Under the pieces are notes generated by a model. It had not been told where the DNA came from. It worked only from the letters and a program-made list of their open reading frames with translations, and did not search any database. From NCBI GenBank assembly GCA_947044365.1, contig OX345638.1, positions 2,300,701 to 2,364,700 on the forward strand: DNA of 64,000 nucleotides, read 5' to 3'. The stretch is from Petrosia ficiformis. Lineage: Eukaryota; Porifera; Demospongiae; Haplosclerida; Petrosiidae. Shown piece by piece: positions 1-64,000 of the stretch. Both the position numbers and the translations under genes were made by a program. Position 1 is the first letter of the stretch, and each line of letters starts with the position of its first letter.

Positions 1-786
1 ATAAGATCCTTAACAGGTATGTACTTTTTCTGTTTTTGTATTACACAACACAACAATCAATTGTGTTGTGAGTGGTGCCTCTTTATTTTAGATTGAGGGG
101 GAGTGTTTGGTTGGGAGGATTTTAATACAGTAAAAAATAATTTGAAGGGACAGTTTGGGTATATAAAAGGAAGGGTAGAGGTTAAGGACATCATGTTAAT
201 AGGGACAGGTAATTAGTACAAAAAATAATTTTATAGAAAAATATATGTAAAAATAAAAGGAATATGAAACGAGTAATGCAGGAGAGTCTTGAAGGGCTTT
301 TGAGTCTGATTTTATTTAGCTCCAGCCACCTCGGGGGAAAATATTCTTGAGGGGGGGACCACCAGGTTCTAAAACCATGCAGTAGTAGATTACCAATTGT
401 ACATAATTCTTCTCTATCTGAGATGATAATTGTAAAACTATTATATATCAATACCTCCATTCATTGCCTCGAAATAATTAGCAGCTCCTTCTATTTTCTC
501 CTTTCTCCTGCATAGATGTAGCGAGCAAGATCAATTTGTTCGTAATTTTTCATGTTTCCTTATCATCAGTGCCTCAACAATGTTTTGGAATAATTTTATG
601 TTGAACCATGAACCATGAACTATGAACTATGAGACATGAAGAATTAGTGAAACGCGAGCAAATATCTTCTTTTGCTTCAGTGTCGTTCTGGACATTGTCA
701 GGATATCTGTACTTTCCCATTTTTTCCTGTTTGAGTTGGGCTTTCTTTTCTCCGTCATAGTGTTCCATGTTCTTCTGTAGTTGCAA

Positions 787-1255
787 CATCCAGTCTATCT
801 TTTCCAGTCCTACCAGTTCCAGTCCATCTCTTCCAATCCTACCTCATCCAGTCTACCTCATCCAGTTCTGCAGTTCCCCAGTTCCAGTCTACCTCATCCA
901 GTTCCCCAGTTCCCCAGTTCCAGTCTACAGTGAGGTTTGTAATATTACATCAGTTTGCAGCAGTCCTACCAGTTCCAGTCTACCTCATCCAGTCCTACCA
1001 GTTCTCCAGTCCTACCAGTTCCCATCCAGTCTTACCAGTTCTTCAGCTCTCCTGTTCTCCGGTCTACCTCAGTCTTACCAGTTCTTCTGTTCCAGTTCTC
1101 CAGTCCTACCAGTTCCAGTCTACCTCATCCAGTCCTACCAGTTCTCCAGTCCTACCAGTCCTACCAGTCCTACCAGTTCCCATCCAGTCCTACCAGTCCT
1201 ACCAGTTCTCCAGTTCCAGTCCTCCAGTTCTCCAGTTCTCCACATCAACATCAAC
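787..1255. repeat. Imperfect CCAGT-rich tandem repeat
   Basis: Irregular tandem array built from short units such as CCTACCAGTTCCAGT and CTACCTCATCCAGT. All three plus-strand frames stay open and read Ser/Pro/Val/Leu/Gln-rich, as expected of a low-complexity repeat without stop codons. I see no exon signals supporting a gene. The 1-786 stretch before it holds nothing I can identify. Confidence 0.85.
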
Positions 1256-1645
1256 CCCACAAGAATTTTGTACCAGTACAAGCAGCATGCTGTTATATAC
1301 TGTCATATACTGTCATATTGCAAAATAAATTCATGCTTGCACCATTAAAAATAATAATAATTATTATTATTATAATTATAATCATAATAATAGTTTGGTT
1401 ACAGACATAAGTCGATACAATCATAATAGTGATACTTATTTCTTCATGATATTTCACACAGCTCTTTCCCTTTAATTTTCCTGCCTCTATATATTATATA
1501 CAATAGTTTCTTGACAAATTAATCTCTATATTTGAGACTTCCTTAACTTCCTCTTGCATATTTCAATTTGTTTCACTTGTTAGTAGCTCCATCTTTTGCT
1601 CTGATAAGAATTTTACTAATTCAATAAAATTTACTGATACATACT
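1256..1645. repeat. Dispersed repeat, copy 1 (direct copy at 3656-4040)
   Basis: About 390 bp, beginning near CCACAAGAATTTTGTACC and running through GTTTGGTTACAGACATAAG to the GAATTTTA block, recurs in the same orientation at 3656-4040 with small indels. The two copies bracket the coiled-coil/2A gene, 2.4 kb apart. Confidence 0.85.
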
Positions 1646-1662
1646 GTATATATATATTTTAG

Positions 1663-3593
1663 GATGAATTGGAAAAACAGCAAAAGAAAATTGAACAGAA
1701 TGGTAATGATAGTTATGAATATTTATTGATTATACTTCACTTGTAACTATATATATAAGACAATGGCTGAACTGAGGAAAACAGTAAAAAAACAAAAAGA
1801 AAAGCTTAAAACTTTAAGAAGAAGAAGTGAAAATTGAAAAAGCTGCGAATGAATCGTTGACTGTGAGGAATCAAGTGTTTGTCTATTCATCTATCTATTG
1901 ATATTTTGATTTCTGTTTTAGAATGAAGTGAAAATGCTCAAAATAAAAGCGGATAAAGCAAAAAAATATAAAGAAAAATTAGGAAAATTTAAAATGTATA
2001 GTGATATCTTAAGATTAATTACTTATATTGCAATAGTCACATGTACACCTGTTACCAGTACTGCCTGTGGTTTAAATATAATTCAGAATAGAACTAATCC
2101 TGAATGGTGAACAAAGTGAGGCAGATGTATTAATAGAGAAATCATCAGATACTAGTCTGAAAACATATGTAAGTAGGTTATCTTATGTTCTACATATAAA
2201 ATATCAGCAGATTCTTCATATTAGCTCTTAAAAAGAAAGTATGAAGCAGAGGAGATGGAAATAGAGTGTGATATATTAAAACAGCAATTATCTCAATTAA
2301 AAAGGAGAAATTTAGAAAGTAACTACTAAAACCCCCCGTCATCAGATATATCTTGCACATCGTTCCCGTTCTTGTTTATCTTCACAGCTGAGCCACTTCT
2401 CCTCCTCCTCCTTCTCCTCCTTCTCGTACTCTGTGGAGATGTGGAGAGCAACCCCGGACCTGGTGAGTATAATATTAATTGTATCTCTGATTAGATGAAG
2501 AGGCTGTTCACATATTAGATTGTGAGCAGTACTCTACACTGTTGAAATACATGCACAATCAATAAATGTTAATAAATAAATATCTTTATATATATATATA
2601 ATTATGGAAACTAAATGTCAGTTCATTTTATTTCATATCCTCTCGTTGCATTAAGCTCAATAGCTCCTGTAATATAACTAACTAAGTAACGTGTAGATAG
2701 AATTGATGTAATTATTATAAAATCTGTTGTTGATCCACTATTCATAGGACCACAAACTAACCAAGCCAACCCCATGAAAAGGTCCTTAATACCATCTGAG
2801 GGGAGGGTAAGTATTTATAAATAATAATTGTAATTGTTATATTTACAATTATTATGTTTGGACTTGGAACACTGCTTTAGTATTCTTTTTGATTAGATTA
2901 ACTATAATTAATATACTAATGTAATAATATTATGACTTATTCTACTACAAAGAAACTAATGATGAAGAAATTTAATCTCCCCGCAAATAATTATAGTATA
3001 TTCTTATAGGACATCACTCTACTCCAAGTGTTGATGTCTCTCCTCCAACTCTCTACCATCACCTGGATTTGCTCCCGTGGTTGGCTCACCAGAGGAGAGT
3101 AAGTTGCACCATCCAATTTGCTACATATATTGGTAATTACAATCTAAATGAATGACCAAGACGGATTTTCTGCTGCTCCATGTATCCTTTATAAGTTCTA
3201 TTTATGCGTAGATGCAAAATAATAATTAGTATCGTTTTTTCCTTTACTCCTGTTGTCTATAGGTGGCCACACATTTCATAACACATGGTATATTAGTGTG
3301 TTGTTATACACAATTATAATATATATCCTCACTAAGATTATATATATATATATACATATAATTTTAGTATGCTAATAGTAAGGATTGTAATATTTAAAAA
3401 TATATGTGTTTAATCCAGAAATGTGTACTTATTGTTGAAAAATCATTATTATTGCTCAAACTATATGTTTGTATAATATTTTATATCATTTGTTTACAGT
3501 TTACAAAACTGGATAAATACATGTCCACACTGCAGAAGAGTTTGTTTGGCTGAGGATGTGCTGCACCTCTATATCGATACTAGAAGCACATAA
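1663..3593 (+). CDS. Coiled-coil protein with internal 2A ribosome-skipping motif and RING-like C-terminal CPHC motif
   Basis: Split gene, 5' end not found. Exons with matching phases: 1663-1702, 1819-1862, 1922-1995, 2087-2168, 2225-2318, 2388-2462, 2748-2806, 3010-3098, 3500-3593. They join into an open frame of 217 codons ending TAA at 3591-3593. The first five exons encode a Lys/Glu-rich coiled coil (DELEKQQKKIEQN..., then ...LKQQLSQLKRRNLE). The sixth encodes ten leucines and then GDVESNPGP, the 2A consensus at which ribosomes skip the Gly-Pro bond. The last exon contains WINTCPHCRRVCLAEDVLHLY, resembling the final Cys pair of a RING finger of the TRAIP/RFWD3 kind; the first zinc ligands are not visible, so the RING is partial or lost. 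The 69-bp intron 2319-2387 removes an in-frame stop and has a good pyrimidine tract before CAG. The acceptor at 1818 is weak. The exon model is inference; the 2A motif is directly seen. It could be a decaying gene. Confidence 0.55.
2396..2461 (+). other. 2A-like ribosome-skipping motif with poly-Leu leader
   Basis: Ten Leu codons (CTC/CTT) followed by V-L-C and GDVESNPGP (core 2435-2461), matching D(V/I)ExNPGP. One base later the phase-1 donor G|GTGAGT ends the exon. In established 2A elements the ribosome fails to link Gly to Pro and continues, giving two products from one message. Confidence 0.9.
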
Positions 3594-3655
3594 CATCAGT
3601 ATCACATGTCCTTTGAAGAATTAAAGGTGATATTCATATTTTATCATAGGGAGAG

Positions 3656-4040
3656 ACCACAAGGATTTTGTACCAGTACAAGCAGCATGCTGTTATATAC
3701 TGTCATATACTGTCATATTGCAAAATACATTCATGCTTGCACCATTAAAAAATAATAGATCAAGTAATCATTATAATTGTTGTTTGGTTACAGACATAAG
3801 TTGGTGCAATCATAATAGTGGTACTTATTTCTTCATGATATCTTGTTATATCATACAGCTCTTTCCCATTAATTTTCCTGCCTCTATATAACATACAAAT
3901 TAATCTCTTTATTTGAGACTTCCTTTAATCTTTTCCTTAACTTCCCCCTTGCATATTTCAATTTGTTTCACTTGTTACACTTGTTAGTAGCTCCATTTTT
4001 GCTCTGATAAGAATTTTAAAATTTACTGATACAGTAACGA
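3656..4040. repeat. Dispersed repeat, copy 2 (direct copy of 1256-1645)
   Basis: Same sequence order as the first copy, including the duplicated ATACTGTCAT motif and the GTTTGGTTACAGACATAAG block. It follows the stop codon of the coiled-coil/2A gene, so its 3' UTR may run into the repeat. Confidence 0.85.
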
Positions 4041-4189
4041 TTCACAGCAGTGTAGGTACTTATGTAGGATTATATGGAGTGGTTTGTTTTAACTTCCAGA
4101 CCTTGTTCGCATGCTTTTTTGGTTTTGACATCCCTACATCTTCTTCCATTTTTATTGAAAATGTTTTTTATTATTCTTTATATATATGT

Positions 4190-4370
4190 TTGGCTATTGT
4201 GTATATGTAGTTAAGGAAGTTGCATCATTCCCAGGGCTCTGTCAATTAATGGGCGTGGCATGTAAAAGAATGTGCGCTCAAGTAATTTAGTTATACTGTA
4301 GATGAGTTAACTGAAAGTCATAGTACCATACTTAATTAATAAAAGGGGTTTTAGTTATAGTTATAGTCAA
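4190..4370. repeat. Dispersed GC-richer repeat and TTAGTT-rich element fragment
   Basis: The segment near 4210-4290 (GTAGTTAAGGAAGTTG, TCATTCCC, GGGCGTGGC) recurs inverted at 41255-41335. It is followed by a short fragment of the TTAGTT/AACTAAAA-rich element family. From 4371 to 5330 I see no gene or clear repeat. Confidence 0.6.
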
Positions 4371-5334
4371 CTATGTATACACGTACATGTACATACATAC
4401 GAAAGTACAAAATTACCCCTAAGCTATCAAATTAGGTATATCTACAAATTCACTCAAATTTGCACAAGCAAATGAAAGTCAACTTAAGAGTATAAGGCAT
4501 ATTCAGAATTTGAAGGGGGGGATATATTGCATAAATCTTCATATCGTGTAACTCTTCCTGGATGCTAAATTTCCCATACAAAATGGCAAAATGAATGAGT
4601 ACATACGTATGGTCAGTGTGGTTTAGGGCCAACCCTCCTCCAAAAATTAAGTTCTTATCCTGGATTCCCCAGTTTAATGCTTCATTAGAAAAGAGCAACT
4701 CTTGGTGACACTATTGTGGGTTTAGTTGCCACATTTTGTAATTATATTCATAGTAATCGTTTCCTGTGTTGTGATTTACATCATTTTTTGATTCTTAGCC
4801 AATAATTGAGCTTCATTTCAAAATAGTTCAACTATTCAAAATAATACAGCTATAATTATAGTCACCTTTCCATCTATTCATCTATTATATTATGATTATT
4901 ATCTAAATTGACCAATTAGTACTACCCCTGAGAATTGAATGGATAATAATACATATGTAGCTAAGATAGTGGTAGTTTTCATAACAGAAATGTTTTGCAG
5001 TTGTATTTACTTCACCCTAAAACATTGTTGAGCGCTTTGATCAAAAATGATCAGCCATATTTAATGAACTACATGAACAAAGACTGGATATGTCTGATTA
5101 ATCAATTTTAAAGTTTTCAACATAGTCAGTAATTTTGATTAATCGATTTAATTGCACACCCCTAACATAATATTCTAATATTACTTGGAGCTCGACTTAG
5201 AGGGTAATATCTAAAGATTTGGAGAATAAGAAGGTAATTGTGATACATACAACAAGTATCGTAGACAGGGCTTATAATTATATATATAATTATATATATA
5301 TATATACAAATATTATTTATATATAATTATATAT

Positions 5335-5705
5335 AATATGTATGTGTGTATGTATATACGTATTTACGTATATATGTATGTACGTACTTATTATGTATGT
5401 ATGTACAGTATGTAACTTATGTATGTATGTATGTATGTACATGTATGTATGCATTTACGTATATATATATGTACGTACTTATTATGTATGTATGTATAGT
5501 ATGTAACTTATGTATGTATGTATGTATATATGTATTTATGTATATATGTATGTACGTATTATGTATGTATGTATGTAATGTATGTATGTATGTATGTATG
5601 TATGTATGTATGTATGTATGTATGTATGTATGTATGTATGTATGTATGTATGTATGTATGTATGTATGCATGCATGCATGCATGCATGCATGTATGTATG
5701 TACAT
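5335..5705. repeat. (GTAT)n microsatellite
   Basis: About 370 bp of nearly pure GTAT/ATGT units. The open frames through it (Met-Tyr-Val-Cys repeats) are artefacts. It lies just downstream (minus sense) of the last recognised Calx-beta exon and is the reverse complement of the tract at 6115-6545. Confidence 0.95.
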
Positions 5706-5717
5706 ATAAGTACTTAC

Positions 5718-6850
5718 GTATTAAAAAGGAAGTTGACTAGTCCATTTGGATTATCATTACTTAATATAATTATTTGTGATGTAGTGTTATCCCCTAGAGG
5801 TACAGGTGTATCATCAGATACAAGGGATGCATACAGCAATTGGACATTAAAAAACTCTGGAACATCATCCTAATTAATAAAAGAACAAGATGAGTAAATA
5901 TAATAAAGTTATATTCCCTCGCCCTCCTATCTCACAAGCTTATATCATTTACAGGAATTTCTATTACAGTTGAGGCTACTCCTTCCATATCAATAGACAT
6001 CACATCATGATTAAAATCAACACCAGGTTCAGTGTTAAAATTCTGTGAACCTATTCCCATTGGAGAACTAGCTTCTCCTTGATATACCACTCGAATGGTA
6101 CCTGAATACATAGAGATAAACATACATGTACATACATACGTACATACATACATACATACATATATACATACACACATGCATGCATACATGCATGCATATA
6201 CATACATACATACATACATACATACATGTACATACATACATACATACATTATACATACATACATATACACATACATACATGCATACATACATACTTACAT
6301 ACATACATACAGACGTACATACATACATACATTATAACATACATACATTATAACATACATACATACATACATACATACATACATACATACTATATATACA
6401 TACATAATAAGTACGTACATACATATATACGTAAATACATATATACATACATACATACATACTATATATACATACATAATAAGTACGTACATACATATAT
6501 ATGTAAATACATATATACATACATACATACATGTATGTACATACTTACATTATGTATAAAGTTATACAAACATACATACATCATACACACAAGCCATTTA
6601 CTTTTTTCACAAAATGCATATACACAATTCAATACCAGATGTTCGAAAGTTTCTGATGAGTGTTAGAAACCCAGGTATAGATTCATCTACACTAACACCA
6701 AATGATAATGGTAAGAATTCAACTTCTCCATATGGATTATCATTGGCTGATACAGTCAACCCAGCCATTGATACTAACTGGTTCAACTCGTTCTAGATTT
6801 ACAAAGAAGGGTTCATCGGATATTATCATCAATCACTGTTATAGAAATGG
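5718..6850 (-). pseudogene. Calx-beta domain gene fragment (adhesion GPCR V1/FRAS-like repeats)
   Basis: Three minus-strand exon-like blocks. Block 1, about 6850-6638, reads EATISITVIDDN, then in another frame DEPFFVNLERVEPVS, then in a third frame LTVSANDNPYGEVEF...ESIPGFLTLIRNF, ending at donor ACATCTG|GTATTG. Block 2, 6101-5953, is a clean exon reading VVYQGEASSP...PGVDFNHDV...GVASTVIEIP. Block 3, 5869-5718, reads DDVPEFFNVQLL...IIILSNDNPNGLVNF and ends at AC|GTAAGT. The pattern (acidic DD-PE-FF, then NDNPxG, then GVDF) is that of Calx-beta repeats as in ADGRV1. Such domains are extracellular and Ca2+-binding. Blocks 2 and 3 splice in phase; block 1 has two frame disruptions, so the locus is probably decaying, unless block 1 hides small introns or assembly errors. 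No membrane domain is in the window. Confidence 0.65.
6115..6545. repeat. (ACAT)n microsatellite
   Basis: About 430 bp of CATA/ACAT units with a few variants (two copies of a TATATATACATACATAATAAG block). It lies in the intron between Calx-beta blocks 1 and 2 and is complementary to the 5335-5705 tract. Confidence 0.95.
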
Positions 6851-7139
6851 TTGCCTCACTTACACCCTTATATCAAAAAAAGAATGGATAGATATAAAAA
6901 CTGAAAAATAGATGCATTATACATGTAGTATACACGTCAGATAGCAGAAGAGAGAGATAGATATAAATACTGATAAATAGATGCATCATAAGAAAGCATT
7001 ATCTCCACATGTGAAAATAGCAGCTGTCAAAAGAATTATTTCCACATGTGAAAATAGCAGCTGAATTAGTGTGAATAGAACTGCTGAATTGGTCTTTTGT
7101 ACAATTACCAGTATTGATAAAAAAATTTATAATGAATGT

Positions 7140-7345
7140 ATAAAGCACTTCAAGCCTTTGCACTTAAAAGTGCTTATAATGTGCACTAATGCTATAATGT
7201 GCTTAAGTACAAGCTCAAGCACAAGCACAAGCAAAATTTAGTGCTTGTGGCTAAAAATTGCTTGAAAGCACTCCAAGCATTTAAAAAAAATGTGCTTAAA
7301 GTGCTTTCAAGCACTTTGAGCACATTCAAGTGCTTGACTCGTGTC
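7140..7345. repeat. Cluster of AAGCACTT / AAGTGCTT motifs
   Basis: About 200 bp packed with the octamer AAGTGCTT, its reverse complement and near variants, more than a dozen in both orientations and irregularly spaced. It is not a tandem repeat of fixed period. Outside the cluster, 6850-7140 and 7346-7735 hold no gene I can support. Confidence 0.7.
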
Positions 7346-7734
7346 GGAATTATTTGTAAATACTGATTTTGTGTACATGTGACATTTTCAGGGCAAACCA
7401 TGGACAACCAGAATATACATACACTGATCAGATTGTTTCAACATATTGGGTCTCATCAGCATGGTGTATCCCAAATTCACAATGCAATAATACACTGTTA
7501 TTTTGGACAGATTGACACTATGTAAATAGAGTAACTATGTACCTCCAGTATAAGAGATGTACTACTTTCCAATCAACCGCAAGCAACTGGTTGCATCAAC
7601 TATATCAGAAAAGCTACCGCTGCCTTCATCATCTGCAAGGTTTCTTTTTTCTTTCGTGTCTAGCATAGTCAGTATACCTCATATAAGGTAAATTGCATAG
7701 AACTCGCGGGATCCTGTTTCTTTTTACACTCCGG

Positions 7735-8945
7735 TATGACCATAATTATATTTACCAACATATGCTTACATGTATATGTACATATATATGTATGACAACT
7801 AGTACTGAGGGTCATACATGTAGTGCACATGACGATACTTATACTTAGCAACATATGTGTTCATGTATATGTACATACATGTATATATGTATGACTCTAC
7901 TAGTACTGAGGGTCATACATGTAGTCCACATGACGATACTTATACTTAGCAACATATGTGTTCATGTATATGTACATACATGTATATATGTATGACTACT
8001 AGTACTGAGGGTCATACATGTAGTGCACATATGACGATACTTATACTTGGCAACATATGTATTCATGTATATGTACATACATGTATATACATGTATGTAT
8101 GACTCTACTAGTACTGAGGGTCATACATGTAGTGCACATATGACGATACTTATACTTAGCAACATATGTATTCATGTATATGTACATACATGTATATACA
8201 GTATATGTCAATAAAATATCACCATACAGTAACAGTAATTACCTTAGTTCTACTGTCAGTATAATACAGTAAGTACTGTCTCACTACTGTGGTGTTGAAT
8301 TGACAAGTACACCAATTACTGTTGAAACTACTGTTGAACTACTGTAGTGTGATAATGAAACTACTGAGTAATTACTGTGTTGTATGGTGACTTTTTATTG
8401 ACATATACTGTATGTATGACTCTACTAGTACTGAGGGTCATACATGTAGTGCACATATGACCATACTTATACTTAGCAACATATGTATTCATGTATATGT
8501 ACATACATGTATATATGTATGACTCTACTAGTACTGAGGGTCATACATGTAGTGCACATATGACCATACTTATACTTAGCAACATATGTGTTCATGTATA
8601 TGTACATACATGTATATATGTATGACTGTACTAGTACTGAGAGTCATACATGTATTGCACATACATGTACATGTATGACGATACTTATGCTTAGCAACAT
8701 ATGTGTACATGTATATGTACATATTTATGTATGACTCTACTAATATTGAGGGTCATACATGTATTGCACATACATGTACATGTATGACCATACTTAGCAA
8801 CATGTGTGTACATGTATATGTACATATATATGTATATATGACTCTACTGGGTCATACATGTAGTGCACATATGACCATACTTATACTTAGCAACATACAC
8901 ATACATGTATATGTACATATATATGTATGACTCTACTAGTACTGA
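7735..8945. repeat. Minisatellite, unit about 101-110 bp, interrupted by a MITE
   Basis: About ten copies of a unit containing CTTATACTTAGCAACATATG, TATGTACATACATGTATAT and CTAGTACTGAGGGTCATAC. Copies differ by small indels. The array is split by a terminal-inverted-repeat element at 8203-8407. Confidence 0.9.
8203..8407. mobile_element. MITE family A, copy 1
   Basis: About 205 bp with inverted ends: TATGTCAATAAAATATCACC at the left and the complement of GTGACTTTTTATTGACATA at the right. The interior is rich in ACTACTGT/CAGTAATTAC. A second copy lies at 57545-57732. There is no coding capacity, so movement would depend on another element's transposase. Confidence 0.85.
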
Positions 8946-8949
8946 GGAT

Positions 8950-9182
8950 CATACAAAGGGGAAAAGAAGGAATAATAAGAGAGGAAGAAGAGGAGGAAGG
9001 GAAAGAAGAATGGGAAGAGAATGAAAATACATGTAGGTGAAGGAAATGGAAGAAAGGTGGAGAAGGAAGAGTTAAGGGAGACGAGGAACAGATAAGGAAG
9101 AAGAGGAAGTTAGAAGGAACAAATATCAAAAGGAGGAAAAGGAAGTCAAGAAGAACAGGTGGAGAAAAAGGAGAAGACATGT
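8950..9182. repeat. Purine-rich GA tract
   Basis: Plus strand is almost entirely A and G (AGGAAGAAGAGGAGG type) for about 230 bp. A minus-strand open frame through it is low complexity and not accepted as coding. It directly adjoins the donor of the exon ending at 9196. Confidence 0.8.
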
Positions 9183-9195
9183 CTGTACAAGGTAC

Positions 9196-9866
9196 CTTCT
9201 AGGTCTGGCACTATGAGAAGCTGAATGTGATCTACAAACTGTTTCAGGACGTGTAAAATGACGAGGATAAGGTTCAGCCAATCCACTATTAAATGTTAAG
9301 ATGACACCTTGTTGCCATAGAAATGCATACTGAGAAAACATCTTACACAATGACTAATGGATGTAAAAAGGAACAAATATCACATGTATATATGTACATG
9401 TACAGGTAGAGGTACATATGTACATGTAATGTTTGAGTACACTAAACATGAATTACATGCTACAATGTACACATGTTTATGTGTATATCATAATAAACAT
9501 AATAAAGTGAATAGTAAACTGATTACATGTACATTGTTTTGATAATACTATTTTAATACAAATAACTTATCACAGATCTACATGTACATGTGTACTTGTA
9601 CTTGTTTACACACACACACACCCTAACTATAGCACAAACACATACACACATGCACCCATACGTGCACTGTAGCACATACATACACATACAACCTGTATAC
9701 ATGTAAACACACATGCATACATCTGTGGTAATACATATTGATTTCATGGATGATGAACACATAATGATCAACATACATACGTACAGTTGTTACCTGGCAT
9801 TGTCTTGCACTGGTTTCTATATGAGCAGTAATCTTCTGTGCAACACTCAATACTTCATTATCATTA
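9196..9866 (-). pseudogene. Two linked exons of unidentified protein (NDNEVLSV...FLWQQ)
   Basis: Exon 9866-9794 (NDNEVLSVAQKITAHIETS...) and exon 9341-9196 (MFSQYAFLWQQGVILTFNSG...) join in phase 0, with acceptors GATTAG and GTAAG and donors CAG|GTAACA and AAG|GTACCT. The phrase SARQCQMFSQYAFLW faintly recalls the N-terminal tail of dynein heavy chains, but I would not name it. Immediately upstream, 9885-9945 is a short copy of the Calx-beta exon end (SIDMEEGVASTVIEI). No exon links this block cleanly to the one ending at 10058, so it is either a separate gene or what remains after deletion. Confidence 0.45.
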
Positions 9867-9944
9867 CTAATCAAATACATGAATCTCTATTACAGTTGAG
9901 GCTACTCCTTCTTCCATATCAATGGATATCACATCATCATATAC

Positions 9945-10050
9945 ATATATACATACATACACACATACATGTACATACATATATACATACATACATGCAT
10001 CCATTCATCCATTCATTCATCCATTCATCCATCCATCCATCCAGCCATCC
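9945..10050. repeat. (ACAT)n and (ATCC)n microsatellites
   Basis: A short ACAT tract followed by CATCCATC units, placed exactly as at 26160-26752 in the duplicated locus: next to the donor of the fifth coding block of the unidentified gene. Confidence 0.85.
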
Positions 10051-10057
10051 ATCTTAC

Positions 10058-11482
10058 AACATCCTGTTCAGTTTCACTAGGACTAGCTGGAGGAAGTCCT
10101 ACATTAATAAATCCATATCCACTGAGTCTAAAATTAATCATCTTATGAGTATCATGTAACAGTCATGTGACATACATGTATATACCTTCGTTGTTGATTC
10201 CGACTCATCATGAGTGATGTTCTAATATGTAAAAAAGGAATTCCATAACTTTATCCATCACTACACTAGAATGTATGTATACTAACTAGGCAACCATAAC
10301 CATAGCAAGTGATTATATTATGATATTTATTGTCAAGTGAAGATTCTGATACTACACAGAATGAAGTATTCCATACGTACATATACCATAGTGCCACATT
10401 TAGGGTGATCCCTGTAACTTTATGGGATCCCCTTTTGAATCACATTCTATTAGTTAAAGCATAGTGTTGTTTTAGTTAACTATAACTAAAACCCCTTTTA
10501 GTAAGACATTATGACATTTAGTTAACTAAATTAAACTAGAATCAAAAAATCTCAGAATGACTAAAAATCTTTTCACCTGCACCATTTCCTTCCCGTTCTT
10601 TTTTGTGTATGTCAAATTTCAATGCACAGCTTCATTATTGAGTTACAGTATAATCATGTATTAACCTTATGACATTAAGCTATACATTATATTACATATA
10701 AAGTCATTACATCATAATTTTGAGGACATCGTGAATGAGAACAGACTTTAGTTACATTGTAACTAAACTAAAAGTCTTTTAGTAAGCCTAATATTTAAGT
10801 CAATCAGCTATAACAGACATACATCATTTTTTTCAAACTAAAACAACACTAATCTAGTCATAAGTGTATTTATAGACATACGAATCTTTTGGTAAAGGTT
10901 CTTGTCCATATCTTCCAAATGAACTGGCTGGTGAATTACTGGCTGATAGTAGAATTGGTATGGTTGGTTCGTTTATTATACTACAAATCATTTCTTCTCT
11001 TCCTCGTAAATGAGTTGCAAAATATCTAAAACCCTGAAATTAAGGTTGAGTACAATGCATTTTGAGAAAACAAATAAAGCCGTTTTCTGAGAATTCATTT
11101 TACTTTTATAGTTACAAGAGGCTGAAGAAAGCTGAATTCTTTTCTGAGAATTCATTTTACTTTTATAGTTACAAGAGGCTGAAGAAAGCTGAATTCTGTA
11201 GCTTTTCACTGAAACCATAAATTTACATTTCTAGGCACTATCAAACTCCGATCTTTCTCAGAGAGCAACTACAGTTACCCTACCAGAGGGGGTGGGTACC
11301 AAGACTATGTCACATGTACATTATAATATGTATGTACATACATAGCATACATACGTACCTTTACACACCCAACTTTCAATAGTTCAGAGAGAAAATGATC
11401 ATGATTCAGTTTTTTCTTCTCTGCCTGTGTTTATAATCACATAGTATTGAATAATGAAATACACTACTAAGTCCCTTACCAT
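10058..11482 (-). pseudogene. Unidentified gene, duplicate copy 1 (5' part only)
   Basis: Minus-strand exons: ATG 11482-11480 directly followed by donor GTAAGG; 11424-11359 ([20 protein letters not shown]); 11033-10882 ([15 protein letters not shown]...); 10221-10186; 10127-10058 ([20 protein letters not shown]). Phases 0-0-2-2-0 agree. Each exon has a counterpart at 26755-28085, so this is a segmental duplicate. The next exons of the other copy ([12 protein letters not shown]...) are missing here and a Calx-beta scrap lies in their place, so the copy is probably truncated. A 55-bp intronic segment is tandemly doubled at 11085-11205. I do not recognise the protein family. Confidence 0.6.
10461..10854. 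mobile_element. MITE family B (TTAGTGTTGTTTTAGTT ends), copy
   Basis: Ends TAGTGTTGTTTTAGTT and AACTAAAACAACACTAA are inverted repeats. The interior consists of further AACTAAAA/TTTTAGTT blocks and a TTAACCTTATGACATTAAG stretch shared with the repeats at 50800 and 56450. Related copies lie at 23099-23414, 27143-27421 and 51212-51567, with a lone end at 41932. Confidence 0.8.
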
Positions 11483-11640
11483 TTTTTGATTAATTAATAA
11501 TTGCAATTATTAATTTAATTATAGGTCTGCTCTAGTTAACCACGTGGTGATATACGCATGCTCCGCTATCTATCCCGCCAAAACAAAAAAAGTAAGTGCG
11601 CATATAGCGCATACTCATATATATATAAGGCAGACTAGCT
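11483..11640. promoter_or_regulatory. Candidate divergent promoter of copy 1
   Basis: Directly upstream of the duplicated start codon at 11482. Contains CACGTG at 11541-11546, TCCCGCC followed by AAAAC at 11573-11579 (reverse complement GTTTTGGCGGGA, close to the E2F consensus) and a TATATATATAAGG run near 11620. The equivalent stretch of copy 2 (28086-28212) also holds GGCGGGA. Promoter activity is inferred. Confidence 0.45.
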
Positions 11641-11689
11641 TGAAAGTGATGTACGTGCAGTTCTATTGTGTCCAGCTGTTCTTGGTGGA

Positions 11690-13010
11690 TAGTATTTAAT
11701 CGTTCTACTGACTGGTCATATCAGCATACAAGGTGAGATATTTAAGGCATGTATGTATAGAGTAGCTCTATTGTGTCTGTGCTAATTCTGTCTTAATAAA
11801 ACAGAATTGCATGTATAAAATTTCACTTTCTTTTTTATAGCAATATACCTCACTGAGTCCTGTTTCCAGTTTTGGCTACCATTTGAATAGAGCCTCAGAA
11901 GTTGATCATAATGAAAAGTGTTGACTGCTCTACCTGTATGGAATTGAGGCTCAGAAGTGTTCTCGATTGAACAGTACTGGCTACTCTACTGGTAATAGCA
12001 GCTTACAAAGTAAGATATTAAAGTGTGTATATCTCTTGCTACATCACATGTGCCTGAAAATGAAAACTGTTGAAAATACGTTTAGTTAAATACTGACAAA
12101 CAATGACAAATGCTAATTTATATCCTGAGCTTTAGGAATGGTGACATACTCAACTAGGGAATTACTACACCACAGGTTGGTCTAAGTTGGACTTACAAAC
12201 TATTTATTACAGCAATGACTAACAATGGTTACTAGTCTGTTATTATAGCAGGTAGTAAAATCACAAAGTTGTTTATCCTTGGGACTGCCTGTAATGCTTC
12301 CAGAATTGCCCCACATAAATGTTGTAATGGCTAACTCACCTTATATGTCTAATTCTATCTTAGTAATATCTGATAGCATGTATAAAACTTTACTTTTTTA
12401 CAGCAAATGTACCTGCAAGCAGGGTTGGGGCTGATTACGCAAGTGTGCATGATTATGAGTATGACTACCCAGAAAAGTTTCTGAATAATTATGATTACAA
12501 TTACATACCAAAACTTCTGATTATGATTATGATTACTGTAGCATGATTACACTATGATTATACTATACCACTGCATTCATTATCACAAGTGAAGTGTGTT
12601 TGGTGGTCTAGAGCTGGTGATTTAGTGGCCATTTTTACATACACATGTAACATGTGACTTTCACTGACATGACAGCTGCATTATACATTTACATCTATTT
12701 ACACCTGTGCTTTGTAACATTAAGTACAACTACCTGCGTTTGTATGATTACATTTTATCGTTGGAATGATTACAGTACTGGTTTAATGTGATTATGATTA
12801 TGATATGGTAAAAAGTCTAGTCGATTACAATTGATTACGATTATAATAGTAATCGGCCCCAACCCTGCCTGCAACTGAAGATATTCATCATCCTGTTTCC
12901 AGTTGTAGTTCCAATGTACAGTAGAGGATCAGATGTATATCTCTGTGGATGGTGTTAGCTGCTCTACTGGCCATAGCAGCCTACAAGGTAAGATATTAAA
13001 GCATATATGT
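11690..13010 (+). ncRNA. Three exon-like repeat units, possible non-coding transcript
   Basis: A motif of the type CTACTGGNNATAGCAGC followed by TACAAGGTAAGATATT occurs near 11715, 12000 and 12970, each ending in a donor-like GTAAGAT/GTGAGAT. Blocks with CATCCTGTTTCCAGTT and an upstream ACAG/ATAG acceptor precede copies two and three. No long open frame is present. It may be a spliced non-coding RNA, the 5' UTR of something not found, or only a decayed tandem repeat. 13011-13399 holds nothing further. Confidence 0.35.
12420..12867. mobile_element. hAT-like MITE with CAGGGTTGGGG ends
   Basis: 448 bp bounded by CAGGGTTGGGGCTGATTAC and GTAATCGGCCCCAACCCTG. Flanks are CCTGCAAG on the left and CCTGCAAC on the right, a 7-of-8 target duplication fitting the 8 bp of hAT elements. 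The interior is GATTATGATTAC-rich and non-coding. Removing it restores the third exon-like unit of the region. Confidence 0.85.
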
Positions 13011-13399
13011 TTTAACTGGATAAGTACTACACACATGTGCCTGAAAAAACAATGTGTCTTTTTTGAAATATTCAGTTTAGCACTCACACGAAAGATGTGA
13101 AGTTGTAGCATGTTAATTAAAGACAAACAAGATATGTATTGTAATTATGCATGTGGGTTCATTTTTGAACATGTCCACTTTGTCCCCATGGTCCTACCCT
13201 CATACAACCTGTTCATAATTTTTAGAGATGATTCTTTTTGAGCTAGTTTTCAAAATTAAATGAAGATAGTCTCCTGTTCTGTCAATGATTAAACTAATAT
13301 ATTACAGTATTGTGTGTTTTAGGAGTTGATACTGTTTGTTTTTGTATTGACAATTATATAAAGTAACAATATCTATAAAATCATGATAACTATACAAAG

Positions 13400-16300
13400 T
13401 TAAGAAAAATCTATTATTGGTAGTGGTTTTAGTGGATATAGTTTTTTGTGTTGTTCAATCAAACTCTTTTTCTGTGCTTTATAAGTATCCTCTATGAGTG
13501 GTGCATCCCATGACGTAATGTACTCAAGTGAGGGATGGAGGAAGATAGACTGGAGAAATTGTTGTGTTTGTTCTATCCATTTTATAGGTGGAGATGTGGT
13601 ACTATACGGGTGAGAGATCTGGAGTAATCTAAAGGTTGTGTGTAACTTTAACATGTTAGTAACAAGAGGTAGTACCTGTTCATAAAACAATGATTTTTGT
13701 TTCATCATAGTATTTAAAGTCGGATCTCTTGTGAAGTCCAGTTTGAGTTCAGTGAAGTGGTTCTTCTGTGAGATGACATTAAAGAAAGTTCTTATCTGTT
13801 CATTATTAGTAACTAATACTGGAATGAATACACTCAGCTCTTGTAGACTAGTGTTGTGTGAGAGACCAGTTGTCAGGAAGGACAGGTATGTACTAGAAAT
13901 ACTGTTCACTAAAAATGTTCCAATCTCCAGATATTCTATTGTTTGGTTTAGTTTTAACATATTTTGTAGACTAGTACCGATACTATCAATAATGGGTTTA
14001 ATCTTTATCTCCACTCTTAGATATTTAAGTGTAGTATTACTCTGTAGAATAGTAAAGAGTTCAATAGCACTCTCAGATGTGTATAGTTGTAAGTCAAGTT
14101 GTTGTAGACTAGGATGAGAGTGAAATAAAAGATGTGGTTGATATGGATAATCTAGTTTAATACAATGTAGTCCTTTGATATGAGGTAGAAGTGATGTTGA
14201 TAGTTTACTAGACCACCATGGTCCAACAATATCCAGAGTGGTGAGTGGTGTGTTTACCTCTACTATATTCAGTGATGATGGTAGGACTTGATCAGTTATA
14301 TTCAGTTTAAGAGCTTGTATTGTGTGGTTTTCTTTTAGTAAGTGTTCAATTGTTCCACCAGACAGAGGAGAACTAGTATGATCAACTTCAAGTGAGAATG
14401 ATGTTATTGTTTTATTTCTTGTTACTCCATTAATTAAACTAGTGATAGTTTTTTGAGTGACAGTACGATTGTCATTGTTTTTAAGCTGAAGCTTCATTTC
14501 TAGAAGTGTGGAATTCATTGCTATACATGTCTCTAGTTCAGAATACTTGTCTGTATGTAATATGGAGTGTGTACTATCATCTTTTAATTCCAAATTTTCT
14601 GTTGACAAGTGCAGTACTTTTATTATAGGAAGGTTGAGTAATTGTAATATCACAAGACAGAGATCAACTGGAATCTCATATAATTTACAATAGCACTCCT
14701 GAATATTGTGTAAGAATGATGGTTTCAATAATTTGTACACTGAATCATCAGCTACTCTAAACATCATTACCTCTAGTATCTTACACTGGTTCTGTTGTGA
14801 GTTGTTTGTTAGTGTATTAGTAAGGATTTGTACTTGCTGGTTATTTAGCAGTGATAGGTCCAAGTGATTCCATGATGTGTTAGAATTGTTGAGGAAATAA
14901 CTGAGACACAATATGTCAAACAGTGATAATCTTACTCCATCGAGACACAGTGAGTGGTTCTTCATGGATTGTGCTAATACTTGACATAATGTTGTGTTCT
15001 GTGATTCATACAGGAGTTGAAGTAGGAGAATGTCTAGTTTATCAAAGTAGTCTAAAGAGCAGTGACTACTTTCTAAAAATGATCGAATTTGAATTTCTGG
15101 ATGTTGTTGAAACCTGGAATGATAACAAGCATCAAATCCAAATTGTGGTCTCCTCTTACATTGTAAGTCAATTACTTTGTTGAAATACTGTTTGTAATCC
15201 TCATGTTCAAGGTGTGTTAGACCTGATACAAACCTCAGACACATTCGAAAGTGATCATCATTAAAGTGATCATTAAACACTTTCTCTGTCTTCTCATACA
15301 TAGCTATCCACCATGCTGCTAGAAATTCCTGGATACTCAAGTGAAGGAATTGATAACTTTTCTCTCCATGCACAGTAAATGTTGTCATTAGTCCTAGATA
15401 GTCTGCCTTGACAACTGACTCATCCAGAAACTGCTGGACTTGAAACAAAGAAAATGACATTCTTGGGTTTTTTTCATTCAAACTGAGGTAAGCAAACCTA
15501 CACATCTCTTGGAAAGGTGTAGATATGACTGGTGATGGTAAATGATGAAGGCTGTTTATTTTGTCAGGTTCAGTAAATTGAGTCTTTTTCACATATCTTC
15601 TGATAGTTTGTAGGATAAAGTTCTCATACAATTGTGTGAGTGTTGTTGGTAACTTTCCATTTTCCTTACGATAAACTAAGATGACTATGGAACAGACTAG
15701 TGGTATATAACACAATGACTGGACATCACCTCGTACTTTAAGATCTTGGATGAGTTTCTCTGCTAGACGAGGTTCCATTTGAAGTGTTCCATGGACTACA
15801 TTCTTAATTTCTTGTACTGTAAATCCCATCACCTCAACATGTCTATTGATAGTGTCTAAGTCAAGCAGTGAAGAGGAGGCATAGCTACGAGAGGTAACAA
15901 TTACTGAACATTTGTCTAATTGCCCTTTACGAATGATTCTAGATGCTAGTGAATGTCTTCTGAGGTCAACGCTTAACTCATCCCAACCATCAAAGATTAT
16001 CAGTAGTCCTTCACCATGTCTCCTGTCAAACCATTCTGTTACTATGTTCACTTCACGACATTTATAAATGAACATTAACAGGTCTCGTAGTGTACTAGCT
16101 TGAGCTATCTCATCATATCTCAGAGAACAGTAAATTACCAAATCATATTGTTGATGTTTGATTTGTCCATTAGCCCACATATTTAACAGTTTACGACAGA
16201 GAGTTGTTTTACCAATACCAGGAGGACCATCAATGACTATGGTAAGAGACTGACCACTCTTATTTGGTTTAAGGACATCCTCAATATCTATCAGTATAAT

Positions 16301-17558
16301 TTTATTATTAGTGAAACGTGGTAGTTTATCAATATTTCCTCTTAACATACACCAAGCTGTCTGCTGTATTGTTTCGGGATCAGCATGTCTGTCTTGTGAT
16401 TCTAATAGTGCTAATCTTCCAAAGAAGTCTTGTCCAACTCGTGGTGGCCAGTCTGTAGGAACAATAGGTTGGTGTTTATATTTATCTCTCATAATGTCAC
16501 AATATTGTTGTACATCAGGATCCAATAGACTAATGGATGTATCTTCATCAGTGATAGAATGACCTGTAGGTATGAAAGATAATAATAGTAATGAATGTTG
16601 TTTATGTAGAGAAGACTGACCTAACTGTTTTAATATGGAGGTAGCAATATCTGTTAGTGTCTGATGTTGTTGATTTCTTAATACATGACAAATATCATGT
16701 AGATACTGGTCTGGATCAGAATGTGTTTGTAGTTGTCTCTCTAACACAAGTACCAGTTTACTAGCTTTTTTATAATCTTCTGTAATGGAAAGTAAATTGG
16801 TCTTAACCTCAAATGGTATCAGGTTTTTAGCATACAATGCACTTGTCACTCTATTAGGTGTAGCGCTTAAGACATCAGTTAGATGAGCAGAGTGAACCCG
16901 TAATACTTTCCTTGGTTTCTGGTTAACTACAGAATATATATTAACTTTACTATTATATATACTTTTAGTCATTTTACTTACCAATTCCAATCTCTTTTCT
17001 CATTATATTAACTATATTACTACAGTCTTCACATTCCTCAACAGCTGAGATGAGTTCTTCCCAAGAGGCAGTGCTACAGTGATTAATCCACCATTGTAAA
17101 CCTTCTTCTAATGCAAAGTGGTAATCATGATCAGTGTTAGCCACTGTCTTGAGTCTCCTTCTCTCGTCCAGTGACACACCAAGAAGACTAATAAGTTGAG
17201 TCCATTTCTCTTTAACAATAAAACCACTCTTAACTAGAAGTCGTAGAGCATTGCTTGATGTCAACTCTAAATTTTGTGAGTATAATAATCATATCATACA
17301 AGACTACGGATTACTATTACCTGTTATAGGACCAGGGTTGAGTTCAATATCTCCTGATAAAGTGAGGAGAAGAAGCAGTCCACAGACTAGAGAGAAGGTT
17401 AGACCTCTAATCCACCTGATCCTAGTGACTCCATTTATCCTGCTGTTATCAGTGGTTACATCACTGGTGGAAGACTTTTTAGTACAGTGAGTATGATATG
17501 ATATCTGATGATAATACCATGATCCTATACTTGATCTCCATTGACAGATATCAATCAT
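13400..17558 (-). CDS. NLR immune receptor: 2A leader, DEATH, CARD-like, NACHT, LRR
   Basis: Intracellular NOD-like receptor. Exons 17558-17321, 17266-16982 and 16926-13400 (introns 54 and 55 bp, both phase 1) give about 1349 residues. Residues 1-77: leader with basic RIRWIRG, a hydrophobic stretch and GDIELNPGP. Residues about 80-174: DEATH-like fold (KWTQLISLLG...WWINHCSTASWEELISAVEE), one symmetrical exon. About 189-277: CARD-like helices (HLTDVLSATPNRVTSALY...). NACHT: Walker A GPPGIGKTTL near 408, Walker B LLIIFDGWDEL near 482, sensor VIVTSRSY near 516. Helical part with FLHLSIQEFLAAWW. About 840-1300: irregular leucine-rich repeats. NLRs of this build sense danger and oligomerise through NACHT. 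I chose ATG 17558 as the first Met upstream of the hydrophobic run; the frame is open further up. Two broken relatives lie at 41.97-45.5 kb. Confidence 0.93.
17328..17400 (-). other. 2A-like ribosome-skipping motif at N-terminus of the NLR
   Basis: On the minus strand a hydrophobic run (LVCGLLLLLTLS) leads into GDIELNPGP (core 17354-17328), the full 2A consensus. Four codons later the exon ends at ACAG|GTAATAG. Skipping would release a 76-residue leader and start the receptor with Pro; failure to skip would leave a signal- or anchor-like N-terminus. 2A-like signal sequences on NLRs are published for sea urchin; whether this one works is not shown here. Confidence 0.93.
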
Positions 17559-17603
17559 GATAACTAGTAGAGTATGAAGTTCAATAAGCAGACTGATATT
17601 CAC

Positions 17604-17846
17604 TTAGAAGGGGTGTGTTTGACCATATATGGTAATTCATATAAACAGGCACACCCTAATGTAATTAATTAACATCAGTGTGGGTGTGTCACTGTGTACT
17701 GTATTAATTGATAGACAATGAATACCTTCAGCTATAATTAGCACGTAGTTAATTTAGCTATTTTCACAGTTGATGGCTAGTAATGTTTGGTGGTTTATTT
17801 TCATTAACTAGTAACCATTTACAAAGTTGCGTATAATTTTATCTAG
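17604..17846. other. Short intergenic stretch between NLR and reductase remnant
   Basis: About 240 bp between the 5' end of the NLR (minus) and the first recognised exon of the reductase pseudogene (plus). It has no exon encoding the reductase's expected N-terminal Cys-Pro-Trp-Ala-His motif. It presumably contains the NLR promoter; I see no clear core element. Confidence 0.5.
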
Positions 17847-18396
17847 GAAGTGATGGATGGCGTTTCAATCCTGAGGCCCGAGACAGTACCCCTGATACTG
17901 TTAATTGTTCAAATTTCTCAAGCAGGTTTATTTCCTTGCTAATCCAAACTATGATGGTTGAGTCTCAGTACCTGTTCTGTTTGATAAGAAAGAACAAAAG
18001 ATTGTCAACAATGAATCTGCTGAAATACTTCGTATGTTAGCATCAGCTTTGAATGAGTACTGTCCAACACCTGAGGCTAAAGCATTAGACTTGTATCCTG
18101 CTCTTCGTGCATGAGAAGATTGATGAACTAAATGAGTGGATTTACAAGTGAGAATTATCTTAATAACAATACATGTGAGACTATCAGTGTAGATGTGAAA
18201 ATAAGAAATTTTTTCAAATTGGTTACAATTTAATCTATTCAGCTATTTGTACAGAAAGCTAACTCAATTTGGTATCCAGGAAGAGCTATACCTAGATACC
18301 AAATATAGTTTGTTTCCCGTCCAAAATGGCTGAATAACAGGTGTTTGAAATGTAAGCATTTGACTAATTGTTACTACACAGAAGACAGATTTGTTT

Positions 18397-18600
18397 GGTA
18401 GAAGGCACAAGTAAAGAATATCCTAATGAAACCCTAACAATGCTAGTACACCTAACATACTTCTTAAACAGTAAATACAAGATGTTGTAAGATATAACAC
18501 TAACAATGCCAGTACACCTAACATAAAATCTTGTATAGGTGTACTGGTATTGTTAGGGTTTTATTAGGATATTACATGTGCCTTCTACCATTTTTTCACA
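18397..18600. mobile_element. MITE family D, copy 1
   Basis: Inverted ends GGTAGAAGGCACA and TGTGCCTTCTACC, with inner inverted blocks TATCCTAATGAAACCCTAA and the complement of TTAGGGTTTTATTAGGATA. It sits in the first intron of the reductase pseudogene. The second copy is at 59799-59990. Confidence 0.85.
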
Positions 18601-19199
18601 TATAGTCATGTATTATATGCTATGTATATGTAATTATGTGTAATTATGTATGTGTATGTAATTGTGGCTATAATTACATGTAGTTATGAATAAGATGTAT
18701 ATTGCTGCATGTGTACACAAACAACTCCATTAATCTACTCACACAGAGATATCAATAATGGTGTTTATCGTTCTGGATTTGCTACCACACAAAAAGCTTA
18801 TGACAAAACTGTAAGGGAACTATTCGGAGCTTTGAATAGGGTGGAAGAGATTCTGTCTCATCATCGTTACCTCACAGGATCATGTATTACTGAGGCTGAT
18901 ATACGTCTATACACTACATTAGTGCGATTTGATGTTTATGTCAGCCATTTTAAGGTTTGTGTTAGTTATAATTTGATTTAACTAGTGAATATACACATGA
19001 GTATACATGTATTATGTACATGTAGATAGAATGTGTTGGTATATGAATACTGTGACACATGCTTAGGTTACTATCAGTATACTTGTATATGTACATGTAC
19101 ATGCATTACTTACTACTGTGTATAAGTATACATGTATACATGTATATGTAATCTGCAATGTACTGCATGACTACATGTACTACGTGCTATATTACTACA

Positions 19200-21055
19200 T
19201 GTATGTCATGTATATGTAATCAGTAATGTACTACTGTGTATAGTATGAGTACATGTACATGTATTGTTATAGATGTGCTATATTAAGTAAGTATACATGT
19301 ATATGTAATCAGTAATGTACTACTGTGTATAGTATGAGTACATGTACATGTATTGCTATAGATGTGCTATATTAAGTAATTATACATGTATATGTAATCA
19401 GTAATGTACTACTGTGTATAGTATGAGTACATGTACATGTATTGCTATAGATGTGTTATATTAAGTAAGTATACATGTATATGTAATCAGTAATGTACTA
19501 CTGTGTATAGTATGAGTACATGTACATGTATTGCTATAGATGTGCTATATTAAGTAATTATACATGTATATGTAATCAGTAATGTACTACTGTGTATAGT
19601 ATGAGTACATGTACATGTATTGCTATAGATGTGCTATATTAAGTAATTATACATGTATATGTAATCAGTAATGTACTACTGTGTATAGTATGAGTACATG
19701 TACATGTATTGCTATAGATGTGCTATATTAAGTAATTATACATGTATATGTAATCAGTAATGTACTACTGTGTATAGTATGAGTACATGTACATGTATTG
19801 CTATAGATGTGTTATATTAAGTAAGTATACATGTATATGTAATCAGTAATGTACTACTGTGTATAGTATGAGTACATGTACATGTATTGCTATAGATGTG
19901 CTATATTAAGTAATTATACATGTATATGTAATCAGTAATGTACTACTGTGTATAGTATGAGTGCATGTACATGTATTGCTATAGATGTGCTATATTAAGT
20001 AAGTATACATGTATATGTAATCAGTAATGTACTACTGTGTATAGCATGAGTACATGTACATGTATTGCTATAGATGTGCTATATTAAGTAAGTATACATG
20101 TATATGTAATCAGTAATGTACTACTGTGTATAGTATGAGTACATGTACATGTATTGCTATAGATGTGCTATATTAAGTAAGTATACATGTATATGTAATC
20201 AGTAATGTACTACTGTGTATAGTATGAGTACATGTACATGTATTGCTATAGATGTGCTATATTAAGTAAGTATACATGTATATGTAATCAGTAATGTACT
20301 ACTGTGTATATTATGAGTACATGTACATGTATTGCTATAGATGTGCTATATTAAGTAAGTATACATGTATATGTAATCAGTAATGTACTACTGTGTATAG
20401 TATGAGTACATGTACATGTATTGCTATAGATGTGTTATATTAAGTAAGTATACATGTATATGTAATCAGTAATGTACTACTGTGTATAGTATGAGTACAT
20501 GTACATGTATTGCTATAGATGTGCTATATTAAGTAAGTATACATGTATATGTAATCAGTAATGTACTACTGTGTATATTATGAGTACATGTACATGTATT
20601 GCTATAGATGTGCTATATTAAGTAAGTATACATGTATATGTAATCAGTAATGTACTACTGTGTATAGTATGAGTACATGTACATGTATTGCTATAGATGT
20701 GTTATATTAAGTAAGTATACATGTATATGTAATCAGTAATGTACTACTGTGTATAGTATGAGTGCATGTACATGTATTGCTATAGATGTGCTATATTAAG
20801 TAAGTATACATGTATATGTAATCAGTAATGTACTACTGTGTATAGCATGAGTACATGTACATGTATTGCTATAGATGTGCTATATTAAGTAAGTATACAT
20901 GTATATGTAATCAGTAATGTACTACTGTGTATAGTATGAGTACATGTACATGTATTGCTATAGATGTGCTATATTAAGTAAGTATACATGTATATGTAAT
21001 CAGTAATGTACTACTGTGTATAGTATGAGTACATGTACATGTATTGCTATAGATG
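19200..21055. repeat. 89-bp minisatellite, about 20 copies
   Basis: Highly uniform 89-bp unit containing GTATACATGTATATGTAATC, GTACTACTGTGTATAGTATG and GCTATAGATGTGCTATATTA. Variants are shared by blocks of neighbouring copies (AAGTAA or AAGTAAGTA, GTGCTATA or GTGTTATA, GTATAGCATG), suggesting higher-order amplification. It lies inside intron 2 of the reductase remnant. Confidence 0.97.
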
Positions 21056-21857
21056 ACCAATTAGATTGCAACATTTTAACAGGCTATCATCTGTGGATTA
21101 TTACTTGTACATGTTGGACATACATATATGTATATGTGTACATGTACATTATACATGTACTACATGGAGAATGTAAATCCTCTTCTCCAAGAGTGGGTGG
21201 GTTCACTGACTCTTGGAATAGTAGGTTCAAAATTGTCATAATTTTTTTATTGGTTTTAGTGTAATAAGAAAGGCATTGTTGACTATCCCAACATGTGGGG
21301 ATATTTGAGAGACCTGTATAACACACCAGGATTTGGAGAAACATCAAATAGATTCCATATTGAACATCACTACCAGGTATGGAGACTATGGACTGTAATT
21401 TCATGATAACTTAAGTTTAAAGGTGGGTGTCTCCCTGTTAATGGGGGTGCGAAGGGGGTGCAGCCCTTCGCCATCCATGCAATCTGCTGGGTAGCTGAGA
21501 CATTTCACTTGCTGTAAAACCCAATATTGTGGGTTTAGCTGGTGCCAACCTGCAGTGGGGTTGTTTTGTTTGCCCCAGTTACAATCAACAGAGGAGAACA
21601 CTGCATTTGAATTAGTCCTACGAAGCGCTTGGAGACTTTCGAGTCTCGGGTAAGGAGGTTGCTAGAAGCACTTCTCACCATGGTTTCTTTGTGCAACTTG
21701 ACCTTTGAACTGTGACGTATGATACAAGCACAATTATATTAATTTATTATTTTATTTTCAGGGAAGCCACATTCAAATAAATCCTAAAGGTATTGTTGCC
21801 ATTGGTCCTGATATTGACTATTCCATACCTCATGATAGGGCAACAAGATTCCACTAG

Positions 21858-23098
21858 CAGTTTATTGATATCATCATGACAATCACCAATAGGGTGACCA
21901 CCAGACAATTTATAATTCATTTTTGGATATACATATTTAAAATATAATTATATATTATTATAATATTATTATTGAAAAGTAAAATGATTTTTACTATTAA
22001 TAATATCTTAGTAGTAGTAATTATTATATATTTATGGAAATACAAGAGAATGAAGGTGTATGTTTTAGTACAAAGATACATTATTAATTTTCATTACAAT
22101 TGGGTGCACAGGGTTGTCATGGTTACTTTATGCTTTTTGGCATTTATCAAGCTTTTATGGTCAGTGATTTGATTATGAAATGTGTTTTGCAAAATAAGCA
22201 GCAAATAAAGAAATAAGAAAATTTATTAGTAATACATACCTTCTAAGGAACTTATCAAGTTCTCTTTTACATGCAAACCCAGTTCTTCTCACTAAAATAT
22301 TCTCTTTCAGTCATTAATAGTTTAACCATCATTTGACCAGTGAATAACTGGAACAGAATGTGGAAGGGTCTTGAACCACACCATCTACGAACAACTACGT
22401 AGCTTGAGGAGCCAGTTGTAACAGAGGTGCTCTCGAGTCTGTCCAACCTTCTATTTTCAAACAATGGTTTTATCATCAGATGATTCAGAAATACATACAT
22501 AACATGAAAGTCGTATGGACTATTTCAATCATGCTTTGTTGTATGATATAGTTTAAGTTCAACACATGAACAAGTAGAAAACATAATTTATGAAACCAAT
22601 CATAATAAAGTTTACGTAGGTAGAAAATAGAAAACAACATGTCTTTTAAATGTATGGTAGCTGCAATAAACAGGACCCCATAATGACAGAAAGCATCAAT
22701 AAGAAACACATAGATAATGTAGTTAAGTGGGATGAGGTTTTCTCAAAGGACTTTGTGGATGAATCTGTTCCATAGGAACTCTTGCGTGTTGAGAGGGAGT
22801 AGGAACAGAGCTTAGTTGTCCTTCCTTCATTAGTGAGTTGAGAGCACGAAAATGTATTTCTGAAATATGTTGAAGGTCATTACGTACTAAAGGTGGGTGG
22901 GGGATAGAAGAGGAATAGTTTGGATTTAATACAATAATTATGAAATATGTGGAAGGTCATTACGTACTAAAGGTGGGTGGGGGATAGAAGAGGAATAGTT
23001 TGGATTTAATACAATAATTATGAAATATTTCAATAATTATCATAAACACACATTATTGTGATTGGATTTTCAAGAGGGCTTTCAATACTTCATTCATA
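21858..23098. other. No supported gene; one 80-bp tandem duplication
   Basis: A direct duplication (GGTCATTACGTACTAAAGGT...) with 80-bp period lies at 22865-23028. Minus-strand open frames of 74-77 codons at 22267-22709 have no recognisable domain or splice context and are not called. The stretch 21420-21720, inside the last reductase intron, is also unexplained. Confidence 0.6.
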
Positions 23099-23414
23099 TT
23101 AGTGTTGTTTTAGTATGACAATACTGACCACTTTTGGTTATAGTTATATAGTGTGTCAGTTTATCACAATTTTAGTTATAGTTAATTAACTAAAACATTT
23201 AGTCATACATGTAGTTATTGGAGTTATATATGTAATTGATTAACTAAAACAGTTTAATAAAAGGGTTTTAGTTTTAATTAACTAACTAAAAGTGCCCAAT
23301 TTTCATTTTAGTTCAGTAGACCTGTAATTTAGTTATAGTTTAGTTAACTAAAAGTCATAATACCTTACTAAAAGGGATTTTAGTTTTAGTTATAGTTAAC
23401 TAAAACAACACTAA
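23099..23414. mobile_element. MITE family B, complete copy
   Basis: Begins TTAGTGTTGTTTTAG and ends CTAAAACAACACTAA, exact inverted repeats. The body is built of TTTTAGTTATAGTTAACTAAA blocks, themselves nearly self-complementary, so a single strand could fold along its length. Confidence 0.88.
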
Positions 23415-23709
23415 TTTATAAATTCACCTGCCATGCATTTTGTAAGTTGATGTATACAGGAACCGAAACAGAATGAACAAACATACTCTCTATTGTTTTA
23501 TTGCTTATATACACATAACAAATAAGTTGTTTAAACAAAAAAGTTTGGACCAAAAGCCTTCTTCATGACATCAGAACATCCAGGCCGTGTATAATTATAA
23601 AGCACGTAGCAATATGAATTTGCCTATACACTGGAAGATTTTAAAGGGGCATTGCTCAAATATTGTTTTTTTTTATTCAAGACCCTTTGTCATAAATACT
23701 TACACATAC

Positions 23710-26700
23710 CTCTCTTGTCATAAGAATGGTTTCGACTGACTAGCACTTTCTTCAAAAAAGAAACCATGGCTCCCGAGGCCAAAAACTTCTCAGGAAGTGG
23801 TAGAGAAGCAAAATAGTCAAAATCTACAGCGAATGGGTTTGGAGGAGAAGGTGTTGTGCAAATGGTTACCAGTTCAGCTATGATTTCCCAAGGTGGAATA
23901 TCTAGAAATAATAAGAAAAAGTAATGATTTAAATTCATCATTAACTGCGACTGTACAAGTGAAAATTAGTCTTACTTGAATTTCAAGCTTTACCACATGA
24001 TTATGTTCAACCACTCATTTCTCAGCCAACTAGTACCAGAATCTATACAAAATCTGGTATCTAGGTAGGACAAGACTGTATCTCAATGAGTTGAAAGTTT
24101 TATTAGGTTTGCTAACAAGATGACTGAAAAATTATCAATTGAACAAACCACTTTGAAAAAATTGAAAATCACATAAGACTGATTTTCGAATGCACAGTCC
24201 TTAATTTACTATGATGTCAAAATGAATTTGCATTCACTGCTTAATCTTTATCAACTACAATGTCTGAGGAAGATAGGAGAGTTTTTTTATATCTTATATT
24301 GAGCACTGATCGTAGGACCTCATCAGACATTTTGTTGTCCCATGACTCACAAGTATCAGCAGTATCATCATGAAGGTTATGTCTACCTGGATTCTAAACG
24401 TTTAATAGAAAATTTAATCTTTGCTAACGAGTTATGCTCCATATGGCATTGTCTACATACTATACTACATATAAGTTCACTGTGGTATAAATTTGTAGGG
24501 CTTTATATCATCACGCTTATAACATGAAGCAGATAAGAAGTTCTGACCTCTTTTTAAATAAGCTGCATAGAACAAGGATTCTGCAAAATCCTGAAATTTG
24601 AAAACTAAAAAACAAAAATGGCATGGATACTGTGATTTGTTGTGATCAAAGTTGTTTTGCTATTCAATACAATAGACAGTTCTGTATTACTCGGGTGATC
24701 ACCGTTTTATAAAGTGAAAAGTGTCATAAATGTCTTACCTGTCTTATGATGTCTTTAGCGCAAGTCTTAGAGACCTCTCTGTGCTTTGCTAGCCACTGTT
24801 AAATAAATTGTTAATCACTACTTTTAACGATTACGATTTAATTGCATTTTTCTCTAAATGAAGTATTTGTGACTACACCAGGGTTAATCGCTCACTGTAG
24901 CTTTGTCTTTTACATGATTGGGATGTATAATACATCAAATTTAATGCTAAATTCAGGTAACACAAACAATCATTTTTTAATCTTAATCCATAAGACTGGT
25001 TTTCGCAAAGCTAGTCACATATATTGCACAGCTTTCTTCATCTAAAGTTCAACTCTTTTTTCAAATACAATAAGTGCATATTATGTATTCTGTTGGGCAA
25101 TAATGGAATATATCACAAACATTACAATATTATTGACTACCATGCTTGTAGTTAATTGACCAATGAAATTGCTCAAAATGAGGTTAATAAATCTCATATC
25201 AAACCTCCTGGAGAGGTTCAATATTATATTGAAACCTCCCGGGATTATTTTCCCGGGATTGTATAATAATTTTTTCAGAGTTGTCATTGATTTATTATAT
25301 ATAATGGTTTATAAATTACACATTAAAAGATTATTACCTTCGCTGAGTATATAGTAATTGTATTACATGATTTTGGTCTTACTGCAATTAAATAATAGGT
25401 AATCCCACAAAACGTTATAATATATGCAGTTGAAGCATACTCAGAGTTTTTGATAGGTTTTAAAGCATGGGCCAATTGGCTTAAAAATGGTTAATGTGTG
25501 TACCATTGGGAATACATCTTGAGCCAATTAACGAAGACTTAATGCTGTTAGTGACAATATACTCATAATTAACTGCGCCACTGGCCCAAAGAGAAAACTG
25601 TGCAGTGCCAAATAAGAATTTCTTTGGGCCAATGATGTGCCATATGAGCTTATCAAAAACACTGAGCATACTATATTATAACACTTAATCTTGAGCCATA
25701 TGCTCTGAAAACAAGGATCAGAATTATTGTCTTTAAAAAATGAGCCTATTTTTGCATTAATCGCAAAACTTAATTTTCAATATTACACAACTCTACAATA
25801 CAATTTCAACTACATGTATACTGATTTTAAATCTTACTTTTATCTTTCCATGTTGATGTTGTTTTTAGTTGCAATGGAAAATCTTTCTCTGAGGTATCGT
25901 CACTAGAGAAACGCACTAATCTGTCATGATTAGAGCGAATCCATACATATGGACAATTATATCGTGCATAACCAGCAATGAGGAACATAGTATAATCCTC
26001 TTCCTATAGATACATGTAAATATGTAGATGAATAGATGAATAATTAAATAAATAGATGCGTGAATAAAAAATAAATGCATGGATGCTTAGATGGATATGT
26101 TTGGTAAAGGGAAGGATTATTGAAAATAAAGCCTCTGTCTTTCCATTTATCTATCCTATCCTATCCTATCCATCCATCCATCCATCCATCCATCCATCTA
26201 TCCATCTATCCATCCATTCATCTATTCATTTATCCACCCACCCACCCATCCATCCATCGATCCATCCATCCATCCATCCATCCATCCATTCATCCATCCA
26301 TCCATTCATCCATCCATCCATCCACCCATCCATCCATCCATCCATTCATTCACCCATCCATTCATCCATCCATCCATCCACCCACCCATCCACCCATCCA
26401 TCCATCCATCCATCCATCCATCCATCCATCCATCCATCCATTCATCTATTCATTCATCCATCCATCCTCCCACCCATCCACCCACCCATCTATCCATCCA
26501 TCCATCCATCCATTCATCCATTCATCCATCCATCCATCCACCCATCCATCCATTCATCCATCCATCCATTCATCCATCCATCCATCCATCCATCCATCCA
26601 TCCACCCATCCATTCATCCATCCATCCATCCATCCATCCATTCATCCATCCATCCATTCATCCATTCATCTATCCATCCATCCATTCATCCATTCATCTA

Positions 26701-28085
26701 TCCATCCATCCATTCATCCATCCATCCACCCATCCATCCATCCATCCATCTTACATAATCCTGTTCAGTTTCACTGGGACTAGCTGGAGGAAGTCCTACA
26801 TTAATAAATCCATACCCACTGAGTCTAAAATTAATAATCATATGAGTATCATGTGACAGTCATATGACATACATGTATATACCTTCGTTGTTGATTCCGA
26901 CTCATCATGAGTGACGTTCTAATATGTAAAAAAGGAATTCTATACCTTTATCCATCACTACACTAGAATGTATACTAACTAGACAACCATAACAATAGCA
27001 AGTGATTATATAATATTTATTGTCAAGTGAAGATTCTATTACTACACAGAATGAAGTACTCCATACATATCCAATAGTGCCACAGTCAGGGTGATCCCTG
27101 TAGCTTTATGGGATCCAAAAGTACTTTTGGATCACATTCTAGTAGTGTTGTTTCAGTTAACTATAACTATAACTAAAACTAAAACCCATTTTAGTAAGAC
27201 ATTATGACTTTTAGTTAACTAATTTAAAATAGAATCAAAATACAAGCCAATGACTATAACTATGTAACTAAACAAAACATGGTCAATAATGAGAACTTTT
27301 AGTTAGTTAACTAAACTAAAACTCTTTTAGTAAGCGTAATATTTAAGTCAATCCACTATAACAGACATACTACAACTATAGCTAAAAGAGCTCATTTTTG
27401 TCAAACTAAAACAACACTAATCTAGTCATAAGTGTATTTATAGACATACGAATCTTTTGGTAAAGGTTCTTGTCCATATCTTCCAAATGAACTGGCTGGT
27501 GAATTACTGGCTGATAATAGAATTGGTATGGTTGGTTCGTTTATTATACTACAAATCATTTCTTCTCTTCCTCGTAAATGAGTTGCAAAATATCTAAAAC
27601 CCTGAAATTAAGATTGAGATTTGTCAATACCGGAGGAAGGGAAAGTGGTTTCAATCTGTTTACCAAACATCTTACATAAATAATATAATATATATATACA
27701 TGTATGACACATGTAGTCTCGGTACTCGACCCCTTTGCATAGACAGGAAAGGGTCTGGTATCGCACACATCATACCCCTTTCCCCATTTCGGGAAACCCG
27801 CATGTGTATTGTGTATACACAGTAATTAAGTAATTAAATTCTTTTGAGACAACTCTATGATGCGTGCAATACCAGACCTCTTCCTCTCTATGCAAAGGGG
27901 GCGAGTACCAAGACTATGTCACATCTACATTATAATATGTATGTACATACGTAGCATATATATGTACCTTTACACACCCAACTTTCAATAGTTCAGAGAG
28001 AAAATCATTCAGTTTTTTCTTCTCAGCCTGTGTTTATAATTACATAGTATTGAATAATGAAATACACTACTAAGTCCCTTACCAT
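23710..28085 (-). CDS. Unidentified gene, duplicate copy 2 (longer copy)
   Basis: Minus-strand exons in phase: ATG 28085-28083 (exon ends right after ATG, donor GTAAGG), 28027-27968, 27601-27450, 26918-26883, 26824-26755, 26003-25838, 23901-23710. The protein begins [20 protein letters not shown], continues [59 protein letters not shown], then [20 protein letters not shown] and [20 protein letters not shown]. There is no signal peptide, no membrane segment and no family I recognise; it looks like a soluble helical scaffold. After 23710 (phase-1 donor GTATGTG) no convincing next exon was found, so the 3' end is missing or undetected. It starts 127 bp from the CEP295-like gene on the other strand and probably shares its promoter. 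The first five coding exons are duplicated at 10058-11482. Confidence 0.6.
25442..25664. mobile_element. hAT-like MITE family C, copy 1, with perfect 8-bp target duplication
   Basis: Ends CAGAGTTTTTGATAGG and CTTATCAAAAACACTG. It is flanked by identical AGCATACT at 25434-25441 and 25665-25672. The interior (GGGCCAATTGGCTTAAAAAT, CACTGGCCCAAAGAGAAAAC) is non-coding. Other copies are at 40565-40779, 58672-58895 and 60100-60309. Confidence 0.93.
26160..26752. repeat. (ATCC)n microsatellite
   Basis: About 590 bp of CATC/CATT units. Open plus-strand frames through it (Ile-His-Pro-Ser repeats) are artefacts. It abuts the donor of the exon ending at 26755. Confidence 0.97.
27143..27421. mobile_element. 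MITE family B, copy in duplicated intron
   Basis: Occupies the same intron as the copy at 10461-10854, so it was present before the segmental duplication. It has the same AACTAAAACAACACTAA end. Confidence 0.8.
27713..27925. mobile_element. MITE with GTCT(C/T)GGTACTCG ends
   Basis: About 210 bp with roughly 55-bp imperfect inverted repeats (CTTTGCATAGACAGGAAAGG against the complement of CCTCTTCCTCTCTATGCAAA). Only a remnant (GTGGGTACCAAGACTATG) is present at the matching position of the other duplicate, near 11290. Confidence 0.75.
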
Positions 28086-28212
28086 TTTTTGATTAATTAA
28101 AATTAATAATTAATAATAATTTGTTATTAATAACTAATTACAATTAATCAATTATTATTATTACTTTAAAAATGGCGGGAGTTTGAATAAAGCCACAGAA
28201 ATAAATCAAATA
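28086..28212. promoter_or_regulatory. Candidate bidirectional promoter
   Basis: 127 bp between two divergent start codons (28085 minus, 28213 plus). It is very AT-rich (ATTAATTA runs) with one GGCGGGA at 28174-28180, resembling an E2F site, as would suit a cell-cycle-regulated centriole gene. Activity is inferred. Confidence 0.5.
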
Positions 28213-31200
28213 ATGTCTACCTCTAGCTCTGTACCAGCACGTAGATACGTCAAACTTAGTCCCAACGAACAAGTATGACATTTCTTGCTAGTGAAACTAA
28301 TCTCATTTATGTTACATATGACTATACATGTATATATTATCTGGTTAATCTGTAGGCTGCTTTGATTCAAAAAAGAAGGGAAGAAAAACGAAGAACAAGA
28401 CTTCTACAAGTACGTGTTCATACTTGTCTATGTAACCAGTCACTGTATTATGTCATGCAGTATAGCTGTAAGGATTGTGTATGGACAGCTTATAGTGGGT
28501 GGAGTGCAGGATTTGTTACTATTTATAGTAATGATATAGAAACAGCCTAACTATGTATTACATGTATACATGTAAGTACCACGTGTTTGTTAGGTACGAG
28601 AACAAGAAAAGGAATTTGCACGTCAAGTACGAGAGAATGTTCAACGAAAGCGAGAAGAAGAGAGGAAAGTACTAGAAAAGCATCTCCAGGTACTAATTTC
28701 ATGATGAGAGAAGGTTGTGCACATGTCACTGTACATCATGGGAATTAGATCAATATTATGGACTATAATAATTATTACATGCTGGCTAAAAGTTTACTCA
28801 TCATGTAATATACCCCTATAATACTGACTAATTTTCCACATTGACATGCAGTGACACATGCGGAACCTTCTCTGTTTCATAATGAAACACTTTTGTAGCA
28901 TGTGATAATCATGTGACTTTTAATAAAGGAACAAACTGCTAAAAGCCATCAGGATGAGCTACATCGTTTGGAACAAGAGCTAATAACTCGGTATAGTTAT
29001 ATTGGTCAAGGACACAGAGATGCTATTGATATTGGACAGGTATATACAATGTAATTATGTGTGTAATTATGTACATGTATATACATTATATACATGTATA
29101 TTATGTATTATATTGTACCTGATATTAAAATTATGTACTATCATAGCAGGATTTGTCAAGGGGGCAAACAGGAATTTAAAGAGGGGGGGGGGGGTTGGGG
29201 AGCTACAGGGTTATCATAGTGTGCATATTGGCAAACAAATTCCTAGGGAAGGCAAAACTCTAGCAAGGGGAGTGAGTAAAGTACACTGTACTTTTAATGT
29301 ACTACACAGTATTACACTTTAGTACTGTACTATCACTTACAGTTGACTATCACCTTATTAAAGTGTAGCTGTCGTCATAGTATGTAAACTTAATAAAGTC
29401 TGGTACTGTACATATACATATACTAGTGCTCCGGCCAGAAATCAATATTTAAATGAGTACTATGGCACATGAAGTGTGGAAGAAAATTTTTTCGGTAATT
29501 ATTTATTAATTAATGATGTGGTCTTTTATCGTTTCTGAAGGCAGGCTATAGACATGTGGAAAATTATGTTTTTACAATCAATTGAAATTCATGTGTATAT
29601 ATGTATACTTTAGGAAGAACAAAGATTACAAGAGTTACGTCTTCTACTGACAGCTCAACAGAGGTATTCATTATCGTTTTAGTAATAAAACAGCATTAGT
29701 ACGAGTTATTAAATTATTGAAACAAATTCGCACATAAATTAGATACATGAAATAGTGTATAATATTGTATAATATACATGTAGGCTGTATTAGAGTAAGC
29801 ATATGGTTGGTTATAGGTTGCTGTACATGCATGACTTAAGACTGGTCCACACAATGACGCAAAGCTTTGCATTTCTTTGCGTCAAGTCAATGTGTTGTAT
29901 TGTAAACACAGTATGCTTTCTTCAACATCATCAGACACAATGTAACACGAGGATAGGATCTCATTCTACATTGTATCTTTGTGCCTGTTGTGTTTATCCA
30001 ATCAGTTTTCAGGATTTTATCACAACACAACAGACCCAATTCAAGGCTTTGCATCATTATGCATGTATGAACCCAGCTTGGGTTCATACAAGTTTAATAA
30101 TGTATAACCCAGCTTGGGTTATACATTATTAAACTTCAGTTAAAATCACTAACATGGAGCTACGTGTAATTAGAAATACTTGCATTATACAGGACTATGG
30201 CAAAGAAGAGACAACTTGCAGCCATGAAAGAAGTAAGTTAAGTAACATCTGAAGTTTTATTGAATTTTTATATTTTACAGTTGTCTGAAAACCAATTGAG
30301 ATCTGTGACAAATCAAGATAAAGTCCTTAATAGTAGATCCATTGCTTTACGTACAGAGAAAGAAAGATCTCGGAAAATAGTATCCAAACCTCATCAACAG
30401 TCTTCAATATTAGTAATGGTTAGTTGTACAAAGTACATGTACATGTAATATGTACTAATACGTTTTAAAGTACATGTACATGTAATATGTATGTACTAAT
30501 ACGTTTTAAAGTACATGTAATATGTACTAATACTTTTTAAAGTACCTGTACATGTATATATGTATAGTCGCTACTGTATTAAAAGGGAAGTACTCAGTGA
30601 AGACTCGAGTGAGTTTTCTGATTGTACAAAACTACATACATGAACATTAATTAGGTTCTGGTTAAAGTTACACTATACAATCTATATAGACATTTTATAT
30701 ACCATAAGCTAAACATAATGCTGCAATACTGAACAGTCTTTTGGATACAAGTACATGTACAGGTGCTTTAATAATGTACTTCAGTACAAGACTACAGGTA
30801 CTACGAGCGCCGTCGGGACGGGACCCTCGCCTACGTGGCAAAGTAATACAAAGCACTCCATTTTTAAAAAATATATAATGAAGTGTATGAAACAAACAAC
30901 ACTTTTGTTACATGGAATAGAAATACAAATTTGATAACATTTGTGGGCATTAATTAAAACTGTTATAATATATATATATATAACTTTATATCCTAAAAGA
31001 CAAAATAAGAATATCAATGAAAGAAATGTATAATTTGTATATATATCTTACATCTTATTCTCTGTTTTCCTTCGAAAAAGTTCTCAAGTCTACCTCTAAA
31101 GTCTCCGTGTGAAAACGAATCACCTCTACCACGTGTTTAGTATGCAAGCATGCACATACACATGTACGTGCACATACCTGTAGGTGGAGCTAGGTAGCTC

Positions 31201-34200
31201 TCTATCTTGCATCAATGGTGATGTAGTAGCAACCATTACATCGATTGTTTTGGTGGTTTGAAGTGTTTCTTGACTAGCGACAGCCATGCAAGAGGATCAC
31301 TTGTGTTTTGTGTGTCTATATTTACTCTCGTTATTGCCCTCGTTTCATCTTAAAGTCGTGAAACGGTAACTGTGAGTTATAAAACTTGTCATAACTTTAG
31401 AACAAAAAGGTTTTAGAAGAATTTCTGTTTTTTTCCTTGTATAATTTGAAGTGTACCAGTACCCCTTTTGAAATGTCAATGTTTTTAATTTTCAAGAAAA
31501 ATTGCTAACACACAGACACACAGACAAAACGATTACCGTACCCTTCCGCCTACGCTACACGGCGAGGGTAAATATTAGTATCTTACTGGTCCCATGTCTA
31601 ATATGTACATATCAATTTAATAATTACATTGCTCATTCAATGAACTGTATATTTTGTATACTGTACATATTATTATTTACTTAAACTTCAGTTCAAGTAC
31701 ATGTACATAATTATATCTGTAAATGACACAAGCATACATGTATATGTGTACATACATACATGTATATGTGTACATACATACATGTGTATGTGTACATACA
31801 TACATGTATATGTGTACATACATACATGTGTATGTGTACATACATACATGTATATGTGTACAGTACATACATGTATATGTGTACATACATACATGTATAT
31901 GTGTACAGTACATACATGTATATGTGTACAGTACATACATGTACATGTATATGTTTACAGTACATACACACATGTACATGTACATGTGTACATACATACA
32001 TGCATGTGTACATACATACAATAGTGAATACATGTATATATGTACAGTACATACATGTACATGTACATGTGTACATACATACAATACATGTACATGTATA
32101 TGTGTACATACAATACATACATACATGTACATGTGTACATGTATTAGGAACTAGATCCACATTTGTGTCCTCATCTTGGTACTAAAAGAGTGAGAGGAGT
32201 AGAATGCTTTGCATCGACTTACTTTCATCTTCCTGATAATCTAGTTCATAAGGAATCGACATCAGATACTTATAAGGTGAGTCAACTACATGTACAGTAC
32301 ATGTGTATCATGATATTCACTAGTACATGTATTTTTATCCTCTTTACAAAGCCTGATGCCAATCAAGCTGCTCAACAAGTGAGTATTGAACTAAAGGAAC
32401 ATGAAAAGGTACATGTATTAATAGTACACATGTATATGTATATGCAGGTACATGTACAATCAGGGGTATGGAAACAATCGGTGATTCAAGGCATTGTCCA
32501 ATAAATCTAGTGAATGTCCGGAAAATTGGTGTATGCAAAATATATGGGAAGCAGGACAATGGTGGTGACAATAGGTCAAAATGTCCAGTAATTGGCTAAT
32601 GTTTTCACACCCCTGTGTTCATGACATACAATGATGTACAAGTGCATCGGTATGATAATATCAGTAAGTACATGTACATACATGTACATGCATGTACATA
32701 AATGATGTCATCTATCAGTGGTGAGATGTTACTGTAATTAGCTAGCTACATGTACATGTATGTACTGGGCAAAGTTGAATAATTAATGTCATTTAACTAG
32801 TTCACCTAACCCAAGGGCCATACAGACACTCAGTGCAATACTGGTACTTGCATTTGAGGCCAAAAGGCTGGAATATGTTTATATACATGTATGTACAGGG
32901 GAGGCAAATGCCCTCTGCTCCTCTAAATGAATCTTTAATACATGTGTAAAGTTTAAAGGGTATCTTTTCATTTATTATACACTTACATGTACATGTAGCA
33001 TGTGGCTGCTCTTCATCAAGAACAACAAGAAACAGCATGGCTGAGACACAAACATGCACTAGCAAAAGTCAAGCTAGAGAAGGTAGTTCATTATTGAAAG
33101 TTCAAAGTTCATTTCATACTATTGTATATAACTCGTAGGACAAAGTTGATATTATTAAAGATCTTAGCTTACTTATGAGGGAAGACAGAACACAAAGACA
33201 ACGAGTTATACAACATATACCAGTAAGTACATGTACATGTGCATACATGTATATACATGTAATACAAATGTATGTACATGTAATACAAAATGTATGTACA
33301 TGTACATATACATGTAGGTAGGGCTGAGATGTGAAGTGTTATACATGTACATATACATCAAAGTATTACATGTAGCTACTGAAATATTGTTAGTATTTTC
33401 TGGTTTTCACTACTAGTCAAACCTGTTTCAACCTGTACAACAAAGAGTCCAAGAACAAGAAGTACAACAATGTGAAATGGAACATGCATTTGAGAAACTT
33501 TTAACTGGTAGAAATAAACTGTGTACAAATGAACTTTACATGTACATGTAAATGTATATACTACATGTCATGTACATGTATGTTTATGTACACAGGTGCA
33601 TGTACATGTACATGTATACACATGTATTGTATATACGTATTATAACATGCATACATGTACATGTATATACTATGTTTATGTACACAGGTGCATGTATACA
33701 CATGTATTGTATATACGTATTATAACATGCATACATGTACATGTACATGTATATACTATGTTTATGTACACAGGTGCATGTATACACATGTATTGTATAT
33801 ACGTATTATAACATGCATACATGTACATGTACATGTATATACTATGTTTATGTACACAGGTGCATGTATACACATGTATTGTATATACGTATTATAACAT
33901 GCATACATGTACAGGTACATGTATATACTATGTTTATGTACACAGGTGCATGTATACACATGTATTGTATATACGTATTATAACATGCATACATGTACAT
34001 GTACATGTATATACTATGTTTATGTACACAGGTGCATGTATACACATGTATTGTATATACGTATTGTAACATGCATACATGTACATGTACATGTATATAC
34101 TATGTTTATGTACACAGGTGCATGTATACACATGTACTGTATATACGTATTGTAACATGCATACATGTACATGTACATGTATATACTATGTTTATGTACA

Positions 34201-37200
34201 CAGGTGCATGTATACACATGTATTGTATATACGTATTATAACAGGCATACATGTACATGTATATACTATGTTTATGTACACAGGTGCATGTATACACATG
34301 TATTGTATATACGTATTGTAACATGCATACATGTACATGTATTATATATAATTATACATGTACATATATATACATGTATATATATATATATATCATTTTA
34401 GGAGGTTTATCTGGTAAATCTATGTCTTCACAACTGACTTCAGTAACAACACCAGCTCCATCTAATTTACTACCAGCTACTCCTCAACCTCACTTCAATC
34501 ATCTCACACCAGTATCTCCCCCAATACATCCATCTCGAAATGTCAGTACAACAGACGAGGATGACAACGATAGCGAGGAAGTAAAAGAACATTTGAGGAT
34601 GGTCCCTCCTGTTGTTATTCCATTTGTTAAACCAACACAAGATATAGAATTGAGTATTGAAACACTCACTCCTTCCATTAACCCATCTGAAAGTTCTATT
34701 AGTCGAGGAAGAGATGAGGATAGTACTTTAGTCACATCTACTGAAACTCAGTCAGAGAGACAAGACATTGGAGACTCTACTCAGTGTAAGTTAGGATACT
34801 TCTGTTTAAAGTTCTGTATATTATTAGGATACTTTAGGAAATGCATTGTGTTGGGATGGTTTTATCATAGATTGTATAGACTGCGTATACGGGATTGGAA
34901 ACTGATCACATGAGCAATACTAAATGATTGAAAACGCGGCGGACAACGTCTGTAACAGCCGTTCCCATACTTTCTCGTTAGCGGGAGAGAAAAGCAGAGT
35001 ATTCTACAGCAACTAAAACTGTCCTTGTACTCGAATTATTGTTTATAGGTACGTTTACAGTATTTGGTGCTACTCACAGATCTATTATCGTCAATTCCAT
35101 TTAATTTATGTGACCTTTTTGGTATTGCATTGCTACACTACTACCGCTTTTATGTTGCAGCAATACACTTCTGAACGTTTGTGTACCTATAACTACTAGT
35201 GTTACTGATTTTACTATGTATTACTTGCATGCAGAGGTAGACAAGAGCATGCTTAATGAGAATATACCTCTTTGTAGTAGGAAATCCAACATAATTATTT
35301 TTAAACCTCTGTATCATGCTAATAACCTGGAGTGAAACTGGGTAAGTTTTGTGTACCTTTAGCTGTCCCTGTAACTACTCTACTAACCTGTATAGTGCAT
35401 TAATAACAAGGTTAATGTACCGTTTACTAGAATGAACCCTTTCTTCGTCAATACAATTGGATATCTGCGCATGCAGTTAGTACCAGCTCCACCCAAATTG
35501 GCTGCAGCTGATTTGTGCAGTAATGATCAACAATCACATGCATTTTTAATACACACAAATTACTTCTGAATAATTATAATAACTATCATTATAAATAATA
35601 TAATTATAAATAGTATACCAACTAATTAAGAATGCCCCAGAAACTTAGAATAAAAAACCAAGAAAGGAAGAGAAAAACCATGACAGTATCAATACCACTC
35701 CACTTGTTACATAATCCACCTGCCTTGGGCTACACCTACATATCCCCAACTCTTTTGTGATTTCTCCCTTGATCTTGTTACCAACTTGCGATCATGCTTC
35801 ACATCTAAAAAAAACTGTCAAAAAGAGAGAGAATTAATGTGGGGCCATTACCATAGGTTACGTTGTACACCTGAATTTTATATTAAATGGCATGACTTCA
35901 TGCTTAAATCTATCAAATGCAAACCATCACCAACATTTTACCAGTACACAACCTATGAAGTTGAAATAAATACTATGTATGAAGGTAACCATCTACACAA
36001 GTCAAAGCATGTTATGGATAAACAGGGCTTACTATAGGCAGTATTAAACAATGCCGATGTACTTTTCCAATGGTGTTTGCTCTCTTCAGATCAAAGATGA
36101 TGTAATACACGAATTACTGAAAATCATGGCAGATATTTATATAACTATTCATGGATTCTTTTGCCACCTCCTGCATAGAAATATATAAACAATCCATGCA
36201 CAAGGGTCTTCAGAGATCAAAAGGCTTTTAAGAAAGGAACTATTTAAATCAAAACTAGCTTAATACTATATAATATATAACAATACTTGTATCATTATAA
36301 TTATATATGTGTTATATATATCATGTTTCAGAGGTCTATATGCGTTATATAAACCTGCCACGAGGTAAGATATCACCCGAGGGTGATATCATCCGAGTTG
36401 GCAGGTTTATATAACGCATATAGACAGATGAAACATGTTATATCTGATATATTTTAGAATGAGATTCATACCTTGGATTGTCCTGCAAGAGATTGTCATT
36501 GAGTCCGTAAGAAATCGCCATCGAGTTTCACAAGGTTGATATTTTAAAATATCAACCTATTTTGAGGTTTATACGAGAAATATAAACTTACACGCCCCAT
36601 AGAAATGTATGGGCTATGAATCTCATTATGAGATATAATATATATATATATAATTATATATATTTATAATAATCATACATACATTCACCATTTGTTTTGT
36701 AGATACTTATAACAATATATAAGACAATAATAATGACAAATACTCACATTTTAGCATATCTTCAATTGTTAATCACTACAGGAACCAGACAAAAATATAA
36801 TACTTCAAATCTCTTCTGCCAGTGGAACAGCTCCACGTCTTAGAATGTTTCTAATTAAAGCGCGTTGTATATAACAGAGGTTGGCCGCATTACGTCATCA
36901 GTTTCCAATCCTGTATACGCAGTCTATACAATCTATGGTTTTATCTAGTATTCACTTTATACATTATCCACCAATATTAGCACTTGTGATATCATCAATG
37001 TGATCACGTACATATAACTGCTGATGGCACATATACATGTAGCTCTGAATCAGCAGCTTTGGCACTGACACTGATAGTGATCCCAGTATCATTATTCTTA
37101 ACACACATACATGTACATGAACACACAGTATTGGTCTTATTGCATGTGTACTACTGTACTTCAGTATTAACAATCTCTCCAATCTGCTCCTCTCTGTCTT

Positions 37201-40200
37201 TCTCTGCAGCTACTGGTGTGATGAGGCTGGTTGGGTTAATACGATCCCAACAACAGGCCTGGCAAGAAAGACTTACCTCAAGACAGATGAATAAAAACTT
37301 AGAAGGTTCTCCATCTTTGGAAAGAAATCCATATGATTTGTCTATATCAACAATATCGAACAGGTTTGGAGTTTTATAGTACGTGTACATGTAGTAAAGA
37401 CACTCATGGGTTTTATTACATATAATCATGTACATGTACATACATAGTAATGATACATACATACATACATACATGTACATACATACATACATACATACAT
37501 GTACGTACATACATACATACATAGTAATACATACGTACACACACACACACAAAAGAGACATGCAGGATGTGATAGAAGTTTACAATTCATTTATCTACAT
37601 GTAGTACTGGACTGAGGAGTGATCATTCAACTCCTCTCCCATTATCAACTGATAGCAATGAAGATCATAGTATCAATACCAGAGAAGGTGAACTACAAAT
37701 GACAATTGAGACAACGTCTGGTACTGAAGAAGAGAAAGAAAGAATTGAGAATGAAGAACATGTCGAGGTTAATGGTAGAGGATATAGTAAGAGAGATGAT
37801 AGGACTCAGAATCAGGTTATACCTAGTCTTGTAGTTCCAATGCCTGAGGCTATATGTCCATCTGAAGGTGAGAGTACATTATTATAAATTTATGTGTTAT
37901 AATCACATCATGTATATACATGTACATGTAGTTTCTACAAACACGAATGTTCACTTGAGTAAAGATGAAGACAAGAATGATCAGATGTCTCCTCCATCAA
38001 CCACTGTTACTAATACATCAGTACCAATACCATATCCTTATCAGTTTCAACCAACTCACTTACCATACACTACTATGTATGGTTTAAACTCACCATTTCT
38101 TCATCCAATGTACAACTCAAACCAGTACTGGCCATATTCTTACTACCCCTGGATATACGGATCTGAAACCTTTCAAAATCATCAGCCTGGAGCAATGTTA
38201 GGAGGAATGAATGATGTATATAATACACCTTATCCTTCAACACAGAGTTATGAAACACCTCTTTATCATCCTGTACATATGCAAGGAACAGAGGTTAAAG
38301 ACAATGGAGAAGTAACTGGAGGGGATGCATATGCACCAATGGTACCATTAACTATGGTACAACATTCGCACACTGAAGGAAAAGAAGAAAATGGAGATGT
38401 ATACAAATCCACAATGTCTTTCACCTCCCCATCTGACACACATGTACATACACAAACAGAATCCATAGCACATATGAATCCTAACCTACATGTACAACCT
38501 AGTGTTTCTATTACATCATCATCTCGTATCAGCAGTACAGACACAAGCCACACATCAGCAGATATAAAAGAGTTTGACAATTCTATGGCATTTAATACTC
38601 CACTGGAGGAAGTGGGAGACGACAAATGTGGAAGTAATGATCATATCAAAGATTCTGTGATGTCTGAAGAAAAGGTTGACAACTCTGATCAAGAAAATGT
38701 TATAGTTGAAGAGAAAAAAGATACTTCTAGTACAAGTGAAGATGTAGATCGAGAACAATTCATACAGAGCTTATTAACTTCACTTAACCAGGACAGGATC
38801 CCAATACCAAATCCCAGGAATGAGTCTTCCGTACCAGTGTTACCTTATTCATTAGATATGTCAACCTCTTCTGATGAAACTGTAGAATTTGGAGCAGATA
38901 TTGGAAAGAAAGAGAGTACTGTTAGTCACATGAAACTTACCACTTCTCATGATGATAGTTCTAAGGAATCTTCAGTTACAGAGTCTTCGACTGTTAATTC
39001 ATCTATTGTTTCAACAGAAAGAACTCCTTCTGAAAAATCTCATCCACTGTCTCTTCAGGAAGCCTTCCTTCTCAAGAAGCAGTCGTTTGTAGAAACATCT
39101 AAAACGAGGTTGAGTGAATTAGGAATTCGTGCTAAAGAAAGAGAAAAGAAAATATCTAAAATGGTACCCAGTAAACCTTCATCTGGAAGTGGTGCTGGAA
39201 CTAGTAAAGAGAAGACAGTCAGTTTTTCAAGTCCACTACTACAAGGTGAGTGAATTCATATAGAAGAGGGCAAGGACACAGCAGAATGTCTCCTTCACCT
39301 CTCAGAAATTATATGAAAAATTATGCTATCATTGCTTTCAAATAAGGTACATAGAGCTACTCAGATAGTGACCTGAAAATGTCTATCTTAGGGCAGTGAG
39401 TTTACAAATACATGTAATTTTCTGGAGGGTCACACCCATAGTAGAGCTACTCATATAGTGACCGAAAATGTATATCTTAGGCCAGTGAGTTTACAAATGC
39501 ATGTAATTTTCTGGAGGGTCACACCCATAGTAGGGCTACTCATAGTGACCGAAAATGTATATCTTAGGCCAGTGAGTTTACAAATACTGTAATTTTCTGG
39601 AGGGTCACACCCATAGTAGGCATGATTCATACGTAATCCTCTCAATAAAATGTTTTGTATGAAAGGACATAACAGACAACTACATGTATTTGATTATATA
39701 TGTGGAAGTTGGTAATAATGTGATTATTTCTTTTAAGGATCAAGAGGCCCTCCAGCTCGATTATTTTCTAAAGCTAAGGAGAAAATTAGTACAAAAGAGA
39801 TGCATGAAAGAAATCTAAGGTACTCATAAAATGTGTATTAAAGATACATGTACATGTAATTACATAATAATGATTACATGTACATGTATGCACTGTTATT
39901 AGTGTGTTCATACACATATACAACGTATGTAAACTATATATTATTACTACTACAATTATAATTATTCAACCTTCCATTCTCACAAACATTATCACATACA
40001 GGGTTTCATAGAGAGGGCTGGGGCAGGGGCCCTGGGATTTCCCACTCCCAGAGCAAGTTTTCAAACTTTAATACTATAAGTCAGCTGTTAAACCATTGTG
40101 GTTTTTTAATATGTACACGTTTTAATATTATCAGTTACAGGCCACCTGAAGCAACCTCATTAAAACATTTCATTGGCGCAATACCCCCACATCCCCCTAT

Positions 40201-41744
40201 GATAATTCCCCTTTGCTGTTATTCCCATCCCACATTACATTTCTATATGAAAGCTTGTATATATACATGTATATACTGTAACTCAATAAGAAAACAGAAT
40301 GGATTGAAATTTGACATACACGACACAAAATGTGATGCAAGAATTGATATTGTTAATTATTCCACACTGACTGATTTATTAAACAAAACTACATACCCTG
40401 TGTGTTATATTCATTTTAATATCATACACATTAAATGTTTTATAGACTTTATCATAAACTACCTGAAGTACAAGAAAGACAGAAAATATTACAAAGACAA
40501 GAACTATATGCTAAGAATAGAGAAAGAGCTAAATCATATCATCAGGTAACCTCATACTGTGGTACAGTTTTTGATAAGCTCATATGGTGCACCATTGGCC
40601 CAAAGAGCTTCTTGTTTGGCACTGCACAGTTATCTTTTTGGGCCAGTGGCACAGTTAAATATGATTATATTGTCACTAACAGTCTTTATTAATTGGCTCA
40701 AGATGTATTCCTAATGGCACGCACACTAGCGATCTTTGAGCCAATTTGGCTCATGCTTCAAAATCTATCAGAAACTCTGCTGTGGGATATACATATACAT
40801 GTACATGTACAATGTACATACATGTATATACTAGAGTTGTACCTATACACGTATTATTTCATACAGTCTTTAAGATGAATTATGTGAACTGATGATGACA
40901 AGCTACTGTACATGTGTCAATACAATCGAATGTATCTCATTGTAAAAACAAGTGTATATAGAGAAAAAAAAACATCCCTATGATTGCTTTACAAATTTAA
41001 GTGATAACAGTATCCCTATGACTGCTTTGTGGTGTCCAGCATTCAGTAATCACGGCTGACTTTATCAAGCATGAAAGACAACAGCTTATTATAGTTATTA
41101 TTTTGATTATCTACTCTCTCTACTCGCCTGACCTTTCAAAGGACCTTTTAGAACTTCAGGAATATATTTCAGGCAGAATAGCTAGCTATTAGTTTCAGTT
41201 TCTACGTAAGCTACTTAACTTTCTTTCTGCTGGTCTGTAGAGCTCAAGCGCGCGTTCATTTACGCGCCACACCTATTAATTGACCGAGCCCCCGGGAATG
41301 ACACAACTTCCTTAACTACGTATACAACGCATACTCATGCAAGTGGACACAAGAAAAGAAAAAAATTTATATATATATATATATAGATTCAACCCCGTGG
41401 AAAGCAATCATAGAGATGGCCCTACGGGCCATAAAAAAAGAATAATTAACACTATGCTTGTGTCATGAGATACATTATCGATGACATAACTTGACCACTT
41501 ATAATTAATATATACACACTCTTCCCTCAACTTCCAGGACCAGCTCAGCTTGGACAGTCTTTAGCTTCTACCTACAAGCACACACACACACACACACACA
41601 CACACTGTACTACCAGCCATGAAATTATGAATACATTACTATTATGAGGTCATTTACACTTGTTTGTAGTCTGTACATGTATTACTATTCATAATGTATT
41701 AATTTCCCTTCCTACAGAATCTAAGAAAAAAGATGAAGATGTAG
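28213..41744 (+). CDS. CEP295: CEP295-like centriole protein (N-terminal LSPNE motif, C-terminal ALMS motif)
   Basis: Nineteen exons with consistent phases: 28213-28272, 28356-28409, 28594-28689, 28929-29039, 29614-29663, 30193-30232, 30281-30418, 32148-32276, 32352-32408, 32999-33082, 33139-33222, 33417-33507, 34402-34785, 37210-37363, 37605-37867, 37932-39245, 39738-39819, 40446-40545, 41718-41744; about 1105 residues. The N-terminus has KLSPNEQAALIQKRREEKRR, LLQVREQEKEFARQVREN and YIGQGHRDA, matching the start of CEP295/Ana1; then charged coiled coil; then a long disordered Ser/Thr/Pro region (exons 13-16) with aromatic YPYQFQPTHLPYTTMY; then an ALMS-type end, LYHKLPEVQERQKILQRQEL...NRERAKSY. 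CEP295 proteins build centriole walls and convert centrioles to centrosomes. It is shorter than human CEP295 (about 2,600 residues). The last exon could also be read in another phase, but NLRKKMKM fits the donor. Introns carry many transposons. Confidence 0.82.
29838..30136. repeat. MITE family H relative followed by two hairpins
   Basis: The stretch near 29838-30065 resembles the element at 55791-56018 (CACAA..GACGCAA, CACGAGGATAGGATCT, CAATCAGTTTTCAG). It ends in two hairpins sharing the core CCCAGCTTGGG: a 9-bp stem near 30066-30086 and a perfect 22-bp stem with 3-nt loop at 30090-30136. Confidence 0.65.
30820..31572. mobile_element. Possible TIR element (ACCCTCGCC ends)
   Basis: About 750 bp within the intron between CEP295-like exons 7 and 8, starting near ACCCTCGCCTACG and ending near GGCGAGGGT. 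The terminal match is short (9-10 bp) and no clear target duplication was found. Confidence 0.4.
31690..32143. repeat. TACATACATGTATATGTG tandem repeat
   Basis: Microsatellite-like array of roughly 24-bp units in the intron directly before CEP295-like exon 8 (acceptor TTAG at 32147). Open frames through it are artefacts. Confidence 0.93.
32461..32615. mobile_element. MITE family I (CAGGGGTATGGAAACA ends), copy 1
   Basis: 155 bp from CAGGGGTATGGAAACA to GTTTTCACACCCCTG, with interior CTAGTGAATGTCCGG. A diverged copy lies at 59488-59635. The CAGGGGT ends suggest hAT ancestry, but the flanks do not show a clear 8-bp duplication. Confidence 0.7.
33590..34345. repeat. 86-bp minisatellite, about 9 copies
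   Basis: Unit contains ACTATGTTTATGTACACAGG, ATACACATGTATTGTATATA and CATGCATACATGTAC. It lies in the CEP295-like intron between exons 12 and 13. Each unit carries a TTATGTACACAG|GTGCATG string that resembles both acceptor and donor, yet none matches the required exon phase or content. Confidence 0.95.
34867..36936. mobile_element. 2.07-kb TIR DNA transposon with 9-bp target duplication
   Basis: Inserted in the CEP295-like intron 34786-37209. Terminal inverted repeats of about 38 bp (ATAGATTGTATAGACTGCGT... with one mismatch) and a perfect flanking 9-bp duplication GGTTTTATC (34858-34866, 36937-36945). A 9-bp duplication with long ends fits Mutator-like elements. Inside, 35786-36037 is an open frame with LMWGHYHRLRCTPEFYIKWH and SPTFYQYTTYEV, probably a remnant of an element-borne protein; no catalytic DDE core is recognisable. 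It also holds the hairpins at 36321-36438 and 36534-36557. Confidence 0.9.
36321..36438. repeat. Long hairpin (about 38-bp arms)
   Basis: Arms CATGTTTCAGAGGTCTATAT... and its complement ending GACAGATGAAACATG, with nested GATATCACCC / GGGTGATATC. It may be a small MITE nested in the 2.07-kb element or part of its structure. Confidence 0.85.
39354..39620. repeat. About 90-bp tandem repeat, 3 copies
   Basis: Unit contains GAGCTACTCATATAGTGACC, AAAATGTATATCTTAG and TTTCTGGAGGGTCACACCCA. It lies in the intron between CEP295-like exons 16 and 17. Confidence 0.9.
40565..40779. mobile_element. hAT-like MITE family C, copy 2 (inverted)
   Basis: Runs from CAGTTTTTGATAAGCTCATA to CTATCAGAAACTCTG, in the opposite orientation to the other three copies. 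Flanks CTGTGGTA and CTGTGGGA match at 7 of 8 positions. It begins 19 bp after the donor of CEP295-like exon 18. Confidence 0.88.
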
Positions 41745-41965
41745 TGGATTTTTAATGTCAATATAACTCATTTCATTGTTTATCTTGTAACACGAGGCTT
41801 AATTTATTAATTATAATTATAATTATAGTAATTAAAATACATTGCTTGTACTGTATACAGTATACATAGCTCTAGATAGGGGTAAATAAGATTTAAATGG
41901 TATGCTCTACGTTAATCTGTGTAATCTTTAGTGTTGTTTTAGTAAAGGCTAATATAAATATACCA

Positions 41966-42660
41966 ATCAAATTCTATTATATATTGGTAATGGTTTTAGT
42001 GGATCTTGAGTTTTGTGTCAATCAATCTATTTTGCTGTGCTTTATGAGTATTCTGTAGGAGTTCTGAATACTGTATCTCAATGTACTGAAGTGAGGGATG
42101 GAGGTAAATTGCCTGCAAGAATTGTTGTATTGATTCCATCCAGTTAGGTGATGATTCATGTTTAGAAAGCAAACGGCACCATATTTGGAGTAGTCTGATG
42201 GTTGTGTGTGTAACTCTAACATGTTAGTAACAAGAGGTAGTACCTGTTCATAAAACAATGATGCTTGTTTCATATCAATGATGTCATAATCAGCTTCATC
42301 ACTGTAAGACTGATCTAGTTTGAAGTCTAGTTTGAGTTCAGTGAAGTGGTTCTTCTGTAAGACGACATTAAAGAAAGTTCTTATCTGTTCATTCTTAGTA
42401 GCTGATAATGGAATGAATATACTCAGCTCTTGTAGGCTAGTGTTGTGTGAAAGACCAGTTATCAGGGAAGACAGGTATGTACTAGATGATCAACTATTAT
42501 TTCCAGATATTCTATTGTTTGGTTTAGTGTTAACATATTTTGTAGACTATAGTACCTATACTCTCAGTAATGTCATTATTCTCAGTTACTCTATACAATA
42601 GTAAAAAGTTCAATAACACTCAGATGTGTCTAGATGTATGTCAAGTTGTAGACTGGGCTA
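41966..42660 (-). pseudogene. NLR fragment, LRR end only
   Basis: Minus-strand sequence closely related to the C-terminal part of the intact NLR: SLFYEQVLPLVTNMLELHT is recognisable and the end reads DPLKPLPIY. Frame is lost just after ELHT (an extra dinucleotide in the GTGTGT stretch) and further deletions occur near 42480-42650. No NACHT or death-fold part is present. It is probably a truncated tandem copy of the neighbour at 43012-45516. Confidence 0.85.
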
Positions 42661-43011
42661 TATCCAAGTGCTTCAGCTGTTATAAAAAAAAATTCAACTC
42701 ATAACTGGTGTATAACTATCATTGGTGAATTTAGAACCTATGCTGGGCAATGGTTTGATACTCCAGTTCATGCATGACACTGAGGGTACCAAATCCTCAA
42801 TCAGTGATATGTTACCCAAGGTAGAAATCACCGACAGTGTATCAAATTGCCACGTTAGTACAAAGTTCCTCTGTAATATATCTTTAGTGTTTAAAATTCC
42901 ACCTGGTGGATCAGTTAAAGTCTATAGTCAAGTACCAAACACAAGGAAAGGGTGAGTGATAGAATATTTCATTTTACATACAAAACTTCAAGCATGCACT
43001 ATAGCTATAGA
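42661..43011. other. Unassigned spacer between NLR fragments
   Basis: Contains a plus-strand frame at 42722-42955 (SVSNCHVSTKFLCNISLVFK...) ending before a GGGTGAGT donor-like site. Neither homology nor an acceptor supports it, so it is not called a gene. Confidence 0.4.
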
Positions 43012-45516
43012 TTATATAGTAAACTTTATAATTGGTAGTGGTTTTAGTGGATGATGATTTTTGTGTAGATCAATCGATCTCTTTTCATGTGATTTATGGG
43101 TATCTGTTAGAAGATTTGATCCCTTTATTCTAATGTACTGAAGTGAGGGATGTAGAAAGATAGCCTGTAAAAAATTTTGTATTAGTTTTGTCCAGTTAGG
43201 CGGAGATGATGTCAAACTGTAAACAACTCTGTAATTTATCTTGAGTAGTCTGATGGTTGTATGTAACTCTAACATGTTAGTAACAAGAGGTAGTGTCTGT
43301 TCATAAAACAATGATTCCCGCTTCGTGTTATCATATAAGTAAGATTGAATTACTCTAAAGTCTAGTTTGAGTTCAGTGAGGTGGTTCTTCTGTGAGATGA
43401 CATTAAAGAAAGTTCTTATCTGTTCATTGTTAGTATCTGATACTGGAATGAATACACTCAGCTCTTGTAGACTCGTGTTGTGTGAGAGACCAGTTGTCAG
43501 GAAGGAGAGGTATTTACTAGAAATTGTATCAACAAAACTATTCAAGTAAATCTCCAGATATTTTATTGTTTGGTTTAGTGTTAACATATTTTGTAGACTG
43601 GTACCCATACTGTCATCATTCTGTATCCACACTCTCAGAGATTTAAGTGTAGTATTACTCTGTAAAATAATAAAGAGTTCAATAACACTCTCAGATGTGT
43701 CTAGTGGTAAGTCAAGTTGTTGTAGACTAGGATGAGAGTGAAATAAAAGATGTGGTTGATATGGATGATATAGTTTAAGACAGTGTAGTCCTTTGATATG
43801 AGGAAGGAGTGATATTGTTGATAGTTTATGAGACTCCCATGAGTTAATCTCCAGAGTAGTGAGTGGTGTGTTTACCTCTACTATATTCAGTGATGATGGT
43901 AGGACATGATCAGGTACATTCAGTTTAAGAGTTTGTAGTGTGTGGTTACCTTTTAGTAAGTGTTCAATTGTTCCATCAGACTGAGGAGAAAAATTGCGAT
44001 CAACTTCAAGTGAGAACGATGTTATTGTTTTATTTCCTGTTACTCCATTAATCAAACTAGTGATAGTTTTTGGACTGACATATCGAGATTTACACTGAAA
44101 TTTCAGTTCTTGAACTGTAGAGTTCATTGTTATACATTTCTCTAGTTCAAAGTACTTGTGTGTATGTAATATGGAATTTGTACTCCCAACTTCTATTTCC
44201 ATATCTATTTTTAACAAGTGCAGTATTTTTACTAGAGGAAGGTTGAGTACTTCTATCATCACTAAACAGAGATCAAGTGGAATATTTCGTAATATACAAT
44301 AGAACTCTTGAATATTGTGTATGAATGATATTTTCAATAACTTGTACACTGAATCATCAGTTGTTCTATACAACATTACCTGTAGTATCTTACACTGGTT
44401 CTGTTGTGAGTTGTTTGTTAGTGTATTAGTAAGTATTTGTAACTGCTGGTCATTTAATAAAAATCCAAGGTCCAAGTGATTCCACGATGTGTTAGAGTTG
44501 TTGAGGAAATAACTGAGACACAATATGTCAAACAGTAATAAACTTACTTTATGTAGACACAGAGAGTGATTCTTCATGGATTGTGCTAATACTTGACATA
44601 ATTTTGTGTTCTGTGATTCATATAGGAGTTGAAGAAGGAGAATGTCAAGCTTATCAAAATAGTCTGAAGAGTAGTGAGTATGCCAACATGAACCCATTTG
44701 AATTTCTGGATTTTGTTGAAATCTGGAGTAATAACATGCATCAAATCCAAATTTTGGTTTCATCTTACATTGTAAGTCAACCTTTTTGTTGAAATACTGT
44801 TTGTAATCCTCATGTTCAAGGTATGTTAGACCTGATACAAACCTCAGACACATTCGAAAGTGATCATCATTAAAGTGATCATTAAACACTTTTTCTGTCT
44901 TCTCATACTTAGCTATCCACCATGCTGCTAGAAATTCCTGGATACTCAAGTGAAGGAATTGATAACTTTTCTCTCCATACACAGCAAACGTTGTCATTAG
45001 TCCTAGATAGTCCGCTTTGACAACTGACTCATTCAGAGACTGCTGGACTTGAAACAAAGAAAATGTCATTCTTGGAGTGTTTTCTTTCAAGCTTAGGTAA
45101 GCAAACCTACACATCTCTTGGAAAGGTGTAGATATGGCTGGTGATGGTAAATGATGAAGGCTGTTTATTTGTTCAGGTTCAGTTAATTGAGTCTTTTTCA
45201 CATATCTTCTGATAGTTTGTAGGATAAAGTTCTCATATAATTGTGTGAGTGTTGTTGGTAATTGTCCATTTTCCTTACGATAAACTAAGATGACTATGGA
45301 ACAGACTAGTGGTATATAACACAATGTCTGGACATCGTCTCGTACTTCAAGATCTTGGATGAGTTTCTTTGCTAGATGAGGCTCTTTTTCAAGTGTTCCA
45401 TGGACTACATTAATAATTTCTTGTACTGTAAATCCCATCACCTCAACATGTCTATTGATAGAGTCTAAGTCAAGCAGTGAAGAGGAGGCATAGCTACGAG
45501 AGGTAACAATTACTGC
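43012..45516 (-). pseudogene. NLR copy truncated inside NACHT
   Basis: An open frame of more than 800 codons, close to the intact receptor from VIVTSRSYASSSLLDLDSIN through FLHLSIQEFLAAWWIAKYEK and the leucine-rich repeats to PLKPLPIIKFTI. Similarity stops abruptly at 45516, within the NACHT sensor motif; the sequence beyond is unrelated AT-rich DNA. Walker A, Walker B, DEATH, CARD-like parts and the 2A leader are all missing. The remaining frame is free of stops, so truncation is recent, the fragment is still translated from an internal Met (near 45438), or an upstream exon was not recognised; the CAG at the boundary is shared with the intact gene and is not evidence for splicing. Confidence 0.85.
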
Positions 45517-46189
45517 ATATTATTTTATGAAACATTTTTCAGTTTTAACACGACATTAGCATTCACATAGTTCTCAGTTAAATCTTTTTTAGTTAAAGTA
45601 ACTAGGAAAATATGTTTACTGATTTGCTTGTATATAGTCAAGTTCAGAAATGAAGAATGTTCCTAGTGATGGCAATAGCATATCTGTAGAGTGAAAGTTT
45701 TATATTAAATAGTGTTTTTATAATTAAATAACTGCAGAAAAGAATTAATAATAATTATGAAATTATAACTATGATACAGAAACAATTGGTAGACCAATCT
45801 AATAATACTAGTGTAGTTTATGACCTGGTATTGTGTGTATTGTATTGTATATTTTTCACATGCAAGTAACTATTATAGCTATGTTCTCAAGGGCAATGTC
45901 CACATCTCCACTTCAATTGTTTCATGCACTTTTCAATTTCAAACAGCTCAAGAACAAAACGTTAATTTATAGTATATTTGCTGTAAAAAATACTACACTA
46001 CTTTCAAGTCATTCATGCGCTGATGGAATTGACAAGTAAGACTACCTCCAGATAACAAAAACTGGATTAAGTTTAGCCAACAAACAAAACTTAATTGTAA
46101 GAGGATATGAAATCCTAACCATCCACACTGGTCTTTAGTACACACCTATGGCTTGTCATATTTACTCCTGGTATAATCACTAATCGTAT
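45517..46189. other. No feature recognised
   Basis: AT-rich spacer with a few TTAGTTAA fragments. I see no exon signals and no repeat of note. Confidence 0.5.
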
Positions 46190-46414
46190 GTTGCTCATGC
46201 ATGCATAGTAGGAATTTTATACCTTCGTTTTCACAGGTATAATTATAATCAAATGAATTTACAAAATAATTATAACAAAATGAAGAATAATCTTTAAACT
46301 ACAGATACATCTGAGAAGACAAATGCAAATATTAATTATTTATACAACCAAAAGTAGAGTCAGTTTTAATTTTATTCAAGAAACTCCTGTTTAAAAGGGA
46401 CCAACTTTGAGTAG

Positions 46415-46708
46415 TTAACAATATTTAGTCTCATATCGAGGACACCAGTTTGCTTGGTAAGGCTCTTTGGGGGCATCTTTAGCAGAATAAAATCCTCCTG
46501 TAGCACCTTCACATATCGTCACAAGATAATCTGTAGTGCTGATGGTCCATGTAGATCCATTGAAGAATATTACTCGTTTCTTCGGGGTGTTAAACCACAT
46601 ATCTCTTCCACGCACTGTAGCCAGTGTCCTTTTGTAAAGGCCAGCACATTTAGCATAGTCTTGTTCGCATGGTTGTAAAACCAAAACAAATTCATCTGTA
46701 GTAGGCAT
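46415..46708 (-). CDS. Small protein of unknown function, 97 residues, duplicate 1
   Basis: Single open frame, start MPTTDEFVLVLQPCEQDYAK, end NWCPRYETKYC. Aromatic-rich beta-type pattern: CAGLYKRT, then RDMWFN, then VIFFNGSTWTIST, then GGFYSAKDAP and W. This GLY / W / FF-W spacing recalls small beta-rich modules of unknown function in various eukaryotes, but I cannot name a family. There is no signal peptide, and five cysteines. The duplicate at 47996-48289 differs in only one residue visible to me (Pro2 to Ala) while the surrounding DNA has drifted more, hinting at constraint or recent conversion. Confidence 0.65.
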   Translation of the reverse strand: MPTTDEFVLVLQPCEQDYAKCAGLYKRTLATVRGRDMWFNTPKKRVIFFNGSTWTISTTDYLVTICEGATGGFYSAKDAPKEPYQANWCPRYETKYC

Positions 46709-46929
46709 ACTACTGACTATATGTGCTATCTTATCTCTCTTGATCAGTTGCGGGAGGGATTAGAAATTTCACGTGTAAAACACTGTCACTGCGAAAACAA
46801 AAGCGTTTAAATAACACACTGATTGCTGATTGGTCATTCTAACCAATTTGATTGATCATATGATGAGTTTCATTTGCCTAACAGCATCTCTAGGAAGCCA
46901 ATGCTATCATGTTTCTAAAAATAAATTAA

Positions 46930-47180
46930 TCTTACTTCCATTAGAAGCATGATTATTATGTTTGTAATTGAAATTACAGATGTACTATCCATTAGGAACA
47001 TAATATTTCCATTCCTACTTCCATTAGAAGCATGATTATTATGTTTGTAATTGAAATTACAGATGTACTATCCATTAGGAACATAATATTTCCATTCCTA
47101 CTTCCATTAGAAGCATGATTATTATGTTTGTAATTGAAATTACAGATGCACTATCCATTAGGAACATAATTACTTCCGTT
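46930..47180. repeat. About 83-bp tandem repeat, 3 copies
   Basis: Unit TTAGAAGCATGATTATTATG ... TACTATCCATTAGGAACATA. It lies upstream of the 97-codon gene in both halves of the duplication (second array at 48510-48670). Confidence 0.88.
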
Positions 47181-47773
47181 AGAAGCATGATTATTGTTTT
47201 TCTAATTCAAATTATGGATGTACTATCTATCGTAATGGTTGTTTATACTTTCCATCTTAAAAATGTGTTCCTAATGGAAAGTACACACATTACTAACCTA
47301 TAAATTAGTTTGGTTATATGATCTTATGCATCTATCATGATGTTAAACATTGCATGTTCACAAACTACATATATGTATACTGCATGTGTGATAGAATTAT
47401 CACATTCTGTTTTGCAATCTGTAGGCAGCTACAAACATAATTTACAATGTTCCTATAATGGATAGTACATTGCAAGAACAGTTGTTGGTTGTTGTTATAG
47501 TGGCCCAGGGTCTGTTGCTGAACGTAATCAGGTGTATATATGATCATAACTAAGTAAGATCATTCTGTTGCTGAATGTGAGGCTATTGATAAAATACTGG
47601 TAAACTACTGGTCCTATTACTGAATGTAAGGCAGGCCGGTGTATTTAATTATCAGGGTTCAAAAAAGCTCAGCTTCCCCCCAAAAGCTCAGCTTCCCCTC
47701 CAAAAGCTCGGATTCCCCACCAAAACTTCCGATAATAATTATATTACTACTCCCAAATAGTGTCTACAGCGGT

Positions 47774-49195
47774 GTGTTGCTCATGTGTGCATAGTAGAAA
47801 TTTTATACCTTCGTTTTCACGGGTATAGTTATAATCAAATGAATTACAAAATATAGCAAAATGAAGAATAATCTTTAAACTACTGATACATCTGAGAAGA
47901 CAAATGCAAATATTAATTATTTATACAACCAAAAGTAAAGTCAGTTTTAATTTTATTCAAGAAACCCCTGTTTAAAAGGGACCAACTTTGAGTAGTTAAC
48001 AATATTTAGTCTCATATCGAGGACACCAGTTTGCTTGGTATGGCTCTTTGGGGGCATCTTTAGCGGAATAAAATCCTCCTGTAGCACCTTCACATATCGT
48101 CACAAGATAATCTGTAGTACTGATGGTCCATGTAGATCCATTGAAGAATATTACTCGTTTCTTCGGGGTGTTAAACCACATATCTCTTCCACGCACTGTA
48201 GCCAGTGTCCTTTTGTAAAGGCCAGCACATTTAGCATAGTCTTGTTCGCATGGTTGTAAAACCAAAACAAATTCATCTGTAGTAGCCATACTACTGACTA
48301 TATGTGCTATCTCTCTTGATCAGTTGCGGGAGGGATTAGAAATTTCACTTGTAACACATGCACTTGCACTGCAAAAGCGAAAGCGTTTAAATAACACACT
48401 GATTGCTGATTGGTTGTTTTAACCAATTTGATTGGTCATATGATGAGTTTCATTTGCCTAACAGCGTCTCTAGGAAGCCAATGCTATCATGTTTCTAAAA
48501 ATAAACTATTCTTACTTCCATTAGAAACATGATTATTATGTTTGTAATTGAAATTACAGATGTACTATCCATTAGGAACATAATATTTCCATTCCTACTT
48601 CCATTAGAAGCATGATTATTATGTTTGTAATTGAAATTACAGATGTACTATCCATTAGGAACATAATTACTTCCGTTAGAAGCATGATTATTGTTTTTCT
48701 AATTCAAATTATGGATGTACTATCTATCGTAATGGTTGTTTATACTTTCCATCTTAAGAATGTGTTCCTAATGGAAAGTACACATATTACTAACCTATCA
48801 ATTAGTTTGGTTATATGATCTTATGCATCTATCACGATGTTAAACATTGCATGTTCACAAACTACATATATGTTAGTTCCAGTATACTGCATGTGTGAAA
48901 GAATTATCACATTCTGTTTTGCAATCTGTAGGCAGCCACAAACATAACTTTACAATGTTCCTAATGGATAGTACATTGCAAAGACAGTTTTTGCTTCTTG
49001 TTATAGTGGCCCAGGGTCTGTTGCTGAACGTAATCAGGTGTATATATGATCATAACTAAGTAAGATAATCATTCTGTTGCTGAATGTGAGGCTATTGGTA
49101 AAATACTGGTAAACTACTGGGCGGCCTATTTCTGAATGTAAGGCAGGCCAGTGTATGTAATTAAGGAGTTCAAAAAAACTCAGCTTCCCCCCCAA
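47774..49195. repeat. 1.5-kb tandem duplication, right copy
   Basis: Direct repeat of 46190-47690. A stretch of TCCCC(A/C)CCAAAA units marks the junction between the copies and recurs at the right end. Confidence 0.93.
47996..48289 (-). CDS. Small protein of unknown function, 97 residues, duplicate 2
   Basis: Start MATTDEFVLVLQPCEQDYAK; otherwise the same sequence as the left copy by eye. Differences between the copies inside the frame are mainly third-position changes on the minus strand, as expected if the product is retained. Confidence 0.65.
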   Translation of the reverse strand: MATTDEFVLVLQPCEQDYAKCAGLYKRTLATVRGRDMWFNTPKKRVIFFNGSTWTISTTDYLVTICEGATGGFYSAKDAPKEPYQANWCPRYETKYC

Positions 49196-49622
49196 AACAT
49201 CAGATAATTATAATACTACTCCTAAATACGGTTTGCAGAACAGTTCTCATAAATGTGGTTAAAGGAGGAAAAATGGGTGTGGCCAACCCCAAAAAATTGC
49301 AGAATTAGCTTCCCCAAGATGGAACTCTGATTATGTATATGTATACAATGGGAGAATGATCATAACTAAGTGATAATGAGTCTCACAGCAAAAAAATTGA
49401 CTAGGTTAGTACAGTTGCAAAGATTCAGTTGTTACCAACTTACCCTTGCTCAGTACTCAGTGCATGGTGTAAATCCCGCACAGGGGTGTGGTTACGGGAC
49501 GAAATTCGCGATTTAATTAATTAATTAATTAGCGCGATATGGGCGTGGCCATTAATAGGTGGAGCCCTTCTAGCTGAAGGTCATTCTTTTTAAAGTTTTA
49601 TCATCAGACTTTTGTGCTAACC
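49196..49622. promoter_or_regulatory. Upstream region of Rubicon-like gene
   Basis: Contains a near-palindrome around TTAATTAATTAATTAATTA bounded by CGCGAT on both sides (about 49505-49540) and a GGGCGTGGCC box 70-80 bp before the start codon. No TATA box is evident. The promoter role is inferred from position. Confidence 0.4.
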
Positions 49623-52600
49623 ATGTCTTTAGATAATTCCTCACCTAACCTTCATTTTGTATTTGGAGGAAACGAAAAGAAGAGCTCTATTCCAATGAGT
49701 TCAGCAACACCACAACCTGATGTGGTGGTAAGCAAGAACACTTCAACATCAGCAAGAGATGTATTGATGCAGTTGCAAAAAGACAATGAAGAAGTGGAGA
49801 CAATGAAAAGTCGTAGAAGAACGCTACAAGATTCTCAAGTGGACCACACACTACTTGAAAAAGGGATTGTTTTAAGGAATGATCCTCTTGTACATGGAAA
49901 ACCACACCCATATTCAGAATTAAGAACTAAAAACAAAGATTTTGTAACAAGTAATAAAGATACGGCTTATTTTCCACTAGTTGATCATATTTCACACATA
50001 GAACAAAATGGTCTTTTTGATAATCTAGCTCAAGAATCAATCCTTTCTCTTCGCTCTGTTCTACATATGCCTACAGACCCATCATTGCTCAAATTAGATG
50101 CTTCGAGTTCCCCTGATAGCGGATATGGGAACACACCAGATATTGGTATTAAACTAAGTACTTTGTCACCTAACTCTAGAAGTAGGTCTTCTTCGTCTGA
50201 AACCACAGCCACTTCTAGCGATGATGCAGTATCAAATAGACGCACTCCTATAAGTAGTGGTGTGCCAAGTAGTTTATGGAGTGGGCATGAGTCTGTGTTA
50301 GAGTTTGTAGCAGAGGAAAGGAGAGAGGATGAAGATGAGGAAGAGGAGGAGGAGGAGGAGGAAGAAGATGAGACAGGTGAGCAAAGAGAGAATGACAAAC
50401 TGACTAGTAATATAAATGAAGAAGATAATATTTTACCAAATATAATGCCCCCGTCCTTATTGTCACATGATAATACCACCTTGTATAAAAATCCTGTTTC
50501 TATGGAGACCAACTTCCCTCCAAATGAGTTAGACCCCTTCTATCATCCTAATGATGATGTTCTTATCAAAGTTACTAAGAGGCAAGGAATTCAACGAAGC
50601 TCTTCAGTAGAGGCCACACAGTCGACTCCAGTTTCATATGGTGACTATCACACTAATGACATGAGAGGGACTAACAAGACAGGAGGAATGGAGGGAGGAA
50701 GAAAGCGGAATTCTTTAAGGAAGCGAACACAAAGTGTGAGAAGAGGTTAGTTACAAATGTTTGTTAACATTCACAATGACCTCAAAAATAGAATGTGATG
50801 ACTTATATATAGTATAGTGTATAGTTTAATGTCATAAGGTTAATACATGATTATACTGTAACTCAATAACTTATAATGTATACATTGTGTAGTTTAATGT
50901 CATAAGATAATACATGATTATACTGTAACTCAATAACTTATATGTACTATAGTGTATAGTTTAATGTTATAAGGTTAATACATAATTATACTGTAACTCA
51001 ATAACTTATATGTAATATAGTGTATAGTTTAATGTCATAAGGTTAATACATAATTATACTGTAACTCAATAATGATACAATCTATACTATTATGTACATG
51101 TACCATGAGCTTATGAGTAGTTTTACTGCTATTCCGATATTTCTTGAGTCTCCACTAATGTCTACTTATTTGTTGCATGGGAGTTAATGTAGTTTTAATT
51201 TGTTTCTCGAACCTTTAGTTATAGTTAACTAAAATAACATTAGGCTTATTCTAAAAGGGTTTTAGTTTTAGTTAACTCACTAAAAGTGTCCATCGAACGA
51301 TCAATTTCATCATACTTAGTTATAGTTATTACAGTAGACTTGTAATTAACACATGCGTAGTTTAGTTATGTAAAAGTCACAATGCTTTACTAAGAGGAAT
51401 TTTAGTTATAGTTATAGTTAATACTAATGATTACTCGTTGAAACTTCCTAATATGGTAAGTTTCTGTATAAAATATTACTTACAGTTTAGTTATCTAAAG
51501 TCACAATGCTTTACTAATAGGAGTTGTAGTTTATAGTTACATGATGTAACTGTAACAACACTAATGATTAGGCATATCATTCATTGAAACTTCCTAATAT
51601 GGTAATAATTCTAAATCGGTTTACATGTATGTAGTTACATGTACATGGTCGCTTCATAACTTTGCTGCTCATAAACTATTGATACTACCAAATACGATAT
51701 TAATCATATTACTATTCTAATGTACATGTACACTGTACCTTCCATTGATCCAATATGTAATTCATTGTATTATACATACTGTCAGTACATATCACCTGTT
51801 ATTCTATAACATATTCCATTTTACTATCCATTGGTGCAATACATATTCCATTTTACTATCCATTGGTGCAATATGTAATCCATTTTACTATCCATTGGTG
51901 CAATACATATTCCATTTTACTATCCATTGGTGCAATACATATTCCATTTTACTATCCATTGGTGCAATATGTATTCCATTTTACAATCCATTGGTGCAAT
52001 ACATATTCCATTTTACTATCCATTGGTGCAATATGTATTCCATTATACTATCCATTGGTGCAATACATATTCCATTTTACTATCCATTGGTGCAATACAT
52101 ATTCCATTTTACTATCCATTGGTGCAATACATATTCCATTATACTATCCATTGGTGCAATATGTATTCCATTTTACTATCCATTGGTGCAATATGTATTC
52201 CATTTTACTATCCATTGGTGTAATACGTATTCCATTTTACTATCCATTGGTGGAATACATATTCCATTTTACTATCCATTGGTGCAATATGTATTCCATT
52301 TTACTATCCATTGGTGTAATACGTATTCCATTGCACTATCCATTGTCCAATACGTATTCCATTTTACTATCCATTGTCAAATACATATTCCATTTTACTA
52401 TCCATTGGTGCAATACATATTCCATTGTACTATCCATTGGGGTCTGGAAAAAGAGGAGAAATGTGCCAAATGCTGGACGCTATTCTGAGCACTGTATATA
52501 TACTTGTAGAAGGGTACAGTGATTCACTATAGTAGTTTAGTGAGAAGACAGAGAACCTTGACAAGTACTTCACTGGTTGGTACACAATGTTCTCTTTAAG

Positions 52601-54371
52601 TTTCTCCTAAAGTACCACTTGCGTATGAGTGGAATTTAATTAGCCCTCACTTGGTTTTGTCAAAATTATGCGCATGTATTGTTGCAATTAAGTATTAATT
52701 AGCCACACCTCCTCTGTTAGTACTATTCTATGGCTGTGACTTGTTTACCAATTCCTATCTATGACTCTGTGGTTTGTTACCATAAATAGTTATGTTATCA
52801 AGTGTAGTAAAGGTCATTGTTTAACAGATAAATTTGTTATTTCAATGTTATCAAGTTTGTTAAATGCAGTTTGAACAAACACTACAAACCAAATATACTT
52901 CTTATCACAACTTGGATATAACACTAACACATCATGTACACACGCTACGTGTAAATACTGATCACATGCATAGTGTGTGTATATCGTGTACACACGCTAC
53001 ATGTACATACTGATTACATGCATAGTGTGTGTACAACACATCATGTACACACACTACATGTACATACTGTACAACACATCATGTAGACACACTACATGTA
53101 CATACTGATTACATGCATAGTGTGTGTACAACACATCATGTAGACACACTACATGTACATACTGATCACATGCATAGTGTGTGTACAACACATCATGTAG
53201 ACACACTACATGTACATACTGATTACATGCATAGTGTGTGTACAACACATCATGTAGACACACTACATGTACATGGCTGAATAGCGAGTATTATCCAAAT
53301 GGGGTCACATATATGTTCACATTCACATGTAGATTCACAGCTGACAGTTCACGTGATTGAAAGAAAAACACATGCACATACATGTACACTGGAGCTTCCC
53401 ATACATACACATGCACAGAGGTGTATGTGTTTTTCCACGTTTTTACAATCATATGAGTTATGACCGCACATGTACATGTACATGTACAACTGTACATGTA
53501 GGTGTGTGTGTGAACACATATGAATATGTACATGTATGTGAATAGATACAGATAAGTACATGTATATGCATGTGATCAGTAGGTGGCGTCATGTAGTGAT
53601 GCCGTGTATAATACATACATGTACATGTATGTACATATGTATATATATATATATGTATGGACGTCTGTAGTGTACAAAGACCTACATGCACACACACACA
53701 CACATACAATGACGCATGTACCATTGCAAGTAACAGAACAACCTTACTCATCTCTTCCATTTCTCTATACAGATAGTGGACGTAATGCTTTATTTATGGA
53801 AGGAAAGGACACGTTTCAGATCCAGGATGAACTAAGTAAAGACAACTACCACCTCACACTCAGTGATGCTCTCATATCTGTTATTGAAGAGGTGAGTATC
53901 ATCATCGTTATCATCCACATCACATCTTATTCTCTCTAAAATTCTTCTTGTAACATATCCAATCGTTTATTCTATTTACTTACATGCCTCTTTTTCTAGC
54001 CTCATACCCAGACTCTTAAGATTGGAACCTGGATTCAACTGTTTGAGCATGCACTATTGTGTAAAATAACACGTGGTCACTAAACAGTGTGTCAGTTTGT
54101 AGTACACAATAACACGGCCATTTGCTCCTGGTTTGAAACAAGATCAAAGATCCAAGGTAATATACAGAAACAGAGATCGGTTGATCAAAACTACCCATAT
54201 TGATTATACTACATGTTAAATGGAAAGACTACTATAGTTCATTGATTCCATTGAACATCTTGGAAATCAAAAATTTTATAAGCTCATACACAAACAGTTG
54301 AATCCAGACTATTTTTCTCTGCCATTTTAAGAGCCTGGGTATGAGGCTGCTCTCTCTCTCTTTTCTCTCTT

Positions 54372-54420
<49 letters not shown>

Positions 54421-57400
54421 CTTCCACTTGCTGTTCCTCCTCTTCTATCCTCCTATTCATTCCTAGTCTTCTCTTCTCATTCATATCATTCTACATCTTC
54501 TCTTGATACAGTACAAATCTCTTCTTCATGAGCAAGCATATGATGAATACCTTACTAAAATGAGTATTAGTAGCAACAGTTCTGAAACCCTTTGTTCTCC
54601 TACTCAGCAAAATTGTGTTGAATTTCCAGACTCTATTACCTCCTCTCCACCTGTTCATGAAGGAGTAGAAGAGAGAAGGTCTACACTATCTAATTTAACA
54701 TGTAGAGGGTCCACTACAAGCTTACATAGAAAATGGGCTGTTGAAAACTATAGATCTGGTAAAGATATAATATATAAACACATGATTTTGATTGCAGTAT
54801 AAGCACATGAGCCTGATTGTATTATAAGCTTATAAGAATAATTGTATTATAAGCACATGAGCTTAATCTTATCATAAGCTCATAAGATTAATTGCATTGT
54901 AAGCACATGAGCTTGTATTATAAGCTCACGAGATTAATTGTATTATAAGCTCATGAGCTTAAGTGTATTGTGAGCTCATGAGATTAATTGTATTATAAGC
55001 TCATAAGTATTATAAGCTCATGAGTGTAACCGTATTATTATTATAAACATGTACATGTTCATTATTCATGTATTAGTATCAGGTATCATACATGATATTT
55101 TTTTCAGGAGGGGAAAATCTTTCATGTGAACACACTCCTTGTATATATGCTCCCCTACGCAATTTGTTAAGGTTGCTTTGTGGTGCTAGAATGCTTTAGC
55201 CAAGATGTTGCATTTTGAAGTAATGTTGGTCTAGAGGGGGGATGATATCCTCTTCATTCCACTGTACATGTATGTACTTCAATATTCAATACATGTACAT
55301 GTACAAAAAACAGTACAATACATGTACAATACATGTATTGCTCATTTTTCCATATAATGTTTTATAATAGCATGTATGTGTACATGTGTTTAATTTAAAT
55401 ATTGTAATATAAGTTGCATTAGGACTTTATTTCCTTTTTTTAGATACGTCTGATTATCCTCTACGTGAGGTAAGTCTTCTTCATTTGATGAACTCTCCTG
55501 TTGCTAGTAACTCAGCCGAGGGTACTGCCCATAGACTGTTACAATATGTAGCAAAAGTGCTAGGAGGAAATTCACAGGTTGAATTCAGGGTACCACAGGT
55601 TAGTGAGCTACATGTAGGTTTATAGCATGAGAGAATTAGAAAGTAAGGAAAACTGAAAAAGTCAGGAATCCAACTACTAACAGATCTTCTGTTCTGCTTG
55701 TCTGTTGGGGTACTGTTTGTCAGCTTAAGATAGTTAGGTCTTTGACAGCGGGTTTGAAGCTACCTTTGGGATTAGTACAATCTATAGGCTGGTTCACAAC
55801 ATGATGCAAGGCCTTTTGTTTTTTTTTGTGTTGCGTAGTCTGTTGTATTGTGAAGATGATGCGATTCTTTTAACACCGTCAGACGCAACCTAACGCACCA
55901 ATAGGATCTGATTCTATTTTACGTGAGCTGTGTTGCATTTGACCAATCAGTTTTCAGAATTTTATCAGAACACAACGGAAGCAAAGCAAGACTTGATTCA
56001 TATTGTGAACCAGCCTTTACACTTCTCTACCATCAAAGAGTCTAGTGGCTCAGATGGTAAGAGTGCTAGATATCAGTTGGTCCGGAAGTCAATCCCTAGT
56101 CTAATTTCTTTATCAATTTTCCAATTGTTTCCCATTCCACCCTGTATCAATAATGTATTATATATCACAATAATGCCTTGTATAGCCTTATGCAATAAAC
56201 ACAGTGTCTAATATGTGTTAGTTACTGGATGCAGACCTAATTTCCTGTATGTGACTAAGTATATGTAAAGTTAGCACAACATTAATTAAGATCAATTGTT
56301 TACCTTTTATATGCCCACTATCCTGTTACTTGAATAAAATTTTAGATTAGCAACAATTGTTTCTCCCGGATACCAAACTTTATAGGCTTCAAAGTTACGA
56401 ACTAAACTCTTCATATTTGTAATGACCTCAAAAAATAGGATGTGAAGAGTTTATAGTATATAGTTTAATGTCATAAGGTTAATACATGATTATACTGTAA
56501 CTCAATAACTTATATGTACTATAGTGTATAGTTAATGTCATAAGGTTAATACATGTAACTCAATAACTTATATGTACTATAGTGTATAGTTAATGTCATA
56601 AGGTTAATACATGATTATACTGTAACTCAATAACTTATATGTAATATAGTATATAGTTTAATGTCATAAGGTTAATACATGATTATACTGTAACTCAATA
56701 ACTTAATGTACTATAGTGTATAGTTTAATATCATAAGGTTAACACATGATTATACTGTAACTCAATAACTTACATGTATATGTACTATAGCGTATAGTTT
56801 AATATCATAAGGTTAATACATGATTATACTGTAACTCAATAATGAAAAGAATTGGAATGATAATAATATGAAATGGTACAGGTAAAAAGATTGTTGGACA
56901 TTCCAAACTAAAGTTATGAACATTTTTCTGAGGTCATAGTATATGATGTCAAAATGGTCTAATAGTGAATTCTATTTGATCACTCTACCCTCTCCTTTCT
57001 CCTGATCTTGAGATGATAATTGCTATTTTTCATTTCAATTCAGGTCATACAACTTCCCTCTGATTTCATTAGTTCTATTAAGAGAGAGGAACTACTTCAA
57101 TACTCTGTTTCTGATGTATGTACATGTATGTATGTGTGTTAGTGTGTATGTATGTATGTATGTGTGTATGTATGTACAGTATGTATACAGTATGTATACG
57201 GTATGTATACAGTATGTATGTATGTATGTACATGTACATGTATATAGGTTTGTATGTAGAACAAACTCGACAAACTGAATATAATTAATATTAATGATCT
57301 TTTTTAATCACAAATTACGCAATCACATATAATTATATTTAGACATCATCTCCAATACGAGGAAGTACTGATTGGGCTCCTCCACGTCAACAGATTATAC

Positions 57401-58108
57401 ACTCAGTACATTCCCCGCCAAAGTTAGTGGATGTGGTCAGATAAATATTATTAATTTAGTGTCTATAATGATATGATTATAATATATATTACATGTACAT
57501 GTACATACATGTATGTATGTAACTATTTATATTACATTTACAATATATGTCAATAAAATATCACCGTACAGTAACAGTAATTACTGTCAGTATAGTATAG
57601 TAATTACTGTCTCACTACTGTGGTATTCAATTGACAAGTGCACCAATTATTGTTAAAACTACTGTTGAACTACTGTAGTGTGGAAATGAAACTACTGAGT
57701 AATTACTGTACTGTGTGACTTTATATTGACATGCATGTACATGTATATGTGTATTTGTAGCTGTATTTATGTTAATTGATCATTTAGAGGAATAATGTCC
57801 AATCAAATACTTGATGCTTGCTATTTTGGTATTTGCATCGAATGTCAATGAAATGCGGTGTTTAAGATGGTTCTTCCTGGACACCAAATTAAATTCCCTC
57901 AAACGGTTTAATAAAGAGGAATTGATCAAACGTACCTTCCTACAAATGATTGTCTATTGAAAACCCAGTCAGATATACATTACTGTAATGATAACACTGG
58001 TATTATTATAATTATTAACTACCTGTCTTGTTTCAGGAATATATATTCAGCTTTTGGGGAACAGGGTAATCGATGTGCTGGATGTGGTATGATAATGGAT
58101 CTGAGTGA

Positions 58109-58168
<60 letters not shown>

Positions 58169-61100
58169 GTCTGCTTTCCTGCTTTCCTTTCTGTCTGTCT
58201 CACTGTCTGCTTGTGTGCTTGCCTATCAGCCTGCTTGCCTGCCTGTCTCTCTGTCTCTCTGTCTGTCTGTTTGTCTGTCTGTCTGTTTGTACACAATACA
58301 CACTACACAATACTATTTTAAGCATATTGCAACAATCCTAAATTCCATACAGTGTCATCATACATGTGTTGATGTTGTGTATATGTATTAGTTATAGAGA
58401 ATGCATTATGTAATCGAGACCTTTATTTGGCCCCGCCCAAGTACCCTCATTAAAATATGTATTCCACTCTAAATGCTGTTATAATTGCATACTGACTTAA
58501 TACACATGTGCATTACATGATTTCAAGTGCTGGCAAGTGATGCCTTCCCTACAATCTCATTGGTCAGAATTTCATGAGATGCATTGTAAACATTATTAGT
58601 GATACACCAATAAGGGATTTTACCAATATTGCAGATATTTCAATAAACTGATAATTACATGTACTTTAGATCAGAGTTTTTGATAGGTTTTGAAGCTTGG
58701 GCCAAATTGGCTCAAAAATGGTTAGTGTGTGCGCCATTGAGAATACATCTTGAGCCAATTAACTAAAAGTTGATGCTGTTAGTGACAATATAATTATAAT
58801 TAACTGTGCCACTGGCCCAAAGAGAGAACTGTGCAGTGCCAAATAAGAAGCTCTTTGGGCCAATGGTGTGCCATATGAGCTTATCAAAAACACTGTTTTA
58901 GATATGTACTGATAATTGTTGTTTTCTCTCAGATCAAGCGAAATATTTCAGATTTTGTAACTACACTGGGAGATACTTCTGTGTTAGTTGTCATCAAAAC
59001 TTTGTCTCTTGTATACCAGCACACATTATAGCTAAATGGTCTTTTAAAAGGTATTTAATAAATACTTTTTTTTAATGAAATAAAACTAAATTTCTATTTT
59101 ATGCAAATTGAAAGAGAAGACTTACTGTTCATTCATTCATTCATCCATCCATCCATCCATCCATTTATTTATACATCCATCCATCCATCCATCCATCCAT
59201 CCATCTATTCATTCATTAATTCATTTAACCATCCATCCATTCTTCCATCCATCCATCCATTCATTCATTCATTCATTTCTTCTCCCTCCCCCCACCATCC
59301 TCTCTCTCAGACTACCAGTATCAAATTTTGCTAGAGACACTTTAGCAAATATTGAAAAAGAACCACTTTTCAACATAGAATCACTTAATCCTACCCTATA
59401 TACAAGAATATCGGAAATATCAAGAGTTAGAGTAAGTGTTTCAAAACAGTTGACATAAAGACAACATAGCATGCATACAGTGTATGCAGTGGTGTGGAAA
59501 CAACAGTTTATTGTTCGACTAATCTAGTGAATGTCTGGCAAATTGAAACTAAATTGTATATGAGAGCATAACAAGACAAGAATGATGAAAATAGGTTTAA
59601 ATGTCTGGCAGTTGACTCAATGTTTCAACACCTTTATATATTTATACAGTGTTCTTACAGCAAAGGCCACAATTAATTATTCATAATTATTAGTTGCCAC
59701 ACCCTCCTTATACACAACCAGAAATGGACATTTGTATTTTGTTATACCTTCCAGTGTTCATACAATGTATACTGAAACCAAAGTGCATGTTGCATGTGGG
59801 TAGAAGGCACAAGTTAAGAATATCCTAATGAAACCCTAAAAATGCTAGTATACCTAACATACTTCTTAAACAGTAAATACAAGATGTTGTAAGATATAAC
59901 ACTAACAATGCCAGTACACCTAACATATAATCTTGTATAGGTGTACTGGTATTGTTAGGGTTTTATTAGGATATTCTTTACGTGTGCATGTGTGTGTGTG
60001 AGACTTGATAAGAAGGGTACATCATGGATTATAGCAAATACCCAATTGCACATGGGAGAGTACATAAGAAACAATGACTTTATACAATATACATGTGATC
60101 AGAGTTTTTTTATATATACATGGGCCAAATTGGCTCAACAATGGTTAGTGTGTGCACCATTGGGAATACATCTTGAGCCAATTAACAAAGATTTAATACT
60201 GTTAGTGACAATATAATCATAATTAACTGCTTCATCTGGTCTAAATAGAGAACTATGCAGTGAGCTCTTTGAGCCAATGGTGCACCATATGAACTTATCA
60301 AAAACACTGATGTACATGTATTTGTACATGTACATGTATATGTACATGTATATGTACACGTATATGTACATGTATGTGACCAGATGTTTTTCAATGATTT
60401 AAATTTGTATGCAATTACACATGTATGACATTTTAATTCAGATATGTTATATGACACTCACCTAAATATGACCTTCATTTGTATTTTAGAAGACACTTTT
60501 TATGCATGATGGGAATTATAATGTTATACAGCTTTTTGTAGAGAAAGCAGCAATCATTGGACTTGTAAGATAGGAAAGGTTTTTTAGCTTCCTGTGCAAA
60601 TTTGTGCCAAATAGAGGATAGGAATGATAGAACATTAAGTCGAATAATAGACACTTGTGATTGTTGCCATGGTTACGTTTATATAGGAATACAGATCTCA
60701 GTTAGTCACTATGAGAAAGTACATTGTAACTTGTTCCAGAGCTCAAAGGTTATTTCCTAAATAACTCTTCAATCCAATTTCGTCTCCTTCTTGTTTGTGT
60801 TTTTTTAATTCTTCTCTGTTTCTCATTTATATCAATATTCCATTCACTCTATTTCTGCTGTTTATTCGATTTATCTGTCCTTTCATCCATCCACCTAACT
60901 ATTTACCCTTTCATCCATCCAATGTAATCCATTCTTCTACCTATGCAATCTTTAAGTTCTTCCATCCACTTATCCATTCATCCACTAATCCATTTACCAT
61001 CCATTTGTTCTTCCATTCGCCTATCCATTTGCCTATCCATTCATCCGAATTTATTCCATTCATTTATTCATTTATTGACTCCATCCATCTCTCGTCCATT

Positions 61101-63775
61101 CATTCTTCGATCCACATCTAACAATCATTTATGAATTTAATCATCAGATTTATCCATCTGTCATACATCCATTCTACCATTCATCCACTCATCCATTCAA
61201 CCAATACATTTCCAATCATCCATTTATCCATCATGCATCCATTCTACCATTCATCCACTCATCCATTCAACCAATACATTTCCAATCATCCATTTATCCA
61301 TCATGCATCCATTCTACCATTCATCCACTCATCCATTCAACCAATACATTTCCAATCATCCATTTATCCATCATGCATCCATTCTACCATTCATCTACTC
61401 ATCCATTCAACCAATACATTTCCAATCATCCATTTATCCATCATGCATCCATTCTACCATTCATCTACTCATCTATTCAACCAATACATTTCCAATCATC
61501 CATTTATTCATCATGCATCCATTCTACCATTCATCTACTCATCCATTCAACCAATACATTTCCAATCATCCATTTATCCATCATGCATCCATTCTACCAT
61601 TCATCCACTCATCCATTCAACCAATACATTTCCAATCATCCATTCATCCATCATGCATCCATTCATCCAACCCAAACATTCAACCAATCATTTATCTATT
61701 ACTATATGGAATTACTCAAATTAGTTTGGTTGACAACTTCAATGAGTATGGTCACTGGACCGCTGGAGATATTCATGTTTACTCTCTGAGTGACTTCATG
61801 TTGGTAAGTCAGGAACCAGTCTATTAGCATGTGAGACTTTACAATACTTATAAATATGAACAAGACCCTTTATATCAACAAGACCCTTTATATAAACAAG
61901 ACCTTCATATGAACAAGACCCTTCATATAAACAAGACCCTTTATATGAACAAGACCCTTTATATAAACAAGACCCTTCATATAAACAAGGGATCCTATTT
62001 ATTGTTGGGTTCCTATTTAAATAGGTTTCCTTTATTATGTACATGTACCTTTCATGTGGAAGCCATGTTTAATTAGATATTGGAACAAATTAGTTACCAG
62101 GCCCTTTTAGTGATCATGAGACCTTTTAATGAGGTTTAATGTTTCTTGACCTTTCAGGTGAGAAGTGGATATTTATCAAGAGAATTGAAATTGTTAGTGT
62201 CTGAAGCTGAGAAACATATCAAAACATGTCCTGTAAGTATGAGTAGTATGTACATGTACATGTACATGTATACATGTATACATTGTAGTGTGTTTGTAAT
62301 GTATATGTAGTGTATGTGTACATGTATACAATACAAGTGTACTGTATATGTACTTGTACATGTACATAGTGTACTGTATATTTACAAGAGTGGCTGTTTT
62401 AATATTTCTAAGCCCATTGTGACTGTATGTTACAAGCCATTGTGGCTACTTGTTTGTTGTGTTTGTTTGTTATTCGTTTCTACACCTTTTGCTAGCACAT
62501 GAATTTTCATTTACTGTACATGTACATGGTGTACTACATATGTATATGTACTGTATATCTACTGTATATGTACATGTACATTTATACAGTATGTACATGA
62601 ACACAGTTTACTGTATGCGTACATGTACTGTATATGTACATGTACTGTATATATACATGTATACAGTGTACTGTATACATGTATGTACATGGATATATAC
62701 ATGTATGTTTGACATTTTGATAATGAAAGATAGTGTAAGATTATTTGTGGTTCATTCACTATGATTCTTAGTTACCATACCATTTATGGACATCTACATA
62801 CACATACCTCACAGGTTTGTCAAGGAAAAGGATTTGTGTGCGAGTTTTGTCAGAACGAAGATGATATTATCTTCCCTTTCCAATTAACTAAAATTAGTCA
62901 GTGTCCTGGTAAGTATCATAACTATCACATTTATTATAATTATACCTAAAATGAATATGCATCCTTTGATGTGATGAGGTGTGTAAATGACGAATACACC
63001 TGGTATCACATGACATTCCGAGGTAGATAATTGAATATTAGATACCTGGCGTCATGCAACATGAGGTATACAATTTTGTGTTATTGACCTAGCCACAACA
63101 AGGCAAAAAGGAGGGTTTAGTTGTGATATTGTATGGAATTACCGACACAGCAAAAGAAATAACAATTTTAAATACATCAACTATTGAAGCTCAGCAGAAG
63201 GTTATTATGATAACGTTCTGACACCTGCAGCATAATTTTCATTCTTCATGATCAGTAGTACTGTAGTATAGGAAGACAGCAAGGCGAGTATGAAGGCAAC
63301 GCCCACACTTTACTCACCTGTGTAACTTCCACATTTTAAACAGCACAGACTTTTAACTGACTTAGTTTCACAGAAGAGCTTTCAACAAAGCCATAAATAC
63401 CAAAATTATGCTTCGTTAGTTGCAGGAAAGCATCAAGGTGAGTGTTTCAGTGCTTCAGCCATAACCGTCACTTTCTTTACAATACACAAATTAGAAATTA
63501 CGCGAAGGAAAATCACATCCTTGTTTTGTGGGTTTCTTCTGCTTTGTCGAAAGAGTGTGGTTAGGTATAAGACAGTTATAGGTCTTAGGTCAGGATATTA
63601 GTTGTTTTAGAGTCCTCGCTTCGCTCCCCTCGACCTATAACCTATACTTATTCATCCGGTGTTCCATACTTCATCTATTTATTCTCCATTGTCTATTATT
63701 AGATTGTCATTGCTGTTTTCATAAAACATGTCATAACAATAATGAATGTCCACGGTGCGAAAGAATAAAGGAAAG
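49623..63775 (+). CDS. Rubicon/Pacer-family autophagy regulator, 3' end outside the window
   Basis: Exons in phase: 49623-50745, 53773-53891, 54512-54758, 55444-55598, 57044-57115, 57343-57422, 58037-58104, 58933-59050, 59311-59431, 60687-60748, 61725-61803, 62158-62232, 62815-62908, 63703-63775. The N-terminal 375 residues are disordered with an acidic Glu run; a helical stretch ([13 protein letters not shown]...) follows; then [18 protein letters not shown], a signature just before the Rubicon homology domain; then the domain: [105 protein letters not shown]. All zinc-ligand clusters are intact. Rubicon homology proteins bind Rab7 on late endosomes and control autophagosome maturation. No RUN domain is encoded in the window, so it is closer in layout to Pacer (RUBCNL). 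ATG 49623 is the first Met of exon 1. Confidence 0.88.
50775..51085. repeat. About 60-75-bp degenerate tandem repeat (TTAATGTCATAAGGTTAATA)
   Basis: Four to five units of TAGTTTAATGTCATAAGGTT plus ATGATTATACTGTAACTCAA. The same unit, with the same leading AATGACCTCAAAAA, forms an array in a second intron of this gene at 56418-56850, and one inverted unit sits within family B at 10630-10690. Confidence 0.88.
51212..51567. mobile_element. MITE family B, diverged copy
   Basis: TTTAGTTATAGTTAACTAAA blocks with partial ends AACATTAGG and AACAACACTAATGATTA; degraded relative to the 23099-23414 copy. Confidence 0.65.
51800..52445. repeat. 32-33-bp tandem repeat, about 19 copies
   Basis: Unit ATTCCATTTTACTATCCATT plus GGTGCAATACAT. 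It lies in the first intron of the Rubicon-like gene. Three frames are open because the unit lacks stops; not coding. Confidence 0.96.
52925..53275. repeat. 57-bp tandem repeat
   Basis: Unit containing ACAACACATCATGTAGACAC and ACTGATTACATGCATAGTGT, about five copies, in the same intron. Confidence 0.93.
53999..54346. mobile_element. MITE family E with about 55-bp inverted ends
   Basis: AGCCTCATACCCAGACTCTT at the left is matched by the complement of AAGAGCCTGGGTATGAGGCT at the right, and CTGGATTCAACTGTTTG by CAAACAGTTGAATCCAG. About 348 bp, non-coding, within the intron between the second and third exons of the Rubicon-like gene. A (CT)n tract follows at 54346-54420. Confidence 0.88.
54780..55030. 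repeat. Degenerate repeat of ATAAGCTCATGAGCTTA-like palindromes
   Basis: Seven to eight irregular units of about 28-35 bp with TAAGCTCATGAG and AATTGTATTA. The unit centre is self-complementary. Confidence 0.75.
55791..56018. mobile_element. MITE family H
   Basis: Ends GGCTGGTTCACAACATGA and the complement of TCATATTGTGAACCAGCC, about 228 bp. Related to the sequence at 29838-30065 in the CEP295-like gene. It is directly followed by a tRNA-like SINE candidate at 56040-56110. Confidence 0.82.
56040..56215 (+). mobile_element. Possible tRNA-derived SINE
   Basis: AGTGGCTCAGATGGTAAGAG resembles a tRNA A box (TGGCNNAGTGG) and GGAAGTCAATCCC about 33 bp on is a weak B box (GGTTCGAATCC). A non-tRNA tail follows to about 56215. 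No cloverleaf can be formed reliably, so it is not a working tRNA. Confidence 0.4.
56418..56850. repeat. Degenerate tandem repeat, second array of the 50775 family
   Basis: Six units of the TAGTTTAATGTCATAAGGTT type, preceded by the same AATGACCTCAAAAA leader. It lies in a different intron of the Rubicon-like gene. Confidence 0.88.
57545..57732. mobile_element. MITE family A, copy 2
   Basis: Same ends (TATGTCAATAAAATATCACC and complement of GTGACTTTATATTGACAT) and same interior as 8203-8407, with a few small deletions. Confidence 0.85.
58107..58285. repeat. (CTGT)n microsatellite
   Basis: CTGT/CTGC units beginning 3 bp after the donor of the zinc-cluster exon 58037-58104, so the intron starts GTGAGT and goes straight into the repeat. 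Confidence 0.95.
58672..58895. mobile_element. hAT-like MITE family C, copy 3
   Basis: CAGAGTTTTTGATAGG to CTTATCAAAAACACTG, flanked by CTTTAGAT and TTTTAGAT (7 of 8 identical). Confidence 0.88.
59128..59285. repeat. (ATCC)n / (ATTC)n microsatellite
   Basis: CATCCATC and CATTCATT units ending 25 bp before the acceptor at 59310, leaving a CT-rich polypyrimidine tract. Confidence 0.95.
59488..59635. mobile_element. MITE family I, copy 2
   Basis: CAGTGGTGTGGAAACAAC to GTTTCAACACC with interior CTAGTGAATGTCTGG. Diverged from 32461-32615. Confidence 0.6.
59799..59990. mobile_element. MITE family D, copy 2
   Basis: GGTAGAAGGCACAAGTTAAG at the left, with the same inner inverted blocks as 18397-18600. 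The right end is less well kept (TATTCTTTACGTGTGC). Confidence 0.8.
60100..60309. mobile_element. hAT-like MITE family C, copy 4
   Basis: Begins CAGAGTTTTTTTATATATAC and ends CTTATCAAAAACACTG. No matching flanks; the left part has been altered by an AT expansion. Confidence 0.75.
60870..61135. repeat. Irregular CATCCATT/CATTCATC-rich sequence
   Basis: Loose ATCC-type repeat leading into the regular 70-bp array that follows; intronic. Confidence 0.8.
61155..61660. repeat. 70-bp minisatellite, about 7 copies
   Basis: Unit with CATCATGCATCCATTCTACC, TCATCCACTCATCCATTCAA and CAATACATTTCCAATC. It ends 65 bp before the acceptor of the exon at 61725. All frames are open but low complexity. Confidence 0.96.
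61855..61990. repeat. 18-bp tandem repeat (AACAAGACCCTTTATATA)
   Basis: Seven to eight near-identical units directly after the exon ending at 61803; intronic. Confidence 0.95.
62909..63702. other. Last intron in the window, no recognised element
   Basis: About 790 bp between the two final zinc-binding exons. I see no repeat array or inverted ends here. Confidence 0.5.
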
Positions 63776-63799
63776 GTTAGATGATGTGTATACACATGA

Positions 63800-64000
63800 G
63801 ATGGATGGATGGATGGACAGATGGATGGACAGATGGACGGACAGATGGATGGATGGATGGATAGATGGATGGTTGAATGGATGGACAGATGGATGGATGG
63901 ATGGATGGATGAACAGACAAATGGTGGATGGATGGATGGATGGATGGACAGACAAATGGCAGATGGATGGGTAGATGGATAGATGGGCGGACAGACAGAT
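63800..64000. repeat. (GGAT)n microsatellite at window end
   Basis: GGATGGAT/GGACAGAT units continuing to the edge, starting 25 bp after the donor-like AAAG|GTTAGATG of the last exon seen. Confidence 0.95.

Follow-up and report, generated by a model that had tools for sequence, protein, structure and literature searches.

A 2A motif at the N terminus of an NLR is known from the sea urchin Strongylocentrotus purpuratus. In the report by Roulston et al. (2016, PMC4981915), the N-terminal element of SpNLR2A comprises 26 aa and gave approximately 80% recoding in vitro, and a recoding-dead mutant of this 2A sent a reporter to the exocytic pathway. The core of StopGo sequences is defined as (D/G/C/N)(V/I)ExNPGP in PMC12846837 (Li et al. 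2026), where the natural upstream classes include L-rich hexamers ending in (A/S/C)G before the D. Of these classes, motifs 2 and 6 are LLLLSG-like; where motifs 1, 3, 4 and 6 were tested through representatives in lysate, activity ranged from 92.7% to almost 100%. For sponges, NLRs of Amphimedon queenslandica and Dysidea avara with predicted transmembrane domains are described as putative membrane-bound receptors in PMC12909245. Among the best matches of the literature listings, no 2A leaders were reported in sponge immune genes.

The window is a stretch of 64,000 nucleotides from Petrosia ficiformis (contig C3, 2300701-2364700), and the genome searched comprises 191 Mb on 29 contigs. On its minus strand the window carries an intact NLR gene with a 2A-type leader, as the preliminary description had proposed. 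The complete leader exon, exon 1 (17321..17558), has 79 codons plus 1 nt. Its translation starts with MIDICQWRSSIGSW, continues through a linker and a hydrophobic stretch into LLTLSG-DIELNPGP and closes with GDIELNPGPIT at a phase-1 donor (ACAG/GTAATA). Intron 1 (54 bp; 17267..17320) and intron 2 (55 bp; 16927..16981) are both short, in phase 1 and of the GT-AG type. Exon 2 (16982..17266) encodes a DEATH domain (Pfam PF00531, E 1.8e-5), and exon 3 (13400..16926) encodes a CARD fold, a NACHT domain and a C-terminal part up to the stop codon, giving a spliced frame of 1349 aa for the leader and receptor together.

The CARD-fold domain lies at the start of exon 3 (16610..16924), an assignment resting on a separate comparison and not on the Foldseek result alone; Foldseek by itself gave no match for the model at E <= 0.001, its best hit (0.032) being a CARD. 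The NACHT domain (15791..16243) was matched by Pfam (PF05729, E 2.6e-20), and the family profile matched NLRP3 structures across the NACHT part of the receptor. The gene thus has the NACHT NTPase and the N-terminal death folds (Death and CARD fold) of an NLR. The DEATH, CARD-like and NACHT parts named earlier were all recovered, and the LRR part stands unconfirmed: the C-terminal part, where LRRs would be expected, showed a weak excess of L..L.[LIV], and a Pfam search of it gave no LRR match. The nearest named relatives of the receptor are NACHT proteins of A. queenslandica (54-57% identity). A second receptor copy is present on the minus strand at 41969-45540 in broken pieces, the main one approximately 76% identical from mid-NACHT on; leader, Death and CARD parts for this copy were unmatched within the window.

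The leader begins with a conserved head (residues 1-18, MIDICQWRSSIGSWYYHQ; 17505..17558), recognized by invariant positions and a low pN/pS. A variable, near-neutral linker (residues 19-48; 17415..17504) separates the head from a hydrophobic segment (Kyte-Doolittle; residues 49-68; 17355..17414), a possible membrane anchor that overlaps the LLTLSG hexamer belonging to the 2A. Since the L-rich 2A itself requires part of this hydrophobic stretch, the segment need not be a membrane anchor. The best 19-residue Kyte-Doolittle mean in this gene was 1.95, for residues 53-71, so that the hydrophobic window ends 5 residues ahead of the release glycine. The 2A core GDIELNPGP (17328..17354) has its predicted release point at Gly76/Pro77. 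DIELNPGP conforms to the StopGo core, and the hexamer ahead of it, judged by eye, is LLLLSG-like with SG before the D. LLTLSG fits an L-rich upstream class described in PMC12846837, and skipping of the Gly-Pro bond by the exon 1 element is therefore likely by analogy with published StopGo work. The structure predicted for the leader consists of two helices (residues 4-25 and 38-69) at low confidence (pLDDT 66.5, pTM 0.33).

Far from being exclusive to the gene in the window, the leader is a first-exon cassette common to many NLR genes and some genes of the DEATH-ankyrin type. The 26-base 2A string of the gene in the window (locus L028) occurs at 34 genomic sites with at most two mismatches, 31 of them exact, mostly between 1.25 and 2.5 Mb on C3 and otherwise elsewhere on C3 and on C9. 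In this C3/C9 family of 31 loci (L009-L038 and L097) the leader frame was open in 30; that of L036 was closed 17 residues ahead of the 2A. Other 2A leaders of the genome have different middles and follow the same plan of a head, a hydrophobic part and a GD(V/I)ExNPGP end. The head reads M-I-D (or S)-x-x-Q-W-R-x-x-I-G, where V or S can replace I, and among 11 diverse leaders M1, I2, Q6, W7, R8 and G12 were invariant.

Leaders were also selected independently of the 2A, by a DNA pattern for the head alone (M-I-D-x-x-Q-W-R). It found 125 genomic sites, and the reversed control found 0. A canonical 2A lay within 600 nt on the same strand in 96 of the 100 head sites listed (out of 125), in frame by coordinates in 95 of the 96, and 4 of the 100 were without one. 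Two of these four, C10:4978781 and C1:25258626 on the minus strand, are situated 1.9 and 1.5 kb ahead of a NACHT domain with no listed canonical 2A and so lend themselves to a comparison of what the 2A does.

Leader lengths in the Petrosia genome ranged from 63 to 97 aa, with 77 aa up to the final Pro in the gene in the window. In all 56 leaders compared, the hydrophobic window ended 3-9 residues ahead of the release Gly, and the residues before the D of the 2A were SG, CG or AG in 55. At a further locus, L047, the 2A is not preceded by an open leader, and this locus was excluded from the leader counts. A GT donor was read from the sequence 4, 7 or 10 nt past the Pro codon, always in phase 1, in 53 of the 56 leaders, indicating that the 2A closes a portable exon. 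An exon that ends in its own release signal could in principle join any phase-1 gene and would leave few residues on the protein.

The three leaders without the usual phase-1 donor are the MISLQQWR copies at L002, L004 and L008. These MISLQQWRMTIGCF...DVERNPGP leaders lie in copies that share approximately 98% identity along as much as 3 kb and may be part of a repeat. Receptor similarity was absent from the 1.5 kb past the 2A at all eight repeat loci L001-L008, of which these three have the head. The window itself contains a second 2A core at 2438-2461 on the plus strand (LLLLLLLLLLVLCG-DVESNPGP). A possible GTGAGT donor follows one base past its Pro codon, a CAG resembling an acceptor precedes the leucines, and its frame has no QWR head. 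The DVESNPGP core, in which one Pro codon is CCC or CCT, recurs at at least six other places on C3 and C4.

The leaders sit on immune genes. Among 103 scored NACHT domains (of 249 candidates), 67 had a listed 2A on the same strand within 6 kb upstream (65 within 5 kb) and 36 had none within 6 kb; a listed 2A downstream was found within 5 kb for 0 of the 103 and within 10 kb for 7. These counts are lower bounds because the lists cover 100 of 106, 40 of 40 and 100 of 200 matches for the 2A and 100 of 125 for the head, along with the NACHT sample given above. A tandem NACHT cluster at approximately 4.5-6.6 Mb of C10 accounts for 43 of the 49 scored NACHT matches of that contig, 38 of the 49 having a listed 2A within 6 kb upstream.

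The 1.5 kb past the 2A was compared with the gene in the window, its NACHT relatives and the proteins of the leader search described below (A. queenslandica is named among both of the latter). Receptor similarity was found at 27 of the 31 C3/C9 loci, 4 having none, and, for the range L039-L068, at 23 of the 24 loci that have both head and 2A. Of those 23, 19 matched best to the Death exon of the gene in the window and three (L044, L067 and L068) resembled Death-ankyrin or Death proteins; the similarity at L060 was to the receptor body. At L055 this interval showed no receptor similarity. A leader on every DEATH gene was considered and rejected: none of 94 DEATH matches on C7, C11, C1 and C18, found with a DEATH piece of P0210, had a 2A within 6 kb upstream in the GGACC and GGTCC lists. 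On C7 and C11 the DEATH-domain matches form clusters, some with open frames of more than 2800 aa, again with no listed 2A within 6 kb upstream.

A homologous leader is present in A. queenslandica on NACHT and DEATH-ankyrin proteins. A single comparison with a leader of that sponge gave E 2e-9. When residues 1-95 of an A. queenslandica NLR served as the query, 96 proteins were retrieved at E <= 10, with the head pattern in 93, a 2A-type NPGP in 94 and both in 92, a joint count that is biased upward because the query held head and 2A. Of the 96, 65 are named, all from A. queenslandica, the remaining 31 being unnamed ENA entries. According to Pfam, 51 contain NACHT (all named), 42 contain ankyrin without NACHT (11 named) and 3 contain neither; gene models may have been fused in some cases. 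The head was close to MIDVSQWRASIGLWNY throughout the 93 proteins that bear it, and the hexamer ahead of the 2A was exactly LLLLSG in 74 of the 92 with both elements. A profile of 11 leaders retrieved 389 leader-like short frames at E <= 1; among the 120 of these listed, which came without source names, M-x4-QWR was present in 120 and the 2A core in 118.

Selection on the leader was assessed by pN/pS in the C3/C9 family (n = 30, L036 dropped) and a second family (n = 16), with leaders chosen by their 2A side only. The conservation of the 2A itself was not counted because the loci had been found by that motif. In the head (first 18 codons) pN/pS was 0.17 in the C3/C9 family and 0.32 in the second, in the linker 1.00 and 0.87, and in the 20 hydrophobic codons ahead of the 2A 0.25 and 0.30. 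Codons with amino acid changes were fewer in the head than in the linker in both families (4/18 vs 19/30, Fisher P = 0.0078; 6/18 vs 40/41, P = 1.9e-7) and fewer in the hydrophobic part than in the linker (P = 0.042 and 0.036), these P values being indicative only because the copies are related. The head and the hydrophobic part are under purifying selection, and the linker is near neutral. The leader is accordingly likely to be translated, and constraint acts on two of its parts in addition to the 2A.

Purifying selection on two parts in two families, together with the homology to A. queenslandica leaders, speaks against a leader that is a dispensable 5' sequence copied along in tandem receptor duplications, with the 2A merely clearing exon 1 away. 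In favor of such a passenger are the 31 exact occurrences of the 26-base string, which point to recent copies, the 4 of 31 C3/C9 leaders that lack receptor similarity in the following 1.5 kb and the near-identity of the MISLQQWR copies, but we regard it as improbable.

It is very improbable that transcripts begin downstream of the leader or splice around it, leaving the 2A untranslated ahead of most receptors. The bases ahead of the 2A in the C3/C9 family (cttcttctcctcactttatcag) do resemble a splice acceptor, and CAG precedes the 2A in 32 of the 56 leaders, 29 of which belong to that family. However, CAG is missing in the other 24, which weakens the acceptor-site reading; a frame with pN/pS well below 1 at both ends argues for translation, and the UniRef gene models of A. 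queenslandica join the leader to the receptor.

We slightly favor an interpretation in which a single mRNA is translated, through StopGo, into a small microprotein of the membrane and a separate cytosolic receptor, and in which the head has a selected function. Exon 1 would then act as a self-releasing leader cassette, with LLTLSG-DIELNPG/P causing most ribosomes to skip one Gly-Pro bond. The first product would be a peptide of 76 aa with the head MIDxxQWRxxIGxW and the hydrophobic segment near its C terminus. The second would be a soluble, cytosolic DEATH-CARD-NACHT receptor beginning with Pro.

The exit tunnel of the ribosome holds approximately 30-40 residues. With the hydrophobic window only 3-9 residues from the release Gly, the segment would still be inside the ribosome at the moment of skipping, and a released leader would have to insert after its synthesis, as tail-anchored proteins do. 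For the gene in the window we therefore regard the released leader as a product in its own right rather than a signal to be removed. Its insertion would probably follow release, as for tail-anchored proteins, and would leave the head on the cytosolic side together with the receptor; the head could have a function of its own, for example to mark a membrane or to arm it. Receptor chains that escape skipping, possibly a minority, would retain the leader, and its segment, exposed later, would serve as a type II signal anchor. The anatomy, homology, linkage, exon phase and selection on the head and the hydrophobic part are findings; the skipping is deduced from published StopGo work, and the topology, the tail anchoring and the role of the head are inferences. 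In 78 of the 89 search-match leaders with any hydrophobic segment, the first segment ends 50-89 residues ahead of the release and would emerge before skipping. Tail anchoring would be inapplicable to those leaders, and the topology may differ between Petrosia and A. queenslandica.

The preliminary description envisaged a leader that is either split off, leaving a cytosolic receptor, or retained as a signal or anchor. Both outcomes follow from the sea urchin work (PMC4981915), but a signal-only view is incomplete, given a head under purifying selection. If selection kept only the choice between a skipped cytosolic and an unskipped membrane or secretory receptor, the freed peptide would have no job. 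Such dual targeting was demonstrated for the sea urchin NLR 2A leader in HeLa and plant cells, with the in vitro recoding cited above (PMC4981915). It agrees with the Petrosia leaders in that the hydrophobic window had a mean of at least 1.6 in 55 of 56 and a net positive charge ahead of it in 54 of 56, and with the designation of sponge NLRs with predicted transmembrane segments as putative membrane-bound (PMC12909245). It leaves unexplained why pN/pS of the head is 0.17-0.32 while the next 30-41 residues are near neutral, and why the head is kept between Petrosia and A. queenslandica; the conserved head is something that a signal peptide does not need. In addition, the tested upstream classes were active at 92.7% or more in PMC12846837, which would leave little unskipped protein. 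Dual targeting as the sole selected function is judged unlikely.

The leader offers a concrete alternative to the view that some sponge NLRs are membrane-bound, and it draws attention to a conserved microprotein that has gone unstudied. In a single animal genome 125 head sites were found, a canonical 2A accompanying 96 of the 100 that were listed, and in A. queenslandica a homologous cassette is seen on two kinds of immune proteins; if the elements work, programmed bond skipping would be a regular part of a cellular immune repertoire. On a bolder reading, somewhat less likely than not, a sponge lineage may have adapted ribosome skipping to give innate immune genes a first exon that is portable and removes itself. 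Each such gene would then supply, in a one-to-one ratio, a cytosolic receptor with a death fold and a conserved microprotein of the membrane whose head, MIDxxQWRxxIGxW, signals in its own right, and NLRs called membrane-bound on account of this segment would be soluble.

Compared with the 2A of non-LTR retrotransposons, the sequence studied here likewise has its core near the start of the frame, but exon 1 continues into coding exons for DEATH, CARD and NACHT, and a retrotransposon remnant was rejected on that ground. Nine 2A sites of the genome (L049, L050, L051, L059, L066 and L069-L072), which we take to be those of non-LTR retrotransposons, have Cys/His-rich sequence downstream of the 2A and showed neither a QWR head nor downstream receptor similarity. 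With viral StopGo/2A sequences (Li et al., PMC12846837), the sponge leaders share the canonical core and an LLLLSG-like upstream class; unlike those, they form a cellular gene family with many copies. The sponge NLRs of PMC12909245 are of the same phylum and receptor class and have a hydrophobic segment in the gene model, but a 2A past that segment would part it from the receptor.

The closest parallel, already and correctly pointed out in the preliminary description, is SpNLR2A (PMC4981915), which also has an N-terminal 2A motif on an NLR and whose leader is itself a predicted signal sequence. The order of parts in Petrosia resembles the sea urchin type in its 2A leader, DEATH and NACHT, with a CARD fold in between; Pfam gave no LRR match for the C-terminal part. 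The short leader of 26 aa that is itself the signal was not found here: the leader of the gene in the window has 77 aa, with its hydrophobic window at residues 53-71. By description, the sponge leaders of 63-97 aa are set apart from the SpNLR2A of PMC4981915 by a separate conserved head, a linker and a common phase-1 exon end, and by their use on genes of the DEATH-ankyrin type as well. A 2A leader on NLRs is thus already known from the sea urchin, and the longer, head-bearing leader is a new variation on it.
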